DNA of 64,000 nucleotides from Dyadobacter chenhuakuii (GTDB lineage: Bacteria; Bacteroidota; Bacteroidia; Cytophagales; Spirosomataceae). The stretch lies in contig NZ_CP098805.1 in the NCBI RefSeq assembly GCF_023821985.2, forward strand, positions 4,832,501 to 4,896,500. The letters run 5' to 3'. The notes under the pieces were generated by a model. The model ran no database searches. It was not told the origin of the DNA and saw only the letters and a list, made by a program, of their open reading frames with translations. How positions within the stretch are numbered: the stretch's first letter is position 1; every line of letters starts with the position of its first letter. A program made the translations under genes and the position numbers. Below are positions 1-64,000 of the stretch, piece after piece.

Positions 1-2
1 CA

Positions 3-701
3 ACGGATTTACGCAGAAGCGACATCAATTGGGTGGATAAGCACGAGTTACGCTACAACAATCCCGCTTCCGTCGATTATGGAAAAGTGATCAACACCGC
101 ATTCCTCGCTAATCCGATCGATACATTCAAGCACGTGTACGCAATGCCGCATTACATTATGTACAATCCCATGGACGATCCGCTCGCCCGCACTGTGGGC
201 GGCAATGGGGACTGGTATATTTTCAGGTTAGCGGAAACTTATTTGCTGAGAGCCGAGGCATATTACTGGAAAAATCAGCATGCATTGGCAGCAGCAGACA
301 TTAACAAAGTCCGGGAGCGGGCCAAAGCATTGCCCACATCCGCTGGCGAAGTAACAATCGACTTCATCATGAACGAGCGCGCCCGCGAGTTGTTCGCCGA
401 AGAGCCGCGACATTCGGAACTGGTAAGAGTTTCCTATATTATGGCTAAATCCAATCTGGGCGGCTACAATCTGGCCAGTTTCAGCGAGAAAAACTTTTTC
501 TACGACCGCGTCATGCGTTACAATAATACGTACGAGAAAAAGGTGCAGTTGCTGGGTAACACCGCTAATATGGCTCCATTCCATGTCCTATGGCCCATTC
601 CTTCTCTGGTTATTACAGCCAATACCAAGGGAGTGATCAATCAGAACGCAGGCTATGACGGAGCTGAACGAAATGTGGAACCGCTGATGACGATTGAGTA
701 G
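3..701 (+). CDS. RagB/SusD family outer-membrane nutrient-binding lipoprotein, C-terminal part
   Basis: The reading frame is open from the first bases of the window, so the gene begins upstream and only about 230 C-terminal residues are seen. The stretch FRLAETYLLRAEAYYW with following helical repeats and the MNERARELFAEEPRH segment are typical of SusD-family proteins, which sit on the cell surface and hand glycans to a SusC TonB-dependent channel. A susC gene would be expected just upstream, outside the window. The genes downstream (hydrolase, oxidoreductase) fit a carbohydrate-use locus; the substrate cannot be told from this fragment. Confidence 0.93.
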   Translation, partial: TDLRRSDINWVDKHELRYNNPASVDYGKVINTAFLANPIDTFKHVYAMPHYIMYNPMDDPLARTVGGNGDWYIFRLAETYLLRAEAYYWKNQHALAAADINKVRERAKALPTSAGEVTIDFIMNERARELFAEEPRHSELVRVSYIMAKSNLGGYNLASFSEKNFFYDRVMRYNNTYEKKVQLLGNTANMAPFHVLWPIPSLVITANTKGVINQNAGYDGAERNVEPLMTIE

Positions 702-706
702 GGGGG

Positions 707-748
707 CATTGTGCTTACGCTGAGCGGAGCCGAAGCGCAAGCACGATG
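707..748. repeat. Imperfect inverted repeat between susD and the hydrolase gene
   Basis: Arms CATTGTGCTTACGCT (707-721) and AGCGCAAGCACGATG (734-748) pair over 15 positions with two mismatches and a 12-nt loop. It lies just after the SusD stop codon and before the next gene. No T-run follows, so it may be an mRNA-processing or attenuating hairpin rather than a classical terminator. Confidence 0.5.
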
Positions 749-781
749 ATCCCAACCCAGCACCTGTATCAAACATGAACC

Positions 782-1960
782 ATGAAGCACGACCATCCAA
801 CCCAGCCACCCGAAAAAAGCCTTATCGGCGCATACGGAAACTACTTCGCCAATCTTGCAAAGAAGCCAGGAACATTATCCTTCCGGAATGCCGGTTGGGA
901 AAACCTATCTGACTGGAAGACGAAAGCCAGGGCGAAAGCTGCTGAGTTGCTTTCTGCGCCTGGAACGGGAAAAATGCCGGTGGTGAAGTTGGAAGAAAAG
1001 TATGTTTACGATGGCTTGGATATTGAGGAACTGTCCTGGCAATTGCCTTATGGGAAGCGTACCAAGGCGGTTTTTTTAAAGCCACAGGGAAGCTCGAAGC
1101 CTTTGCCAGCCATTCTTGCGCTGCATGATCATGCGGGGAAAAAGTATTTTGGCTATCCGAAGTTGGTAAAGACTTCCGACAAGCAACATCCGCTGATCGT
1201 AAAACACCAGGCTGCGGTTTACAGCGGTAACGCATGGGCCAACGACATTGCCAGGCACGGTTATGCTGTGCTGGTGCACGACACATTTGCTTTTGGGAGT
1301 CGGCGTGTATTTTATGGTGATGTTGCTGGCCTGGACTACGGGCCGTTGAAAACGCAGGATAAAACGGACCAGAATCCGGATGAGGAAACGCACATTCTGA
1401 CCTATAATGAATGGTCCAAAGAGCATGAGCATGTAATGTCCAAATCCCTCTTTTGTGCAGGAACAACCTGGCCGGGCGTTTGTCTGGCTGAGGACCAGGC
1501 AGCATTGTCTGTGTTAAGCGCCCGGAACGATGTTGATAACGAGCGTATTGGATGTGCGGGACTGTCCGGGGGTGGTGTCCGGACTGTTTATCTGGCTGGT
1601 TTGGACGACCGTATCAAGTGTGCCGTTTGCGTTGGTTTTATGACCACATTCAATGATCTTGTGCTTAACCGGTCCTACAATCATACCTGGATGACCTTTG
1701 CGCCATTGCTGGCCAACTATATGGATTTTCCCGAAATACTAGGTCTGCGCGTTCCGTTGCCCACTTTGGTCCAGAACAATAACCAGGATGCCTTGTTTAC
1801 ATTGTCAGAAATGAAGCAGGCAGATCATATTTTAAAACAGATTTTCAAAAAGGCAGGCGCTGCGGAAAAGTATAAGGCAGGTTTCTACGATGGCCCACAC
1901 AAGTTCGATGCACAAATGCAGGCTGACGCATTTGACTGGTTCGATAAATGGTTGGCATAA
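782..1960 (+). CDS. Alpha/beta hydrolase family protein (dienelactone hydrolase/acetyl xylan esterase-like)
   Basis: A 392-residue protein without an obvious signal peptide. The nucleophile elbow is GLSGGG with Ser262. An oxyanion-side motif ALHDHAG lies near residue 115, and a C-terminal histidine in GPHKF (His373) completes a probable Ser-Asp-His triad. These are features of alpha/beta hydrolases related to acetyl xylan esterases. It follows the SusD gene by 80 nt and may be in the same transcription unit, suggesting ester removal from a carbohydrate or related nutrient. The substrate is unknown. The ATG at 782 is the first sensible start. Confidence 0.8.
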   Translation: MKHDHPTQPPEKSLIGAYGNYFANLAKKPGTLSFRNAGWENLSDWKTKARAKAAELLSAPGTGKMPVVKLEEKYVYDGLDIEELSWQLPYGKRTKAVFLKPQGSSKPLPAILALHDHAGKKYFGYPKLVKTSDKQHPLIVKHQAAVYSGNAWANDIARHGYAVLVHDTFAFGSRRVFYGDVAGLDYGPLKTQDKTDQNPDEETHILTYNEWSKEHEHVMSKSLFCAGTTWPGVCLAEDQAALSVLSARNDVDNERIGCAGLSGGGVRTVYLAGLDDRIKCAVCVGFMTTFNDLVLNRSYNHTWMTFAPLLANYMDFPEILGLRVPLPTLVQNNNQDALFTLSEMKQADHILKQIFKKAGAAEKYKAGFYDGPHKFDAQMQADAFDWFDKWLA

Positions 1961-2186
1961 AAACGATAAACGGTCGCAACACGAAATGCAAACGGTTGGA
2001 GGAAAACGCTGGACAGGTTAAATAGTCTTTTCACACGGTTTTGGAGTAGCATTAGAGAGGCAGGAAGTCAGTGAATTATTTTCGAGTAAATTATGAAAAT
2101 AACCTGCTTAACAAAATAATAAACCTGTCCAAACTGTTGGATAGAGGCTGAATTGTTGCTGGCAAAGCACTAAACCAAAACCCGTG

Positions 2187-3653
2187 ATGGAAAAAAAGAG
2201 TACAACAAGTGAAAAGTCAACCTCTTCCAGGAGAGACTTTGTTAAAGCTGCAGGTGTGACCGCGGCAGGTTTTATGATTGTCCCAAGGCACGTGCTGGGT
2301 GGAAAAGGCTTCACTGCACCCAGCGACAGGCTCACGGTTGCGGGTGTAGGAGTAGGCGGAAAAGGGACATCAGATCTTGCGAGTTTTGCAAAAAGCGGGA
2401 AGGCCGACATTGCTTATTTATGCGATGTAGACGACCGCCGTGCTGCTACAAGCATTGCCAATTATCCCAAAGCCAAGTATTATAAGGACTTCCGGGAAAT
2501 GTTTGAAAAAGAATCCAAAAACTTTGACGCAGTTTCGGTTTCCACGCCCGACCATACGCACGCAGTTGTAGCCATGGCGGCCATGCAGCTCGGTAAGCAC
2601 GTTTATGTGCAGAAACCGATGACACATGATATTTACGAGGCAAGAAAACTCACCGAAGCTGCAGCAAAATATAAAGTGGTGACCCAGATGGGAAACCAGG
2701 GCTCATCAGGCGACGGCGTAAGAACATTGCACGAATGGTACGACGCAGGCATCATTGGCGATGTCGACACGGTTTATATCTGGACCAACAGGCCGATATG
2801 GCCACAAGGCATCCCCTGGCCGTCCGAAAAACCACCGGTTCCCAAGGAACTTGATTGGGATCTCTGGCTGGGCACAGCACCAAAAAAAGACTATGTAGAA
2901 AACCTGATCCCCGGAAGCTGGAGAGGCTGGTGGGATTACGGAACAGGCGCATTGGGCGACCTGGGCTGCCACTTGATGGAAGCTCCGTTCCGCGTGCTGG
3001 GATTGAAATATGCAACGGATATGCAGGCGAGTGTCGGCAGCGTTTTTACTGCTTTTGGCAAGAGAGGCATTTTCCCTGACAGTTGCCCGCCATCAAGCCA
3101 CGCAACATTAACTTTCCCAAAAACAGCCAAAACAAAAGGCCCGGTAACCATGCACTGGATGGACGGCGGCATCAAGCCGGAGCGTCCGGAGGAACTTGGC
3201 CCGAATGAATTATTCGGAGATGGCAACAGCGGTATTTTGTTTGTTGGCTCAAAAGGCAAAATGATGGCCAGCGAATATGCTGCTAACCCTCGTTTGCTGC
3301 CATTAACCAAAATGCAGGAAGTGAAAGTAAAACAAAAATTTGCCCGCGTACCAGGAAGCGCAGACGGTCACTACGCACAATGGGTGGAAGGCTGCATCGC
3401 CGGTTACGGTAAGATGGAGCTAAGCTCACCATTCGAACTGGCAGGTCCGCTAACCGAAGCAATCCTGGGTGCCAACCTCGCCATCCGCGGCGCAGATATG
3501 CCAAAGGCAAGAGAAGACGGCAAAGGCTTCACATATCCGGGAAGCAACATGAAAATGCTCTGGGACGCTCAAAACATGAAGGTTACCAACTTCGACGAAG
3601 TAAACCAGTTCGTCCGCCGGAATTACCGGGAAGGTTGGAGCTTGGGGGTTTAA
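2187..3653 (+). CDS. Gfo/Idh/MocA family oxidoreductase with twin-arginine leader
   Basis: 488 residues from the ATG at 2187; a GTG lies one codon earlier. The N-terminus has SSRRDFVKAAG followed by a hydrophobic stretch, a Tat signal, so the folded enzyme is exported with its cofactor. The Rossmann region (VAGVGVGGKG) and the VQKPMTHD segment, matching the family's EKP motif with its conserved lysine, support an NAD(P)-dependent sugar or cyclitol dehydrogenase. A C-terminal alpha/beta domain follows. Such exported family members are abundant near sugar-use genes in Bacteroidota. The specific substrate is not readable. Confidence 0.92.
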   Translation: MEKKSTTSEKSTSSRRDFVKAAGVTAAGFMIVPRHVLGGKGFTAPSDRLTVAGVGVGGKGTSDLASFAKSGKADIAYLCDVDDRRAATSIANYPKAKYYKDFREMFEKESKNFDAVSVSTPDHTHAVVAMAAMQLGKHVYVQKPMTHDIYEARKLTEAAAKYKVVTQMGNQGSSGDGVRTLHEWYDAGIIGDVDTVYIWTNRPIWPQGIPWPSEKPPVPKELDWDLWLGTAPKKDYVENLIPGSWRGWWDYGTGALGDLGCHLMEAPFRVLGLKYATDMQASVGSVFTAFGKRGIFPDSCPPSSHATLTFPKTAKTKGPVTMHWMDGGIKPERPEELGPNELFGDGNSGILFVGSKGKMMASEYAANPRLLPLTKMQEVKVKQKFARVPGSADGHYAQWVEGCIAGYGKMELSSPFELAGPLTEAILGANLAIRGADMPKAREDGKGFTYPGSNMKMLWDAQNMKVTNFDEVNQFVRRNYREGWSLGV

Positions 3654-3673
3654 GAATCTCATTAACTTTTAGC

Positions 3674-3705
3674 AAAAAAGCCGTGGCTAAGATCACGGCT
3701 TTTTT
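3674..3705. terminator. Bidirectional rho-independent terminator
   Basis: AAAAAAGCCGTG, an 8-nt loop, then CACGGCTTTTTT. It has perfect arms with A-run and T-run on either side, and lies between the convergent oxidoreductase and Nudix-regulator genes. It can serve both strands. Confidence 0.9.
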
Positions 3706-3710
3706 GTGCC

Positions 3711-4439
3711 CTAACTCTTCCTGCGATACAGATAGGGCGCCTTGTTAGCGGCGCCGGTGAATTTCTTTTCCAGGCGTTCCAACACATTCAGATCCAGGAT
3801 CTTCTTTTGGAAATTGTTTCTGGCAAAAGGTTTGTCGTAAATGGTTTCGTAAAGTTCCTGGACATCTTTCATCGTAAATGTTTCGGGGAGCAGGTTGAAT
3901 GCGATCAACTTTTCGTCCAGGTGGAAGCGAAGCGTTTCAAGCGCTTTGGTGACGATTTCGTTGTGGTCGATGATCATTTCTGGCAGTTCTTTAATGTTGT
4001 ACCAATCAATCGACGAGTCAAGGTCCGTTTTTTCGGGGACGACCTGGTTCAGGTCCACAAGCGCGTAGTAGCCGATTGAAACGAATCTTTTTGTAAACCA
4101 ATTGAACTCCTTCCCATACTGCCCGTTTTCGCTCAGGAGCTGCGGATTAAGTTCAATAAGCTTAGTCATGAATTTCAAGCTGTTCCTCGCAGCTTTTCCA
4201 AAAATGTGAAACTGGTCGAGGTAAATTTCCTTAATGCCGGTCCGCTGCTGAAGAATGCGGTTTGCTGCTGTATCAATGTCCTCGTCTTGCGAAACAAAAC
4301 CACCTGGCAGGGCCCAGAAATCACCATTGAAATTGAGCTTAGGCACTAAAACTTTGAGTTGCTTATTGTGGTAACCGAATATCACACAGTCGATAGACAG
4401 CTGTTCAATATAATTTTGTTCACTTGGATTACGTATCAT
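3711..4439 (-). CDS. Nudix-domain transcriptional regulator (NrtR/AraR-like)
   Basis: 242 residues. Residues about 10-140 form a Nudix fold, but the Nudix box is degenerate. After GGFVSQDED the usual REUXEE core reads NRILQQR, so the metal-binding glutamates are missing and hydrolysis is unlikely. The C-terminal 80 residues (MKDVQELYETIYDKPFARNNF) match the winged-helix DNA-binding domain of Nudix-related regulators, such as AraR in Bacteroides, which bind sugars rather than hydrolyse nucleotides. It is divergent from the ThuA-dehydrogenase gene with a strong palindrome in between, its probable operator. The ligand is unknown. Confidence 0.85.
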   Translation of the reverse strand: MIRNPSEQNYIEQLSIDCVIFGYHNKQLKVLVPKLNFNGDFWALPGGFVSQDEDIDTAANRILQQRTGIKEIYLDQFHIFGKAARNSLKFMTKLIELNPQLLSENGQYGKEFNWFTKRFVSIGYYALVDLNQVVPEKTDLDSSIDWYNIKELPEMIIDHNEIVTKALETLRFHLDEKLIAFNLLPETFTMKDVQELYETIYDKPFARNNFQKKILDLNVLERLEKKFTGAANKAPYLYRRKS

Positions 4440-4483
4440 GTAGGTTTAGGGATGTAGTACAATACAAATGTAAAATAGAAAAA

Positions 4484-4514
4484 TATTTATTGTCTAAATT
4501 TAAGACAATAAATA
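4484..4514. promoter_or_regulatory. Palindromic operator, probable Nudix-regulator binding site
   Basis: Arms TATTTATTGTCT (4484-4495) and AGACAATAAATA (4503-4514) are perfectly complementary over 12 bp around the 7-nt centre AAATTTA, itself nearly symmetric. It lies between the divergent regulator (start 4439) and the ThuA gene (start 4561), directly upstream of a TAGCTTTG promoter box. A bound regulator would block or control the ThuA promoter and possibly its own. Confidence 0.75.
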
Positions 4515-4523
4515 AATTAATCA

Positions 4524-4531
4524 TAGCTTTG
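4524..4531 (+). promoter_or_regulatory. Bacteroidota -7 promoter box (TAnnTTTG)
   Basis: TAGCTTTG matches the TAnnTTTG consensus of Bacteroidota sigma-A promoters, 30 nt upstream of the ThuA-protein start codon. No good -33 element is visible; the palindrome occupies that region, which fits a regulated promoter. Confidence 0.5.
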
Positions 4532-4560
4532 CTTCCACTCAATCAAATCTAAGATAACGG

Positions 4561-7500
4561 ATGAAAGTAAAGTCTCTACTACTAAGCATGCTCGCTTTGA
4601 GTTTTTGCTTGACGTTTCAATCTGCTGACGCGCAAACCCCAAAGGTGAATGTGTTGGTTTTCAGTAAGACCGCTTCTTTCAGGCACGAGTCCATTGCTGC
4701 CGGAAAAACAGCATTGACCAAAATGGCTAAAGAGAAGGGTTTCGGTGTCAGCTTCACGGAAGATGCCAGCCAGTTTAACGAACCTAACCTGAAAAAATAT
4801 AATACTGTCGTTTTTCTAAACACAACAGGTGATGTGCTGACCAATGAGCAGCAAGTTGCGTTTGAGCGATACATTCAGGCGGGCGGAGGTTACACGGGCA
4901 TACATGCGGCCACTGATACGGAATATGACTGGCCTTGGTATGGACAACTTGCAGGTGCCTTTTTCCTGGATCATCCCATGATACCCAGCAATGTGCAAAA
5001 AGGGAAATTCATCGTGACCGAAAAAAATCATTGGGCAACGCAAGGGATGCCGGATGAATTTGAAAGAACGGATGAGTTTTACAGCTTCAAAGACATTTCA
5101 CCCAATATCAAAATTGTACTTAAAATTGATGAAAAGAGCTATACAGGCGGCAAAAACCCTGATTTTCACCCGATGGGATGGTATCAGGAATTCGACGGCG
5201 GCCGCTCGTTTTACACGGCGATGGGACATACGGACGAGACATTCTCTGACCCTCTTTTCCTGAACCATCTGTATGCCGGGATTAAATATACAGCTGGCGG
5301 TGATTCACCGAAAACAGTGGATTTCTCCAAATCCCGACCTGAGGAGAACCGCTTTACAAAGGTGATCCTGGAAGAAAAGCTGGATGAACCGATGGAGCTG
5401 AGCGTGCTGGACAAAGACAGAATCCTGTTCATTCAGCGTAAAGGAGAAGTGCGGCTTTATAATGCCAAAACGAAAGAATTGAAGAACATTGCCAACATTC
5501 CGGTCAGTACGAAGTACAAAAATAAGGAAGGTAAGGAATCGACAGGCGAGGATGGGCTTTTGGGTTTGAACAAAGACCCGAACTTTGCTCAGAATCATTG
5601 GATTTACCTATATTATTCCATACCGGAAGCGCCTAAGAATGTGCTGGCAAGGTTTGAAATGAAGGGAGACCAGCTGGATCTTGCAACCAAAAAGGTGCTG
5701 CTGGAAGTGGAAACGCAGCGTGAAGAATGCTGCCATACGGGTGGTTCAATTGCCTGGGACAAAGCGGGTAACCTGTATTTATCGACAGGGGATAACACTA
5801 ACCCACATGGCTCGAATGGTTACAGCCCGAGTGATGAGCGCGAGGGAAGGTCAGCCTGGGATGCGCAGAAATCTTCTGCCAACACAAATGATCTTCGTGG
5901 CAAAATCATACGCATTAAGCCACAGCCGGACGGAACTTACACCATTCCGGAAGGCAATCTTTTTGCCAAAGGAACCCCGCAGACGCGGCCGGAAATTTTC
6001 ACAATGGGTCACAGAAACCCATTCAGGATATCCGTGGACCAGAAAACGGGTTACGTATATTGGGGTGAGGTTGGCCCGGACGCAGCCAAGCCGGATTCCA
6101 GCAGAGGACCTGCCGGGCACGATGAAGTAGGACAAGCCCGTAAGGCGGGAAATTTTGGCTGGCCGCATTTTGTGGGAGACAATATGGCATATAATAAGTT
6201 TGATTTTACGGCAAGCAAGTCTTTGGAAAAGTGGGACGTTGCTGCGCCTACCAACAATTCGCCGAGCAATACCGGCTTGAAAGTGCTTCCGCCGGCTCAA
6301 AAGGCATTTATCTGGTATCCATATGGCGCCTCGAAGGAGTTTCCTTTAACGGGTAGCGGTGGTAGAAATGCAATGGCTGGGCCGGTTTTCTATTCGGATG
6401 GGTTCAGAAATGCGACTAATGCATTTCCGGCTTACTATAACGGCAAACTGCTTACTTACGACTGGATGCGCGGCTGGATTATGTCTGTGACGATGGACCA
6501 GGAAGGTAATTATGCTGCTATGGAGCGGTTCATGCCAAGCTACAAGTTCTCCAATCCGATGGATATGGAATTTGCGGAAAACGGAGATTTGTATATGCTG
6601 GAATACGGAACAGGCTGGTTTTCAGCGAATGATGATGCGCGCTTAATCCGCATTGAATATAACGGTGGCAATCGCAAACCGCAGATCCAGATGGCTGCTA
6701 ACAAAATGGGCGGCTCTGCACCGCTTGCTTTGAAACTGGATGCAAAAGGAACGGTTGATGCAGACAACGATATGTTGAATTATGCATGGAAAATCACTTC
6801 GAAAAATGGTTTCTCAAAGCAGATCAACACGCCGGAAGCGAATTTGACACTTACCAAGCTGGGTGTTTATAAAGCTACTTTGACCGTCAATGATGGTAAA
6901 GGCGGCGTCAACACGCAGTCGATGGAAATTACGGTTGGCAACGAGCCGCCGGTATTAAGCCTGGATATGCCAATGGGTAACAAGTCGTTTTATGCTGCCA
7001 ACAAACCTTTTAATTATGATGTAAAAGTTTCTGACAAAGAAGACGGAACATTGGAAAAAGGCATTGAAGCAGACCGCCTTGCAGTGAACATTGATTACCT
7101 GGCCGAAGGTTTTGATAAAATTGCCATTGCGCAGGGACACCGTTCGGCAGATGCCAGCGCCGCATTTGCTCCTGGAAAAAAACTGATCGAAGCCAGTGAT
7201 TGCAAAGCTTGCCACAGTGTGGATAAAAAGTCGATTGGTCCTGCTTACCGCGAGGTTTCAGCCAAATACAAGGGCGATAATTCGGCCGTTGAGAAGCTGA
7301 CTAAGAAAGTGATCGCCGGTGGGGGAGGTGTTTGGGGTGAAACGGCCATGGCTGCACATCCCCAGCTTTCAGCGGCGGACGCTTCCGAAATGGTGAAATA
7401 CATTCTGAATGTGACCAACGAAAAGCCGAAGGAGAAATCAATGCCTGCAAAAGGCAGCTATGTGGCCAAAGTTCCGGCAGGCGATAAAGGCAAGGGCGTT

Positions 7501-8013
7501 TTCATTGTAAGGGCTGCTTATGAGGATAGTGGTGCAAGCGGCTTGCCATCATTGAAGTCGGAGAAGACGCTTGTGCTGAAAAATGCAAAAATGGATATGC
7601 ACAATTTCGATGTGTATGAAGACATGATGAAGATATCAAATGGTGGTATGAACCTGGCTATTGCTTCGAAATCAGGATCTTATGTTGTGCTTAAACAAAC
7701 AGACCTGAGCGGAATTTCGGAGGTGCAGTTGCAAGCCATCGCACCAAAGCCGCAGGTTAATGCTGCCGGTGGAAAAGTAGAGCTGCGGCTCGACAGCCCT
7801 ACCGGCCCGGTAGTAGGAACGTCCGAATTCCTCGAACCGACCGAAAAAATGGATTTCAAACCAAACATCCTAAGTATTCCAATCAAACTGGCAGGGCAAC
7901 CGGATGGCAAACTGCACGATGTTTACCTTGTATTTACCAATCCCAAAGCCGATGGACATTCGCTGATGGTTGTGCTTGGAGCGGAGTTTAAGCTTGCGGA
8001 AATAAGTAATTAA
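4561..8013 (+). CDS. Multidomain ThuA / PQQ-dependent sugar dehydrogenase / PKD / cytochrome c secreted protein
   Basis: 1150 residues. A signal peptide (about 1-24) is followed by a ThuA-like domain (about 28-245). Next comes a GSDH/sorbosone-dehydrogenase-type beta-propeller (about 260-700, with the GEDGLLGL and GHRNPFRI motifs of soluble PQQ glucose dehydrogenases). A PKD-like domain follows (about 705-795), then a cytochrome c segment with CKACH (Cys881, Cys884, His885) and candidate axial Met930. The last 170 residues resemble a carbohydrate-binding beta-sandwich. It probably oxidises a sugar in the periplasm and passes electrons to its own haem. This fusion is common in Cytophagales. 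It is probably controlled by the Nudix regulator. Confidence 0.88.
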   Translation: MKVKSLLLSMLALSFCLTFQSADAQTPKVNVLVFSKTASFRHESIAAGKTALTKMAKEKGFGVSFTEDASQFNEPNLKKYNTVVFLNTTGDVLTNEQQVAFERYIQAGGGYTGIHAATDTEYDWPWYGQLAGAFFLDHPMIPSNVQKGKFIVTEKNHWATQGMPDEFERTDEFYSFKDISPNIKIVLKIDEKSYTGGKNPDFHPMGWYQEFDGGRSFYTAMGHTDETFSDPLFLNHLYAGIKYTAGGDSPKTVDFSKSRPEENRFTKVILEEKLDEPMELSVLDKDRILFIQRKGEVRLYNAKTKELKNIANIPVSTKYKNKEGKESTGEDGLLGLNKDPNFAQNHWIYLYYSIPEAPKNVLARFEMKGDQLDLATKKVLLEVETQREECCHTGGSIAWDKAGNLYLSTGDNTNPHGSNGYSPSDEREGRSAWDAQKSSANTNDLRGKIIRIKPQPDGTYTIPEGNLFAKGTPQTRPEIFTMGHRNPFRISVDQKTGYVYWGEVGPDAAKPDSSRGPAGHDEVGQARKAGNFGWPHFVGDNMAYNKFDFTASKSLEKWDVAAPTNNSPSNTGLKVLPPAQKAFIWYPYGASKEFPLTGSGGRNAMAGPVFYSDGFRNATNAFPAYYNGKLLTYDWMRGWIMSVTMDQEGNYAAMERFMPSYKFSNPMDMEFAENGDLYMLEYGTGWFSANDDARLIRIEYNGGNRKPQIQMAANKMGGSAPLALKLDAKGTVDADNDMLNYAWKITSKNGFSKQINTPEANLTLTKLGVYKATLTVNDGKGGVNTQSMEITVGNEPPVLSLDMPMGNKSFYAANKPFNYDVKVSDKEDGTLEKGIEADRLAVNIDYLAEGFDKIAIAQGHRSADASAAFAPGKKLIEASDCKACHSVDKKSIGPAYREVSAKYKGDNSAVEKLTKKVIAGGGGVWGETAMAAHPQLSAADASEMVKYILNVTNEKPKEKSMPAKGSYVAKVPAGDKGKGVFIVRAAYEDSGASGLPSLKSEKTLVLKNAKMDMHNFDVYEDMMKISNGGMNLAIASKSGSYVVLKQTDLSGISEVQLQAIAPKPQVNAAGGKVELRLDSPTGPVVGTSEFLEPTEKMDFKPNILSIPIKLAGQPDGKLHDVYLVFTNPKADGHSLMVVLGAEFKLAEISN

Positions 8014-8055
8014 AGAAAATAATAGTCAGTCTCTCAATTTTAATTAACCAGAACA

Positions 8056-8439
8056 ATGAAAAGAACCTGTATCGCCTTCGTATTTTTATTTTTAGGATTT
8101 GCTATTAACGGATTTTCCCAAACCGCAGCAACGAACGACTTTTTCCTGGGTAAGTGGGAAGTTTTGGTTGTAGGCACTCCCGACGGAGATTCTAAACTGG
8201 TGACCGAATTAACCCGCAAAGACGGCAAAATGACCGGTGAACTGAAAGATCCCACAGGAAAAAACCCAAATGCTTTGCCAATCTCAAACATTATGGAAGA
8301 AGGAAACAAAATGACCATTTTCTTCGAAGCGCAAGGAACGGAAGTGTCTTTGGACCTGGCAAAAGTAGATGATGACCATTTGAAAGGCTCGGTAATGAAC
8401 GGAATGTTTGATGCTACGGCGGTCCGGATTAAGGAGTAG
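8056..8439 (+). CDS. Small secreted protein of unknown function
   Basis: 127 residues with a clear signal peptide (charged start, hydrophobic FVFLFLGFAI, cleavage near FSQ). The mature part (FFLGKWEVLVVGTPDGDSK, repeated short beta-strand patterns) looks like a small beta-barrel or sandwich of lipocalin type, but no family is firmly recognised. It starts 43 nt after the ThuA-dehydrogenase gene on the same strand with no terminator between, so it is probably co-transcribed and may act with it in the periplasm. Confidence 0.75.
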   Translation: MKRTCIAFVFLFLGFAINGFSQTAATNDFFLGKWEVLVVGTPDGDSKLVTELTRKDGKMTGELKDPTGKNPNALPISNIMEEGNKMTIFFEAQGTEVSLDLAKVDDDHLKGSVMNGMFDATAVRIKE

Positions 8440-8471
8440 GTTTGAGTTGATAGCTGAGTAATTAACAAAGC

Positions 8472-8499
8472 GGCCCGCCGAGCATCAACTCGACGGGCC
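8472..8499. terminator. Hairpin terminator between convergent genes
   Basis: GGCCCGCCGAG (8472-8482), a 6-nt loop, then CTCGACGGGCC (8489-8499), with one mismatch. It lies between the small secreted-protein gene and the convergent baeRF-like gene. T-runs are short, so efficiency is uncertain. Confidence 0.65.
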
Positions 8500-8541
8500 A
8501 CTTCATATGTTAACTTCACAAATGTTCAGCTCTCTATAATT

Positions 8542-9990
8542 CTAATATCTGAACACCGCCGCAACAGGCGATTCGGCGGGCATTTTATCCTCGTCCAACA
8601 CATACACTTCGCCACCGTTCTGAATCGTCTTAATCAATGCTTCGTCCAGCAAGTCTTCCGAGTCGGCACTTTCTGAATCACCAAGTGTGAGCTCGTTCGA
8701 ATTTTCATCAAATGTGCCCCAAATGTGATTTGCCTTTTTTACGAAAATGTGGGATATCCTGCCGTAATAAGCTGCGGGAATGATTTCGTTGGGAGACGAT
8801 GAAGTAAGTTCCGTAGCCGACTGATTGGCGAAGATCGTCAGCGCTTTGTCCAATGGTTGCTCGAAATAAGGCAACATGATTTCCTTGGCCAATTTGTACA
8901 GCTCATACTTATCATCGTGCTCATGGCTGCCCGTTATGGATTCGCTGCATACATTATGGTAGTCGCAAACGGATTTGTAGATCGGGATCAGATATTCCAC
9001 CCCGGCCAGGAGAAGCGGCACATTCTCGGTATGCAATATTTGTTTGTACAAAATATCATCCACATGCTCGAAATAGGTGGCAATGTTGGCTTTCTCGTCC
9101 GGATTGCCTCCGCCCATTCCGTGAAAATTGGCGCCGCCTCCCGAGCTGTTTGCTACACGAACCGTGCTCGCATCTTTTTCGGAAATCCGTTTCACGTCCA
9201 TCATTTCCTCGGGCAGGTCGGGCACATTGATGTATTCCATTCCAAATGCATCCGCTCTGAACAACTTGCATTTCTGCTTGCTGATGACGAGCAGGAAGAA
9301 ATGCTCTTTGCTGGCCATGATCGGGATCAACGGGGAGACGTAGAAGCTTTTTTCGCACATCAGCTCGTTTTCGGGAGCAACCGGCATTTTAATATACCTG
9401 AAATAGCCCTCCGAAATGAAGACTGCGAGCCCTTCGTTCATGCCAGCCCAAAATGTATCGTTTTGCAGCAGCTCATAACCTGGCGTCAGCATTTGTTCGA
9501 TTACCGCCTGAGGAATTTCCCTATCAGCCAATCGTTTTGAAACATCCTGAAGAGCATTTTTGAAATTAATCAAATCCTTTTTCTCGTTCACTTCCACACC
9601 CGACTTATGGGTAGGAATGTACATGGTAACGCAGCAGGGCGCCTGATAACTGGCTAGCTCAATAAACAACTCTTTATCAAGCACCTGCGGAAGCTCTTCG
9701 GGCTCAGTTTTATTCTCGTCATCTATCGAAAGTTCGGCTGTTTTATCACTTTCAGGCTTATTTTCCTTACCCTTGAAAGAATTTTCGCCTTTTGAGGTGT
9801 TCCTGTTCGGGTGCCGGATCGGCAGCGACGGATCCAGGGTCAGGTCGTCTTCGACATATTTATTATCCAATTCCAAAAACTCATCCAACTTCTCAGCTGG
9901 CGCATTGGAAATTCCTAATCCCTCCACTTTGTTAATGGTTGAAGGTTTTCCTTTGGGCGGATGAAATCCACCTGATTGATCTTTTCCCAT
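8542..9990 (-). CDS. baeRF-type (bacterial archaeo-eukaryotic release factor-like) protein
   Basis: 482 residues. The first about 100 are charged and low-complexity. The rest carries the pattern of bacterial homologues of archaeal/eukaryotic peptide chain release factor 1: an N-terminal segment CCVTMYIPTHKSG, a central region with FFLLVISKQKCKLFRAD, and a C-terminal domain with PLLLAGVEYLIPIYKS. This family was described from comparative genomics and proposed to act in ribosome rescue or stress. No biochemical role can be read here. A glycine-rich loop (SSGGGANFHGMGGGN) occupies the region where release factors keep their GGQ loop, but no GGQ is present. It is a single-gene unit. Confidence 0.7.
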   Translation of the reverse strand: MGKDQSGGFHPPKGKPSTINKVEGLGISNAPAEKLDEFLELDNKYVEDDLTLDPSLPIRHPNRNTSKGENSFKGKENKPESDKTAELSIDDENKTEPEELPQVLDKELFIELASYQAPCCVTMYIPTHKSGVEVNEKKDLINFKNALQDVSKRLADREIPQAVIEQMLTPGYELLQNDTFWAGMNEGLAVFISEGYFRYIKMPVAPENELMCEKSFYVSPLIPIMASKEHFFLLVISKQKCKLFRADAFGMEYINVPDLPEEMMDVKRISEKDASTVRVANSSGGGANFHGMGGGNPDEKANIATYFEHVDDILYKQILHTENVPLLLAGVEYLIPIYKSVCDYHNVCSESITGSHEHDDKYELYKLAKEIMLPYFEQPLDKALTIFANQSATELTSSSPNEIIPAAYYGRISHIFVKKANHIWGTFDENSNELTLGDSESADSEDLLDEALIKTIQNGGEVYVLDEDKMPAESPVAAVFRY

Positions 9991-10162
9991 AATTCAAACT
10001 GATTTTGATACTTACTGTTAGGCTGGCGATGCATTAAAAATTATGCCAACATTGGCTCGGGCAAATGAGATAGATTTTCTTGTCTGCAACCTGGACGACA
10101 CCGATATTCGTTCCGTCCGCTCGCGATTCCTATCACCCTTGCCAGTGCGCCTTAAAACCGAC

Positions 10163-10188
10163 AAAGCCCGGTCGTTAGACCAGGCTTT
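10163..10188 (-). terminator. Terminator of tRNA-Pro remnant A
   Basis: On the minus strand AAAGCCTGGTC-TAAC-GACCGGGCTTT forms a strong hairpin just downstream of a tRNA-Pro 3' remnant, followed by TGTCGGTTTT. The same hairpin recurs at 10281-10306. Confidence 0.75.
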
Positions 10189-10189
10189 G

Positions 10190-10268
10190 TCGGGATGACA
10201 AGATTCGAACCGTGCCTCGCCGGCCGCGCGGCGGCCGCTTGCGACCCCTAGCACCCCAGGCTAGTGCG
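10190..10268 (-). pseudogene. Broken tRNA-Pro 3' half (remnant A) with a 28-bp GC-rich insertion
   Basis: Read on the minus strand this has the anticodon arm CTAGCCTGGGGTGCTAG, the variable loop, T-arm halves and acceptor 3' strand CATCCCG, but the acceptor 5' strand and D-arm are missing. The T-stem is split by 28 bp (10211-10238) of which 26 are G or C, containing the octamer GCGGCCGC. The loop base before the anticodon is C, not A as in the intact gene at 30486-30559, so it is an independent older copy. Confidence 0.75.
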
Positions 10269-10280
10269 TATAAAACCGAA

Positions 10281-10306
10281 AAAGCCCGGTCGTTAGACCA
10301 GGCTTT
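10281..10306 (-). terminator. Terminator of displaced tRNA-Pro end (remnant B)
   Basis: This has the same hairpin as at 10163-10188, followed on the minus strand by TTTTTCGGTTTTA, a good T-run. It would have been the natural terminator of the tRNA-Pro gene before the element inserted and moved it about 20 kb away. Confidence 0.8.
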
Positions 10307-10350
10307 TGTCGGGATGACAAGATTCGAACTTGCGACCCCTAGCACCCCAT
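10307..10350 (-). repeat. Attachment site copy at the left end (displaced tRNA-Pro 3' end)
   Basis: These 44 bp are identical to 30484-30527 inside the intact tRNA-Pro gene. They cover the acceptor 3' strand, T-arm, variable loop and anticodon-arm 3' side. Identity stops abruptly at 10351, where element sequence starts. This is the displaced tRNA end expected after site-specific integration. Confidence 0.92.
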
Positions 10351-10463
10351 CGGAGCAAATTTGTATTATTCCAAGAAGTTTCTCTATGTAGGATTATCCT
10401 AAGCATCTCTAAATGAGCATTTTCATTATTTTTTGTAACTTTGGTTAACTTACGTTAGACACG

Positions 10464-10490
10464 AAATGTTCGACCTATGTTCGACCTAAA
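10464..10490. repeat. Left arm-type repeat (two 11-bp units)
   Basis: The 27-bp sequence contains TGTTCGACCTA twice in tandem and is identical, in the same orientation, to 30413-30439. It lies 114 bp inside the left attachment site and 12 bp before the integrase start codon. The position suggests integrase or excisionase arm binding, possibly also autoregulation of the integrase. Confidence 0.7.
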
Positions 10491-10501
10491 GTTGCAGCAT
10501 C

Positions 10502-11740
10502 ATGGCTATTTCAACCAAGTTTGTCCTAAGAAAGAAACAAGAATCAGCGGAAGATCAGTTTGCGATAATGCTTCAAATAATTATCGACAGAAAGAACCTG
10601 CTGGTTAGTACAAGGAGATATTCGGGTGAAAAGGAATGGCAGCCTAAATCTCAATCTGTAAGCAAAATACATCCAAAACATAAGGAAATCAACCTTTTGC
10701 TTAGGACGATAGAGTCAGAAGTTGATTTTATGATAATTTCCTTTGGCAAACAAGGCAAACGTCCATCGTTCGAAGATGTCAAGGCTCTGGTAAAAAAGCT
10801 GACCGGAGGCCAAACGGAAGGCGAGAAGAAGAAGCTCTTTGTACTTTTCGAAGAACATATCGCCAAGCTTCGTAGTTTGAACCGGTTGGGAAGCGCAGAG
10901 TCCTATGTTTCAACTTTGAAAAGCCTAAAAAATTTTACAAACCAAAAGGACCCAGATATCTTGTCAATTGGGCTTTCATTTTTGAATAAGTATGAGAACT
11001 GGCTGATTGACAGGGGTTGCTCTATAGTTACGAGAAGTTTTTACTTGAGAACATTCCGTACACTTTGGAAAGCTGGGATCAAGGAAAAGTATTACCCTGA
11101 AACACATTATCCGTTTAAGGACTTTTCATTTTCTAAGTATAATAATCCTCGCACCAAGAAAAGGGCTATAACCAGGGATCAGATTGAACTGATTGCATCT
11201 GCGGTGATAGATCCTGAAAACGACTCCTTAATCAATTCGAGAAATTACTTCCTTTTCAGCTTTTATTGCAGGGGATTAAATTTTACTGACTTGGCTGAAC
11301 TCAAATGGACTAACATCGTAGACGAAGAGCTTCACTATGTAAGATCTAAAACCAAGGAGGAGTTCAGGTTTCGATTGCATCCAGCAGCAATTCAGATCTT
11401 AGAATACTACAGAGATTTGAAGGGGAATAGCGATGCTGGCTATTTATTCCCCATTCTTTATAAGCGGCATGCAACTATCCAGTCCATCCGAGATCGTAAG
11501 AAGAAAATACTCACACGAGTAAACAAGCAAATTAAAGAACTTGGAATATCCCTTGGTATCTTAAAACCAATAACCACCTACGTGGCCAGGCACTCATATG
11601 CAACAGCTCTCCGCAGGAATGGCATATCAAAGGAAACCATCGGTCGAAGCCTGGGGCATGATAGCCTTAAGACGACAGATATCTATTTAGAAGACATCGG
11701 TGATCCGTTGTTAGATGAATTGATCAACTCAACAATCTAG
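10502..11740 (+). CDS. Tyrosine site-specific recombinase (integrase of the tRNA-Pro element)
   Basis: 412 residues with the Bacteroidota layout: an N-terminal arm-DNA-binding domain, a SAM-like core-binding domain (about 120-215) and a C-terminal catalytic domain. Catalytic residues visible are Arg257 (CRGLNFTDLAEL), Arg363 in the VARHSYAT motif, His386 (LGHDSLKTT) and the nucleophile Tyr395. The first residue of the usual HxxR box is Tyr here, which is common among Bacteroidota integrases. Its place beside the attachment repeat makes it the enzyme for integration at tRNA-Pro. Start ATG at 10502. Confidence 0.95.
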   Translation: MAISTKFVLRKKQESAEDQFAIMLQIIIDRKNLLVSTRRYSGEKEWQPKSQSVSKIHPKHKEINLLLRTIESEVDFMIISFGKQGKRPSFEDVKALVKKLTGGQTEGEKKKLFVLFEEHIAKLRSLNRLGSAESYVSTLKSLKNFTNQKDPDILSIGLSFLNKYENWLIDRGCSIVTRSFYLRTFRTLWKAGIKEKYYPETHYPFKDFSFSKYNNPRTKKRAITRDQIELIASAVIDPENDSLINSRNYFLFSFYCRGLNFTDLAELKWTNIVDEELHYVRSKTKEEFRFRLHPAAIQILEYYRDLKGNSDAGYLFPILYKRHATIQSIRDRKKKILTRVNKQIKELGISLGILKPITTYVARHSYATALRRNGISKETIGRSLGHDSLKTTDIYLEDIGDPLLDELINSTI

Positions 11741-11744
11741 CTTA

Positions 11745-12812
11745 ATGTACTTTTTCAATTTACAGGGTTTTCATCCTAATCTTGGGATAGATTTGGATGA
11801 GCAAGGAAAATACCCTTTTCTTAGGTTTGAAGATCGCGTGTTTGCTAAAGCCGAGACCGACTATCTCTCTTTCCATTTTCCTTTTCAAAATATCGCAGGT
11901 GATGATGTGGCCCCAGTTTTTGTCAGCGAACCCAATTTGCTAGCTCTTTTCGGCAAACAAAGCAAGTTGGACAACATCATCGTTGATCACCTTTTTACAG
12001 TTGGGCAGAATTATGTCAACGAGTTGAGAGGTAAATTCGAGCAAGGTTATTTTGAAGGAATGAAGGATTACCCGGGTCAAATCGTATCTGCCCTCTTGAA
12101 TCCGGATCTTTATCAGAAAATCAAGCAACTTGATCACTTCATTAAATTCTGCGCTGATCATTTGTTTTTTGAGGGTTTTGCGGTCCCATCCTGCATGTAC
12201 GCTTTGGGCTTTATTCAAGCCTATCTTGTCCGTGCCTGCGGGGAACGTGAAAACACTTTGCGGATAATGCCGCATCAGCCAGCAGCTGTGGTGTTATCCA
12301 ATGAACCCCAACAACCTGTTATAGTAGTTCCGGGGGAATACGACCGGATTCCACTCGATTATTCCGTCGATGAAATCATCTCGCTATGGTTGATCTTAGT
12401 TGATGCGTGGAAATGTAAGCCTGTCAATTCGATACAGGTGTTTACATCGGAGGTGGAAGTATTGCAGCTTTTGGGAATGCTGTTTGAAGACAAGGGTGGC
12501 AAACTTGAAAGGCATGCCCACAAATACTTTGAAATGCCGCCCGGAAATTATGAAAGGGTCCTTAATCTTTTGATGCATGCAACCTACAAGCTAAATACTG
12601 ACCGCAACAACATTGGCTTGGAGCGTTACTGTCAACTTCTAATTGATACATTCTCGTGCTACTCGAAGACCAAGCTTGAAAGCCTTCGAAGTAACATCAA
12701 TAAGGAGCGCGGCAACATTGTACAAAGTATCAGCAACTTAACTGATAGCCCCTATTCTAAAAATGTTTTAAAAACATTAAGAAAAATCAACGAGTACAGG
12801 ATCAGAGAATAG
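11745..12812 (+). CDS. Element protein of unknown function
   Basis: 355 residues starting 4 nt after the integrase stop codon, so translationally linked to it. No family is recognised with confidence. The N-terminal third is rich in aromatic residues. The middle has helical stretches (LDHFIKFCADHLFFEGFAVP), and the C-terminal half has a region (IISLWLILVDAWKCKP...VLQLLGMLFEDKGGKLERHAHKYFEMP) that loosely recalls the RteC-type accessory proteins of Bacteroides conjugative transposons. That resemblance is weak. A role in element regulation or excision is inference from position only. Confidence 0.7.
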   Translation: MYFFNLQGFHPNLGIDLDEQGKYPFLRFEDRVFAKAETDYLSFHFPFQNIAGDDVAPVFVSEPNLLALFGKQSKLDNIIVDHLFTVGQNYVNELRGKFEQGYFEGMKDYPGQIVSALLNPDLYQKIKQLDHFIKFCADHLFFEGFAVPSCMYALGFIQAYLVRACGERENTLRIMPHQPAAVVLSNEPQQPVIVVPGEYDRIPLDYSVDEIISLWLILVDAWKCKPVNSIQVFTSEVEVLQLLGMLFEDKGGKLERHAHKYFEMPPGNYERVLNLLMHATYKLNTDRNNIGLERYCQLLIDTFSCYSKTKLESLRSNINKERGNIVQSISNLTDSPYSKNVLKTLRKINEYRIRE

Positions 12813-12884
12813 ACTTAGTCAACTTCATATTGTTTTTTCACGCTTTTCTGGCCTTGCTTTGCTCATCACCAAAATACAAAAGGG

Positions 12885-13184
12885 ATGAGCACAACAGTTT
12901 TAGTCTCATTAAATGATCAGCAATTCGCTGACCTGATTGAATCCTCACTGCGAAAGGTTTTAGAGACAAAACCTGCGACGGTTACAGACACCAGCGACAC
13001 GCTTCTTGATACAAAAGAGGCGGCAGTACTTACGAAGTACAAGGAGACTTCAATATATGGGCTGGTGAAAAGAAAGAAGATCCCTTTCTGCAAAATGGAA
13101 GGTAAACTCCTTTTCTCCCGTAAGGAGCTCCTGGAATGGATAGCGAACGGACAACAAAAAACCGTAGGTAGCCATGAAAGATGA
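12885..13184 (+). CDS. Excisionase-family helix-turn-helix protein
   Basis: 99 residues. The C-terminal half has the MerR-like winged helix of excisionases: LDTKEAAVLTKYKETSIYGLVKRKKIPF followed by KLLFSRKELLEWI. Such small proteins bend DNA for excision or control the replication and mobilization genes in Bacteroidota elements. It overlaps the next gene by 11 nt, so the two are co-translated. Upstream is a 72-nt gap after the unknown gene that may hold a promoter. Confidence 0.85.
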   Translation: MSTTVLVSLNDQQFADLIESSLRKVLETKPATVTDTSDTLLDTKEAAVLTKYKETSIYGLVKRKKIPFCKMEGKLLFSRKELLEWIANGQQKTVGSHER

Positions 13185-14265
13185 ACCGCTTTATCTCCGC
13201 ATCGGCACCAGCTACTTTAAACAGGTGAACCGTCCTTTATCTTCCGGAGATTCGATGACGACCTTAATTCCCTGGTCAGCCGAATGCATCCGGCTGGACC
13301 ATAGCCGTGATTATCTGAAAGACCGGGTTGAATGTTACGATGGCTTTTGCTTCGTTCCAAGCCATCTGGACTACCAGCAGAAAGTAGGCGGGTTTTACAA
13401 CCGCTACCAGCCGTTTCAGCATGTGGCCCGTCAGGGCGACGCTTCTACGGTCTTTCATTTTCTCAAACATATTTTCGGGGAGCAGATCGAAATGGGCTAT
13501 GACTACTTCAAGATCTTGCTTGAACGGCCTACCCAGATCCTGCCGATTCTATGTTTGGTCAGTGAAGAACGTGGAACAGGAAAAACGACCTTTCTTCATT
13601 TTGTCAAGTCGATTTTTGGAGAGAACATGACCATCAACAGCAATGAAGATTTTCGTTCAAACTTCAACATCGAATGGGCGCAAAAGCTGGTCATAGGAGT
13701 CGATGAAACGTTCCTCGACAGAAAGGAAGACTCAGAGCGCATTAAGAACCTGAGCACCGCCCGTTTTTACAAGGTTGAAGCAAAAGGAGTCGACCGGCAG
13801 GAAACAGAGTTTTTTGGCAAGTTTATCCTTTGCAGCAACAATGAAGATCATTTCATTATTGCCGAGCCTGGAGAGATTCGGTACTGGGTCAGGAAGGTGC
13901 CGCCACTAAAATCAGATAATCACAAATTACTGAATGAGCTTCGAAGCGAGATCCCATTCTTTATCCATTTCCTATCTAGCCGGGACTTTGCCCATCCAAA
14001 CAGAACAAGGATGTGGTTTACCCCAGAGCAGATCGCCACGCAAGCCCTAAAAAAGCTGCTTAACCAAAATAGGAACAAGCTGGAAGTGGAGATTGCCCAC
14101 ATTTTGCTAACCATATGCGATGAGAAGGATCTTGACGAACTGCGGTTTTGCACAGGAGATGTTCAAGACTGGCTCATAAGAAGCATGTGCGATACAAAGA
14201 CGTGGTGCAAATTAAACGGGTTCTGCAAAATGCCTGGAAACTTACCCCGGCGAAAAACTCACTAA
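13174..14265 (+). CDS. Primase-helicase family replication protein, frameshifted near its end
   Basis: 363 residues as read. A nucleotide-binding motif SEERGTGKTTF (Gly134-Lys137-Thr138) is followed by VIGVDETF as Walker B, and a later LCSNNEDHFI sensor-like segment. This is the pattern of superfamily-3-type primase-helicases on mobile elements (VirE/DUF5906-like). The first 120 residues lack a recognisable primase site, so it may be helicase only. The last 30 residues (CDTKTWCKLNGF...) do not look genuine. A sensible C-terminus continues in another frame to 14378, suggesting a one-base deletion around 14160-14200. Confidence 0.85.
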   Translation: MKDEPLYLRIGTSYFKQVNRPLSSGDSMTTLIPWSAECIRLDHSRDYLKDRVECYDGFCFVPSHLDYQQKVGGFYNRYQPFQHVARQGDASTVFHFLKHIFGEQIEMGYDYFKILLERPTQILPILCLVSEERGTGKTTFLHFVKSIFGENMTINSNEDFRSNFNIEWAQKLVIGVDETFLDRKEDSERIKNLSTARFYKVEAKGVDRQETEFFGKFILCSNNEDHFIIAEPGEIRYWVRKVPPLKSDNHKLLNELRSEIPFFIHFLSSRDFAHPNRTRMWFTPEQIATQALKKLLNQNRNKLEVEIAHILLTICDEKDLDELRFCTGDVQDWLIRSMCDTKTWCKLNGFCKMPGNLPRRKTH

Positions 14266-14378
14266 CGTACTCACAGTTCAAATTTTTGACGGATGGGACC
14301 GTCTACGAGCAGACAGGAAAAGGGCGATATTATTGCCTTTCCCGAAGCCGCGTTTACGAGCTCAATGAACTGCTCTAA
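14148..14378 (+). pseudogene. Out-of-frame C-terminus of the primase-helicase
   Basis: In a frame shifted by one base from the upstream gene, the codons from about 14165 on give YKDVVQIKRVLQNAWKLT, then FLTDGTVYEQTGKGRYYCLS and RVYELNELL. This is a compact basic winged-helix-like tail as expected at the end of the primase-helicase. The shift corresponds to loss of one base (or gain of two). Whether it is real decay, programmed shifting or a base-calling error cannot be told; no classical slippery heptamer is visible. Confidence 0.6.
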
Positions 14379-14389
14379 TTTTGATGAAT

Positions 14390-14559
14390 TGATGCGCATC
14401 ATATTTAACACATTGATTAGTAAATATATACGGCGCATCAAAATAAGCATCAAGGCGCATCAACCTAAAATATACGATGCGGCTGTTGATGCAAATTGAT
14501 GCTTTCTCGATGCGGGCATAAGCCCCTGATTTAGGGTCACTTACGTGACTCTCGCATCA
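14390..14559. repeat. Iteron-like cluster of GCATCA/TGATGC repeats, candidate replication origin
   Basis: Eight copies of GCATCA or its complement TGATGC (14390, 14396, 14435, 14447, 14457, 14487, 14497, 14554) plus two CGATGC variants (14475, 14508) lie in a 170-bp AT-rich non-coding gap between the helicase and primase genes. A small palindrome GTCAC-TTAC-GTGAC sits at 14536-14549. Repeats of this density next to replication genes resemble iterons of an origin or operators of the adjacent genes. Confidence 0.6.
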
Positions 14560-14596
14560 TTTCATCACTTTTTCAAACTTTAAAGACCTGTAAATT

Positions 14597-15526
14597 ATGA
14601 CTTGTGAACAAGCCAGGGAGAATTCCATTGTCGAACTCCTGCAAAACTGTAACATCCATCCCCACTACGTCCGCGGTCAGGACCATTGGTATCTCTCGCC
14701 TTTACGCGACGAGAAGACGCCGTCTTTCAAGGTCAATGCGAAGTTGAACCTATACTATGACCACGGCAGCGGCCAGGGAGGCGATATCATCGACTTGGGC
14801 CGTCAGCTTTTCCAATGCGATACAAAAGCATTGCTGCAAAAACTTGGGTCTGAACATTTGTTGTTTCACCCGCAACAGTCCGTTGAACGGAATGCGTATA
14901 TAGATAGGAACGTTACGCCTGAAACCAAACAATCGGCAATCCAGATAACAAGCACAAAGGATTTGGATAGTAACGTCGCTATCAGCCAATACCTACAAAA
15001 TCGCGGCATTGACCTCTCTATTGCCCGGGAATATTGCAAGGAAGTTTACTACCAGGTTGGAGATAAGAGCTACTATGCCGCAGGGTTTGAAAACCGCTCA
15101 GGAGGTTATGAGCTTAGAAGCTCACACTTCAAGGGCTCATCATCCCCAAAGGACATTACCCATATCAATAGCGGGCACAAGTCAGTGTGTGTATTGGAGG
15201 GCTTCATGGATTTCCTTTCCCTTTTAACACTGCGAAAACACATGCCGGTCCAAAGCGATTTTCTCGTGCTCAATTCCGTCAGTCTGGCAGACCGAAGCTT
15301 GGATATTCTCAAAGATTACCGGACCGCTTTCATTTATCCAGACCGGGACGAAGCAGGAAAAAAGCTGATGGAAAAATATCAGGATGCAGGGCTAAACTGC
15401 GTGGACTCCTCGGGTATTTATCATAACCACAAGGATCTAAATGAGCTTCTGATGGCAAGCAAATCGCCGGAAAAACAGATCAAAAAGCAGCAGATTTTTA
15501 AAAAGTCTGGCGGGCTGCATTTGTAA
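14597..15526 (+). CDS. Toprim-domain DNA primase-like protein (CHC2-type N-terminus)
   Basis: 309 residues. The N-terminus follows DnaG-type CHC2 proteins (HWYLSPLRDEKTPSFKVN...DHGSGQGGDIIDL), but the zinc-ligand cysteines and histidine are not in place, so the finger is degenerate. The C-terminal half is a Toprim domain with Glu in VCVLEGFMDFLSLL and Asp residues in YPDRDEAGKKL. It probably makes primers for element replication after transfer. It stands between the iteron-like cluster and the candidate transfer origin. Start ATG at 14597. Confidence 0.88.
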   Translation: MTCEQARENSIVELLQNCNIHPHYVRGQDHWYLSPLRDEKTPSFKVNAKLNLYYDHGSGQGGDIIDLGRQLFQCDTKALLQKLGSEHLLFHPQQSVERNAYIDRNVTPETKQSAIQITSTKDLDSNVAISQYLQNRGIDLSIAREYCKEVYYQVGDKSYYAAGFENRSGGYELRSSHFKGSSSPKDITHINSGHKSVCVLEGFMDFLSLLTLRKHMPVQSDFLVLNSVSLADRSLDILKDYRTAFIYPDRDEAGKKLMEKYQDAGLNCVDSSGIYHNHKDLNELLMASKSPEKQIKKQQIFKKSGGLHL

Positions 15527-15539
15527 AAGTCTTCAGAGA

Positions 15540-15599
15540 GCAAGTTTGTGTTTTCGCTTCGCAAAAACCCGTCCCGCTCCCGCGCGACTGGAAACTTGC
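15540..15599. other. Candidate transfer origin (oriT) upstream of the mob genes
   Basis: Inverted repeat GCAAGTTT (15540-15547) and AAACTTGC (15592-15599) encloses a G/C-rich stretch, CCCGTCCCGCTCCCGCGCG, and a near-palindromic TTTTCGCTTCGCAAAA. The block is non-coding and lies just upstream of mobC- and relaxase-like genes, where Bacteroidota mobilizable elements keep oriT. Assignment is by position and structure only. Confidence 0.45.
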
Positions 15600-15637
15600 C
15601 TTTTACTCCCGTTGGTCGCAAAGGTTTAAAACAGAAA

Positions 15638-16027
15638 ATGGAATGTGAGATGGAAAAGACAGAAATCAAAGACCCAAAGCCCTATAATCCCAAAGGCGGC
15701 AGGCCACCTAAAAAAGTAAAAAGGCAGAGCCAGCTGATGGTTAGGCTGACAGAAACCGAGCGTTTCTTGATTGAAGAGAAAGCGAGGGATGCAGGCATGA
15801 AACCAAGCGCCTGGCTGCGGCAATCGGCTAAGAAAGCGAAAGTTTTAGCCAGGTTAAAACCTGATGACCTTAAATATCTCAGGACACTTACAGGCACGGC
15901 CAACAACCTAAACCAGCTCACGCACCTTGCACATAAGGAAGGCCTGACATTCATCCGGCAATCCTGCAAGGAGCTGCTTTTACAAATCGATTTGATCCTG
16001 AAAAAGCTAAGCAGAGGTGATCGGTAA
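15638..16027 (+). CDS. mobC: MobC-like relaxosome accessory protein
   Basis: 129 residues from the ATG at 15638; an in-frame upstream start at 15548 would run through the candidate oriT and is less likely. The central segment QLMVRLTETERFLIEEKARDAGMKPSAWLRQSAKKA is a ribbon-helix-helix-like DNA-binding pattern. The following LRTLTGTANNLNQLTHLA is the hallmark of MobC-type mobilization proteins. It would bind oriT and help the relaxase. It overlaps the relaxase start by 11 nt, so the two are translationally coupled. Confidence 0.85.
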   Translation: MECEMEKTEIKDPKPYNPKGGRPPKKVKRQSQLMVRLTETERFLIEEKARDAGMKPSAWLRQSAKKAKVLARLKPDDLKYLRTLTGTANNLNQLTHLAHKEGLTFIRQSCKELLLQIDLILKKLSRGDR

Positions 16028-16952
16028 GGTAACAATTGGTAGCAGTTTTGGTGGCGTGATCAGGTATGCTATGGAAAAGCAGGATGCAATTTTGCTATTG
16101 GCGGAAGGTGTGAGAACAGGTGAAGTACAGGCTATGATCCAAGATTTTAACATGCAAAGGAACGTAAGCCCGGACTTAACAAAAGCTGTCGGGCATATCT
16201 CGCTGAGCTGGAGTAAGGAAGATGCCGCTAGACTATCGCCTGAGATTATGAGGCAGCGTGCATTGGAATACATGGAAAAGATGAAGATCACCGGAACGCA
16301 GTTTATTCTGGTTGAGCATCGGGAGAAAAATCAACCGCATCTGCATATTATCTACAACCGGGTGGATAACGAAGGCAAGACGATCACAGACCGGTTTCAA
16401 AAAGAAAGGAACCGCAAGATCTGCAAGAAGATCACGCTCAGATACGGATATCATTTGGGTAAGGGCAAACAGCAAGTTAACCGGCAGCAGTTGAAAGGGG
16501 CAGACAAAGTCAGATATGAATTATATGATTCAATCAAATTGGCAAGTGCTAACGCTGTCAGTTGGAATGAGTTGACCGCAACGCTGGAAAGACAAGGCAT
16601 CGTGACAACTTTCAAATACAAATCGGGCACAAGTGAGATCCAAGGTGTCAGCTTCGCCAAAGACGATCTGCAATTTAAAGGATCAAAGATCGATCGTAGT
16701 TTAAGCTTTGGCAAACTGGATGCGTTGATCCGGCAGAACCATAAATTGGCGATGGTGCAGCAGTTTCGAAAGCAGCCAGGATATGTGCCCAACCACCCAG
16801 AAGGAAGATTTCGGGCAGCAACCCTCTCACAGCAGATCCCGGACGATCGAATACTTGATGACTTGCTCCGACCAGTTCAGCAATATGACCAGCAGAGTTC
16901 GAATCCATCAAAAAAGAAGAAACGTAAAAAATACTTAGGACAAAGCTTATGA
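16017..16952 (+). CDS. Relaxase/mobilization nuclease (MobA/VirD2-like)
   Basis: 311 residues starting with GTG inside the mobC-like gene. It contains the three-histidine-type metal motif of relaxases, QPHLHIIYNRVDNEGKTI (His108, His110), preceded by GHISLSW and followed by a basic region (FQKERNRKICKKITLRYG). It would nick oriT and lead the strand during transfer. A catalytic tyrosine is probably near the N-terminus (Tyr17 in VIRYAM). No coupling protein is encoded in the element, so transfer would rely on a helper conjugation machine. Confidence 0.92.
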   Translation: MIGKVTIGSSFGGVIRYAMEKQDAILLLAEGVRTGEVQAMIQDFNMQRNVSPDLTKAVGHISLSWSKEDAARLSPEIMRQRALEYMEKMKITGTQFILVEHREKNQPHLHIIYNRVDNEGKTITDRFQKERNRKICKKITLRYGYHLGKGKQQVNRQQLKGADKVRYELYDSIKLASANAVSWNELTATLERQGIVTTFKYKSGTSEIQGVSFAKDDLQFKGSKIDRSLSFGKLDALIRQNHKLAMVQQFRKQPGYVPNHPEGRFRAATLSQQIPDDRILDDLLRPVQQYDQQSSNPSKKKKRKKYLGQSL

Positions 16953-17533
16953 AAAAGATAGAAGAACAACTCGAATCGATTGAAGAAGTGCTATCACGTG
17001 TGATCAGGAAAAACGCATCTATTGAGAGTCTGATCCAAACGGCAATTGAATCTCAAAACACGATGGTTGCCGATACAATGATTGAATTGAAAAACGATTT
17101 CAAATCCAATTCGTCAGCTCAACAGTTGGAAGCTGACTTTTCTGAAATCAAGCAAGCAGTAGAAAGTATCCCAAAAATATCACAGGTGAGGCACCACCAT
17201 CATTTTGACCTTCGCTCGAAAGGTTTTATTATTTCGGCAGCATCCCTATTGCTCACAACGGCTATAAGCGTTGCAGTGGCTTTTAGCAATTACAGCGAAA
17301 GCAGTAGACTCAGAGAAGCCGATCTCAAATTCCGCATTGCCCGGCAGCTCAGTCCGGCGCTTACGGCGAGAGTTGATAGTATTTACTATGAAGATCCTGA
17401 GCGGGCGGAACTTGAAACGCAGAAGCGCGAGGCGCATGAGCTAACAGTCAAAGAAGCCGAAGAAGTTTTGAGACAGAGGAAAGATGAGGCGAGGCAAGCG
17501 AGGGAGTTGCTTAATAAGCTTAAAAGGGATTGA
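16949..17533 (+). CDS. Membrane-anchored coiled-coil protein of the mobilization operon
   Basis: 194 residues overlapping the relaxase by ATGA, so co-translated. Residues 1-75 and 135-194 are charged and helical (coiled-coil-like). A single membrane segment (FIISAASLLLTTAISVAVAF) lies near residue 95, preceded by the unusual run HHHHFDLRSKG. Similar small membrane proteins commonly follow relaxase genes in Bacteroidota elements; the function is unknown. It might tether the relaxosome or control transfer. It is the last gene of the mobilization operon. Confidence 0.75.
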   Translation: MKKIEEQLESIEEVLSRVIRKNASIESLIQTAIESQNTMVADTMIELKNDFKSNSSAQQLEADFSEIKQAVESIPKISQVRHHHHFDLRSKGFIISAASLLLTTAISVAVAFSNYSESSRLREADLKFRIARQLSPALTARVDSIYYEDPERAELETQKREAHELTVKEAEEVLRQRKDEARQARELLNKLKRD

Positions 17534-17781
17534 TTTTGACTTTTGCTGAGGGATAATCGTATTCATTGATTTAAAAGCGTGAATTCTGTAACAAAAGTTT
17601 ATGAAATTGCTATTGGATACTTAGTTAACCTTTGTACTTGACTTGCTCATAAAAAAAGGGAGCTGAATAAAGGTGGATTGCTTACTTCTTTATCGAATAG
17701 CTCCAATTCTTACCTGAAATATTTTCCGTTTAGCGTCCCGCTTTAGTAAACATAGTTAATATATACACGTGTGAGTTAGAT
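17534..17781. other. Intergenic stretch after the mobilization operon
   Basis: 248 bp without a convincing reading frame. It is AT-rich, ends at the long hairpin at 17782, and no clear terminator for the mobilization operon is visible. Confidence 0.5.
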
Positions 17782-17822
17782 GCTTCTGCAATCTGTTCCA
17801 TTTTGGAACAGATTGCAGAAGC
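17782..17822. repeat. Perfect 19-bp hairpin
   Basis: Arms 17782-17800 (GCTTCTGCAATCTGTTCCA) and 17804-17822 are perfectly complementary with only a TTT loop. There is no T-run on either side, so it is not a standard terminator. Perfect arms this long suggest a cruciform, a protein site or a mobile-element end. Confidence 0.8.
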
Positions 17823-17903
17823 TGCAAGGGAAAGAAGGGGAAAAGCAGCTAAGCGTCATTGACGGTATATAGTTGTTGTGGGTATAGAAGTATCCGACAT
17901 TGA

Positions 17904-18080
17904 AGATTTGTCGAAAAAATTCGTGTAGCGTTTGTTGTTGAAGGTAACTATGTGCTAAGTTCTGGTAATCGGCTCCAGCGCGGAGGCAAAGATGGTTACA
18001 CGCTTATTTTCAAGCAGAACACTGAAATAAAGGTAAAGCGTTTTGCGAGTATGGATTTGCTTACCACGGATCTTAGATAG
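17904..18080 (+). pseudogene. Possible remnant of a decayed gene
   Basis: An open stretch without a start codon gives a protein-like tail: KIRVAFVVEGNYVLSSGN, then LQRGGKDGYTLIFKQNTEIK, KRFASMDLLTTDLR and a stop. The frame just upstream (GIEVSDIEDLSKKF, then a stop) would join it through a one-base shift. The source gene is not recognised. Sequence before it includes the 19-bp hairpin. Confidence 0.35.
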
Positions 18081-19193
18081 ATTCACCCGCAAAAAAAATG
18101 AGTGTATCTTGAATAGCCTATGAGAAAGTAAACTGATCTCAGAGCAGAAAAAACGATGGCTCATTTTCCTTTCTTTTTTTGTGATGCACACATGTCCATT
18201 TTTGTTCTCCCAATTGATTTACTTCTCAGCGGGTTCAAAAGCTCAATGTTATGCTAAAACATATAGTTTGTAGCTGGTAGAGTAAATATCTATGACTGAA
18301 TAGCCGGCTTTTGGCAGTAACTGCAGATCTTCGGCCGTGATCTAAAGGCTTTGAGCACGAATTTGCCCACTGATGGGCACAGGCGTTAACTCGATTAAGT
18401 ATGTATGCAGCCATTATTGACTAAACCTCATACTTGACTGCTCACTCGATTCAATTTCGTCGTCAGACGACGTCGCTCCTATTCTAATTACTGAGGTCTT
18501 GCAGTTTACAATAGTTTTGGGTGGTCTGATCCTAGCTTTCTATACAGGTAGTTTTCTAAGTCAATACTATTGTATCGGCTGATATACTTAGTACCATTAT
18601 GCCCAAGTCAGAATGTTTCGGCCGCGTGGAATGCCAAAACGGATTTTCAAATCCATTCAAACATTTTACAAGTAATCCCCTGGCTCTTTCCAAAATTATC
18701 TAGAAATTCGCTTCCAAGTCTTGCACGTCAAACTTTGTGTTGTGGTAAACTCAAAATACTGCATTTCGTTGGTATGTACAACTTTATTCTTCCTTAAAGG
18801 CTTTGTAATTTAATCGCACACAGGCATAAGCATATGTTCCCATATGCTTCCTCTAAACAATACGACCTACGCAATGCGTAATTTGTATTGAAAGTCTGGC
18901 AATCAGAAACTTAACAGCAATTTTTGGACGCATTGGTCATCATGTAGCTTGCTTGACAACTTGACTTTTGATCTCTTAGCTTTTGTGTCAGACAGGCAAA
19001 GCCATAAAATTTATCCGTTCATAGAAGAAAACTGTTCCCAACATGGGTGTTGCAATATTTGGAGGACATACAAAGCATTGTACATTTGTTTTTTCAATAA
19101 AGGCACTGGTGTTGGTCGGTCTGAAGCTCAATGAGTGCCCAACATCGCAAAGCTCCTAAACATTAGCTACAATTTTTTAAATGCCCTTAACAT
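18081..19193. other. 1.1-kb region without recognisable genes
   Basis: Only short, compositionally unlikely reading frames are present on either strand, and no tRNA or insertion-sequence gene is seen. It separates the mobilization operon from the defence-like cargo and may hold the promoter of the Ntn-hydrolase gene. It looks like decayed sequence. Confidence 0.5.
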
Positions 19194-20081
19194 ATGACAC
19201 TTTGTTTAGCTTGGAAAAATAATGAAAATTTAAGCCTAATGTCGGACTCAAGGCTTACAGGACCTAATGGTATTGTTACAGACAACGCAAACAAAGTATT
19301 CACAATAATCGTAACGGTTTCAAAGAATAAAGATGTTGTGTTTGAATCTACCTACGGAATGTGTTTTGCAGGTAGCTATTTGAATGGAAGTAATCTAGCA
19401 AACACAATTTCTGAATTAACCTCTAACATTAAAATATATAGTGACGAAATAATCAACTTTGACAAAATATCTGAAATATCATTTATTTTATATGAACACA
19501 TTTCTAAGCACTTAGTTGGGATAAATAGAGAACGAGGAGTTTCAGAAGTTTTTTTCACAGGTGTTTGCCCAGAAACAGGTGAAATTAACTTGTCTAAATT
19601 TTATTCGCAAATAGGTCAAGAGGGAATTTTAGAGTTTAAAAGAGAAGATATTAAATTGGAAAATAACCAGTTAATATATCTTGGGGACGCTAGTGCAATT
19701 GAAATGGCAGAAAAACTTAAAATGAAAATAAAGTATCCGTATACTGAGTTTCATTTGCTTGATGAAATCATCAAAGATGAAAATATCTCGACGGTAGGTG
19801 GATGTATTCAATATGGCTGTATTGTTGCAGATAAATTTAGAACTTATGGTATAGTTGATCACGAACTATATATGCCGCAAGATGAAACCGAAACACACAA
19901 AGAATATTTCAAAGTTATAGATAAATTCAATTTTAGGTCTATACCATTCAACTGGGAAGATTCAAAACTGAGTAAATTGAAAATTCATCTAGGTAAAGTA
20001 TTCATGGCTCCATTTATTGATAGAAAAAAAAGTGTACAAGAAGAATCGGATAAGCAAAATAAACTTAAAGATGAAAAGTGA
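19194..20081 (+). CDS. Proteasome-like Ntn-hydrolase (HslV/beta-subunit fold), cargo protein
   Basis: 295 residues starting MTLCLAW. If Met1 is removed, Thr becomes residue 1. Asp18 (in MSDSRLT) then falls at 17 and Lys34 (in NANKVF) at 33, exactly the Thr1/Asp17/Lys33 catalytic set of proteasome beta subunits and HslV. The following GMCFAGS matches their FAGG/G-rich strand. It is longer than HslV (about 175) with an extra charged C-terminus and has no signal peptide. It lies 245 nt upstream of a STAND-like NTPase on the same strand and is AT-rich like it. It is probably an N-terminal-threonine protease or amidase; the target is unknown. Confidence 0.75.
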   Translation: MTLCLAWKNNENLSLMSDSRLTGPNGIVTDNANKVFTIIVTVSKNKDVVFESTYGMCFAGSYLNGSNLANTISELTSNIKIYSDEIINFDKISEISFILYEHISKHLVGINRERGVSEVFFTGVCPETGEINLSKFYSQIGQEGILEFKREDIKLENNQLIYLGDASAIEMAEKLKMKIKYPYTEFHLLDEIIKDENISTVGGCIQYGCIVADKFRTYGIVDHELYMPQDETETHKEYFKVIDKFNFRSIPFNWEDSKLSKLKIHLGKVFMAPFIDRKKSVQEESDKQNKLKDEK

Positions 20082-20326
20082 AAATACAGCCAATAGGGGT
20101 TTGACCTTATAGCTTTTCTCCGCTGCTCCTGCCTAAGTTAGTTTGCAACTGCCACGTCATTTTTAAAGTATAAGTCTTAAGTCGACTGCTGCTACAATTC
20201 TTTTGTTCTTGTCAGCATTAACAAGTGTGAATGCTGACACCCTCTCACTAAATTGCACCACCCCTGAAGAAATGCAAAAGCACTCTCTCGATCTAGGTTT
20301 TACCAAATATAAGCAAAAGTGGAAAA
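20082..20326. other. Gap between Ntn-hydrolase and STAND genes
   Basis: 245 bp with only a short unconvincing reading frame. No strong terminator hairpin is visible, so read-through from the Ntn-hydrolase gene into the STAND gene is possible, but a separate promoter cannot be excluded. Confidence 0.4.
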
Positions 20327-23300
20327 ATGTTAACAACTATCATAGAACGGTATCTGCTGAGCATAGATCAAGCGACATTTCAAAAGATGATGAATCATCT
20401 TTTATTCCTCGAGGGATATAAGTTCATCTCTTCTCCGGGATCAGTAGTAGGTAAGAATAAAACGAGTAAAGGAGCTCCTGACAGCGTCTTCGCTGAAAGT
20501 GAGGGCTTATTTGTTTTTTGTGAAATGACTACACAAGAGAAGCTCGCTATTGGCGAGACATTCCAGAAGAAATTACGAAACGACATTCTTCACTGTTTCA
20601 ATTTTGGCGAAACTAGCATTGCAAATGAGCACATTGCAAAAGTCATACTAGCATTCAATCAAAAGATTGAGGCGGATGAAATTCAGGAACTCAATAATCT
20701 AGTCAAGAAATATAATTCACTTTCAGAACTAGTCATATACTCGATTCAAGAGATTCCTTTCCGCTTACTGTATTATCCGGGTCTTGCAGACAAATACATT
20801 CCTGGTGTAAAAACGACCCAGGGGACATTTTATACGTTGCCTGATTTTCTAGCAATTTCTGAACGCGGCATTCAACCTGCCTTGACTAATCCATTTGTTG
20901 CAAGAGAGGCCGAGATTCAAGAGGCGCTTGCCATGCTTACATCTAGTGACTTACTCGTATTAAAAGGAGGGCAAGGCGTAGGCAAGTCGAAATTTGCCAT
21001 TCATTTGGCAGAACATCTGGAAAAAGAGCAGGAATACGAAATAAGGGTCATAGATAGTAGTCCAGTACCCATTTGGGACGATCTTCAAACCTTTCTTCTA
21101 CCTGAACACAAATATGTATTGATTTTTGACGATGCAAATAAGGCACTTCCCAATCTAGATTATCTTGTGCAGTTCGTTAAACGCAAGCAAATTGGGTCAA
21201 TAAAAATCCTAGTCACGGTTCGGGATTATGTTAGCTACCAGCTAGAAAAAAGCTTGATAAACCTTTCTCATCAAACCATTAGTTTGTTCCCTCAAAATGA
21301 ATCTGACTTAAGAAAAATAATAGACAAGCTTATACCAGACCGCATTTATATCAGTGAAGAGGTGATCGATCGTATCTTGTCGATTTCAAAGGGCAATACC
21401 AGAATTGCAATAATGGCAATTACGTCCATCCTGCAAAAAATGGACGTTGGAATTCTGAGTGACATTTTCTCACTTTACGATCAATATTTCAAAAATGTCA
21501 GACTAGATATATCAACATTTGAACAATCGACAAAGCTTCAAACTTTAGGCATTCTGTCATTCTTTGGAATACTCGATAAAAATGATGAGTCGACGAGGCA
21601 AATTTTGGAAACAAAGTTTAATCTAAGCTGGAAAGAGTTGTGGGAAAATCTACTAGACCTTGAAAGATCTGAAATGGTCGATATTTTTAATCGAGAGACT
21701 GCAAAAGTAAGTGATCAAGTTTTAGCTGTTTATGCAATGTATAAAACATTTGTCGATAGCCATACCGCTTCAATTAGGTACTCGACATGGACATGTGAAT
21801 TTTTGGAAAGGTTTTCATACAAGGTAGACAGAACGATCCACGACATTATTAACACATTTGGATATGAAGAACTTAAACCCTCTCTCGAAGGCGAAATTTT
21901 AAAAATGCAACAAGTTGTGGAGTTTCGGAATGGTGATCTACATAAATTCTTTGATATTTTTTGGTTTTATCGAGAGATCGACACACTGCATTTTGTGAAG
22001 CGCTGGATAGATAATTTGCCAGATGACACCATTTCATCTGAAGCAATAAAGTACGACTATGAGGCAAACGAATTTATGTCGGCACCAGCATACATTAGCC
22101 TTCTGATAAAGTTCTGGCGGACAGATACACAATATACGTCGCAAGCGATTGACTTAGGTATCAAGCTAGTACACAAACACCCTTCGAGAATACCGGAGAC
22201 GCTTAAATTTCTCGTAGAACATACCTCCTTCAAACGCTACGATTATAAAAGGGAGTATGTAAGACAGTTTTCGCTTTTCAAATGTTTGAGCAAACCTGTT
22301 TCTGGGCGAGGTCAAAAGGAGATAAGTGATGGTATATTCTTGTCCGCTGCACGGTCTTTTTTGGAAGGTGAATATCGAGAAAACGAAGGAGGACCAGGAG
22401 GGCATTTTGTTATCTACACTTTTAAGCCTGTTAAAACAGATAAGCTTATTGAGCTCCGTGTCCTGATCCTTGTACGCCTATTCTCATTATTTAATCATTA
22501 CTCTGCTAAGGTACTTAACATGCTAAATGAATATCTACGAACCCTAAAGCATTTTGATGAGAATATTTCAGATAAGGAAAAGTCATTAGTTGATGAATTT
22601 ATTGATACAAATTTTTCCATCGACGAATACTCTCACTGTGCATTAGCGATTACTTACAAAAACGTTCTAACGAGACATAGCAAACCTGTAGGTAACAGAT
22701 TCAGTAAATTTGAAGAATCTGAGATATTTATATTTGCAAACGAATTTAAATCACTAATAAGGGATTCGAATCTACCTGCTTTGAGACGATATGACATATT
22801 GAAGGAAACGATAAAGAAAAGAACAGAAGGCGCAGGCTTCGAATTAGTTGAAAGTATAATCCAAAATTTTCATAAGATATGTGAGTCATCAAACATACTC
22901 AGTGATAATAACCACTGGGTAAATTCAGGGATCTATTACCTATTTGACGTGCTAGCAGAAACACAGCCACCTTCTTATTATCGTTCATTACACTTGATGC
23001 TGACTAATTCATTCTCATTTGAAATTGAATATGGTAGATTGATATCATATCCTCTGATATTGAAATTACTACCTCATGATCAAATATTTAAATTGATAGA
23101 TAACCGAAAGTATATTCGCAGGGATCAAATGATACTTTCTTACTACAATTTCATTGATGAAAACAACATTAACGAATTGTTACTAATCAGCTATATAGAT
23201 TTTCTGTCTAGCACAACCGAGAAATTATATTTTTATAGTTTTGAAAATTTAGAACGTTTCGACAAACTTTATAAATCTACATCATTGCTTTCTGACAAAA

Positions 23301-24127
23301 ATTTGGCAACAAACCCCAATATTGTGACTTATGTTGTCGAGCATCTATTGATTAAATTAGAGAAAGAGAACTTAGTATTTGAAGGTCAGATCTGCGAATT
23401 CAGTACTAAATATTTTTCGGATAGGCCAGATCTTTTACAAGAAATATTTTACTATCAACAAGATCACTATCCACACTATGATCATAGTGGAAACGAGGTT
23501 AGAGCATTAATGTCAATTGATAACCGATTTATAATTAAGCTGTTAGATAGGCTATCTCGGAAGGAGTTACAGAATAGCTATTGGCTTAGTGACTTGGATC
23601 TAAGCTTCGTTTGGAGCGAGCCTGATTATATACAAATTGTAGATTCTGCAATAGAATTGATAATGAAAAAGTATCCGTTAAGCTTAAACTTTGAAGGAGA
23701 GGCAGGGATTTTTTTCAGAATAGACAACAATATCGAAGAGCTAACTAATCGGGTTGAAGGATTTATAAGCCTATTTATAAACAAAAATCATAAGTCACGA
23801 AAACATATCAGATTGATCTTTAATGTAATCGCGTACCAATTCAGAAACAAGTTGCCACATTATTTGAAAGAGTTTCTTACATTAAATAAGGAACCCAAAT
23901 TTTTAGAGGTGTCCTGGTTAGAAATTAACGGAGTGTTCTCCGGTAGCCGGGTACCGAGGATTGAGGCGCACATTATATTTCTTAAATCACTCATTGAGTT
24001 GGTTAAAGGACTCTCTGATCCACTTGACTATTTTGAATACATCCGAGAATGGGAGCGTGAGATTGAATATTCAAAGCGAGATAAGTTGCGGCATATGAGA
24101 AGTGATTTTGTTGAAAGAGGTGAGTGA
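20327..24127 (+). CDS. STAND-like NTPase with nuclease-like N-terminus (Avs-like candidate defence protein)
   Basis: 1266 residues. Residues 25-110 look like a PD-(D/E)XK-type fold (GAPDSVFAES...FVFCEMTTQEK; Asp52, Glu66), with Thr in place of the usual Lys. A P-loop GGQGVGKS lies at 214-221 and Walker B VLIFDDA (Asp268, Asp269) follows, with a sensor-like VTVRDY near residue 300. About 700 residues of alpha-helical repeats come after. This effector-NTPase-sensor layout is that of antiviral STAND proteins, in which the repeats bind a phage protein and switch on the effector. The gene is strongly AT-rich compared with the chromosome. Start ATG at 20327; no other start fits better. Confidence 0.8.
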   Translation: MLTTIIERYLLSIDQATFQKMMNHLLFLEGYKFISSPGSVVGKNKTSKGAPDSVFAESEGLFVFCEMTTQEKLAIGETFQKKLRNDILHCFNFGETSIANEHIAKVILAFNQKIEADEIQELNNLVKKYNSLSELVIYSIQEIPFRLLYYPGLADKYIPGVKTTQGTFYTLPDFLAISERGIQPALTNPFVAREAEIQEALAMLTSSDLLVLKGGQGVGKSKFAIHLAEHLEKEQEYEIRVIDSSPVPIWDDLQTFLLPEHKYVLIFDDANKALPNLDYLVQFVKRKQIGSIKILVTVRDYVSYQLEKSLINLSHQTISLFPQNESDLRKIIDKLIPDRIYISEEVIDRILSISKGNTRIAIMAITSILQKMDVGILSDIFSLYDQYFKNVRLDISTFEQSTKLQTLGILSFFGILDKNDESTRQILETKFNLSWKELWENLLDLERSEMVDIFNRETAKVSDQVLAVYAMYKTFVDSHTASIRYSTWTCEFLERFSYKVDRTIHDIINTFGYEELKPSLEGEILKMQQVVEFRNGDLHKFFDIFWFYREIDTLHFVKRWIDNLPDDTISSEAIKYDYEANEFMSAPAYISLLIKFWRTDTQYTSQAIDLGIKLVHKHPSRIPETLKFLVEHTSFKRYDYKREYVRQFSLFKCLSKPVSGRGQKEISDGIFLSAARSFLEGEYRENEGGPGGHFVIYTFKPVKTDKLIELRVLILVRLFSLFNHYSAKVLNMLNEYLRTLKHFDENISDKEKSLVDEFIDTNFSIDEYSHCALAITYKNVLTRHSKPVGNRFSKFEESEIFIFANEFKSLIRDSNLPALRRYDILKETIKKRTEGAGFELVESIIQNFHKICESSNILSDNNHWVNSGIYYLFDVLAETQPPSYYRSLHLMLTNSFSFEIEYGRLISYPLILKLLPHDQIFKLIDNRKYIRRDQMILSYYNFIDENNINELLLISYIDFLSSTTEKLYFYSFENLERFDKLYKSTSLLSDKNLATNPNIVTYVVEHLLIKLEKENLVFEGQICEFSTKYFSDRPDLLQEIFYYQQDHYPHYDHSGNEVRALMSIDNRFIIKLLDRLSRKELQNSYWLSDLDLSFVWSEPDYIQIVDSAIELIMKKYPLSLNFEGEAGIFFRIDNNIEELTNRVEGFISLFINKNHKSRKHIRLIFNVIAYQFRNKLPHYLKEFLTLNKEPKFLEVSWLEINGVFSGSRVPRIEAHIIFLKSLIELVKGLSDPLDYFEYIREWEREIEYSKRDKLRHMRSDFVERGE

Positions 24128-25054
24128 TATTGCTCCCATATCTCATGTGTAGACCTTTTGGATTCAGCTGTTGAAGGAATACCGATGTCAGTCATCATCA
24201 ATCATTGGTCTAGTAAACATTGCCTATCGCGTTTATGATTATCAATGATAATAATCAGTGGCTCCAACTCATGTGCTAGCTGTAAGTTCGCATTAGATAG
24301 GTAGGCGATGAGATGGATGTAAAATTTGAAAATAACTGCTTGATATTACGAGTAGAAGCATGGAAGTATTTTATGAGCGTAGAGGAAATCGATGATCAGC
24401 CGGATGTCAGAGGCCAGAAAACTCCCCTTGCCAGCCCCTTGGACTGGGAAGAAAGCAACGGACACCAAGGTTACTGAGCTGACTGACTGTTATGCTTTCT
24501 GCCGGAAGAATTCAGCGTAGATAAAAACAACCGATTAGGAGACACTGGTATAGGCAATGTCGACCCGCACCTGGCTGATCAAGGCAATTGCCTGCGCGCT
24601 GAAAAAAATGCTTGAGTCAAAAGTCGAAGGCGAATGTTACAGCTTTAAGGCTCGTGCAAACGGTTGGCTCGCGATAACGCAATTGATGCTGCGGCAACTA
24701 TATACCACTTGGGACAAGAGGACAACAAAAGGCGAGTGCCCTAAAAGTGAGCTTTTGGAAGAAGGTGAAAAATCCCTTAGCGTCAATACGCTTAGACCTT
24801 CTCATGGTCGGGACACACATCTTTAAATCAAAGAGCGGATCAACCTCCTAATAGTCTTTGCGGTTTTGCGCTGAACTCCTAGGATACGGTCAGTACCGGG
24901 GTTGGATATTACAATTTAAGGATTATTATCAATCAATAGAAGTGCTCTATTAAAAGCGTAGATACGAGATAGTCGCCACTCCCTTGTCATGGGCGCTGTT
25001 AGGCGTTTAAGTGTCTTAGAATTGAAATTCAATAAAAATAACAAACTTGCTATT
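24128..25054. other. 0.9-kb region with only doubtful short reading frames
   Basis: Downstream of the STAND gene. A 54-codon frame (24314-24478, MDVKFENNCLIL...) and an 89-codon frame (24557-24826, MSTRTWLIKAIACALKKM...) are the only ones on the plus strand that look at all protein-like. Neither has a recognisable family or clear ribosome-binding site. It may be decayed cargo. Confidence 0.4.
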
Positions 25055-25309
25055 TTACGGATATGCCTCCAAATAAGCTTGTATAACCTTTTTGTATTCT
25101 TCCGCAGATTTCAGCTTTTTAGGATCTTCCGCTGAAAACTCAAATAATCTATCCTGCACTTCGTCGTGCAGATAAAATAGCATCGAGTTAAATTTTGAAT
25201 AGATTTTAATCGTAGTGATACCCATTGCCACCCATCCAAGATGTGCAATATAGAGGTCAGGATTAAACTTCTCAATCTCCCGGATAAAGTGATTACCGTG
25301 TAGTGCCAT
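25055..25309 (-). CDS. Small hypothetical protein downstream of the TAC operon
   Basis: 84 residues, MALHGNHFIREIEKFNPDLYI..., mostly helical with an acidic C-terminal half (FEFSAEDPKKLKSAEEYKKVIQ). No family is recognised. It begins 105 nt after the SecB-like gene stop, on the same strand, so may or may not belong to that operon. ATG start. Amino-acid composition looks natural, which is why it is kept despite its size. Confidence 0.5.
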   Translation of the reverse strand: MALHGNHFIREIEKFNPDLYIAHLGWVAMGITTIKIYSKFNSMLFYLHDEVQDRLFEFSAEDPKKLKSAEEYKKVIQAYLEAYP

Positions 25310-25413
25310 AGCTTTTTATGGCATTATAGCAGTTTCGACGCCTAGAAGGGACAAGAAATGAATAAGCGGCAGGATTGACTTATTCTCCGGTTAGTAGCGA
25401 GATTAGTAAATAT

Positions 25414-25839
25414 TTATTCTGCATTGTTAGAGATATCCTCTTTTTGGCGTAAATCTGCAAGAGCCATAAAGTTAAATGAAGGCAGAATAAGAGGCCTATA
25501 TCCAGAGTTGAGTGTGAGATTTGAAATAAACGCTCTGAGATATGGGAAGGCAATAGCAGGCGCGTTTATTGTAATAAAGGTAGACTCCTTGAATTCGTCA
25601 TCAATAATAGAATCAGTTTGAAAGTGCGCAGTCGCTTCTACCTTGATTTCAATATCCTTATCCGGGGCACCAAAAAACACGTTGAACTTAATTGCAAAAT
25701 CATGATGCGAGTCTGTTGGAAATGCTACTCCATATCGAAGATTTGCTTCCAGATCGTCAGTAACATTTTCTTCAACCGTTTTTGATTCCAGAGATAAATT
25801 AGTTATCTGAAATAGCTTCAATACTATCTTAGGAGCCAT
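25414..25839 (-). CDS. SecB-like chaperone of a toxin-antitoxin-chaperone (TAC) system
   Basis: 141 residues. The C-terminal region FPYLRAFISNLTLNSGYRPL followed by ILPSFNFMAL is the SecB signature (FPYaRexI...LT...g..PlxLppinF). The N-terminus MAPKIVLKLFQITNLSLES also aligns with SecB's first strand. It is the third gene of a compact operon behind a short antitoxin candidate and a toxin candidate, with only a 3-nt gap. In TAC systems such a chaperone guards a chaperone-dependent antitoxin. It is not likely to be the housekeeping SecB, given the AT-rich mobile-element context. Confidence 0.85.
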   Translation of the reverse strand: MAPKIVLKLFQITNLSLESKTVEENVTDDLEANLRYGVAFPTDSHHDFAIKFNVFFGAPDKDIEIKVEATAHFQTDSIIDDEFKESTFITINAPAIAFPYLRAFISNLTLNSGYRPLILPSFNFMALADLRQKEDISNNAE

Positions 25840-25842
25840 AAA

Positions 25843-26073
25843 TTAAGCAGCGAAAGAATAAATCATAGATACCTCAAATTCGCTACTCTTTGTTTTAAGT
25901 TCTGGCTTACTTCTAACTACTGTTTCACTTTTTACCCAAACATGGGCTCCCATAGACAACTTACGAAGTACCTCTCTCTGATAATCATACTCTACCCAAG
26001 CAGACAGACTATCAGTATCGAATTTAACCAATTCATTGGTAAATTTTTCGCTAAGTTCTTTATAATTAAGCAT
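25843..26073 (-). CDS. Candidate antitoxin of the TAC system (chaperone-dependent)
   Basis: 76 residues. Its start overlaps the toxin's end by 8 nt and its stop is 3 nt before the SecB-like gene, the order toxin-antitoxin-chaperone seen in CmdTAC. No sequence family is recognised. The C-terminal end (SSEFEVSMIYSFAA) is hydrophobic and could be the chaperone-addiction tail that SecB-like proteins bind. The rest (ELSEKFTNELVKFDTDSLSA) looks helical. Function is inferred from context only. Confidence 0.65.
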   Translation of the reverse strand: MLNYKELSEKFTNELVKFDTDSLSAWVEYDYQREVLRKLSMGAHVWVKSETVVRSKPELKTKSSEFEVSMIYSFAA

Positions 26074-26629
26074 CTGGCTGTTCTACGTTTTCTAAATGGA
26101 TCGCAAAATTACGAATTCTTTTTGTATTAAACATTACTATTTGAATCCTCTTTTTATAATACAGTTCAGGTATCAAAGAATACACCCTGTTCGGATTTCT
26201 ACCGGGGTTGGTTGGCTTGTCATCAAAAATTATACCCTCAACTCCTATCTGAGGCCAAATATTATCTGATAAAAAACGATTGACCTGCTCAAGGGATACG
26301 TTCATTCCACTCGTTTGGAAATGATTTATGGTCTCTTCTATTTTTTCTTTATAGAAAAAGTATCCTTCTTCGTCAAAGACGGAATTTACGCATGTAGATG
26401 TGTCTAAATGTGCAATGTATACGTCATATGAGCCTGTATTTCTGATTTTGAAGTCTAACCCCCAGTAATGAGCAAATTCTATTTCTGTCCAAAAATAAAA
26501 TCCTATTCCTAGCCATGCATTTTTAGCAATACATTTTACTGGCTTTTCCAAGGGTTGCGACATCGGTCGAAATTCCTGCGTATGGTAGCCAACTATATGA
26601 GGCACGCTATCAATTATTCTACGCTCCAC
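26066..26629 (-). CDS. ADP-ribosyltransferase-like toxin of the TAC system (CmdT-like)
   Basis: 187 residues. The N-terminal VGYHTQEF (His16), the GIGFYFWTEIEFAHYWG segment (Gly43-Phe-Tyr45, then a helix) and a later acidic VEGIIFDD (Glu131) follow the H-Y-E plan of diphtheria-toxin-type ADP-ribosyltransferases, such as DUF3990 proteins (G.GFY.T...A..W). It is first in an operon with an antitoxin-sized gene and a SecB-like chaperone. In the known CmdTAC system the toxin ADP-ribosylates mRNA after phage infection. Whether this one modifies RNA or protein cannot be told. Confidence 0.65.
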   Translation of the reverse strand: MERRIIDSVPHIVGYHTQEFRPMSQPLEKPVKCIAKNAWLGIGFYFWTEIEFAHYWGLDFKIRNTGSYDVYIAHLDTSTCVNSVFDEEGYFFYKEKIEETINHFQTSGMNVSLEQVNRFLSDNIWPQIGVEGIIFDDKPTNPGRNPNRVYSLIPELYYKKRIQIVMFNTKRIRNFAIHLENVEQPDA

Positions 26630-26731
26630 TAACGCTTATTAAGAACAATAATTATATAAAAGGTTAAAGAGTAACACCGAGTTGAGCTCTACTCGTTCCA
26701 TTTTAAAAATCAGGAAAGTTGTCGAATAAAG

Positions 26732-26884
26732 TTACTTAACGGTTGTTTTGTTGGAAGCGGATTTGTTCAATTTGCTTTTTTGGGGCTTGATCGCAGCAGC
26801 AATCATACCTTCGAAGGTTCCCTTTACGGCAACCTTCGTTTCGTATTTATCCGCTCGCTTCTTTGGCTCTTTTTCTTTTGCCAT
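26732..26884 (-). CDS. Small basic protein (50 residues) of a recurring Bacteroidota type
   Basis: Read on the minus strand: MAKEKEPKKRADKYETKVAV, then KGTFEGMIAAAIKPQK and a Lys/Ser/Asn tail. The YETKVAVKGTFEGMI core recalls a class of very short proteins often seen in Bacteroidota with a lysine-rich start and a VKGTFE.LI motif, from memory and without a family name. ATG at 26884, stop at 26732. The function is unknown. It shares the strand of the next small gene upstream. Confidence 0.6.
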   Translation of the reverse strand: MAKEKEPKKRADKYETKVAVKGTFEGMIAAAIKPQKSKLNKSASNKTTVK

Positions 26885-26890
26885 AGCTTA

Positions 26891-27082
26891 TCAAAGCCGC
26901 CACGGAAGGGACGCCATACCAATTAACTTAACTACTGAGTTCATTACGTTTGTATTCATAATCGTTATTTTAGTTTTGTTTAGCTCCTCAATCGCACTCA
27001 CAACTACTCCTAATATAACCCCCGGTAGCAGATCAAAACCCAAGATGCTGCAAAACGCCAAAATCTTCAAGTGCCGTTGCAC
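26891..27082 (-). CDS. Possible small membrane protein
   Basis: 63 residues from a GTG start, ending 6 nt before the next small gene on the same strand. A hydrophobic segment (LAFCSILGFDLLPGVILGVVV) could span the membrane, followed by a polar stretch and MNSVVKLIGMASLPWRL. No family is recognised. The close spacing to the 50-residue gene and the plausible membrane pattern are the only support. Confidence 0.35.
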   Translation of the reverse strand: MQRHLKILAFCSILGFDLLPGVILGVVVSAIEELNKTKITIMNTNVMNSVVKLIGMASLPWRL

Positions 27083-27124
27083 TTACCATTGTTTTTACAA
27101 TCCAACCTAAAAAATAGTTCACAA

Positions 27125-27149
27125 AAAAAGAGGCGTTGAGCCTCTTTTT
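27125..27149. terminator. Bidirectional rho-independent terminator
   Basis: AAAAAGAGGC-GTTGA-GCCTCTTTTT: perfect 10-bp arms with an A-run and T-run. It ends the minus-strand operon whose last gene stops at 27182. Confidence 0.88.
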
Positions 27150-27181
27150 CAAATACCAGTAAGCAGTGGTTTAATAACAAT

Positions 27182-27682
27182 TTAGCCTTCTAATTGAAGC
27201 CTTTGGGTAACTGATAGTAAAAAGGCCTTCCAAAAAAGAGAATTACAAATAATAGAATAATCAAAGGGAGAGTCAGATAGCGTTAGCAAAAGCCAGTTGT
27301 GATGCTCCTTAAGCAAATCTTCTTCCGGACCGCTTAGCTTGAAATCCAAATTGTCAATAATTTTTGAGAAAACGAAGGTAAATGCGACAGTCAATGCTAG
27401 CTGAGCATTTAATGCAATATTCATTGCAATTTGTGAGCATTTGATAGGCTGCATATAATTTATTGAAATTTCTAAGCCAGAAGCCACCTTAGAAATATGC
27501 AAGTTAGTCCCTTCTGCATGTACATCATGCAATCCAGTCAGCAACATCTGGTACGTTTTTAGGACCTCTTCAACAATGTTGTCGCTGATTTCAAATTCGT
27601 AACCGTCACTTAACAATTTTTCTTTGAAGGAATCTATTGCATCTTTTAACTCCTGTCTGCGTTTTTCAATATTTCTTAACAT
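27182..27682 (-). CDS. Hypothetical cargo protein (166 residues)
   Basis: The N-terminal half is a charged helix-rich segment (MLRNIEKRRQELKDAIDSFKEKLLSDGY). The C-terminal half is more hydrophobic (CSQIAMNIALNAQLALTVAFTFVFSKII), possibly one membrane-interacting helix. No family is recognised. It follows the 77-codon-frame gene by 15 nt on the same strand, so the two probably form a two-gene unit closed by the terminator at 27125-27149. The AT-rich codon use matches the rest of the cargo. Confidence 0.6.
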   Translation of the reverse strand: MLRNIEKRRQELKDAIDSFKEKLLSDGYEFEISDNIVEEVLKTYQMLLTGLHDVHAEGTNLHISKVASGLEISINYMQPIKCSQIAMNIALNAQLALTVAFTFVFSKIIDNLDFKLSGPEEDLLKEHHNWLLLTLSDSPFDYSIICNSLFWKAFLLSVTQRLQLEG

Positions 27683-27697
27683 TAAAACAGGGGGGAG

Positions 27698-27919
27698 TTA
27701 GTCGTCAGTGCGAAAGGGAGCTAAATTTTTGTCAAAGACGTTAGTTAACACGCCCTTTACAAGTTTGTCGGCGCGGTCTTTATCTAAAAAGTCTACGGTT
27801 GATAAATCGACTTCTTTATTTTTAATCTTACCGAAGATAGCCAGCCTTTCAGGAGAGATTTCTCTAAAAGATTGTTTTATTTCCATTATTCTGAGATTAG
27901 CCTTATGTGGTGATTGCAT
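27698..27919 (-). CDS. Small hypothetical cargo protein, first of a two-gene unit
   Basis: From the ATG at 27919 the protein has 73 residues; an in-frame TTG lies four codons earlier and another ATG (MEIKQSFREISPERL) at 27886. It is charged and helical with FGKIKNKEVDLSTVDFLDKD in the middle. No family is recognised. It sits 15 nt upstream of the 166-residue gene, an arrangement like a small antitoxin or regulator before its partner; that reading is speculative. Confidence 0.5.
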   Translation of the reverse strand: MQSPHKANLRIMEIKQSFREISPERLAIFGKIKNKEVDLSTVDFLDKDRADKLVKGVLTNVFDKNLAPFRTDD

Positions 27920-28159
27920 TTGATGGTACAAATCTATGCCAATAGTTGAAATATAACTATCTAGTAATTAAAAAGTTCAACGTATTTCCACAAATTTCTA
28001 CATTACAGTAGCCTCTTATATAGTTTCATCTATTATAACACCATCTTCATAGTTTAAGTTTATAAAATAGCATCTTTTGAAGTAGGATCACTAACAAGAC
28101 CATCACAATTAGTAGGAGCACAAAAGAGGTGCTTAGTCTCTCTGAAATTTGTCATAAAT

Positions 28160-28441
28160 CTAGTTTGTAAACCAAACACGATACAAAGCAACTGTGTTTC
28201 TTAGGTCTCTCGCCCAAAATTCCCCAGTGTCACTTCTGAAAAGTGCTTCCGGCTCGTAGTTGCCATTTGACCCGTTTTCATTTGTCGCTACAAATTCACT
28301 TACCTCTAGAACATTGCCGTTACCATCCGAGGCTCGGTATAATTGTCCTATATACTTTCTTGCTTCTGCAATTAGTTGATCTGATTCTTGCTTTGTCATA
28401 AAATGTGTTTTAGAGATTAGCCTATCTGAATATTCTTCCAA
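28160..28441 (-). CDS. Hypothetical cargo protein (93 residues)
   Basis: MEEYSDRLISKTHFMTKQES..., a soluble protein with a helical first half (QLIAEARKYIGQLYRAS) and a second half containing LFRSDTGEFWARDLRNTVAL. No known family is recognised. It lies 12 nt downstream of a possible 25-residue membrane peptide gene on the same strand. An internal methionine at position 15 could be the true start. AT-rich like its neighbours. Confidence 0.5.
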   Translation of the reverse strand: MEEYSDRLISKTHFMTKQESDQLIAEARKYIGQLYRASDGNGNVLEVSEFVATNENGSNGNYEPEALFRSDTGEFWARDLRNTVALYRVWFTN

Positions 28442-28453
28442 AAATCCTTTCTC

Positions 28454-28531
28454 TCACTTCCTCCATCTCATAGGAATGTAGAAAGGAAAGCAAAGAATAA
28501 AAACGATCCAGCTTACGATCTTGTTCTTCAT
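28454..28531 (-). CDS. Possible 25-residue membrane peptide
   Basis: Reads MKNKIVSWIVFILCFPFYIP and ends MRWRK: basic ends flanking one hydrophobic helix, the pattern of small membrane peptides, including type I toxins. It is 12 nt upstream of the 93-residue gene. Too short for confidence. Confidence 0.3.
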   Translation of the reverse strand: MKNKIVSWIVFILCFPFYIPMRWRK

Positions 28532-28641
28532 GATTCTACACCTAACTATTTATAAATAATCCTTCGTCCTCCGGTCTTGCCAAGTAAGCGGAAAGGAAAA
28601 AATAAAATCCTCCCAGTCCAATGAAGTATCTCTCTCATAAT

Positions 28642-28946
28642 AATTTAATTTTTAGGCAAGCTACTGAAAATCAAGCGTTCTGTCAAGTTTGTCCCAACTC
28701 ATATAGTTGCCGATGCTGCTATTAATAAAGCGAATTTGGCTCCACACATGCAAAAGGATGTCAGGGCAATTTTTTAAGGCTAGATGGAGGTCGATTATAA
28801 CGACGACGAAGACATTGACGATTGAAAACCTGCCTGGAGTGGACAAGATCAAAGCCTCTGCAGGCACCGAGGAAGTCAAGTATTTCGTCGCAGCTACTGC
28901 CAATGGTGGGGGTGGTGGCAGAAAACAACCATCGTGGTGCGTGTAA
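28642..28946 (+). pseudogene. Possible decayed plus-strand gene before a terminator
   Basis: One frame reads KIKRSVKFVPTHIVADAAI and NKANLAPHMQKDVRAIF, then a stop at a run of six T. Beyond that run, a shifted frame reads ENLPGVDKIKASAGTEEVKY and FVAATANGGGGGRKQ. A one-base change in the T-run would join them into a protein of about 100 residues. A good terminator follows at 29063-29085. No family is recognised, and opposite-strand frames exist too. Confidence 0.35.
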
Positions 28947-29062
28947 TAACAACAAAGAAAAACCGTGGTCGAAAGAAGGGTTCAAGTCAACAAAACAGGC
29001 AGAAAACTACAATCAGACGCAACAAAAGCAGCGCAATTTGGGGCTACTGCCGGAAAATAGAG

Positions 29063-29085
29063 AAAGCCCCTTTCGGGGCTTGTTA
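29063..29085 (+). terminator. Rho-independent terminator
   Basis: AAAGCCCC-TTTC-GGGGCTT followed by GTTATTAT, with perfect arms. It lies downstream of the possible decayed plus-strand gene, supporting transcription on the plus strand here. Confidence 0.75.
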
Positions 29086-29098
29086 TTATGGCTTGCTT

Positions 29099-29194
29099 GT
29101 CGGTGTTGGAGTCGGTCTAGGCGTTGGTGTAGGCGTCGGTGCGGGATTTGGTCTAGGAGTCGGCGTGGGCGTGGGCCTTGGCGTGGGTGTGGGT
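29099..29194. repeat. Degenerate hexanucleotide repeat (Gly-Val / Thr-Pro coding potential)
   Basis: About 16 units of GGNGTN, variously GGTGTT, GGAGTC, GGCGTG and GGTCTA. On the plus strand it would encode alternating Gly-Val or Gly-Leu; on the minus strand a Thr/Pro-rich run. It follows a terminator directly, so translation in the plus direction is doubtful. Such tracts can expand or shrink by slippage. Confidence 0.7.
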
Positions 29195-30412
29195 TCATTA
29201 CTTCCCATCGTAGTTGAATGACGAAAATGATTCATAATTATTTTAATGTTTAAAGATTACTAACTGCTTTATTAGAATATTATCGTAATATACATCGTGC
29301 GGGAATTCTTATTACTGTTGCATAAAAGATTTCTGTAATTATCAATGTCATGATGTTCTGGATAGGGATGATCGCTGATATTACTACGAAGCAGGATGCT
29401 CCTAGAAAAGATCCAAATTTACGTCGCTCTGATTGGGTAGCGGGATATGAGCCATTCATTAAGCATTTTATCCTTTAGATGTTCTAAATGTACATCAGTC
29501 CTCTTTCGGACATCTCGCAGTTTCCTGTGCATGTTTCCGAATATATCACTCAACAACTCTGAAAACAAACACTTTTATCTAGACGGTATTTTGACGATCC
29601 CACCCACTTTTTAGTAAAAGCTTAATTATTACCACTACAACATCTAGATTAGTTATATAGGTACGCTCTCAAGTCAAATTATTCGTCTGCTGCCCTAATT
29701 TCATACTAGTTACGACTCATGCATAAGTCCGGTATTTATCTGTTCTCCGAGTGATGTTCACTCTCTGCCATTGAAATCCGTTTACTAATATACGATTTAG
29801 CTGCTTCAACACTTTAATCTGAATCATTAGGGTATCACAAGACCTGCCCAGTTTCATATCTCACATTGACCACAGTCCATAGCATCGCGGGTGATAATTT
29901 TAACCGCACATGCTGTTGGGTTTTTACATCTTCGTTTTACCGAAATGCCGACACGACGTCACGGAATAATTGATCAAACCAGTTTTTTGACTTATTCGAC
30001 ACTTCTCATAAATTGTTGCAATCCATTGCAAATTAATGTCAAAGCTATTTCAGTGTAATACAGCTTGTTGTATAACTGGCGTTATGTTAAAACAGTGTGC
30101 GACTCAGCCTCTGCGAGATAAGCACCTTCTTCTGCTCCAATTATTATAATATTTTTCCGGAATCTACACACGCTGATTTTCAGAAATGCCTGCTAACAAA
30201 GGTTGATGGCGAAATTATTGTTAGCCCGTCGACTATGAAGGAGGAGCTTTGTTAGCAAAGTGTTTGCATTGATTTTGTCGTTTGTAGTTAACAATGATCT
30301 TCCTGTTAACAGGAATGTGCGGACTTATATCGCGGCCAAAGAGCTAAATAATTAGAAAAAATATAACCGCGAGCTCAATCAAAACCAACAAAAACTCAAT
30401 GTTAGTGGTAAA
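29195..30412. other. 1.2-kb region at the right end of the element without recognisable genes
   Basis: No convincing long reading frame is present. It contains an inverted repeat GCTAACAAAG (30192-30201) / CTTTGTTAGC (30247-30256). A 50-codon stretch across it ends ...HADFQKCLLTKVDGEIIV then a short tail and a stop at 30257, possibly the end of a decayed gene. The rest is AT-rich. Confidence 0.45.
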
Positions 30413-30439
30413 AAATGTTCGACCTATGTTCGACCTAAA
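30413..30439. repeat. Right arm-type repeat
   Basis: Identical to 10464-10490 over 27 bp and in the same orientation, with TGTTCGACCTA twice in tandem. It lies 45 bp inside the right attachment site. The matching pair at both ends supports recombinase binding. Confidence 0.7.
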
Positions 30440-30483
30440 AAAAATGCAACTTACAATTTGACTTGTAAGTTGCTGATAATCAA

Positions 30484-30527
30484 TGTCGGGATGACAAGAT
30501 TCGAACTTGCGACCCCTAGCACCCCAT
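30484..30527 (-). repeat. Attachment site copy inside the intact tRNA-Pro
   Basis: 44 bp identical to 10307-10350. The repeat runs from just past the discriminator base through the T-arm to the anticodon region, so the element supplies the 3' half of the working tRNA gene. Confidence 0.92.
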
Positions 30528-30559
30528 GCTAGTGCGCTACCGGGCTGCGCTACATCCCG
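30486..30559 (-). tRNA. tRNA-Pro (anticodon GGG)
   Basis: 74 nt on the minus strand. Acceptor CGGGATG/CATCCCG, D-arm GCGC...GCGC, anticodon stem CTAGC/GCTAG with loop ATGGGGT (anticodon GGG), variable GGGTC, T-arm GCAAG-TTCGAAT-CTTGT, discriminator A. CCA is not encoded. It is the insertion target of the 20-kb element. It begins 3 nt after the stop codon of a GIY-YIG nuclease gene, so both may lie on one transcript. The loop base 32 is A, unlike the C of the displaced remnant at 10190-10268. Confidence 0.95.
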
Positions 30560-30562
30560 AGA

Positions 30563-30808
30563 TTATTGCAGACCAAGGTCTTGCAAATGTCTTTTGATTC
30601 CTCTTTTCTTAATCTTACTTTCTAATTGTACTGCAGTAGAGCGGTCCGCGCATTCAAAAGTATGTACTAATTTCCAAGGAATTCCTTTGGCGGTAAAATT
30701 GACACGCCCCTCATTATGCCTTCTCAGCCTACTATCCAGATCCTGAGTCTGTCCTACATAAAACTTACCTAGCGAATCGCTAAACAAAACATATACAACA
30801 AAGCTCAT
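30563..30808 (-). CDS. Small GIY-YIG nuclease-domain protein
   Basis: 81 residues from the ATG at 30808; an in-frame TTG lies two codons before. The stand-alone GIY-YIG fold shows VYVLFSD, then KFYVGQT (the YIG half), Arg in DLDSRLRRHN and catalytic-type Glu in VQLESKIKKRG. This UvrC/YhbQ-like single-domain family is common in Bacteroidota. Unusually, the stop codon is 3 nt from the tRNA-Pro 5' end, and upstream lies a copied tRNA-Pro 5' half. The arrangement suggests a small mobile or homing-type unit that targets tRNA genes. The activity is not proven. Confidence 0.85.
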   Translation of the reverse strand: MSFVVYVLFSDSLGKFYVGQTQDLDSRLRRHNEGRVNFTAKGIPWKLVHTFECADRSTAVQLESKIKKRGIKRHLQDLGLQ

Positions 30809-30837
30809 TTCCAATAGTGTGTTTGCGCCCCTCCCGC

Positions 30838-30876
30838 TGCAAGCGGGATGCGCTACCGGGCTGCGCTACATCCCGA
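30838..30876 (-). pseudogene. tRNA-Pro 5' half joined to another anticodon-arm-like hairpin
   Basis: 28 bp (30849-30876) are identical to the acceptor-D-arm half of the intact tRNA-Pro. On the minus strand this runs into TCCCG-CTTGCAG-CGGGA, a 5-bp stem with a 7-nt loop whose middle is TGC, like an Ala anticodon arm, then GGGGCGC and no T-arm. So it is a chimeric, incomplete tRNA upstream of the GIY-YIG gene. Confidence 0.7.
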
Positions 30877-30993
30877 AATGAGACTGAGCTGACTCAGATC
30901 CCGAACTCTTTGGGGTTGCAAATCTAGGAATTTTTGGAATACTGCCTATTCCAATTTGAAAAAAATTGAAACAGGCAGTAAATCTTTTATTTG

Positions 30994-33900
30994 CTAAATG
31001 GTTTCGTTCTGCCAATTTGGGTTCACGACCTCTTGCTTCCCTTTTCTGAACCACTTATCCCGCACACGCTCGTTTACATAATACATGCACGGAACCATGA
31101 TCAATGTAAGTATCGTCGAGAATGTTAGTCCGAAGATGATGGTCCAGGCGAGAATGTTCCAGAAAATGGAGCTCGGGCCGCCGACAATGAGGTGCGGTTC
31201 GAGGTTTCTGAAAAGTCCTACGAAATCGACTGTTATACCCAATGCAAGCGGAACAAGACCGAGTACGGCTGCCGATGCTGTCAGCAATACAGGCGTTAAC
31301 CTGATTGCTCCGCCTTCAATGATGGCTTCGCGCATCGGGTAACCCCGCCCGCGGAGCTCTTCTATAAACTCGATCAGCAGGATCCCGTTTTTCACCACAA
31401 TCCCAGCCAGTGCAATGATCCCCACACCGGACATGATCACAGAGAAATCCTTTTTGAAGATGATAAAGCCGAGCAATACACCGATCAGTGATAACAGGAT
31501 AGTGAAGAAGATAATGAATGGCTTCACAACCGAGTTGAACTGCGTGGCGAGGATCAGGTAAATCAGCAGGATCGCGGCACCAAATGCGGTTCCGAGGAAC
31601 GCCATGGATTCGTTTTGCTCTTCCTGTTCACCACCCATTTTGATAATATAACCATTCGGAACTTCCATATCCTCAATCAATGCCTGAATTTGTCCCACGA
31701 TTTCGTTGGCATTGTAACCCGGCAAAACGTCCGAGCCTAATGTTACGATCCGGCTTTGGTCCTGGCGGTTGATCTGGCTGAATGTTGTGGAATAATGAAT
31801 GTTAGCCACCGACGTGATTGGAACCTGGCGCAATGCACCGCCCATATTCATGTCGCGGTAAACCACGTTCAGGCTCAAAAGCTTCTCAATTTGCTCGCGA
31901 TCGTCTTTTTCAAGCCTTACCATGATCGGATATTCGTCCTTATCGTCGCGGAATTTGGAAACTTCCAGACCGAAAAGTGCGGTGCGGACGGCTAGGGCGA
32001 TTTGCTGCGAACTAATGCCTTCGCGCTGAGCTTTTTCACGGTCGATGTCGATGACGATCTCTGGCTTGTTCGTTACCAAATCCGAACGCAGCTGGTCAAT
32101 CCCTTCAATGCCCGATTGCTGTACTTTTTGCAAAACACTTTTTTCAAGCTTTTGAAGCACTTCAAAATCATCACCCGAAATTTCAATCGAAATCGGCTTA
32201 CCCGTCGGTGGTCCGACAGCTTCGCGTTCTACCGAGATTTCTGCTCCCGGGATGCCTTTCACTGCTTCACGTATCTTGCGTAAAATGGCTTCTGATGAAC
32301 GTCCGCCGCGTTCCGTTCCATAAACGAATGCTACGGTAACTTTCGATTTGTGCGGGGTTGCGGCGCGGTCTGGGTTGTAAGGGTCACCGGCGTTTTTACC
32401 CACGTTGGCAATTACCGAGTTCACCATATCCATGGCTTTTTCTTTTTCCAAAACATCAAAAACCTTCTTTTCAATGATCTTGGTCACAGAATCCGTCACA
32501 CGCGCATCAGTGCCTATTGGCATTTTATTGTACACATACACATAATCCGGGTCACCGCTTGGGAAGAAAAGTACTTTGGGCTGCACAATGCCGGTCAGGA
32601 CAAATGTGAAGATCAAAAGTCCGAATACAACTGCAATCGCGACAACCGGTCTCCATCCGCGCAACAGCCAGTCGATCAGCTTACGATAGTTGTTTTTCAA
32701 AGCTGGTAATAAGCGGTCCTGGAATGGAACAAGGATTCTTGGTGTCAGAATATAATGATTGAAAATCCAAAGGATCAGGATAAATACGAAGAAGTTACCC
32801 ACACCGCGATCGATCAGATAACCGATGATGGCTGCCACTGCCAGGATAATCAATGGCCGACGGATTCCCTTGAAGCTGGTGTCATGCGCTTCCTTCTCAT
32901 CATCATGGCGGCCCATGAACGAAACGGCGAAAACCGGGTTCATTACATAAGCCACAAACAGCGACGCTCCGAGCGTAATAATGAGCGTCAGCGGCATGAA
33001 TTTCATGAATTCCCCGACTATGCCGGTCCAGAAAAGCAGCGGGAAGAATGGCGCAATGGTCGTTAATGTTCCGGAAAGTACGGGAATAAACACTTCACCC
33101 GCCGCCGCTTTTACTGCCTGCTGGATTGTCCAGTCTTTATGGTTGTTGAACAAGCGGTGCGTGTTTTCAATAACCACGATCGCATCATCCACCACAAGCC
33201 CGATCCCTAGCAGGAAGGCGAAAAGAACGATTGTATTCAATGTAAATTCGGTTCCTACCAGCGGCCCGATGATCGGCATCATTACAAAGGCAACCAATGC
33301 AGAAAGCGGTACGGAAAGTCCCACGAAAATCGCGTCACGTACACCCATGAAAAACATAAGCACCATTACCACGAAGATAAATCCAAGCACAACCGTGTTG
33401 ATAAGGTCATGCAGATCAGCGCGCGTCTGAATGGATTGATCGGCTGTGATTTTTACATCCAATCCCGGAGGGAAGCGGTTTTCTTTAAAGTCGGCAATTA
33501 CATTTTCAATTTTGTCGGCAGCGTCCACGAGGTTTTCACCGGAGCGTTTGATAACGTTCAACGTAATTACCGTTTTGTTGGCCAAACGTGCAAAATCCTG
33601 CTGTTCTTCAAAGTTGTCGGAAACCTCAGCTACGTCGCCCAGTCGAACGGTTGCGCCGGTTGCGGTGCGGATGCGAATGTTCGCCATATCCGCCACATTG
33701 GTATATTCCCCTTTTACACGAAGCGTCCTGCGCACACCCTGAACATTCAGTTCACCACCCGAAACGTTGATATTTTCACTCTGAATGGCACTTTGCACGT
33801 CGAAGAATGTCAGACCGGATGATTTCATGCGGTCCAGGTTTACATTGATCTGAATTTCACGGTTCAATGCACCCAAAATATCCACACGCGTAATTTCCGG

Positions 33901-34425
33901 CAATGCTTCAATTCCGTCCTGCAAATCTTCTGCGTATTGCTTCAACTGTTTCAGCGAGAAGTTACCCGCAATGTTCACGTTCATGATCGGGAACTCCGAG
34001 AAGTTCACATCCTGCGCCGTGGGGCCCGAATCCAGGTTTTGCGGCAAGTCGGTTTTAGCCTTGTCAATCGCATCCCTGACTCGCTGCAATGCGACCTCCA
34101 CGGCCACATCCGGCGTAAATTCTACCAGGATTACAGAAACATCCTGCAATGCATTCGACTTGATCTTTTTAACACCATTCAGCGATTTCAGCTGCTTTTC
34201 GATGGGTTTGTTGATCGTGTTCTCAATATCCGCTGGCGCCGTTCCGAAGTAAATCGTGTTGATATAGATCTGCGGGATCTTGATATCCGGAAACTGCTCT
34301 TTGGGCAGGTTATTATAGACCATAAACCCGGCAAGCGTAATGATGAACGTAAAGATGTAAATCGTCGTCCGATTCTCTACGCACCAGTTGGTAAAGCCTA
34401 AGGTCTTATATTCTTCGAATTTCAT
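30994..34425 (-). CDS. RND efflux transporter, inner-membrane permease (HAE1/AcrB-like)
   Basis: 1143 residues, typical length for Bacteroidota HAE-type pumps. The N-terminus gives a first membrane helix and the FPDIKIPQIYI porter start. Membrane helices with GLVVDDAIVVIENTHR carry the conserved proton-relay region, and a second set follows after about 600 residues (FIIFFTILLSLIGVLLGF, ALAGIVVKNGILLIEFI). An added membrane stretch around 520-580 is common in this subgroup. It exports drugs or toxic compounds across both membranes together with the adaptor and TolC-like genes directly upstream in the operon. Confidence 0.95.
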   Translation of the reverse strand: MKFEEYKTLGFTNWCVENRTTIYIFTFIITLAGFMVYNNLPKEQFPDIKIPQIYINTIYFGTAPADIENTINKPIEKQLKSLNGVKKIKSNALQDVSVILVEFTPDVAVEVALQRVRDAIDKAKTDLPQNLDSGPTAQDVNFSEFPIMNVNIAGNFSLKQLKQYAEDLQDGIEALPEITRVDILGALNREIQINVNLDRMKSSGLTFFDVQSAIQSENINVSGGELNVQGVRRTLRVKGEYTNVADMANIRIRTATGATVRLGDVAEVSDNFEEQQDFARLANKTVITLNVIKRSGENLVDAADKIENVIADFKENRFPPGLDVKITADQSIQTRADLHDLINTVVLGFIFVVMVLMFFMGVRDAIFVGLSVPLSALVAFVMMPIIGPLVGTEFTLNTIVLFAFLLGIGLVVDDAIVVIENTHRLFNNHKDWTIQQAVKAAAGEVFIPVLSGTLTTIAPFFPLLFWTGIVGEFMKFMPLTLIITLGASLFVAYVMNPVFAVSFMGRHDDEKEAHDTSFKGIRRPLIILAVAAIIGYLIDRGVGNFFVFILILWIFNHYILTPRILVPFQDRLLPALKNNYRKLIDWLLRGWRPVVAIAVVFGLLIFTFVLTGIVQPKVLFFPSGDPDYVYVYNKMPIGTDARVTDSVTKIIEKKVFDVLEKEKAMDMVNSVIANVGKNAGDPYNPDRAATPHKSKVTVAFVYGTERGGRSSEAILRKIREAVKGIPGAEISVEREAVGPPTGKPISIEISGDDFEVLQKLEKSVLQKVQQSGIEGIDQLRSDLVTNKPEIVIDIDREKAQREGISSQQIALAVRTALFGLEVSKFRDDKDEYPIMVRLEKDDREQIEKLLSLNVVYRDMNMGGALRQVPITSVANIHYSTTFSQINRQDQSRIVTLGSDVLPGYNANEIVGQIQALIEDMEVPNGYIIKMGGEQEEQNESMAFLGTAFGAAILLIYLILATQFNSVVKPFIIFFTILLSLIGVLLGFIIFKKDFSVIMSGVGIIALAGIVVKNGILLIEFIEELRGRGYPMREAIIEGGAIRLTPVLLTASAAVLGLVPLALGITVDFVGLFRNLEPHLIVGGPSSIFWNILAWTIIFGLTFSTILTLIMVPCMYYVNERVRDKWFRKGKQEVVNPNWQNETI

Positions 34426-34457
34426 AAATAGCTAATGTTGAATGAGATAAATAGCCC

Positions 34458-35594
34458 TTAATAGCTTATCGGCTGACCGTCGGAGACTTCCTGGTAACCC
34501 AATGTGATCAGCTGGTCGCCCGCGGTGAGGCCCGAAAGAATTTCAACTTTTCCGTTGTAGCTCAATCCCGTTTTCACCTCTTTTGCCTTGGCTACTTTCT
34601 TATTGCCTTCGGTTACAGCCACATATACAACATTTCCTTTTTCCGTGCTCTGAACATAATTCTGATCAATCGCCAATGCATTCTTGCTGATCGCATCATT
34701 GATCTGCACCTGCGCCATCATGTTCGGCTTAATGTCCTTGCTCGTTGGCAGATTGGCTTCAATCGTGAATGTGCGCGACAATGGGTCCACAGCCGTGCTT
34801 ACGAAAGTGATCCTGGCTTTATATTCCTTTTTCAAATCCGGAAATTTCACGATCACTTCATCGCCTTTTTTCACGCTGGCAGCGTAAGTGTCAGATACTT
34901 TTGCGATTACTTTCAGATTGCTCAGATTCACAATCCTAACCACACCTACGCCCGGAGAAGCCATTTCTCCCACTTTCACATTGACCATATCTACAACACC
35001 GGCCATTGGCGACACAATGTTGGTCTGCGATAATTGTGCATTCAAAGTGCTCATCTTTCTTTCCAGAGCCTCTTTGTTGTTTTTGGCTTGCAGATATTGA
35101 ATCTCCGTTCCGATCTTCTGGTCCCAAAGGTTTTTCTGCTTTTCATAGATTGTGTTGGCAAGCGACATTTGCGTTTTCAACTCCTCGATAGATTCCGTCA
35201 GAATGCTGTTGTCGATTTTACCAATAATGCCTCCGGCTTTCACGTAATCGCCTTCTTTAACATTCATAGCAACCACCACGCCACCGGATTTCGGAGTTAC
35301 CAGCACATTATTTTTGGCATCAACCGTTCCCTGCAATTCTACATAATGACGGAATGTTTCAGCATTCAATGTATCAATGCTAACGGGTTTCACCTTTGCC
35401 TCGGCTGCCTTGTTCGGGTCCATTTTTGTGATCTCGATTTCCAGAGCCTTGATCTTTTTCTCAGTTTCCGAACGCTCCGCTTTCAGCTTGGCCAATTCTT
35501 CTTTTTTCCCTGCCACGCCTTCTTTCTTTTCTCCTCCGCCGCATGCTGAAAGCAGGACGGTCATGGCTGTAATAATTAAAATATGTCGTTTCAT
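34458..35594 (-). CDS. RND efflux periplasmic adaptor (membrane fusion protein, lipoprotein)
   Basis: 378 residues from the ATG at 35594 (MKRHILII); an in-frame start eight codons earlier is less likely. The lipobox LLSACGGG indicates lipid anchoring to the inner membrane. It has a coiled-coil segment (KKEELAKLKAERSETEKKIK), the biotinyl-lipoyl-like region KSGGVVVAMNVKEGDYVKAG and the matching SPMAGVVDMVNVKVGE half, then beta-barrel domains. It links the permease (32 nt downstream) to the TolC-type channel. The operon order is outer channel, adaptor, permease. Confidence 0.95.
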   Translation of the reverse strand: MKRHILIITAMTVLLSACGGGEKKEGVAGKKEELAKLKAERSETEKKIKALEIEITKMDPNKAAEAKVKPVSIDTLNAETFRHYVELQGTVDAKNNVLVTPKSGGVVVAMNVKEGDYVKAGGIIGKIDNSILTESIEELKTQMSLANTIYEKQKNLWDQKIGTEIQYLQAKNNKEALERKMSTLNAQLSQTNIVSPMAGVVDMVNVKVGEMASPGVGVVRIVNLSNLKVIAKVSDTYAASVKKGDEVIVKFPDLKKEYKARITFVSTAVDPLSRTFTIEANLPTSKDIKPNMMAQVQINDAISKNALAIDQNYVQSTEKGNVVYVAVTEGNKKVAKAKEVKTGLSYNGKVEILSGLTAGDQLITLGYQEVSDGQPISY

Positions 35595-35643
35595 GATGTA
35601 GGTAAATAGCAGTTTCAAGTTTTGTTTCGTGTTAATGTGATGC

Positions 35644-37005
35644 TTATTTTTCAGTATAAAGTTCGCCTTTGGCTCTGCTCAGGTCCACTTTTGCGATCAT
35701 CAGATCATACAATGCGGTGAAGTAATTGGTCTGCGCTTCTTTCAGGGAAGATTCCGCATTGATCACCTCAATGTTTGACCCAACGCCTTCTTTGTATTTG
35801 ATTTTTGAAACCCTTACAATTTCCTCCGCCAGCGTCAGGTTGCGTTTCTGCGTTTCCAGGGTTGCAAATGCATTTTTAATGTTAATGCTCGCCTGGTTAT
35901 TTTCCAGATCGATCGACTGTTTCAGCAGTGTCTGGCTGTTTTTGACCTTATCAATGGCGATCTTTTTCTGGTTGATCTGGTATCTTTTAGAAAAACCATC
36001 AAAAATCGGAATGTTCAGGTTCACGGTCAGCACCATGTTGTTGTACCAATTGTCGGTAAAAAGCTGCGAGAATTTATCATAACCGGCATTATATCCATAT
36101 CCCACCGAAGCCGACAGGCTAGGCAGATATCCGCTCCTGACATTGCGAAGGTCCAGTCCGGCCAGTTTTTCCTGCGTGTTCAGCAATGAATATTCGATGC
36201 GGTTTTCATAATTAAGATCCGGGTTGCCAAGTTCTGCTCTCAGAGAATCCACATTAACCGCATTAATGTCGTCCGTCAGCTTAATCGGCTCATTAGCAGG
36301 CATTCCCATTTGGTATTTCAATAAAGCATAGCTAAGCTCGATCAGGTTCTGCACTTTCTGGCGCTCGGTTTGCAGGTTATTGATCTGCACTTCCAAACGG
36401 TTAACATCCAGAAGCTCCACAAATCCGCTGGCATTCATCGCTTTGGTCTCACGCATCAGTGAATCCACGCGCGAAATGTTCAGATCCAGGAGCTTGGCAC
36501 GTTCCTCCGCAACTTGTGCGGAATAATAGGCCTTGGTAACCGACTCAGCCACTTGCACTTTCGAAGAAGTAGTCGATTTCTGCGCCAGCTCACGATAGGT
36601 TGCCGCGGCTTTTAGACCAATAAAATAAGAACCGTTGAAAATAAGCTGGTTCAGATTGGCAGAAGCCGAACCTTGCCACGGAATCCCGAATTCAACCGCA
36701 GCGGGAGGCGCGTCGGCAGGAGCTGTCGGATCAAACGCATTGGCAGGAAGGAAAAACCGGGGGATAATAATGTTATTGGTCACCGAAACGGCCGCACTCA
36801 ACTGAGGCAATCCCGCCGCCCTGATTTCACCAATTCTTGCTTCCGCAGAAAGGGCATCCAACTGTGCATTTTTAATGTTCAAATTATGCTTGACCGCATA
36901 ATCGACGGCTTGTTCCAGGGAGAAATCCTGCGCGCGGAGCGGACCGAAGGCGAGTAAAATCGCCAGCAACATCAGGCTGCGGCGTATTATTTGTTCATTT
37001 TTCAT
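35644..37005 (-). CDS. TolC-family outer-membrane efflux channel
   Basis: 453 residues from MKNEQIIRR at 37005, with a signal peptide (LMLLAILLAFGPLRAQ). Two repeats of the outer-membrane-efflux-protein type have long helices: LEQAVDYAVKHNLNIKNAQL near the mature N-terminus and ALLKQSIDLENN-like helices later. It forms the exit duct of the RND pump and precedes the adaptor gene by 49 nt. It overlaps the end of the tetR-type gene by 11 nt (26 nt with the earlier start), so all four genes are likely one operon. Confidence 0.93.
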   Translation of the reverse strand: MKNEQIIRRSLMLLAILLAFGPLRAQDFSLEQAVDYAVKHNLNIKNAQLDALSAEARIGEIRAAGLPQLSAAVSVTNNIIIPRFFLPANAFDPTAPADAPPAAVEFGIPWQGSASANLNQLIFNGSYFIGLKAAATYRELAQKSTTSSKVQVAESVTKAYYSAQVAEERAKLLDLNISRVDSLMRETKAMNASGFVELLDVNRLEVQINNLQTERQKVQNLIELSYALLKYQMGMPANEPIKLTDDINAVNVDSLRAELGNPDLNYENRIEYSLLNTQEKLAGLDLRNVRSGYLPSLSASVGYGYNAGYDKFSQLFTDNWYNNMVLTVNLNIPIFDGFSKRYQINQKKIAIDKVKNSQTLLKQSIDLENNQASINIKNAFATLETQKRNLTLAEEIVRVSKIKYKEGVGSNIEVINAESSLKEAQTNYFTALYDLMIAKVDLSRAKGELYTEK

Positions 37006-37621
37006 GGGTATTGATTTCAATTGCTGATCTGTCTTTTATGGTGTGGTAATATTCAAATCCTTTTTCTGATAAAATTCCTCTCAAAAAGTGGAGCAGGAAC
37101 TGCATTTGGGTATGCATCATACTGAATTTTTTTTGTGGAAAAACGGTCGGGTCGAAAGCCAGCACAATTTGTTCTATGCGGAGCAACGCAAGAATATCCA
37201 CATCGATATCAGGTCGGTAAAGGCCCTGCTCAATGCCACTTACGAGGTTTTCGCGGATATTTTTGAGCAGAAACTCATGCTTATACGTTTCAAATTGCTC
37301 CCATGCCTTCGGGTAATATTTTTTCAGATCATATAATAAGGCCGGGTTCATTTCAGAAAGCGTGTTCTGCATTTGCGTCGATGAATGCATGATCTGCTCG
37401 ATTGGATTGGCTGCTTTTTCTTCCAGTTTCTCAATCTCACACTTCTGATCCATGATTTCTTTCTGGATTACCAATGCCAGAATGGCCTCTTTGTCGGAAT
37501 AATGCTGGTAAATGGTCCGTTTTGAAATCCCCAGATCTTTGGCAATATCATCCATGGTAACGCTCTTGATTCCATAGCGCCAGAACAGACTTAGGGCTGA
37601 TTTTATAATTCGCTCTTTCAC
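36995..37621 (-). CDS. TetR/AcrR-family regulator of the RND operon
   Basis: 208 residues if translation starts at the GTG at 37621 (VKERIIKSALSLFWRYG). A longer frame to 37708 adds residues that do not fit the family. The helix-turn-helix is VTMDDIAKDLGISKRTIYQHYSDKEAILALVIQ, standard for TetR, followed by a variable ligand-binding domain. Being the first gene of the RND operon, it probably represses its own promoter and the pump until an inducer binds. The operator is not identified. Confidence 0.9.
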   Translation of the reverse strand: MKERIIKSALSLFWRYGIKSVTMDDIAKDLGISKRTIYQHYSDKEAILALVIQKEIMDQKCEIEKLEEKAANPIEQIMHSSTQMQNTLSEMNPALLYDLKKYYPKAWEQFETYKHEFLLKNIRENLVSGIEQGLYRPDIDVDILALLRIEQIVLAFDPTVFPQKKFSMMHTQMQFLLHFLRGILSEKGFEYYHTIKDRSAIEINTHEK

Positions 37622-37964
37622 AAAGCAAATTTGAAATATTAGCTCGAAATAAACTAAGAAAACTTTGAAAATGCTGAAAGTTTTCTGTCGTTCCCTATGT
37701 GCTTGCATTCAGACGGTTATAATAGCATATCAGCACTGAGAAGCTCAAAAGTAGGTCCGTATTGTCCGTTTGACCAATCAAAAACTTATTAAGCGGAAAA
37801 TTTCAGGTATGAACTTGGCAAATACCCAGATAAAATGCGCCGGTGAGGGAATGATTTACATCTTGCTGATGTTTGGAAATGACACATATTCTGACCAATT
37901 TTCGGGTCTTTTGTCTTAGTTATTAACTTCCAATTCACTAATTGCTATCGCGACAAACAAATCA
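37622..37964. other. Divergent intergenic region between tetR and the arginine decarboxylase gene
   Basis: 343 bp without a gene. It must contain the promoters of the RND operon (leftward) and of the decarboxylase (rightward). No clear long palindrome was found. Confidence 0.5.
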
Positions 37965-39446
37965 ATGAAAAGCTACATTGACCTGATTCAGCAGACATTC
38001 GAGTTTCCTACAATGGAGTTCAATGTTGATAATAATGAGTTGCTGTTCAACAATGTACCACTGATGGATATCATCAAAGAACATGGTACGCCGTTAAAAA
38101 TCAATTATTTGCCGAAAATAGGGGAGCATATCGAGAACGCAAACATGTTTTTTCGGAATGCTTTCAAAAGACATAATTATAAAGGAAGCTACACTTATTG
38201 TTATTGCACCAAATCTTCGCATTTCAGCTTCGTGCTGGAAGAGGCTTTGAAGCATAATATACATCTCGAAACTTCTTCGTCTTTTGATGTTCCCATTATC
38301 CGCGAATTGTATCGCCGGGGTAAGGTAACCAAAAACACTTACGTGCTTGCCAATGGTTACAAGCTGCCACGTTACACGCAGTATCTCAGCGAGTTGATCA
38401 ACGAAGGGTTCAATGTTATCCCCATTTTGGATAACCTCAAAGAAATTGAATCATACGAACAGCAGGTTACAGCCGATACGGTCAATTTTGGGATGCGTAT
38501 TGCTACGGATGAGGAGCCGAATTTTGCTTTTTATACGTCGCGTCTGGGGATCCGTTATAATGATGTGCAACAGCTTTATAAGGAAAAAATTGAACCGAAT
38601 CCTCGGTTTAAGCTCAAAATGCTGCATTTCTTTATTAATACGGGGATTAAGGACAGTGCTTATTACTGGAGTGAATTAACCCGGTTTATGTTCAAATACT
38701 GCGAAATGCAGAAAATTTGTCCTGAGCTGGATTCCATCGACATTGGTGGCGGGTTGCCAATCCAGACTTCTTTGCAGGCTGGCTACGATTATCAGCAGAT
38801 GATCGACGAGATCATTGAGAACATTCAGTGGATCTGCAACAAGAACAATGTGCCTGTTCCACATATTTTTACGGAATTCGGCAGTTATACTGTGGGTGAA
38901 AGCGGCGCGGTGATTTATGAAATCATTGACAAAAAGCTGCAAAACGATAAGGAGCTTTGGTATATGATCAACGGCTCGTTCATTACGCAGCTTCCCGACT
39001 CCTGGGGCATGAACCAGAAATACATCATGCTGCCAATCAATAACTGGGATAGTCCTTATCAAAAGGTCAATCTCGGTGGATTAACGTGTGATTCGCAGGA
39101 TTTCTACAACAGCGAAATGCACAGCGCTGACTTGTATATGCCGATTTTTGAAGAAGATTCGGAAAAACAATACATCGGATTCTTCCATACCGGCGCTTAC
39201 CAGGAATCTCTGGGAGGTTATGGCGGCATTCAGCATTGCCTGATCCCGGCCCCTAAACACGTTTTGGTGGATAAGGACGAAGATGGCAAGATTGTAACGC
39301 GCGTTTTTGCAGAAGAGCAGAACAGCGATTCGATGCTTAAAATTTTAGGCTTTAAAGAAGAATCGTTTGTGGTTCCTGAAAAGAATGTCGGAACGGAAAT
39401 GCAGCCGATTGACGAAGAGGAAGAATTGGTCGAAACAAAAATCTGA
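37965..39446 (+). CDS. Arginine decarboxylase-like PLP enzyme (alanine-racemase fold)
   Basis: 493 residues. The PLP-binding lysine sits in YCYCTKSSHFSFV, followed by LETSSSFDVPIIRELY, as in group IV (fold III) decarboxylases. Later motifs SIDIGGGLPIQTS (phosphate-binding glycine loop) and TEFGSYTVGESG support this. Bacteroidota homologues are annotated as biosynthetic arginine decarboxylase and would make agmatine for polyamines. Specificity between arginine and related amino acids cannot be decided by eye. It is a single-gene unit with a terminator-like hairpin after it. Confidence 0.85.
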   Translation: MKSYIDLIQQTFEFPTMEFNVDNNELLFNNVPLMDIIKEHGTPLKINYLPKIGEHIENANMFFRNAFKRHNYKGSYTYCYCTKSSHFSFVLEEALKHNIHLETSSSFDVPIIRELYRRGKVTKNTYVLANGYKLPRYTQYLSELINEGFNVIPILDNLKEIESYEQQVTADTVNFGMRIATDEEPNFAFYTSRLGIRYNDVQQLYKEKIEPNPRFKLKMLHFFINTGIKDSAYYWSELTRFMFKYCEMQKICPELDSIDIGGGLPIQTSLQAGYDYQQMIDEIIENIQWICNKNNVPVPHIFTEFGSYTVGESGAVIYEIIDKKLQNDKELWYMINGSFITQLPDSWGMNQKYIMLPINNWDSPYQKVNLGGLTCDSQDFYNSEMHSADLYMPIFEEDSEKQYIGFFHTGAYQESLGGYGGIQHCLIPAPKHVLVDKDEDGKIVTRVFAEEQNSDSMLKILGFKEESFVVPEKNVGTEMQPIDEEEELVETKI

Positions 39447-39460
39447 CCTTTGATATAAAG

Positions 39461-39520
39461 TTCTTTGAATGAGTTCGTTATTAGTCCAACTAAAACGCTC
39501 ATTCAAAGAATTATTTTTTA
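39461..39520 (+). terminator. Hairpin terminator after the decarboxylase gene
   Basis: Perfect 13-bp arms TTCTTTGAATGAG (39461-39473) and CTCATTCAAAGAA (39498-39510) with a 24-nt loop, followed by TTATTTTTTA. A TAnnTTTG box (TATTTTTG) at 39521-39528 begins right after it and may serve the next small gene. Confidence 0.7.
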
Positions 39521-39557
39521 TATTTTTGCGGTGACAAAATTTTACACGAACAGGAAA

Positions 39558-39686
39558 ATGAAAAAGTTATTACTTCTCCTTACTATTTGCGGTTCGCTTG
39601 CATTTGCATCTTGCACCAAACATGCTTGCCCGGCTTACGGTTCTACGCAGAAAATTACGCAGCCGGTCGCAGCTGAAAGAGTCTAA
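39558..39686 (+). CDS. Very small lipoprotein
   Basis: 42 residues: MKKLLLLLTICGSLAFASC followed by a short polar tail (TKHACPAYGSTQKITQPVAA). This is a complete lipoprotein signal with the lipobox Cys at about position 19 and only 23 mature residues. Tiny lipoproteins of this look occur widely in Bacteroidota. Its promoter is probably TATTTTTG at 39521-39528, 30 nt upstream. The end overlaps the convergent HAD phosphatase gene by 4 nt. The function is unknown. Confidence 0.8.
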   Translation: MKKLLLLLTICGSLAFASCTKHACPAYGSTQKITQPVAAERV

Positions 39687-40213
39687 ATTTTACCTTCCAG
39701 GATTATTTTAGCTGCCTCAAATAAACTTACAGCAGCAAAATCGCCAGTTGAAGCTTCATTTTCGGGAACAATCTGAATTGTTCTCACACCCGCATTTTTC
39801 CCAGCCTCCATATCCCTGTCACGGTCCCCGATCATCCAGGACTGTGTTACGTCTATATTATATTTCGCAATCGCCTTTTCCAGCATAAGGGAACCCGGTT
39901 TTCTGGAAAGCGAAACGCCTGAAACGCTCGGGTGATAAGGCGAGAAATAAAGGTCGTCCAATGCATTATCGGAGACTTTTTGCATCGCTTGGTGGATCGC
40001 ATGAACATTAGCTGCCGTGTAAAGCCCTTTTGCAATCCCCGCCTGATTCGTCACCACAATGAGCAGAAATCCTGCTTTCTTAAATGCTTTAAGCGCCTCT
40101 GGAACGCCTTCGGGAATCACCAGTTTTTCCAGTTCGTATAAATAATCCGGGCAATCCTCATTCAGCACTCCGTCGCGGTCGAGGAAGATGCATTTTGTTT
40201 TGGGTAAAGACAT
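39683..40213 (-). CDS. gmhB: HAD-family phosphatase, D-glycero-D-manno-heptose-1,7-bisphosphate phosphatase-like
   Basis: 176 residues. Motif I FLDRDGVLNED has the DxDGV nucleophile and acid/base. Motif II is VVTNQAGIAKG. The Zn-loop region is reduced (SPYHPSVSG, lacking the usual cysteines). Motif IV is MIGDRDRDMEAGKNAG. The histidinol-phosphatase/GmhB subfamily has this layout and acts in LPS heptose synthesis or related sugar phosphates. Loss of the zinc-binding cysteines is seen in some homologues. It lies 12 nt downstream of hemE on the same strand, so probably co-transcribed. Confidence 0.85.
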   Translation of the reverse strand: MSLPKTKCIFLDRDGVLNEDCPDYLYELEKLVIPEGVPEALKAFKKAGFLLIVVTNQAGIAKGLYTAANVHAIHQAMQKVSDNALDDLYFSPYHPSVSGVSLSRKPGSLMLEKAIAKYNIDVTQSWMIGDRDRDMEAGKNAGVRTIQIVPENEASTGDFAAVSLFEAAKIILEGKI

Positions 40214-40225
40214 AAAAAGGAGTGA

Positions 40226-41251
40226 CTAGGAAGAAAATTCTTTAACCGATTCGATGAAACAACGCACCTTATCAGGATCAGTGTCCGGGTAAACCCCGTG
40301 GCCCAGGTTAGCGATATAACGCTGTGTGCCAAATTGTTGCACCATATTTTTAACCTCTTTCCGGATCTGGTCATATGAAGCATACAGCACGCAGGGATCC
40401 AGATTTCCCTGCAACGTTTTATTAGGAATCAGCTCGCGCGACTCGGCAATGTCCATGTTCCAATCCAGGCCAACCACTGCGCAATTCAGCTCACTAATCG
40501 CCTTCCGTGCGAAGAATGCGCCTTTGGCAAAAACTGTAACGGGCACTTCATCAATGGCGTCACAGATCTGCTTGATATAGGGCAAAGAAAATGTGTTGTA
40601 TTGCTCAGGAGATAGGATACCGGCCCAGGAATCGAAGATCTGGACCAGGTTAGCGCCTGCTACAACCTGCGCTTTGAGGTAAGCAATGGTGCTATCCGTT
40701 ATTTTTTGAAGTAGTAAATGCGAGAATTCAGGATCCGCGTAAAGGTGTTTTTTTGCAACCGAGAATGTTTTGGAGCCTTTGCCTTCTGTCATGTAACAGA
40801 AAATCGTGAATGGGGCGCCCGCGAAACCGATCAGGGGAACACGTCCGTATAAGCCTTCTTTTGTGAGCTTAATAGCGTCCAAAACATATTTCAAATCCGT
40901 TTCCGGCTCCGCAATGTGCAGTCTGTCAAGATCTTGAATCGTATGAACCGTTGCCGGGAAAATCGGCCCGCTTTTTTCTACCATTTCATAAGGCAGCCCC
41001 ATCGCTTCGGGAATCACCAGAATGTCAGAAAAGATGATGGCTGCGTCAACGCCCAATAAATCAACGGGTTGCAATGTAACCTCAGCCGCCATTTCCGGCG
41101 TTGTAGCCAGCTTGATAAAACTTCCGGCCGTCTCGCGAACGGCCCTGTATTCAGCCAAAATCCGGCCCGCCTGCCGCATCATCCAAACAGGCGTGCGTTC
41201 TGTTTTCTCCCCACGCGCCGCCCGAAGCAAAAGATCATTTTTCAATTCCAT
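40226..41251 (-). CDS. hemE: Uroporphyrinogen decarboxylase
   Basis: 341 residues, usual length. The signatures [16 protein letters not shown] near the N-terminus and [19 protein letters not shown] in the middle are diagnostic. The enzyme removes four carboxyl groups from uroporphyrinogen III to give coproporphyrinogen III in haem synthesis. The C-terminus [21 protein letters not shown] also fits. It is the first gene of a two-gene unit with the HAD phosphatase. A haem-using cytochrome domain elsewhere in the window is consistent with an aerobic organism. Confidence 0.97.
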
Positions 41252-41313
41252 GCGGCAAAGTTAGGCAGAAAGCGGCAAGCCCACACCTTAATTTGTCAAG
41301 AAAAGTGCATCAA

Positions 41314-41715
41314 CTACAACCGCTCGAAATTGCTGCTTCTGGAAGTGCAGCGAAAGGCAAATGGCCGTCGCTCTCGGCAAAGCTTTCTAATCTCCTGCCA
41401 GCGTTTAATGATCTGTTCAACCATTTCCCAATAATGGTAGCCGTTTTTGGAAGGAGGGCTTAAAAAAAAGACACCAACCTGATGTTCTTTAAAAAGCCTT
41501 CGCTGACTTTTTGTTCTGTGAATGTTCAGGTCTTGCGTAATGACTACTGCACCTTCAGCACCGATTTTAGGCAACCATTCCTCGTCCAAAGCACCTTTGC
41601 CAAAGACACTTACAATGGAAACAACCTCAAAGTCGGAACCAAGCGGTTTTTCTAAAATATCCAATGCAGATGCGATGTGTGGGGAGATGTTTTCGTCTAT
41701 ATAAATCCTGGTCAT
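41314..41715 (-). CDS. PIN-like toxin (DUF5615/VapC45-type)
   Basis: 133 residues. The start TRIYIDENISPHIASAL and the later GAVVITQDLNIHR (conserved acidic residues of the PIN-like active site) fit the small PIN-like nucleases paired with DUF433 proteins. It overlaps the upstream antitoxin gene by 4 nt. The C-terminus is basic (RKLCRERRPFAFRCTSR). It probably cleaves RNA when free of its partner. It sits between hemE and a receptor gene, as a typical solitary toxin-antitoxin locus. Confidence 0.8.
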   Translation of the reverse strand: MTRIYIDENISPHIASALDILEKPLGSDFEVVSIVSVFGKGALDEEWLPKIGAEGAVVITQDLNIHRTKSQRRLFKEHQVGVFFLSPPSKNGYHYWEMVEQIIKRWQEIRKLCRERRPFAFRCTSRSSNFERL

Positions 41716-42386
41716 GCCGCGTGCTGATGATAGGAAATCGCATCTTTCACCTGCGCCTGGGTCAAGTCATAAAGTCGTTGGATCACTTCAACTGGCTCGC
41801 CACCGCGGAATAAATTGAAAACACTTTCGGAGAGAATATTGGTAGTGCCAATCACAGGCTGCCCGAACTGCCTTTTCGGATCAATTACAATGCTATGGTC
41901 TTTTCCTAGCGGAAAAAATCGCTCAGCAAGGTTGTTTTTGTTAAAATCTATTTTCTTGCAAAAAGGCTCAAAAACCTCCTTAATAGTTATCTGTAAAGTC
42001 TCGTCAGCCTTGATTATTTCACCGACTTTACCCGTAAACAATACGTGACGGCCGTCGGTAAATATATTAGACTTCGCAAATGGATATTGCGTTTCAAACG
42101 TTTCGCTTAGCACATTGTGAGCCTTAATGATCTTTTGCGTGGTCACACCTTCCTGCCTAAGCTGGTAAAATGCGAAGAACTCAATTAATGTATAGAAGTT
42201 CGTCACCAATTCACTTCCTGAACCGCTGGAAAACGGTTGTTGATGATGCCCTGCAAATTGATTGTTCCAATATTCTTTAAGCCACCTTCTGACCTTCGGC
42301 TGAGGCAGGTTTAATATGGAGGAAATATCAGGAACGGTGTAAAGACCAGTTCCTAACCCAAATGTGGCTTGATTTTCGTAGGTCAT
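41712..42386 (-). CDS. DUF433-domain antitoxin, partner of the PIN-like toxin
   Basis: 224 residues. The N-terminus has a MerR-like helix-turn-helix (YTVPDISSILNLPQPKVRRWLKEY), for DNA binding. The C-terminus is DUF433 (IDPKRQFGQPVIGTTNILSE...VIQRLYDLTQAQVKDAISYH). DUF433 proteins with an added DNA-binding head pair with PIN-like toxins. Its stop overlaps the toxin start by 4 nt. It is expected to neutralise the toxin and repress the operon. Confidence 0.82.
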   Translation of the reverse strand: MTYENQATFGLGTGLYTVPDISSILNLPQPKVRRWLKEYWNNQFAGHHQQPFSSGSGSELVTNFYTLIEFFAFYQLRQEGVTTQKIIKAHNVLSETFETQYPFAKSNIFTDGRHVLFTGKVGEIIKADETLQITIKEVFEPFCKKIDFNKNNLAERFFPLGKDHSIVIDPKRQFGQPVIGTTNILSESVFNLFRGGEPVEVIQRLYDLTQAQVKDAISYHQHAA

Positions 42387-42487
42387 TTTTTAAGAAATAG
42401 TGTGAAAATTGGTCTAAGTATTATCCAAACTTAAACCAATTTATAGACAATCCACATTTTGTGCGCACAGACTTTTCAAGCGGCATA

Positions 42488-44938
42488 TCAAAACCTAAAA
42501 TTCACCCCAACCAGAAAATTCCTGCCGGCTTGCGGGAAGTAGAAATTCTCCTGCGTTAATGCGCCGCCTGCGAAATATCCGTACGTATATCCGTTGGATT
42601 CGTATTTTTCTTCCAGCACATTATTGACCAGCAAATTGAAGGAAATCTCTCTCGCCCAAGTTGGTCTGATCGTCCAGGAAAGGCGGACGTCATTGGTAAA
42701 GTAAGCGTCCAGCTTGCGGGTTTCAGATGATGTGTTATCCAGATATTGCTTGCTTACGTATTTGCTTAGCAATGCCAGTTCCAGGTCTTTTCTGATAATG
42801 TAAGTCAGCTGGCTTCCGGCTATGGCGTTGGGCGAAAAGGAAATGTCGGATTTTCCGTGGTTGATCATGTTGTAATCGCCGGTGTCGTAATTGATGACAT
42901 ACTCGGTGAAATTATTGATCTTGTTTTGGCTGAATGTTGCGTTTACATTCCATTTCAAGGTTTTGCTTAGTGCAATGGCACCTTCCAGCTCGATGCCCAT
43001 GCGGTAACTTTTTGGCACATTTACTCGGATAGCGTTGCCCACGTCATTGATCTGGCCGGTCAATACGAGTTGATTTTTATAAGCCATCAAATAATAGTTC
43101 GCCGAGAAAGCCCAGATGCCGCGCTGCGTTTTGAAACCCGCTTCCACATTCTGCAGTTGTTCGCTTTTTGGAAATAAACCAGCCGTCGATGAAGTAAAAT
43201 CGTCCCGGTTAGGCTCACGGTTTCCTACGCTATAAGACGCATAAACCGAACTTTGATCCGCCAACTGATAGGTTAAGCCTGCTTTTGGATTAAAAAATGA
43301 ATAGGCCTCATCCGTTGCCAGGGCGATCTGATCATTGTCCGTTCCCTTAATGTTGTGACTCACATTTCTGAACTGCAAATCGGCGAATGCATTGAGTTTG
43401 GGCGTCAGCTGATAGTAAACCTTTCCGTAAATGTTAAAATCCTTCTTAATGCCTTTGCTGTAATAATATTGATGGTCGTTTTCAATGTTCCCGGCATTGC
43501 GCGCCCACACAATTCGGCCATAATGGTCGCCGTCATATTTGTTATAACCGCCGCCAAAGCTTGCAGTCAGCTTTTTAAAACTGTTGTATTCCAATGAAAA
43601 TGTAGAGCCGTAAAAGTAATTATCCAGCCAGCGGCGACGGATCAGATCCGTGCTCGTAAGCGTATCCTGGCCGATAACCACATTGGGCAAATTGTAATTG
43701 CTGTAATCGTCGCCCATTCTGGATTGCTCATAATAACCCAAGCCGCGAACCAGAAATGCATTGAGGTTAAAGATCCATTTATCGCTCAGATTATGCGATG
43801 AAACGATCTGGTAATGGTCCTGGCGGTAATTATCCACCTCATTTTTATAAGTGTAAGAATTGTAAGTCCGGTTATCCGAATCGAGCAGGTTCTGCGCATC
43901 TTTTTCGCCCAGACCATTGCGATCAATATAGCTCAAAACGCCTTCCCGATCGCCGCGCAACTTGGCTTCCGGCACGCCATTCCAGGATTGGTAAGTCCGC
44001 TCGTTGCCCGAAAACACATTTACCCGCACAAAACTCTTTTTACCAAAAAAGCCTCCTGACAAATAATAAGAGTGCAATTCCGAAGAAGCCCGGTCCACAT
44101 AACCATCCGACGACACCCGCGATAGTCTCGCATCAAAGGTGAATTTATCCTTAATCAGCCCGGAACCGACTTTCAATGTGTTTTTGAATGTATTGAATGA
44201 GCCATAAGAATTGTTCAGCTCCGCATAAGCTTCCTCGCGGAATGCATTTGTATTAATGTTCACCGAAGCACCGAAAGCCCCAGCGCCATTGGTAGAAGTG
44301 CCCACGCCACGCTGGATTTGAATGCTGCTAACCGACGAAGCAAAATCCGGCATATTAACCCAAAAAACACCCTGACTTTCGGCATCATTGTAAGGAATCC
44401 CGTTTACCGTCACATTGATGCGCGTCGCATCCGAGCCGCGTATGCGGATGCCCGAGTAACCGATGCCCGCACCCGCATCACTCGTGCTCACGAGCGAAGG
44501 CGTGAAGTTGAGCAGAACGGGTAAATCCTGTCCAAGATTTTGTTTATCAATGGCTTCGGCAGAAACCGTGCTGTATGCCATGGCCGATTTGTCGTTGGCG
44601 CGGGTGGCGTTAATGATCACTTCATCCGCCTGGAAAGTGCTTTTGGAAAGCCTTATTTCCAATTGGTTTTCGGATGAAAGGGGCAGTTTTTGAGTTTGGT
44701 AACCGATGTAGGACACTTCGAGGGCGGCGATGTTCTCTGCAATGTTCTTTAAGCTGAAATTTCCTGAACCATCGGTCTGCGTGCCGCGGATTTCGCCTGC
44801 TTTGATGGTTGCGCCGGGCAGTGGTTTTCCATCTTCCGCATCGGTAACGCGGCCGGAAATGGAGCGTTGCGCGAACGCAGAACGGAATGGTAATGTGCTG
44901 ATTATGAATATAAACAGATAGGTAGTAACATTTCGCAT
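42488..44938 (-). CDS. TonB-dependent receptor, probable thiamine transporter
   Basis: 816 residues from MRNVTTYL at 44938; an earlier in-frame start lies inside the leader and is less likely. A signal peptide comes first, then a carboxypeptidase-like domain (ISGRVTDAEDGKPLPGATIK), plug domain (RIRGSDATRINVTVNGIPYND) and a 22-strand-type barrel ending in a C-terminal aromatic (GVNFRF). A TPP riboswitch precedes it, so expression falls when thiamine pyrophosphate is plentiful. In Bacteroides, TPP-regulated receptors of this kind import thiamine across the outer membrane. The substrate is inferred from the riboswitch. Confidence 0.9.
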   Translation of the reverse strand: MRNVTTYLFIFIISTLPFRSAFAQRSISGRVTDAEDGKPLPGATIKAGEIRGTQTDGSGNFSLKNIAENIAALEVSYIGYQTQKLPLSSENQLEIRLSKSTFQADEVIINATRANDKSAMAYSTVSAEAIDKQNLGQDLPVLLNFTPSLVSTSDAGAGIGYSGIRIRGSDATRINVTVNGIPYNDAESQGVFWVNMPDFASSVSSIQIQRGVGTSTNGAGAFGASVNINTNAFREEAYAELNNSYGSFNTFKNTLKVGSGLIKDKFTFDARLSRVSSDGYVDRASSELHSYYLSGGFFGKKSFVRVNVFSGNERTYQSWNGVPEAKLRGDREGVLSYIDRNGLGEKDAQNLLDSDNRTYNSYTYKNEVDNYRQDHYQIVSSHNLSDKWIFNLNAFLVRGLGYYEQSRMGDDYSNYNLPNVVIGQDTLTSTDLIRRRWLDNYFYGSTFSLEYNSFKKLTASFGGGYNKYDGDHYGRIVWARNAGNIENDHQYYYSKGIKKDFNIYGKVYYQLTPKLNAFADLQFRNVSHNIKGTDNDQIALATDEAYSFFNPKAGLTYQLADQSSVYASYSVGNREPNRDDFTSSTAGLFPKSEQLQNVEAGFKTQRGIWAFSANYYLMAYKNQLVLTGQINDVGNAIRVNVPKSYRMGIELEGAIALSKTLKWNVNATFSQNKINNFTEYVINYDTGDYNMINHGKSDISFSPNAIAGSQLTYIIRKDLELALLSKYVSKQYLDNTSSETRKLDAYFTNDVRLSWTIRPTWAREISFNLLVNNVLEEKYESNGYTYGYFAGGALTQENFYFPQAGRNFLVGVNFRF

Positions 44939-44990
44939 TGCGATTTTTGGGTTACAACAGGCAGGGGCCACCTATCAAATGGTTGCTTTT

Positions 44991-45070
44991 TCTCTCCCTA
45001 CGCCGGCATTACCCGGATCAGGTTCATGGGTTTGATCTCAGCCCGTTCGGTAGGGCACCCCTTGAGATTA
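44991..45070 (-). ncRNA. TPP (thiamine) riboswitch
   Basis: On the minus strand the leader contains AGGGGTGCC, then CGGGCTGAGAT, then AACCTGATCCGGGTAATGCC and GGCGTAGGGA in the right order and spacing. These are the conserved blocks of the THI-box aptamer, and the ends TCTC/GAGA close stem P1. It lies about 55 nt upstream of the receptor start codon, where it can control translation or transcription. There is no other gene between. Confidence 0.95.
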
Positions 45071-45117
45071 TCCTGCAAAGCTACGCCACAACAGCGGATG
45101 ATTCAAGCTTTGTTAAT

Positions 45118-45420
45118 TTATTGTTTTCTTCTCGACCAATTTTCGGGATTAAGACTTGTATGCAAAACGGCAATGATCAAAATCGTCCTTTCCTTCTCGT
45201 TGACCTGAAAATGGATCATAAATGGAAAAACATCCAGAACGGCTGTGCGGACGTCGCTATAACGAGCTGGATATAGCTGCGGGTTTTCGGAAATTCGTTT
45301 GACTTTGCTCCTGACAAATCGCAGGAATCGCTTGCCCAGATCGGCTTGCTGCTCGTTATACCAGATGGCTGCGTCCTGAATGTCTTGTTTTGCTAGGGGA
45401 AGGATTACAGGTTTGTACAT
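45118..45420 (-). CDS. RelE/ParE-family toxin
   Basis: 100 residues: MYKPVILPLAKQDIQDAAIWYNEQQADLGKRF is the ParE/RelE-type start (two helices then strands). SENPQLYPARYSDVRTAVLDVFPFMIHFQVN carries the conserved strand region. ParE-type toxins act on gyrase and RelE types on ribosome-bound mRNA; the family cannot be separated here. Its ATG shares one base with the stop of the preceding gene (TAATG), so the pair is translationally coupled. Confidence 0.9.
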   Translation of the reverse strand: MYKPVILPLAKQDIQDAAIWYNEQQADLGKRFLRFVRSKVKRISENPQLYPARYSDVRTAVLDVFPFMIHFQVNEKERTILIIAVLHTSLNPENWSRRKQ

Positions 45421-45653
45421 TAAAAATTGTTTTCAATGTCATCTATTGCCTGATCAAAATCCAGTGTTTGGCTACGATCACTTTTGAAGTTTGCCAATCT
45501 GTCGGAAACAACGTTTTTGTGCCACTGCGGGATGTTATTGGCTTCTTCTTTCTCAATTTCCGAATATTTGCTTTTCAACGCATTCCAATCGTTAATTGGG
45601 ATAAAAACACCTGTTGTGATGCCCTGGCTGTCTGAAATATATTGGATATTCAT
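45420..45653 (-). CDS. Antitoxin partner of the RelE/ParE toxin
   Basis: 77 residues: MNIQYISDSQGITTGVFIPINDWNALKSKY... is the usual Bacteroidota addiction-module antitoxin start, with a Phd/prevent-host-death-like first strand, followed by a disordered charged tail (DRSQTLDFDQAIDDIENNF) that would wrap the toxin. It lies directly upstream of, and overlaps, the toxin gene by one base. It presumably also binds the operon promoter in the 170-nt gap to its right. Confidence 0.82.
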   Translation of the reverse strand: MNIQYISDSQGITTGVFIPINDWNALKSKYSEIEKEEANNIPQWHKNVVSDRLANFKSDRSQTLDFDQAIDDIENNF

Positions 45654-45826
45654 AGTCTGATCAGTTTATGAAAGAATCAGTTCAACATTTAAAACTGAAC
45701 TCTGCGCTTTACAAACATAAACATTTTAAAAGTCAGCCAGTCAATGCTGTATTTTCCTAAACTTCATCTTCTTTTCCTTATTTTTACATATCATATAAAA
45801 CCAACCTGACTACCCCGAAAATTACC

Positions 45827-47080
45827 ATGACGAACTATACAGACACAATTGAATTGAATGCTTCGCGGGCGGCGATGGACCTGGAATATCGCTATGGGGC
45901 GCATAATTATAAGCCGATGCCAGTCGTGCTGGAACGCGGGCTGGGTGTGCATGTGTGGGATGTGGAAGGAAAACGATATCTGGATTTTCTGTCTGCTTAC
46001 AGTGCTGTGAGTCAGGGACATTGTCATCCGAAAATTGTAGAGGCGATGGTTGCGCAGGCGCAGAAGCTGACGCTTACTTCGCGGGCTTTTTATAATGATA
46101 AGCTGGGTGAATGTGAGAAATTTCTTTGTGAGTATTTTGGCTTTGATAAAGCATTAATGATGAATTCCGGCGTGGAAGGCGGGGAAACGGCATTGAAGCT
46201 GACGAGAAAATGGGCTTATAAAGTAAAAGGAATTGAGCCCAATAAGGCCAAAACGATTTACGCTTCGGGCAATTTCTGGGGAAGGACATTGGCTGCGATT
46301 TCTGCTTCCACGGACCCTTCGAGCACGAATGATTACGGGCCGTTTTTGCCAGGTTTTGAAATAATCCCTTTTGATGATCTCGAAGCATTGGAAAATGCAT
46401 TTAAATCCGATCCGAACATTGCAGGTTTTATGGTCGAGCCGATCCAGGGCGAGGCTGGCGTCGTAGTTCCTCAGGAGGGTTATCTCAAAGGCGTCCGGGA
46501 CCTTTGTACCAAATACAATGTGCTTTTCATCGCCGACGAAGTGCAAACTGGCATCGGGCGAACAGGAAAGCGTCTTGCCTGCGATTGGGAAGGCGTGAAG
46601 CCGGACATTCTGGTGCTTGGAAAAGCACTTTCAGGAGGTGTAATGCCCGTTTCAGCAGCATTGGCGGATGATGAAGTGATGCTGACGATAGCGCCGGGCG
46701 AGCACGGTTCGACATATGGCGGAAACCCTCTGGCTTGTGCCGTCACGGTGGCGGCTTTGCAGGTTGTTATTGACGAAAATCTGGCGGATAATGCTGAGAA
46801 AATGGGCCAGCTTTTCAGAAACAGAATAATGGATTTACAAAAGCAATGTTCTCTGATTGAAGTCGTTAGAGGAAAGGGTCTTTTGAATGCGATCGTGATC
46901 AATGATACGGAAGACAGCCACACGGCCATGGATCTTTGTTACAAAATGATGGAAAAAGGGTTGCTCTGCAAGCCGACGCATGGTAACAAAATCCGCTTTG
47001 CGCCACCTTTGGTCATCAATGAAGAACAAATGAATGAGGCTTGTGACATTATAGAGCAGGTATTTTTAGAAAATGCGTAG
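45827..47080 (+). CDS. rocD: Ornithine aminotransferase (ornithine--oxo-acid transaminase)
   Basis: 417 residues, class III aminotransferase. [20 protein letters not shown] at the N-terminus, [15 protein letters not shown], the [16 protein letters not shown] loop and the PLP lysine in [16 protein letters not shown] are typical of ornithine aminotransferase. It interconverts ornithine and glutamate semialdehyde, linking arginine and proline metabolism. It is 6 nt upstream of a protease gene; coupling is probable by spacing, although the functions differ. Confidence 0.95.
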
Positions 47081-47086
47081 CCGTTT

Positions 47087-48478
47087 ATGAAAATAAAACT
47101 ATTTCTGGCCATCCTGCTGACAAGTGCGGCGGTGATTTCTTGCAAAGAAAAAAACGTAGATCCCGCGACTGAAACGGAGACGAATCAGTGGATTTATGAT
47201 AACATGAAATATTGGTATTACTGGAATGATGACATGACCACCAAACCGGATTATACCAAAGATCCCGCCTCGTTTTTTGAATCATTGCTTTATAAATACG
47301 ACGCCACGTTGCGGCCCGACGGCGACCGGTTTTCCTGGATACAGGAAAGCGCCGAGGAGCTGGAAGCGTCCCTGGGGGGCCAGTCGAAAGCATCCGGGAT
47401 GGAATATAAGCTGACTTATTTACCAACAGGCAGCCAGAATGTGATCGGCGTGGTGCTTTATGTGCTGCCCGATTCCCCTGCGGCGAAAGCGGGCTTCAAG
47501 AGGGGCGATATTTTTAACAGCATTAACGATCAGAAACTTACGGGCAGCAATTACAGCAAACTACTGAATTCGCAGGAGAAGCTCACTTATACATTGGCAA
47601 CGCTCTCCGCCGATGGTGTTTTGACGGACGGCACAACCAAGCGTGAAGTCACGCCGGTGGTGTTGCAGGAAGATCCCGTTTTCTTCGACACGCTTTACAA
47701 CATTGGCACAAACCGGATCGGCTATGTGGTTTACCATCAGTTTATTCCAGAGCCTTACCAAGCCGACAACAAGCAATATGACAAGAAGCTGGATGCTATT
47801 TTTACCAAATTCAAAGATGCGAATGTCAATGCGTTGATCGTTGACTTGCGCTATAATCCGGGTGGTTATGTGAGTTCAGCGACCAACTTTGCGAGTCTTA
47901 TCGCCAAAGCGACGGCCAGCGATATTTTTTATTACAAAGAATACAACACGGAGGTTACGGAGACAAACATGAAGAAATTCGGTGAAACTTATTTCTATGA
48001 CAAGTTTGCCAGCAAAAGCCAGAACATTGGTAATCAGCTGAATGACGTGGTTTTCCTGGTGTCGTCACGCTCGGCTTCCGCGAGTGAGTTGCTGATCAAC
48101 GGCTTGAAACCTTATATGAATGTGACGCTCGTTGGCGGGAAAACGGTTGGCAAGAATGTGGGTTCGGTGACGTTGACGGATTCCAAAAAGAAAGTGAAAT
48201 GGGGCTTGCAGCCTATTGTTTCAAAATCTTTGAATAAGGATAAAAAGTCGGATTACAGCGTCGGTTTTACGCCGGACATTGCGGCGAGCGAGGGCAACCT
48301 GCTTTATCCTTACGGGAATCCCAAAGATCCGTTGCTGGGTGAGGCGCTTTTCAAGATCACCGGAAACCGCATTGTCAGACAAAAAAATGCCCGCACAGTG
48401 CAGGAGGAAGAGGATCAGGAGATTATATCGACAATAAGCCGGAAAGCAGGCGGCAGCAATATGTTCTATGATAAATAG
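47087..48478 (+). CDS. S41-family peptidase lipoprotein (C-terminal processing protease-like)
   Basis: 463 residues. The lipobox in LLTSAAVISCKEK makes it a lipoprotein. A tail-binding N-terminal domain has QWIYDNMKYWYYWNDDM. The PDZ segment is GVVLYVLPDSPAAKAGFKRGD, and the catalytic part is ALIVDLRYNPGGYVSSA, then SRSASASELLINGL (catalytic Ser) and VGGKTVGKNVGS (catalytic Lys). Such enzymes trim the C-termini of envelope proteins. It lies 6 nt after rocD. This S41 subtype is abundant in Bacteroidota. Confidence 0.93.
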   Translation: MKIKLFLAILLTSAAVISCKEKNVDPATETETNQWIYDNMKYWYYWNDDMTTKPDYTKDPASFFESLLYKYDATLRPDGDRFSWIQESAEELEASLGGQSKASGMEYKLTYLPTGSQNVIGVVLYVLPDSPAAKAGFKRGDIFNSINDQKLTGSNYSKLLNSQEKLTYTLATLSADGVLTDGTTKREVTPVVLQEDPVFFDTLYNIGTNRIGYVVYHQFIPEPYQADNKQYDKKLDAIFTKFKDANVNALIVDLRYNPGGYVSSATNFASLIAKATASDIFYYKEYNTEVTETNMKKFGETYFYDKFASKSQNIGNQLNDVVFLVSSRSASASELLINGLKPYMNVTLVGGKTVGKNVGSVTLTDSKKKVKWGLQPIVSKSLNKDKKSDYSVGFTPDIAASEGNLLYPYGNPKDPLLGEALFKITGNRIVRQKNARTVQEEEDQEIISTISRKAGGSNMFYDK

Positions 48479-48541
48479 ATTTCCGAGGGCACAGTTTTTG
48501 TAATTAATGCTGCAAACAAACATTAAACTAAACTGAGCTTT

Positions 48542-48796
48542 ATGGGAATCATAACATGGATCATCGTCGGCCTCATTGCGGGCGCAATTGCAAAAGCCAT
48601 TCACCCAGGAAAAGATCCGGGCGGCTTTATCGTCACCATTTTGATTGGTATCGCGGGTGCAGTCATAGGTGGCTGGATTTCTTCCATGCTGGGCTACGGA
48701 ACAGTGGATGGTTTCAATATCGGAAGTCTTTTTATAGCGATTTTGGGGGCGGTAATTCTGCTCTTTATTTATAGAAAGTTTAGCACGAGGTCTTAA
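48542..48796 (+). CDS. GlsB/YeaQ/YmgE-family stress membrane protein
   Basis: 84 residues, nearly all membrane: three hydrophobic helices with the glycine-rich pattern GIITWIIVGLIAGAIAKAIHP, GGFIVTILIGIAGAVIGGWI and LFIAILGAVILLFIY. This is the transglycosylase-associated/YeaQ family, often induced by stress; its molecular role is unknown. It stands alone with its own short leader and a weak hairpin downstream. Confidence 0.93.
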   Translation: MGIITWIIVGLIAGAIAKAIHPGKDPGGFIVTILIGIAGAVIGGWISSMLGYGTVDGFNIGSLFIAILGAVILLFIYRKFSTRS

Positions 48797-48876
48797 CCGG
48801 CTTATCCTGAAATGTATGGTGGAGGAACATGTTCAAACTGTTCTCCCACCATTTTTTATTGCTATTTTTACAAATT

Positions 48877-48917
48877 GCAATGCGAATGCAATGCGGATGC
48901 AATGCCGATGAAATGCC
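48877..48917. repeat. Tandem 11-bp minisatellite (about 3.7 units)
   Basis: GCAATGCGAAT, GCAATGCGGAT, GCAATGCCGAT and a partial GAAATGCC follow head to tail. The array lies 23 nt upstream of the GH3-like start codon. Copy-number change could alter the leader of that gene. Confidence 0.75.
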
Positions 48918-48939
48918 AAAGTTCCTAACTGATTGACTC

Positions 48940-50454
48940 ATGAAGCTGGTTAACGATATGACTGTCTGGTTTTTGAAGCGACGCTTCGAAAGGATCGAGC
49001 AGTTTATGAAAAACCCGATTGAAACCCAGGAGCGCGTTTTTTCTGAATTAATTGAAACCGCGCGTTATACGGAATGGGGGAGTAAATACAATTATGGCCA
49101 GATCCGGAATGTCAAAGAGTTCCAGGACCAGGTGCCCGTTTCAACTTACGAAGAAATTTATCCCTATATTGAACGCGTCCTGCGGGGTGAGCCGAATGTG
49201 ATGTGGCCGTCGCAGATCGACTGGTTCTCAAAGTCTTCCGGGACTACCAATGCAAGAAGCAAGTTCCTGCCCGTTTCGCCCGAAGCGTTGGAAGAATGCC
49301 ATTACGAAGGCGGTAAGGATATGATGACATTGCTCATCAATAACCGGCCTGATACGCGGGTTTTTGATGGTAAAGGTTTGTCGATAGGGGGCACATTGCA
49401 TGCCAATCCATTTGATGACTATACCCAAATTGGCGACGTTTCGGCGGTTATTATGCAAAATCTGCCTTCCTGGGCCGAGTTTATGCGAACGCCACCACTG
49501 GATGTTGCCTTAATGGATCATTGGGAAAGCAAATTGGAAAAAATGGCGTCTATATGCTCGCAGGAGGATGTAACAAGCATTCTCGGTGTTCCAACGTGGA
49601 CCATTGTGCTGCTGGACCAGATTCTCGAACTGACGGGCAAGAAAAATATGCTTGAAGTGTGGCCCAATTTCGAGGTTTTCGTCCATGGCGCGGTTTCTTT
49701 TGAGCCATACAGGGATCTCTTTATGACCAAATATTTCCCTTCCGACCAAGTGTTATATCTCGAAACTTACAGCGCTTCCGAAGGGTTTTTTGCCATCCAG
49801 GACGACGTAAATCGCGTTGGAGAAATGCTGTTAATGCTGGATTATGGCATTTTTTATGAGTTCGTTCCCGTGGAAGAAGTCGGTAAGCCGCATCCGAAGG
49901 CGTTGCTTTTGGATGAGGTTGAGATTGGTAAAAATTACGCGCTGGTTATTTCTACAAATGCCGGCTTATGGCGCTATCTGATTGGGGACACGGTGAAATT
50001 TACTTCAACTTATCCATTCAGGTTAAAAGTAAGTGGCCGGACGAAGCATTTTATCAATGCATTTGGTGAGGAGGTGATTGTGGAGAATGCGGATTATGCA
50101 GTTAAAATAGCAACTCAAAAAACCGATTCGCTGGTGGCGAATTACACAGCCGGGCCTGTTTACATGGGCGACGGCTCGCGCGGAAGGCACGAGTGGATCA
50201 TTGAATTTACCAAAGAGCCCGACGACCGCGAACATTTCATCGCCTTGCTCGACGAAGCGTTGCGCGAAGTTAATTCGGATTACGACGCCAAACGATACAA
50301 AGATATGGCGCTGCTGATGCCCAAAGTCCATTTTGTTCCATCGGGCACATTCTATGCCTGGATGGGAAAACTCCACAAGCTGGGCGGACAAAACAAAGTT
50401 CCAAGACTAAGCAACAGCCGGGAATATCTGGATGATCTGCTGGCAAGTTTATAG
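48940..50454 (+). CDS. GH3 (auxin-responsive promoter) family acyl-adenylate-type protein
   Basis: 504 residues. ARYTEWGSKYNYGQIRNVKEFQ at the N-terminus, the adenylation core SKSSGTTNARSKFLPVS (ATP loop), ETYSASEGFFAIQ and the later GLWRYLIGDTVKFTS, VSGRTKHFINAFGEEV are typical of the GH3 family. Plant members join amino acids to hormones. Bacterial members are widespread in Bacteroidota with unknown substrate. It lies 3 nt before the SbcC-like gene, so the two are co-transcribed, an unexplained pairing. Confidence 0.93.
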   Translation: MKLVNDMTVWFLKRRFERIEQFMKNPIETQERVFSELIETARYTEWGSKYNYGQIRNVKEFQDQVPVSTYEEIYPYIERVLRGEPNVMWPSQIDWFSKSSGTTNARSKFLPVSPEALEECHYEGGKDMMTLLINNRPDTRVFDGKGLSIGGTLHANPFDDYTQIGDVSAVIMQNLPSWAEFMRTPPLDVALMDHWESKLEKMASICSQEDVTSILGVPTWTIVLLDQILELTGKKNMLEVWPNFEVFVHGAVSFEPYRDLFMTKYFPSDQVLYLETYSASEGFFAIQDDVNRVGEMLLMLDYGIFYEFVPVEEVGKPHPKALLLDEVEIGKNYALVISTNAGLWRYLIGDTVKFTSTYPFRLKVSGRTKHFINAFGEEVIVENADYAVKIATQKTDSLVANYTAGPVYMGDGSRGRHEWIIEFTKEPDDREHFIALLDEALREVNSDYDAKRYKDMALLMPKVHFVPSGTFYAWMGKLHKLGGQNKVPRLSNSREYLDDLLASL

Positions 50455-50457
50455 CAC

Positions 50458-53400
50458 ATGATCCCTATTTATCTCAAAATCAAAGGTCTGTATTCCTACC
50501 AGACCGAGCAGGAAATCCATTTTAATGCGTTAACGGACGCATCATTGTTCGGGATTTTTGGCGCGGTAGGAAGCGGAAAATCATCCATACTTGAAGCAAT
50601 CACATTCGCCTTGTACGGGGACACCGAGCGGCTCAATAGCAAGGGCGACGACCGCACGTACAACATGATGAACCTCCGTTCTGATGAGTTAGCCATTGAT
50701 TTTGAATGCATTGCAGGGAAAAATGGAGATCGTTACCGTTTCACCGTTCGGGGAAAACGGAATAGTAAAAATTTCAAAGACGTAAAAACCTTCGACCGTC
50801 GCGGCTATGTGTGGCAGGACGAAAACTGGGTGCCGCTTCCGGAAAATGAGAATGCAGAAACGATCATTGGCCTGAGCTATGACAATTTTCGGCGCACAAT
50901 CATTATTCCCCAGGGCCGTTTCCAGGAATTCATCGAGCTGCGCGACGCCGACCGGACGCGGATGATGAAAGAGCTTTTCCAGCTCGAAAAATATGATTTG
51001 AGCCGGAATGTAGGTTCATTAACCAAGCAAAATGACCTCGCCATGTCCAATGTGGACGGCCAGCTGACAGGCGTAGGCGAAGTGACGGGCGAAATGGTGG
51101 CAGCGGAAGAAAAGCGTCGGGACGAAGTCAGGCTTGAAATCCAGAAAGTAAGCGAAGAACTACGCATCCAAACCGAACTGGAAACGGCATTTCAAAAACT
51201 GAAATTGACCGCTGAAAAAGTTAGGTTGCTGCAAACGCAGCTGCAAACATTAGAAGCCGAGCGTCCGGTTATGCTGGAACGGGAGGTAATGTTGAAGATC
51301 TTCGAAACGTGCTCTATTCATTTCAAATCCATTTTAGATCAAAAAAATACATTGAATGCGGGTATTGCCCGGGATCAGAAAATAGTTGAAAACAACAAAA
51401 TACGCCTGGACGAGCTCACAAAGCTGGCCGAAAAACAACAGGAGTTACTAACCCGCCTGCAACCGCAATACGAAAAACGTGAAGAACTGCTTGATACGGC
51501 GGATGAGCTGGAGAAGATCATTCAAATCATTGATAACAGGGTTTCTGCGGAAAAAAGGAAAGAAGCGTTAACGCGTGGAAATGAGCAACTGAAAGAAAAA
51601 GAAGCATCCATAACCCGCTTAACCAAACAAAAGCAGGAAAAGGAATCTGAAAATGAGCAACGTAAAAATGCCCTTTCGGACATTCAGGAAATCAGTGAGA
51701 TCAAGGCCTGGTTCACGACTTGCGATGCATTAATTGAAAAGCGGCAATCCGTAAAAACCGAGGCGGAAACATTGCAGGCGGACATTACTGCCCAGCAACA
51801 AATGTTAATTGCGAAAATCGACGACATTAATGCCAAATTCCAGCTTAATCTTGCTGAAAATGCTACACTAGAAGCTTTTCAGCAGTCTATCCAAACATTT
51901 TTAACCCACTCAGAAGCAGAAACGAGGGATAAAAACCGGGAGCTGCTTTCGCTTCATACCAAACTCGCATTGCATCGATATGCAGGCGCGATTGTGGACG
52001 GCGAACCTTGTCCACTGTGCGGATCGGAGCATCATCCGGCTGTTTTGCATGCGGATCATGCTGTTAGCGAGAACATTATAGTTGCGGAAGGCGTACTTGC
52101 AACATTAGCCGCGCAGGAAAAAGCCATCCGTACATCCCAGGCGCCGGTTGAAAGAATTTACAATCAAATCGACAATCTCGAAAAGCTGAAAGCGACCATT
52201 AAGCAGCGCTGGACGGACGCAAAAGTGCAGATTGAAGCACATGAGAAGCTTTTTGTTTGGAATAAATTTGATAAAAATGATCGTGCGGGTTTTGAAAAGC
52301 ATTTTACAGAGATTACTAAAAATCAGTCTGAAATAAAGGAGGCGGACGCGGCGATTAAGGCTTTGTCTTTGAAAATTGAAACGGAGAATCTTGAAAAAAC
52401 GGAGAAGATTGAGAAGCCGTTGCAAAGTTTGAAAGATGAAATCCTGCGCTTTGAAAACACAGTTCTAACATTGGCAGGCCAACTTCAAAAGGTCAATTTG
52501 CGCGAATTTGAAGATCAACCGAAAGCAGCAATTTTAGAAAAAATTACAGCCTTCAAAAGCAGTTATAAAGAAATTACCAGCCTGTTTGAAAAATCAGAAA
52601 AGGATCTTGATGAAGTGCAGAAAGAAAAAGATGTGCTCTCCGGTGCCCAGCAGACATTAAAAACAACATTGGATTCCAGTCAGCGCGACCTCGCTGAATT
52701 GCAAATCACTGTGGAGGCGCAGTTAAGAGCATTCAATTTTGAATCCGACGATCAGGTGAAATCGATTTTGCAAAAGCCTATTCAGATTGAGTCCGAAAGA
52801 AAGGCGATTGAGACATTTAAATATGCTCTGGATACGACTTCACGGGATCTGGACAATCTTTTAAAGGAAAATACGGAGCAGCAATACGATCCTGAGCAGC
52901 ACGAAACGGTCATTAAGGCAAAAGAAACATTAACTGAAAACCTCAATGCATTCCGTAAAGAAGAAGGCGGATTAGACCGGCTACTGAAAAAAATGGCCGA
53001 AGATCTGGCTAAAAAAGCAGCATTACTAACTGAAAAAGCCCGTTTGCAATTACGAAAAGAACATCTGGACGATCTTACCAAGCTGTTCCGTTCCAGCGGT
53101 TTTGTGGATTATGCATCCAGCATTTACCTCCAAAATCTCATCCAGGCCGCCAACCATCGCTTCCATCAAATGACGCATCAGCAGCTGCATCTGGAATTGG
53201 GCGAAGGCAACAGTTTTTGGGTCCGCGATTTGCTCAACGGCGGACATCTGCGCTTGCTGAAAACATTATCAGGCGGCCAGAAATTTCAGGCCGCGCTGTC
53301 ATTAGCATTAGCCCTTGCCGATCACATTCACGTCAGGAACGGTTCGAAGCATAATTTCTTCTTCCTGGATGAAGGCTTTGGCTCGTTGGATAAAAATGCA

Positions 53401-53556
53401 TTGCAAACTGTTTTTGAAACCCTGAAATCGTTGCGGAAGGAGAATCGGATAGTTGGCATCATCAGCCATGTGGAAGACCTGCAACAGGAGATTCAAACGT
53501 ATCTGAGCATTCAAGAGACCGAGGAAGGAAGCCGGATTATGCCCAGTTGGAAGTGA
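50458..53556 (+). CDS. sbcC: SbcC/Rad50-like SMC-family ATPase
   Basis: 1032 residues. The Walker A GAVGSGKSSILEAITFALYGD is near residue 36-56. Two long coiled-coil arms follow, with a zinc-hook motif CPLC (Cys518, Cys521) in the middle. The signature motif TLSGGQKFQAALSLALALADH and Walker B FFFLDEGFGSLDK are near the C-terminus. It should act with an SbcD nuclease on DNA ends and hairpins, but no sbcD gene is adjacent in this window. It is the second gene after the GH3-like one. Confidence 0.93.
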   Translation: MIPIYLKIKGLYSYQTEQEIHFNALTDASLFGIFGAVGSGKSSILEAITFALYGDTERLNSKGDDRTYNMMNLRSDELAIDFECIAGKNGDRYRFTVRGKRNSKNFKDVKTFDRRGYVWQDENWVPLPENENAETIIGLSYDNFRRTIIIPQGRFQEFIELRDADRTRMMKELFQLEKYDLSRNVGSLTKQNDLAMSNVDGQLTGVGEVTGEMVAAEEKRRDEVRLEIQKVSEELRIQTELETAFQKLKLTAEKVRLLQTQLQTLEAERPVMLEREVMLKIFETCSIHFKSILDQKNTLNAGIARDQKIVENNKIRLDELTKLAEKQQELLTRLQPQYEKREELLDTADELEKIIQIIDNRVSAEKRKEALTRGNEQLKEKEASITRLTKQKQEKESENEQRKNALSDIQEISEIKAWFTTCDALIEKRQSVKTEAETLQADITAQQQMLIAKIDDINAKFQLNLAENATLEAFQQSIQTFLTHSEAETRDKNRELLSLHTKLALHRYAGAIVDGEPCPLCGSEHHPAVLHADHAVSENIIVAEGVLATLAAQEKAIRTSQAPVERIYNQIDNLEKLKATIKQRWTDAKVQIEAHEKLFVWNKFDKNDRAGFEKHFTEITKNQSEIKEADAAIKALSLKIETENLEKTEKIEKPLQSLKDEILRFENTVLTLAGQLQKVNLREFEDQPKAAILEKITAFKSSYKEITSLFEKSEKDLDEVQKEKDVLSGAQQTLKTTLDSSQRDLAELQITVEAQLRAFNFESDDQVKSILQKPIQIESERKAIETFKYALDTTSRDLDNLLKENTEQQYDPEQHETVIKAKETLTENLNAFRKEEGGLDRLLKKMAEDLAKKAALLTEKARLQLRKEHLDDLTKLFRSSGFVDYASSIYLQNLIQAANHRFHQMTHQQLHLELGEGNSFWVRDLLNGGHLRLLKTLSGGQKFQAALSLALALADHIHVRNGSKHNFFFLDEGFGSLDKNALQTVFETLKSLRKENRIVGIISHVEDLQQEIQTYLSIQETEEGSRIMPSWK

Positions 53557-53557
53557 T

Positions 53558-53713
53558 AAATCCCAGAGGGATGAAATATCGGTAGCAAATAAAGCGAATG
53601 AACGAACATCAAATCCCGGAGGGATGCAACGGCGTACACATTGTTGCATCCCTCTGGGATTTCTAACATTTGTTATTATCATATTGCTACCAAGATTATA
53701 TCCCTCCGGGATT
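53558..53713. repeat. Nested palindromic extragenic repeat (REP-like)
   Basis: Central 20-bp arms (53611-53630, 53643-53662; one mismatch) around a 12-nt loop are flanked by GGTAGCAA (53581-53588) / TTGCTACC (53684-53691) and an outer pair around 53558-53572 / 53700-53713. All are built on the motif ATCCC(R)GAGGGAT. It fills the whole gap between sbcC and the convergent barrel gene. It resembles the repeated extragenic palindromes of some Bacteroidota and may act as a terminator. Confidence 0.8.
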
Positions 53714-53720
53714 GTTTTTG

Positions 53721-54830
53721 TTAAAACCAGCGACTTACACTAAAAGATATCAGATAATCTGCAAATGCGGCGTCGCCGTGCGATTTTCCAGTGACATCCT
53801 GCTTGTCAGCATAGCTTTTTGTCCGGTTGCGATAGAGGGCGATGGGGACGGAGAGGGATGCTGAAAATTTGTTTTTGATGTAGGCAACGCCTGGTTCGCC
53901 GGAAATCACGTATCCCGGACGGCGGTAACCCTTGCTGCTGCCGATCAGGTCGCTAGATGGAACGCCTTCTGCGCGACCGCCTAGTAATACAGAAAATCCA
54001 CCACCTAATGACTGGCTTACACCAAGGCGGGCTGCAAATTGGTCTACGGCGGCGAAATAGCCTACGATGGGGTCGATAGTTGCCGATTGCGGGTTCCGGT
54101 TGACGCCGTTATGCTCTTTGGGATTGGACAAATAGAAACCGTTGAAATATAGCGCCGTCCGGGGCGTAAAGGAAAGGTATCCCTGCGTTTCCAGAAAGAA
54201 TCCGACAGCGCCGTCGCCAAGCTGAATCGACTGATCCACCGGTTTTACGATCGTGTAATCATTGCCTTCCTTGTCCAGTTTGTGAAATTCACCTTCCACC
54301 GCCTTATCGCCAGTTGGAAGTTTAATGCCACCGCCGATGGCAACATTGAATTTCGGCATCTTCATGGGATCACGTAGCCAGTAACTTGTAGAAATTCTCA
54401 AATCACCAATTCCTTTGGAGCTTGTATGAAAGCGTTTTTGCTCCGGATTCGCAGTAATGGCATTTCCATAATGTTCGTATAGCGACGAGCGGTCATTGTG
54501 CTGAACAGGCAATGTTACCGAAATAGACCAACGCATATTAGGCTGATAAGTAAGTCCTAAATCCAGTGCATGCGCCACATTGATCACCTCCGTTCCCTGC
54601 TCCACGCGCTCCTTCTCTTCATGGTCGCCGCGGAAATGTTTGTATGACCTGAAAAAGCGATATCCGGCATTTACCTGGAATTTACCGTTTTGTTGTTTAA
54701 AGAAATCCGCAGAAGTCGCGCCGGCATGGCTCATGCCGCGAATAGCCACACAGCCTTGGGCGAAAATATCATTTGTAAATTGCGTGATCAAAAGGCACAC
54801 CGTAAACAGGAGTGTAAATATATTTTTCAT
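53721..54830 (-). CDS. Outer-membrane beta-barrel protein (transporter/phenol-degradation MetA-like)
   Basis: 369 residues from MKNIFTLLFTVCLL at 54830; an in-frame start 17 codons earlier is less likely. A signal peptide ends near FAQG. The mature part has long alternating strands with QVNAGYRFFRSYKHFRG, NMRWSISVTLPVQHND, GIGDLRISTSYWL and KFNVAIGGGIKLPTGD, and ends in an aromatic residue (FSVSRWF), as barrel proteins do. The spacing recalls the Phenol_MetA_deg family. The cargo is unknown. It is convergent with sbcC across the palindromic repeat. Confidence 0.8.
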   Translation of the reverse strand: MKNIFTLLFTVCLLITQFTNDIFAQGCVAIRGMSHAGATSADFFKQQNGKFQVNAGYRFFRSYKHFRGDHEEKERVEQGTEVINVAHALDLGLTYQPNMRWSISVTLPVQHNDRSSLYEHYGNAITANPEQKRFHTSSKGIGDLRISTSYWLRDPMKMPKFNVAIGGGIKLPTGDKAVEGEFHKLDKEGNDYTIVKPVDQSIQLGDGAVGFFLETQGYLSFTPRTALYFNGFYLSNPKEHNGVNRNPQSATIDPIVGYFAAVDQFAARLGVSQSLGGGFSVLLGGRAEGVPSSDLIGSSKGYRRPGYVISGEPGVAYIKNKFSASLSVPIALYRNRTKSYADKQDVTGKSHGDAAFADYLISFSVSRWF

Positions 54831-54922
54831 TGTCTTAGATTTTTGAAATATAAAATGGAACATAGCAGCAGCAATTCCCAAATAGGAAGCTGAGCCACAG
54901 TTATTTATAAAGTCCTTAAAAA

Positions 54923-55468
54923 CTAAGACAATTCAGGCGGAGGCGATTCGGCCAGACGGGGGGAAGATGGTAATAAAGCGAAATAGTCGGGGAAAGAAAC
55001 GGAATTGGTCAGCTGATAACATTCAAAGGCCAGCTGTGAGCGCGTTTCAATGGGCAAATAACTTTTGACCAGGTCATTAAGTAGTTTCAGCGCTCGCTTA
55101 GAGGGTGATTTTTTAGCCAGATCACTTTCCGGCAAATCATTCATACTGCCCGCTAGCTCAAAGAACCGTTCACGCGCCGAGGCGTTGGACTGGAGTGTGA
55201 CGAACAGGGTATCGTTCTCGATTTTTTGATGAACAACATTGTAAAATTCACCATCTTTTTTGATCAGACCGGCCGTTCCATCTTCGTTTTCCCAGGAAGT
55301 CGTATAAGGAAGAGACGGCGCAGGAATGGCCAAAACTTCGTGTTTTAAAGCAATTTCGGACTTTTCGGCAGTTTCAAATTCCCTATCAAAACATAGCACG
55401 GCAACAGCTAGTCCAAACGTGTTGTACAAGAGTAAACCCAGAAGCGCTATGGATAGAAGTCTTTTCAA
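54923..55468 (-). CDS. Secreted/membrane-anchored protein of unknown function
   Basis: 181 residues with an N-terminal hydrophobic helix (LLSIALLGLLLYNTFGLAVAVLCF) that is a signal anchor or peptide. The rest is soluble and helix-rich (GSMNDLPESDLAKKSPSKRA), without a recognised family. It lies 92 nt upstream of the barrel gene on the same strand, so the two may be co-transcribed and could function together in the envelope. Confidence 0.75.
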   Translation of the reverse strand: MKRLLSIALLGLLLYNTFGLAVAVLCFDREFETAEKSEIALKHEVLAIPAPSLPYTTSWENEDGTAGLIKKDGEFYNVVHQKIENDTLFVTLQSNASARERFFELAGSMNDLPESDLAKKSPSKRALKLLNDLVKSYLPIETRSQLAFECYQLTNSVSFPDYFALLPSSPRLAESPPPELS

Positions 55469-55564
55469 AAAATCTAAATTTTTCCAAAAATAGTATAGTA
55501 TTTACGATTTATCTATATACGCTGATATTAAAAAATGGTTTGTGGGTGTAAACGCAGCCTGTCA

Positions 55565-55592
55565 TTGTATGTAACATTAAAATGTATATTTG
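55565..55592 (+). promoter_or_regulatory. Bacteroidota-type promoter of the sugar operon
   Basis: TTG (55565-55567), a 17-nt spacer, then TATATTTG (55585-55592), matching TAnnTTTG. It lies 25 nt upstream of the ATG at 55618 and overlaps an earlier in-frame ATG at 55582, which is therefore unlikely to be the start. Confidence 0.6.
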
Positions 55593-55617
55593 GGTACAAT
55601 TTGCCCTACACGAGTTT

Positions 55618-56817
55618 ATGCTTTTAGAGAATTTCTACGAGTCTTTTAGTTCCTGGTTTGCAGCGAAATTATCGGACAAAAACTGGTTGTTGAAACTGGC
55701 GCTTTTGTCTGTCCTGATTTCTCTTTTTCTCGCATTTCCGCCTTATTCGCTGCTTGTCTCACATCTGAAAACCAATGGTGCAAAACTTGATGCATGGGTT
55801 TTTATCCAAAATCAGGCACAAGATCTTTTTCATCCGAAAGACATGGACTACGATGTCCGCCGTGAAAATATGATCCTGAGATGGACATTGCCGTTCCTGT
55901 CATTCCTTACCAATCATAATGTAGTCCTGATCCTGATGGCGCAGGCGTTATGCGGTGTATTATTTCTTCATAATATTGGCAAGTATATTTTTAAGGTTTC
56001 GGGGGACAAAGTCATCACCGGTTTTTTTGTCCTTGCCATTGCAAATATCTTCGTCAGTGTCTGGACATTCGCAGACATTCACGGCTACGGTGATGGTTTT
56101 GCCTACTTTTTCCTGCTGACAGCATTGCTCAGCCGTAACCCTTTCGTCATTTTTATTTCATTACAAATCGCCTTTTTTACAGACGAGCGAGCGGTTGTCG
56201 CGGGCGGTTATCTGCTGCTTTGGTGGATTGTTGTAAAAGCTTACGAAAAGAACGATTTCAGCCTTTCAGGGATGATTAAGGCCGGATTGCTGGGCGAGAG
56301 TGTTGTTGTATGGATCGCCTGGATCTGCTATTTCGGAGTCCGGAATTATGTTCTGGCCACCTACTTTCCCAATCACAGCTATTCAACCATCGGAACGCCC
56401 GTTTTGTTTGCCAGCGCACACCGGAACGGGCTTGGCAGCAGCATCTGGTCGGCTTTTGAAGGGACTTGGCTGTTAATGGGAAGTGCTTTGCTGGCGTTAT
56501 TCCTTACCAGGCGTTACTGGCTGATCGGCGCATTGTTTATTGGCTTTTCAATCCTCTTAGCAACAGGCATTTACGTACATGATATCGACCGGGCGCTTTC
56601 CTATGGTTTCCCTTTTATACTTGCCGCATTTTTCATTTTGTATAAAACGGCGTCCCTATCGTCATTGAAGCTTATACTTTTTTTTACAATGCTCATTTGT
56701 GTCGGGCATCCGCAGGTTTTTTATATGGGTTATAACAAGATTTTATGGCTGGAACCACTTCCTATGAAGTTATTCATGCTGTTGGATCAAACGATGTCCT
56801 GGAATCTATTTCGCTGA
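55618..56817 (+). CDS. Multi-spanning membrane protein of an envelope-sugar operon
   Basis: About 399 residues from the ATG at 55618, chosen because a promoter box overlaps the earlier in-frame ATG. Around nine or ten hydrophobic helices are visible (LALLSVLISLFLAFPPYSLL, VLILMAQALCGVLFL and so on). There is no clear family; it resembles polytopic glycosyltransferase-type or O-antigen proteins of the mannosyltransferase class without a readable acidic catalytic motif. It is first of a row of sugar genes that follow within 35 nt. The function is unassigned. Confidence 0.7.
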   Translation: MLLENFYESFSSWFAAKLSDKNWLLKLALLSVLISLFLAFPPYSLLVSHLKTNGAKLDAWVFIQNQAQDLFHPKDMDYDVRRENMILRWTLPFLSFLTNHNVVLILMAQALCGVLFLHNIGKYIFKVSGDKVITGFFVLAIANIFVSVWTFADIHGYGDGFAYFFLLTALLSRNPFVIFISLQIAFFTDERAVVAGGYLLLWWIVVKAYEKNDFSLSGMIKAGLLGESVVVWIAWICYFGVRNYVLATYFPNHSYSTIGTPVLFASAHRNGLGSSIWSAFEGTWLLMGSALLALFLTRRYWLIGALFIGFSILLATGIYVHDIDRALSYGFPFILAAFFILYKTASLSSLKLILFFTMLICVGHPQVFYMGYNKILWLEPLPMKLFMLLDQTMSWNLFR

Positions 56818-56851
56818 AAATTATAAAACGCTCTTACCCGTAAATCTATTT

Positions 56852-57238
56852 ATGCCACAATTAGTTGAGTTAAACACTTTCAATACCGGTGCAGGCAATC
56901 TGACGGTCTTTGAAAAGATCATCCCGGGCACAATCAAACGTGTATTTTACATTTATGGAGCCGGGGAAACCCAGCGTGGCGGGCACAGGCATCACAAAAC
57001 ATGGAATGCGCTGATCTGCATTCACGGAAGCTGTCGGGTGTATTCCAATGATGGAGAAAAAGAGGAGTATTTCGATCTCGATAACCCTGCATCCTGCCTC
57101 ATTCTGGAACCCAAAGACTGGCACATTATGGACTCATTTACGCAAGACGCCATCCTGCTGGTGCTTTCCAACGAGTACTACGACGTTGCCGACTACATTG
57201 ACGAACCATATTTGCAGAAACACACCGTATCGCAATGA
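56852..57238 (+). CDS. dTDP-6-deoxy-hexose 3,4-ketoisomerase-like cupin (FdtA/QdtA family)
   Basis: 128 residues, one cupin domain. The metal- or proton-binding region is [19 protein letters not shown], with the following strand [19 protein letters not shown] and [11 protein letters not shown]. FdtA/QdtA enzymes move the keto group of dTDP-4-keto-6-deoxyglucose to position 3. The next gene, overlapping by 4 nt, is an aminotransferase, the next step to a dTDP-3-amino-3,6-dideoxyhexose. Which epimer (Fuc3N or Qui3N) cannot be said. Confidence 0.88.
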
Positions 57239-58332
57239 TCCCTTTCCTGGATTTGAACGAGGTTAATGCACCTTACCTTGATGCCATTGAAGAAGCCTCG
57301 CTGCGCGTAATCCGGTCGGGCTGGTATATTCTGGGAAATGAGCTGAAAGCTTTTGAGAGATCATTTGCAAGTTATTGTGGCGTAGCACATTGTGTGGGCG
57401 TAGCCAATGGCCTTGATGCCATTAGTTTGATTCTCATGGCTTACGAATTTCCCGGGGAGAGCGAGATAATTATTCCCGCAAACACCTATATCGCATCGGT
57501 TTTACCGGTCGCTTATTTAGGGTTTAAACCCATATTTGTGGAGCCGGATCCGGTTACTATGCTTTTGGATCCTGATAAAATTGCTGAAAAGGTTACCTCA
57601 AAAACCAGGGCGATCATTGCAGTAGATCTTTACGGGCGCATTTGCGAAATGGAACCGATCATGGCGCTTGCCCGAATGCATGGCCTGAAAGTAATTACCG
57701 ACGCCGCCCAGGCCCACGGTGCGATCTATCAAAATAAAAAAGCCGGCAGCATGGCCGATGCGACAGCATTCAGTTTTTATCCTACTAAAAATCTGGGTGC
57801 CCTTGGTGACGCGGGTGCTGTTACAACGGAAGACGAAGCGCTGGCTGAAAAGATCCGATATCTGCGTAATTACGGGTCGCAGGTCCGGTATAAAAATGAT
57901 TATCAGGGTGTTAATAGCCGGCTGGATGAAATTCAGGCTGCGGTATTAAATGTCAAACTTCCCTTTCTCGACGCGGAAAATGCTCGGAGAAGAGAGATTG
58001 CAGCGCGTTATTTAAGTGAAATCAATGTAACGGATTTAATTTTACCGCCAGCTGACCGCATTCAGGATGATGCGTGGCATTTGTTTGTGGTCAGACATGC
58101 GGATCGCTCCAAATTTATCGCATATCTGGATGCTAATGGCATTCAAACCAATGTGCATTATCCTTTGCCCATCCACAAGCAGCAGGCTTTTTCGGAATAT
58201 AACGATTTGATATTGCCGATAACGGAAAGAATTCACAACGAAGTGATTAGTTTGCCATTAAATGCGGTGCTAACGAACGAGGAGGTTACTTATATCATTC
58301 AAACCGTTAATCAATTCGATTATCAGCAATGA
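57235..58332 (+). CDS. DegT/DnrJ/EryC1/StrS sugar aminotransferase (FdtB/QdtB-like)
   Basis: 365 residues. The PLP lysine lies in [17 protein letters not shown], with the [19 protein letters not shown] start and [21 protein letters not shown] substrate loop. This is the sugar-nucleotide aminotransferase fold. Together with the upstream ketoisomerase it would make dTDP-3-amino-3,6-dideoxy sugar. Both overlaps (4 nt on each side) mark a tightly coupled operon. No acetyltransferase gene follows, so N-acylation would depend on a gene elsewhere. Confidence 0.93.
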
Positions 58333-59249
58333 AATTATCCGTTGTCATTCCGGTATATAACAGCGAAAAAACGATCGGGCCGCTCGTGGAAACTTTGCAG
58401 ACCGCATTGGCGGAGGTCAGTTTTGAAATAGTGATGGTAAATGACGGCAGCAGGGATGGCTCGGAAAAAGTCTGCAAGCAACTGGCCGAGCATTATGCCA
58501 ATGTCCGTTTCATCTCGCTGCGCCGGAATTACGGCGAATTCAATGCGGTCATTTGCGGCCTGAACTGGGCATACGGCGATTATTGCGTCATGATCGACGA
58601 TGATTTTCAGAACCCGCCGGAAGAGATTTTGAAACTGATAAAGGTGGCCGAAAACGATGGTAATGATGTGGTTTACACTTATTATTCCAAAAAAGAACAT
58701 TCAGTAGGGCGTAATCTGGGAAGCAAGCTGGTCAACTGGCTCACGAGTTATCTGCTGAACAAACCAAAGGACCTTTACTTGTCGAGTTTCAAGCTGATCC
58801 GTCAGGAGGTTGTGCAGGAAATTACGAAATACAAAGGCCCTTACCCATACATTGACGGGCTCATTTTCAGGATCACGCGCAACATCGGAACCGTTCAGGT
58901 TACCCACTTAAAGCGGGAAGAGGGAGCCTCCAATTATACCTGGCAGAAGCTTATTTCCTTGTTTCTCAATATCTTATTTTGCTATTCTTCTCTCCCTATC
59001 CGCATATTTTTGCCCATCGGTCTGGGTTTGTCCCTGTTCGGATTTCTGCTGCTTTGCTATCTTACCGTACAATGGGTGATGGGGCCTGATCCAAAAGGCT
59101 GGCAAGTCGTCACCGCGACATTAATCTCCATCGGCGGCATTCAATGCACATTACTGAGTGTTTTAGGAGAGTATATCGGTAAAAGTTTTATGGCGCAGAG
59201 CGGTCAGCCTCAATATGTTATAAAATACAATAGCGCGGAGGCCATATGA
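58329..59249 (+). CDS. Family 2 glycosyltransferase with two C-terminal membrane helices (GtrB/DPM-like)
   Basis: 306 residues. N-terminal [18 protein letters not shown], the VNDGSRDGS sugar-nucleotide loop and [15 protein letters not shown] with acidic metal ligands are the GT-2 core. Two C-terminal helices ([20 protein letters not shown] and a second one) and the ECG-like tail ([19 protein letters not shown]) match undecaprenyl-phosphate glycosyltransferases of the GtrB/ArnC/DPM1 group. It probably loads the amino sugar, or another sugar, on a lipid carrier. Confidence 0.9.
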
Positions 59250-60016
59250 TCGATAACAGACTCGAGTACCAGCGCATGTATGAGGTGGAGCGGATGCTAT
59301 GGTGGTATCAGGTGCTGCACGAAAAGGTTTTAAATGCGATTAAAGCGCATTTCGGCATTGGTAAGCATAACCTTAAAATACTCGATGCTGCGTGCGGAAC
59401 AGGCGGTTTATTGTCATTTTTGACAGACGCCGGATATGCTGATCTCGCCGGATTTGACTACTCGCAGCACGCCATTGATTTTTCCCGGGAGCGAAATCTG
59501 AATGTTGGTTTCGGCGATTTAAAGAACGTCAATGCGTTTCAACCGGGCGAGACGTTTGACCTGATTTCCTGCAACGATGCGCTTTATTTCCTAACCGATG
59601 AAGAAATCATTCAGGCGTTAGCAGGATTCAAAAGAAAGCTTAACAAAAATGGTCTGATCATTATTAACATTCATGCGTTTGAAGCCTTTTCCGGCACACA
59701 TGACTTGGCCGTTGGGAGTTTCAGGAGGTTTAAGCTGGAACAATTTATACATTATGCAAAAGCCTCGGGATTAGTCATCAAGCACAACACTTACTGGCCC
59801 TTCGCATTGTCGCTGCCCATTTTAGCTGTCCGGCAATGGCAAAATTACCAGATCCGCAAGCAGAAGATTAATACGGAACATTTGGATTCGGACGTGAAAT
59901 TTCCTGGTAAACTGGTCAATTCCATTTTAAAAGGCATCACCAAAACCGAGCAGTTACTGATCCCGAGAGCGCCATTTGGCAGCTCTTTGTTTATGACATT
60001 GGTTTGCAAAGATTAG
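59246..60016 (+). CDS. Class I SAM-dependent methyltransferase
   Basis: 256 residues. The SAM-binding motif ILDAACGTGGLLSFLTDAGY and DLAGFDYSQHAIDFSRER, with FDLISCNDALYFLTDEE as motif II, are clear. The last gene of the operon, overlapping the glycosyltransferase by 4 nt. It probably methylates the sugar or a related envelope precursor. The acceptor is unknown. A basic C-terminal region (KQKINTEHLD) follows. Confidence 0.88.
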   Translation: MIDNRLEYQRMYEVERMLWWYQVLHEKVLNAIKAHFGIGKHNLKILDAACGTGGLLSFLTDAGYADLAGFDYSQHAIDFSRERNLNVGFGDLKNVNAFQPGETFDLISCNDALYFLTDEEIIQALAGFKRKLNKNGLIIINIHAFEAFSGTHDLAVGSFRRFKLEQFIHYAKASGLVIKHNTYWPFALSLPILAVRQWQNYQIRKQKINTEHLDSDVKFPGKLVNSILKGITKTEQLLIPRAPFGSSLFMTLVCKD

Positions 60017-60027
60017 CATCGCACTGG

Positions 60028-60906
60028 CTATTTTTTGGAGAAACCTGCATTATTGATCTTTTCAAACAGATCTTTCACTTCACCGATCCGCGTAGCGCCG
60101 TTCATTTCGAAATAGAGAAAGGTTTCCAGATCGCCGCGATGCATCGCCTGGTTCATATCGCCGCTTTGTGACTTATGCGCTGCCTTAACCCAGTCCGCTA
60201 CGATCATATAACTGTGTTTTTTATCTTCCCCAAAACCGTAAGTCCGGTCAAATTCGAAAATCGGGGCTGTTAAGCTGATCGCTGTTTCGGGATAACCATC
60301 CAGCCGGGTGAATTTAGAAATAGTGCCTTTGTTTTGCGTTTGCCCGCCCAATACAATGGGTTTTTTATCACCTTTAAAGCGCTGAACAGCCCTTATAGCG
60401 CTGATTGAGGCCGTTTTATGATGGGCGTGCTGGCCCTCATTTGGAACCAGGCAAAAGACATAGTCATAATTTCCTTTCGCCAGAATTTCATCAAGGCGAC
60501 TTTCTACATATTTAATGTTCCAGTTTTTCCCTTCCAGATAGGGCTTTTCGTTGCGGTTGTAATAATCATCAAGCTGGTCCAGGAAGAAAAAGTTGCCAAT
60601 GCCCAGCACTTCGCCGGCAGCCAGGATTTCCTTTTTTCGGATCAAAGGCAGATGTTTCCTGCCAACGACAGAATCCACCAGGCTCATGCCATAATAGGAC
60701 GATGCCACGAGCCCGTTATAACCGCCTGATGCATCCGTAATTAAGGCAAGGTCGGCCGACCCTTTCAGTTCGTGCGTAATTTTGAAAATGGTCACTGGGA
60801 ATGTTGTCTCGTCATCAGGATGTGCCGTAACAATCAATACGCGAGGACTTTGTGCGTGTGCGGCAATGGTAATGATGAAGAAAATGAAAAGATAAATGTT
60901 TTTCAT
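60028..60906 (-). CDS. PIG-L family deacetylase (LmbE-like), secreted
   Basis: 292 residues with a signal peptide (YLFIFFIITIAAHAQ). The zinc-binding motif VTAHPDDETTF (HPDDE) and a later EGQHAHHKTASISAI are the LmbE/PIG-L catalytic set. These enzymes remove acetyl groups from GlcNAc-type substrates. It is convergent with the sugar operon, separated by only 11 nt, so no shared transcript. Its export to the periplasm suggests action on an envelope or external sugar. Confidence 0.9.
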   Translation of the reverse strand: MKNIYLFIFFIITIAAHAQSPRVLIVTAHPDDETTFPVTIFKITHELKGSADLALITDASGGYNGLVASSYYGMSLVDSVVGRKHLPLIRKKEILAAGEVLGIGNFFFLDQLDDYYNRNEKPYLEGKNWNIKYVESRLDEILAKGNYDYVFCLVPNEGQHAHHKTASISAIRAVQRFKGDKKPIVLGGQTQNKGTISKFTRLDGYPETAISLTAPIFEFDRTYGFGEDKKHSYMIVADWVKAAHKSQSGDMNQAMHRGDLETFLYFEMNGATRIGEVKDLFEKINNAGFSKK

Positions 60907-60962
60907 GCGGACGATTTCTTAAAGTGAAGTGTTATCAGGATAATTTACAAAATTTACATGAC

Positions 60963-61757
60963 ATGGATTTACAACTGAAAGGGAAAACGGCATTTATCAG
61001 CGGTTCTACCCAGGGAATAGGCTTTGCAATTGCTCAAAATTTATTGAAAGAAGGGGCTAATGTCGTGATCAACGGCAGAACACAATCGAAAGTAGCGGAG
61101 GCTGTTCAGCGCCTGCAAGAAAATAATCCATCCGGCGCTGTTTCTGGTTTGGCAGCCGATTTTTCCAAAGTAGAAGAAGTGAATGCGTTGCTGGAAAACC
61201 TTCCTGAAATTGATATACTGATCAACAATGCCGGAATATTTGAGCCTCAGGCATTTACAGACATTACGGATGCGGATTGGTTCAAGTTTTTTGAAGTGAA
61301 TGTGCTCAGCGGTGTGCGCTTATCCCGTCACTATTTTCCAAAAATGATCGCGAAGGATTGGGGCCGTATCATCTTCATTTCCAGCGAATCGGCAGTGAAC
61401 ATCCCCGAAGAAATGATCCATTACGGCATGACCAAAACGGCTCAGCTGGCTGTAAGCAGGGGATTGGCCGAATTGACAAAGGGCACAAATGTTACGGTTA
61501 ATTCCGTGTTGCCGGGGCCAACGAAATCGGAAGGCGTTGCTGAATTTGTCAAACAGCTGGGTGCTGCAAATAACGTCTCAACAGAACAAGCAGAAACGGA
61601 TTTCTTTAAGGATGCGCGGCCTACTTCGTTGCTACAACGCTTTGCGTCGGTTGAAGAAATCGCGAACCTGGTTACTTATGTGGCTAGTCCGCTGTCTTCC
61701 GGCACCAATGGCTCGGCGTTGAAAGTGGATGGTGGCGTTGCTAAGTTTATTATCTAG
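60963..61757 (+). CDS. Short-chain dehydrogenase/reductase (SDR)
   Basis: 264 residues from the ATG at 60963; the earlier GTG at 60924 would add residues that do not fit the family. The dinucleotide loop ISGSTQGIGFA, NNAG at about 83-86, catalytic SSES... and YGMTK (Tyr-x-x-x-Lys) are standard. The reaction is not readable from sequence. It lies upstream of a TetR regulator and a quinone reductase in the same direction; all three may respond to the same stress signal. Confidence 0.93.
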   Translation: MDLQLKGKTAFISGSTQGIGFAIAQNLLKEGANVVINGRTQSKVAEAVQRLQENNPSGAVSGLAADFSKVEEVNALLENLPEIDILINNAGIFEPQAFTDITDADWFKFFEVNVLSGVRLSRHYFPKMIAKDWGRIIFISSESAVNIPEEMIHYGMTKTAQLAVSRGLAELTKGTNVTVNSVLPGPTKSEGVAEFVKQLGAANNVSTEQAETDFFKDARPTSLLQRFASVEEIANLVTYVASPLSSGTNGSALKVDGGVAKFII

Positions 61758-61808
61758 TGGATTGACTTTCATGGTGTTGCATGTATTTGGCTAAAAATGG
61801 TTTATTTT

Positions 61809-61822
61809 GGAACAATCGTTCT
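61809..61822. promoter_or_regulatory. TetR-type operator, copy 1
   Basis: GGAAC-AATC-GTTCT, a palindrome with one mismatch, followed by GTAATAAT. It lies 20 nt upstream of the tetR start codon (61843) and overlaps or follows a TATTTTGG promoter-like box. A near-identical block recurs at 62438-62460 before the reductase gene. Confidence 0.65.
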
Positions 61823-61842
61823 GTAATAATTGTCTGTTAATT

Positions 61843-62421
61843 ATGGCACGTACCAAAGCATTTGAACCCATAGAGCGGCTGGAAAGAGCAAAGGATATTT
61901 TTTGGCAAAAAGGATATCAGGCAACCTCCATGCAGGATCTTGTAGACACCATGGGCCTGAACCGAGGCAGCATTTATGACACTTATGGCGACAAGCACAG
62001 CTTGTTTTTAATGTGTCTGAAAAGCTATTCGGACGGCATGCTGAATGATTACTTGCAGGCAACCGACGCTGCAAAGTCTCCTGTTAAAGCGATTGAAAAA
62101 ATCATTAAAAGAGCTGCCGCCAGGACCATCGAGGAAGGAAAAACTTGCATGGGCGTGAAATCGGCCTTTGAGCTTGCTTCGGATGACGAAGAAGTGCATG
62201 CGATATTAAAAGAAAATACGGGCAGCGTTGTGAACGTGCTCAAAGACCTGATCAGAAAGGCGCAAAAAGCAGATGAGATTAATGCGAAAAGAGATCCTGC
62301 CGTGCTGGCCAATTTTATCGTTTCCAATTTTACGGGATTCTGGCAACTGTTTCTCGTATATGGGGATCCGGAAATGTTGAAACAGCAGGCCGACTTTCTG
62401 ATCAGGTCAATAAAAAAGTAA
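61843..62421 (+). CDS. TetR/AcrR-family regulator
   Basis: 192 residues from the ATG at 61843 (MARTKAFEPIERLERAKDIF); an earlier in-frame start at 61807 would overlap the operator and is disfavoured. The helix-turn-helix is TSMQDLVDTMGLNRGSIYDTYGDKHSLF, standard for TetR. The C-terminal domain includes GKTCMGVKSAFELASDD with a cysteine that could sense quinone-like electrophiles as in some NemR-type regulators; that is speculation. A matching operator lies before this gene and before the downstream quinone oxidoreductase. Confidence 0.92.
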   Translation: MARTKAFEPIERLERAKDIFWQKGYQATSMQDLVDTMGLNRGSIYDTYGDKHSLFLMCLKSYSDGMLNDYLQATDAAKSPVKAIEKIIKRAAARTIEEGKTCMGVKSAFELASDDEEVHAILKENTGSVVNVLKDLIRKAQKADEINAKRDPAVLANFIVSNFTGFWQLFLVYGDPEMLKQQADFLIRSIKK

Positions 62422-62437
62422 GATCAATGCCGATTAT

Positions 62438-62451
62438 GGAACAACCGTTCC
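62438..62451. promoter_or_regulatory. TetR-type operator, copy 2
   Basis: GGAAC-AACC-GTTCC is a perfect 5-bp-arm palindrome followed by GTAATTATT. It lies 25 nt before the quinone-oxidoreductase start codon. It shares the spacing and flank with copy 1 at 61809-61822, so both are probably bound by the same TetR protein. Confidence 0.7.
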
Positions 62452-62475
62452 GTAATTATTTTTGAACAGATAGCC

Positions 62476-63477
62476 ATGTTAGATACTATTAAAGAGACAA
62501 CTTATAAATCGAGCTCTATAAAAATCAGCAAGCAGGGAAGTCCTTCCGTGCTTACATACAGCAAAGATATACTGGATCAGCCCGGGCCGGGCGAGGTGCT
62601 GCTCAGGCAGGCCGCTATCGGATTGAACTTCGTGGATACATATTTCAGAAGCGGCATGTTTCCTGTTAAATCGTTCCCTTATGTGCCTGGAGTTGAGGCT
62701 GCCGGGGTTATAGAAGCAATCGGGCCGTGGGTTACTGATTTCAAAGTCGGTGATCGTGTGGCTTATCATTTTATCCCGGGCGCTTATGCCGAAATGCGCA
62801 TGATAGGGACGCACCAGCTTGTGCATGTTCCCGATGATGTGAGCCTGGAAGAAGCCGCTGCCATTATGGTGAAGGGATTTACAGCCAGAATGTTGGTAAA
62901 AGAATCTTTCAAAGTCAAACGTGGCGATGTAGTGCTTGTACACGCTGCTGCGGGCGGCGTAGGGTCACTTGTTGCCGGCTGGGCCAAAGCGCTGGGTGCG
63001 ACGGTGATCGGAACGGTGGGTTCGGAAGGAAAAAAGCAGACGGCGCTTGACAATGGTGCAGATCATGTTTTTCTGGTGGGCTGTGAGGGTTTTGCGAAAT
63101 CGGTTTTGGGAATTACAGATGGCAAGGGAGTAGATGTGGTGTATGACGGTGTTGGCAAGGACACATTTTCTGAATCTGTGGGGATTGTGAAAAAAGGCGG
63201 AAAAATCGTTTTGTACGGGTCATCGTCGGGCCAGCCCGAACACATTGATCACGCAGCATTACGCGCAAAGTCGATTGCTATGCTTACACCGGTGCTGAAT
63301 GCTTACATTTCGGATTACGATAGTTTGCATTTGTTTGCCAGCGATACATTCTCAGCATTGCAAGCGGGGATATTTGGCAAAATAAACATTACAAAATATC
63401 CGCTTTCGGAGGCAGCGCAGGCACATAGCGACATTGAATCGCGCAAAACGACAGGGTCCGTGATAATGATCCCGTAG
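62476..63477 (+). CDS. qor: NADPH:quinone reductase (zinc-independent medium-chain dehydrogenase)
   Basis: 333 residues of the QOR family. The Rossmann loop HAAAGGVGSLVAGWAKALGA and upstream GLNFVDTYFRSGMF are family motifs, and no zinc-binding cysteine set is seen. It reduces quinones and related electrophiles by one or two electrons with NADPH. A GGAAC-N4-GTTCC palindrome just upstream matches one before the tetR gene, so it is likely part of a TetR-controlled electrophile response. The gene lies 54 nt after the tetR stop codon. Confidence 0.93.
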   Translation: MLDTIKETTYKSSSIKISKQGSPSVLTYSKDILDQPGPGEVLLRQAAIGLNFVDTYFRSGMFPVKSFPYVPGVEAAGVIEAIGPWVTDFKVGDRVAYHFIPGAYAEMRMIGTHQLVHVPDDVSLEEAAAIMVKGFTARMLVKESFKVKRGDVVLVHAAAGGVGSLVAGWAKALGATVIGTVGSEGKKQTALDNGADHVFLVGCEGFAKSVLGITDGKGVDVVYDGVGKDTFSESVGIVKKGGKIVLYGSSSGQPEHIDHAALRAKSIAMLTPVLNAYISDYDSLHLFASDTFSALQAGIFGKINITKYPLSEAAQAHSDIESRKTTGSVIMIP

Positions 63478-63480
63478 TCA

Positions 63481-63999
63481 CTAGGAAGCCGTTTTTATTG
63501 TTGAAACCTTTTCCCAAACTATGCCGGTGAGCATGCCAAAAATACTGGCAAGCAGGCCGAAGATCAGCGGCGGATATGCTGTTTCCATGTATGCGCAAAC
63601 CAGCCATGCGGCCAGGCCTGCGAGCATTGACAAAATGCAACCCAACTGATTCGTGGCTTTCCAGTAAAGGCCTGCTGCTAGCGGAACAAACAGCGATACC
63701 AGGCTGAAAGCGGAGGATTCTGCAACCAGTTCAAAAATGCTGTCGCCCCGAACGGCCATCACAATACATATGCCCGTAATCACCACAATACCACAGCGAA
63801 TGATGCGGAGCAATTGCTGGTCGGTTAATGTTGGGTTGAAAAATTTGAAAATATTCTCTCCCAAAACGGCTGCCGGGGCCATAATCGCGCTGCTCGTCGT
63901 GCTGAGGATCGCAGAAACCAATGCACCGAAAAACACAATTTGCAAAGGCAGTCCCATATGCTTTAAAATCATATTAGGAATGATCAGCTGCCCGTCATT
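63481..63999 (-). CDS. Sodium:solute symporter family protein, C-terminal part
   Basis: About 173 C-terminal residues; the gene continues beyond the right end of the window. Hydrophobic helices with FFGALVSAILSTTSSAIMAPAAVLGEN (the conserved serine-rich helix of the SSS family) and SLFVPLAAGLYWKATNQLGCILSMLAGL are typical. SSS proteins import sugars, amino acids or vitamins with sodium. The substrate cannot be told from this fragment. It is convergent with the quinone reductase gene, 3 nt apart. Confidence 0.92.
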   Translation of the reverse strand, partial: NDGQLIIPNMILKHMGLPLQIVFFGALVSAILSTTSSAIMAPAAVLGENIFKFFNPTLTDQQLLRIIRCGIVVITGICIVMAVRGDSIFELVAESSAFSLVSLFVPLAAGLYWKATNQLGCILSMLAGLAAWLVCAYMETAYPPLIFGLLASIFGMLTGIVWEKVSTIKTAS

Positions 64000-64000
64000 G

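Follow-up and report, generated by a model that had tools for sequence, protein, structure and literature searches.

We identified a gene in Dyadobacter chenhuakuii whose product is predicted, with high confidence from its modelled structure, to be a divergent member of the proteasome-like family. The gene lies in a stretch of 64,000 nucleotides that was analysed as a whole (the window). On balance, we favour the view that it encodes a free-standing accessory threonine hydrolase of a mobilizable element, probably acting as an accessory or regulatory protease where bacteria, phages and mobile elements are in conflict. A link to defence is plausible and is sharpest for relatives encoded within type I restriction (hsd) operons.

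Sequence and active site of the Ntn protein

The gene is solitary in the window, with 1660 bp free upstream and 245 bp downstream.

19194..20081, plus strand: proteasome-like Ntn-hydrolase (predicted), 295 aa, ATG start; Thr2, Asp18 and Lys34; FAG motif at residues 58-60

In proteasome beta subunits, removal of the methionine exposes Thr1, which is activated by Lys33 and supported by Asp17. Once Met1 is gone, Thr2, Asp18 and Lys34 of the Ntn protein become Thr1, Asp17 and Lys33 in ungapped offsets, and the offsets 1, 17 and 33 are identical in the host's own HslV (T1, D17, K33), whose identity and first mature residue were both checked. The strand motif reads MCFAGS in the Ntn protein and GFAGS in the host HslV. 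The original prediction, made from the DNA letters, had named the match of these three residues to proteasome beta subunits and HslV, a GMCFAGS strand resembling the HslV motif, a 295-residue product with the same reading frame, coordinates and strand, and a location outside hslUV. All of this was borne out; the only PF00227 match of the genome is HslV, encoded apart from the Ntn gene at C1:2618604. No HslU match was found among the window neighbours that were scanned.

Searches of Pfam, NCBIfam and PADLOC (E up to 1) matched the Ntn protein to no family, and PDB sequences (E up to 10) gave no match; the homology is therefore remote. A profile of 14 homologues had proteasome beta type-4 as its top PDB match, at a non-significant E of 0.1.

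Predicted fold

The AlphaFold2 model of the Ntn protein, computed from a seven-sequence alignment (A3), reached a pLDDT of 87.5 and a pTM of 0.86 (72.5-79.2 for the other four models). Foldseek returned 684 PDB matches at E<=0.001, and among the best 50 of 1104 matches every chain belongs to a proteasome or a proteasome precursor (best E 3.6e-8; TMt 0.53-0.65), so that the structure prediction and fold search proposed earlier as a check did find the proteasome fold. The model of the restriction-operon homologue L028 is weaker (pLDDT 62.6, with residues 233-303 and 315-342 under 50). Its 50 listed PDB matches are all proteasome or Anbu, among them Anbu 5nyw, and 596 matches were obtained at E<=0.001. 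PMI-5 and PMI-6 have an insertion between strands S3 and S4; in the model of the window protein, the two strands that may correspond to these (35-44 and 47-60) are separated by two residues. The homologues L009 and L010 are longer by 9 residues between these strands in the alignment.

The mobile element in the window

The Ntn gene had been proposed to be cargo of a mobile element, and this is supported by an exact 44-bp direct repeat corresponding to the 3' end of tRNA-Pro, together with a recombinase and a relaxase:

10307..10350, no strand: left copy of the 44-bp direct repeat (att-like, repeating the 3' end of tRNA-Pro)
10502..11740, plus strand: tyrosine recombinase (XerD-like match, 5.3e-18)
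13174..14265, plus strand: weak match to a P4-type primase C-terminal model (E 0.0084, below cut-off)
14597..15526, plus strand: DnaG-like primase match (1.5e-14, below the model's cut-off)
16017..16952, plus strand: MobA/MobB-type relaxase (PF03432, 7.1e-32)
19028..19167, plus strand: leader segment, 81% identical to L007:3979-4121, just upstream of the DUF5677 gene of Dyadobacter flavalbus
20327..24127, plus strand: nSTAND3 NTPase, 1266 aa (nSTAND3, 1.5e-8), separate cargo
25414..25839, minus strand: SecB-like protein (PD-T4-9_C, 3.4e-33), separate cargo
26066..26629, minus strand: PD-T4-9_A match (3.4e-11), separate cargo
30484..30527, no strand: right 44-bp direct repeat, inside tRNA-Pro
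30485..30559, minus strand: tRNA-Pro (ggg), putative integration target

The anatomy of positions 10307-30527, which combines an integrase and a relaxase with direct repeats formed by the 3' end of a tRNA, is that of a tRNA-targeting mobilizable element of about 20.2 kb. In an empty-site comparison, the sequences of other genomes that match the left flank lacked a tRNA-Pro inside the stretches examined. The PD-T4-9 A and C (SecB-like) matches at 25414-26629 on the minus strand perhaps form a module of the toxin-antitoxin-chaperone type.

Two further observations were made at the element ends. At 10153-10268, to the left of the first repeat, the tRNA-Pro end recurs in partial tandem copies, which looks as though previous insertions had gone into this site too. 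An identical 27-bp sequence made of two TGTTCGACCTA units is found just within both ends (10464-10490 and 30413-30439); these TGTTCGACCTA sequences are perhaps binding sites of a recombinase or excisionase.

The leader segment abuts the Ntn gene directly in the window, where the two genes that intervene in L007 (DUF5677 and DUF6602) are absent. These may have been lost in the window or gained in Dyadobacter flavalbus.

Conservation and distribution of the family

In alignment A6, T2, D18, K34 and G164 are invariant (22/22 rows), the conservation of Thr2 and FAGS being partly selected in six rows (L007-L012) because these were found by two peptide patterns, TxCxAWK, which holds the Thr, and another with FAGS; Asp18 and Lys34 are in neither pattern. 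The catalytic positions whose conservation the original prediction had asked about are therefore retained in 22/22 homologues. W7 is present in 20/22 rows and S19, F58, G60, G203 and Q206 in 21/22 each; from its place in the motif, G60 may be equivalent to the oxyanion Gly47. Identity to the query is 17-41%, with one exception at 87%. Met1-Thr2 occurs in 21/22 rows; in the remaining one, L004, the Thr is preceded by an Ile encoded by ATT, 42 bp upstream of the annotated start. Loci L019, L083-L089, L090 and L091 are outside the 22-row alignment; L019 shows T2, D and K by eye. The family placement of L076 and L077 is unsure, given their very long branches and weak profile scores (1.6e-6 and 1.1e-4). 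In the tree, a copy from Runella (Bacteroidota) groups with one from Moraxellaceae (Pseudomonadota) with support of 100/100, which indicates transfer between phyla.

The Ntn gene is accessory. It was found in 2/37 genomes of the genus and in 2/59 relatives overall, the 87% identical copy being that of Dyadobacter flavalbus (G001; locus L007). It was likewise present in 2/291 genomes of the order and in 8/398 of the phylum of L012. Of 395 phylum genomes, 2 had it in a search with a single sequence and 3 in a profile search, from which two chance hits had been removed: G078 (L016), with three stops, and G137 (L015/L079), where the frame of 301 aa is unrelated. Loci recovered repeatedly or nearly identical to one another were counted once (L002/L007, L003/L010/L013/L053, L011/L054, L012/L055, L008/L056, L014/L078, L004/L020, L017/L021/L022/L026/L027, L023/L024 and L028/L092).

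Among 5,426 complete E. coli genomes, 42 had a DNA match, 6 of which cover at least 80% of the query. Four chromosomal contexts were examined; two are prophage ends and two represent one ICE site. An E. coli plasmid copy adjoins phage tail genes. In the explanation that we favour as rather probable, this divergent family travels on plasmids, prophages, ICEs and mobilizable elements and frequently ends up in defence islands.

On a Klebsiella plasmid (L087:5851-6829) a homologue is annotated as two frames beside an IS5-type transposase gene, and the L072 gene sits in a series of small ORFs, all on one strand, that by its appearance resembles an integron cassette array.

Genomic neighbourhoods of the homologues

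Two homologues with 71% identical Ntn proteins are encoded inside hsd operons. On an IMG/VR contig with a Mu-type portal gene (L028), the order is hsdM, PDDEXK_3, hsdS, a gap of 3 bp, the Ntn gene and, overlapping it by 4 bp, hsdR. In L078 (G140), hsdM is followed by an HEC-06/Orf5-type gene, a 539-aa gene, hsdS, a gene of 108 aa, the Ntn gene, a SatD-like gene (match below Pfam's cut-off), a gene of 235 aa and hsdR.

Partner genes vary between loci. In L007 the order is DUF5677, DUF6602, Ntn; the DUF6602 gene matches PD_DExK (7.9e-19) and NucC (4.1e-14) in PADLOC, and a Gabija pair (GajA 7.5e-291, GajB 2.7e-208) follows about 5 kb downstream. A type IIG restriction-modification gene of Chlorobiaceae (L010) is followed after 43 bp by a 407-aa gene and, after a further 66 bp, by the Ntn gene. 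The Ntn gene of a Vibrio plasmid (L004) is followed after 60 bp by a CBASS cyclase gene (3.1e-132), accompanied by a 2TM effector (4.3e-96) and, nearby, an RT_UG17 gene. Eleos LeoBC and LeoA genes lie 222 bp before the Ntn gene on a Klebsiella plasmid (L084), and a GajA match (4.4e-43) lies 1.7 kb upstream of it on an Agrobacterium plasmid (L085). In L074, AbiEii is followed by a 189-aa gene whose product has one hydrophobic segment and by the Ntn gene, with an oligonucleotide cyclase about 6.6 kb downstream. BilC (1.3e-56) and BilD (2.1e-131) genes of Flavitalea (L008:9659-12858) converge on the Ntn gene; the operon resembles the ubiquitin-like conjugation type. No defence system was seen directly beside the Ntn gene in L005, L006, L009, L011, L018, L019, L023, L071, L073, L075, L076, L077, L083, L086 and L089, where most neighbours were not scanned individually.

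A homologue at L090:8001-8840 lies within an apparent head-tail gene module on a prophage-like contig (gene names read from translations). Small genes with a single N-terminal hydrophobic segment occur just upstream of two distant homologues (L017:8917-9519 and L074:8372-8941), which is only suggestive of a putative membrane partner. A HEPN partner was also considered, since Rx4-6H occurs in the upstream genes of L010, L011 and L007, and was rejected because this pattern is unspecific, being present in 12/15 neighbour proteins scanned. The upstream genes of L010 and L011 match nothing in Pfam, and the best PADLOC E for that of L010 was 0.0083.

Defence genes near homologues and in control stretches

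To quantify the neighbourhoods, 116 ORFs of at least 150 aa within 7 kb of 11 genome-collection homologues, window included, were compared with 103 control ORFs. These came from arbitrary 14-kb stretches with hand-picked coordinates, 11 in all and one in each of the same genomes (L104 and L105 unused). L009, L071 and L075 (short contig or contig end) and L010 (no control stretch) are outside this count, and plasmid, E. coli and viral-contig loci were left out because plasmid and viral collections are biased. At E<=1e-20, 166 PADLOC models matched the neighbours and 27 the control, a difference that is overstated because PADLOC models are redundant. Matches were traced among the best 25 of 166 models for the neighbours and the best 25 of 27 for the control. 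In the control, a single UvrD-type helicase accounts for 24 models and a Fic protein for one; a DinG model and one unlisted model were untraced.

Counted by locus, at least 5/11 homologue loci (L007, L008, L012, L074, L078) compare with 2 to 4/11 control stretches (one-sided Fisher p 0.18 to 0.50). No match at E<=1e-20 among the models listed was traced to L011, L072, L073, L076, L077 or the window. Multi-gene systems (Gabija, Bil, type I restriction-modification, AbiE) were found at 4/11 loci, with none traced in the 11 control stretches (p 0.045), in a category chosen after the data had been seen. Defence enrichment around Ntn homologues is thus suggestive, not proven, and the operon placements outweigh it as evidence.

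Comparison with known proteasome-like proteins

The enzyme type is not without precedent, since proteasome-like homologues without known function were catalogued in 2021 by Fuchs, Alva and Lupas. That account (PMC8665760) describes 22 new proteasome-homologue families with few clues to their function and reports no gene context indicative of function; the words restriction, plasmid and defense are absent from its main text. The Ntn protein falls in this proteasome-like family. It shares with the homologues described there the proteasome beta fold, Thr1/Asp17/Lys33, the lack of a propeptide and a scattered prokaryotic distribution (PMC8665760), and it differs from that account in the mobile-element and restriction-operon contexts seen for the window family. 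Among the literature matches listed, judged from titles and abstract openings and including few subscription papers, none links a homologue of the proteasome to anti-phage defence or to an hsd operon.

The Ntn protein resembles HslV in its identical catalytic offsets and GFAGS-type strand, but has 295 instead of 179 aa and is not detected by PF00227. With Anbu it shares the MT-CL start, with Met-Thr and no propeptide, and the region of the Asp aligns. However, Anbu is recognized by PF00227: this family matched in 28/29 genomes, with two or three matches in all 18 other Dyadobacter genomes, and the second-type proteins viewed there (nine loci) are Anbu-like, L049 having been checked and found to match Anbu in the PDB. 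Membership of HslV or Anbu was rejected on the negative PF00227 result. With hhalign, matches to narrow alignments of HslV and Anbu were local and weak (probability 5-19%), and the comparison is powerless, since the positive control HslV versus Anbu failed as well (0.3%).

Proposed role and alternative explanations

The activity, substrate, oligomeric state and defence role that we infer are as follows. Methionine aminopeptidase would remove Met1 and free Thr1 without a propeptide. Judged from the residue match, Thr1 would then act as nucleophile, helped by Lys33 and Asp17. No dedicated unfoldase is seen beside the Ntn gene, and the enzyme would therefore probably cleave or process a specific protein, alone or as a small oligomer. 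For the copies in type I operons, a subunit of the restriction enzyme itself would be the most likely substrate. Part of the support for the proposed role as accessory or regulatory protease comes from defence genes less than 10 kb away from the homologue (Gabija in L007, Bil in L008 and AbiE in L074); against it stands L090, whose position in a phage structural module better fits a role in phage morphogenesis.

A broader proposal can be made only tentatively: the widespread clade, borne by mobile elements and lacking a propeptide, may consist of accessory proteases of immune systems. In type I operons these would remove or process HsdR or HsdS, as a self-encoded counterpart of alleviation by ClpXP, and elsewhere, namely in CBASS, Eleos, type IIG restriction-modification and the DUF5677-DUF6602 module, they would tune or trigger other defence proteins. 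If true, this would give some orphan proteasome homologues their first function.

ClpXP consists of a serine peptidase and an AAA+ unfoldase, is unrelated to the proteasome type and is encoded elsewhere in the genome. Two papers report proteolysis of the EcoKI restriction complex by ClpXP during restriction alleviation (PMC4231737, PMC11109961). The likeness is that of a protease tied to type I restriction and is an analogy only; in L028 and L078, in contrast, the threonine hydrolase is encoded within the hsd operon. This precedent and the spacing of 3-4 bp between hsdS, Ntn and hsdR in L028, with the same kind of operon in L078, argue for a self-encoded restriction regulator that removes restriction subunits, as ClpXP does with HsdR in E. 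coli, and so protects a naive host acquiring the mobile system. Solitary copies, the one in the window included, would then act on other chromosomal systems. We regard this more specific role as unlikely, as only two loci, related to each other, show the arrangement, the L078 operon holds several other genes, no unfoldase is seen and the window copy has no adjoining restriction-modification operon.

Still less probable is a maturation or assembly protease internal to a phage or element, acting on virion or conjugation proteins and becoming a passenger later. The L090 copy within head-tail genes (named from their translations) would fit such a function, as would the copy at the E. coli ICE site, directly behind a conjugative ATPase gene, the 17 viral matches in BFVD (E<=0.001), and the PPH and AAH proteasome homologues found in phages (PMC8665760). 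When distant relatives were used, viral scans turned up six loci distributed over five contigs. However, the viral scan with the clade of the window protein yielded nothing, the window protein (P0001), L017 and L028 had no match in 50,697 phage records, and the proteins scanned in the window element include mobilization genes and no structural ones.

It is improbable that the protein is a catalytically dead or neutral passenger, moved horizontally on occasion and without a conserved role. The rarity of the gene (2/37, 2/291, 2 or 3/395 and 8/398 genomes, as above) and the differing partner genes would be expected of a passenger, but the triad is invariant in all 22 divergent homologues and the operon placement is tightly spaced, both of which indicate selection on catalysis.

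The STAND NTPase gene

The original prediction had placed a STAND NTPase gene on the same strand, which is correct; it starts 245 bp downstream of the Ntn gene. It had further joined the two as a protease-plus-STAND defence system, and this part did not stand, the two genes occurring apart in the genus. The STAND protein was found in 4/41 genomes in a genus search. Both genes were sought in 37 genomes of the genus, and the window's genome is the one that has the two together; the Ntn gene occurs without the STAND gene in G001, and the STAND gene without Ntn in G016, G027 and G030. In G030, which has no Ntn gene, the STAND gene adjoins a tRNA-Pro matching that of the window. The gene for a 78%-identical copy of the STAND protein (L080:7641-11441), beside a matching tRNA-Pro in another Dyadobacter genome without the Ntn gene, represents cargo exchange at one hotspot.

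With tblastn (E<=0.001), the STAND protein matched, among 115 loci with flanks of up to 10 kb, some far shorter, only the window's genome and G016, G027 and G030, and no STAND family had two members in Pfam (E<=1e-5) among the 116 neighbour ORFs of 11 loci. The recurring association with a STAND gene on which the pairing had been made to depend was thus absent from the 115 loci and 37 genomes, given that the genes dissociate in the genus and that no relative of this STAND gene occurs at other homologue loci. A system in which the STAND NTPase would detect a phage protein and switch on the Ntn-hydrolase as its effector is therefore very improbable: the shared strand, the 245-bp gap and the common mobile element speak for it, but each gene is found alone, relatives of the STAND gene are missing at the other loci, and the gap itself speaks against tight translational coupling. 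This reading is largely refuted, and the STAND gene is separate cargo.

Implications

If the links to defence hold, above all that of a proteasome-like protease whose gene adjoins hsdR in a type I operon, they would offer a directly testable substrate (HsdR or HsdS) and phenotype (restriction alleviation or phage restriction), and would place proteasome-type proteolysis within prokaryotic immunity.
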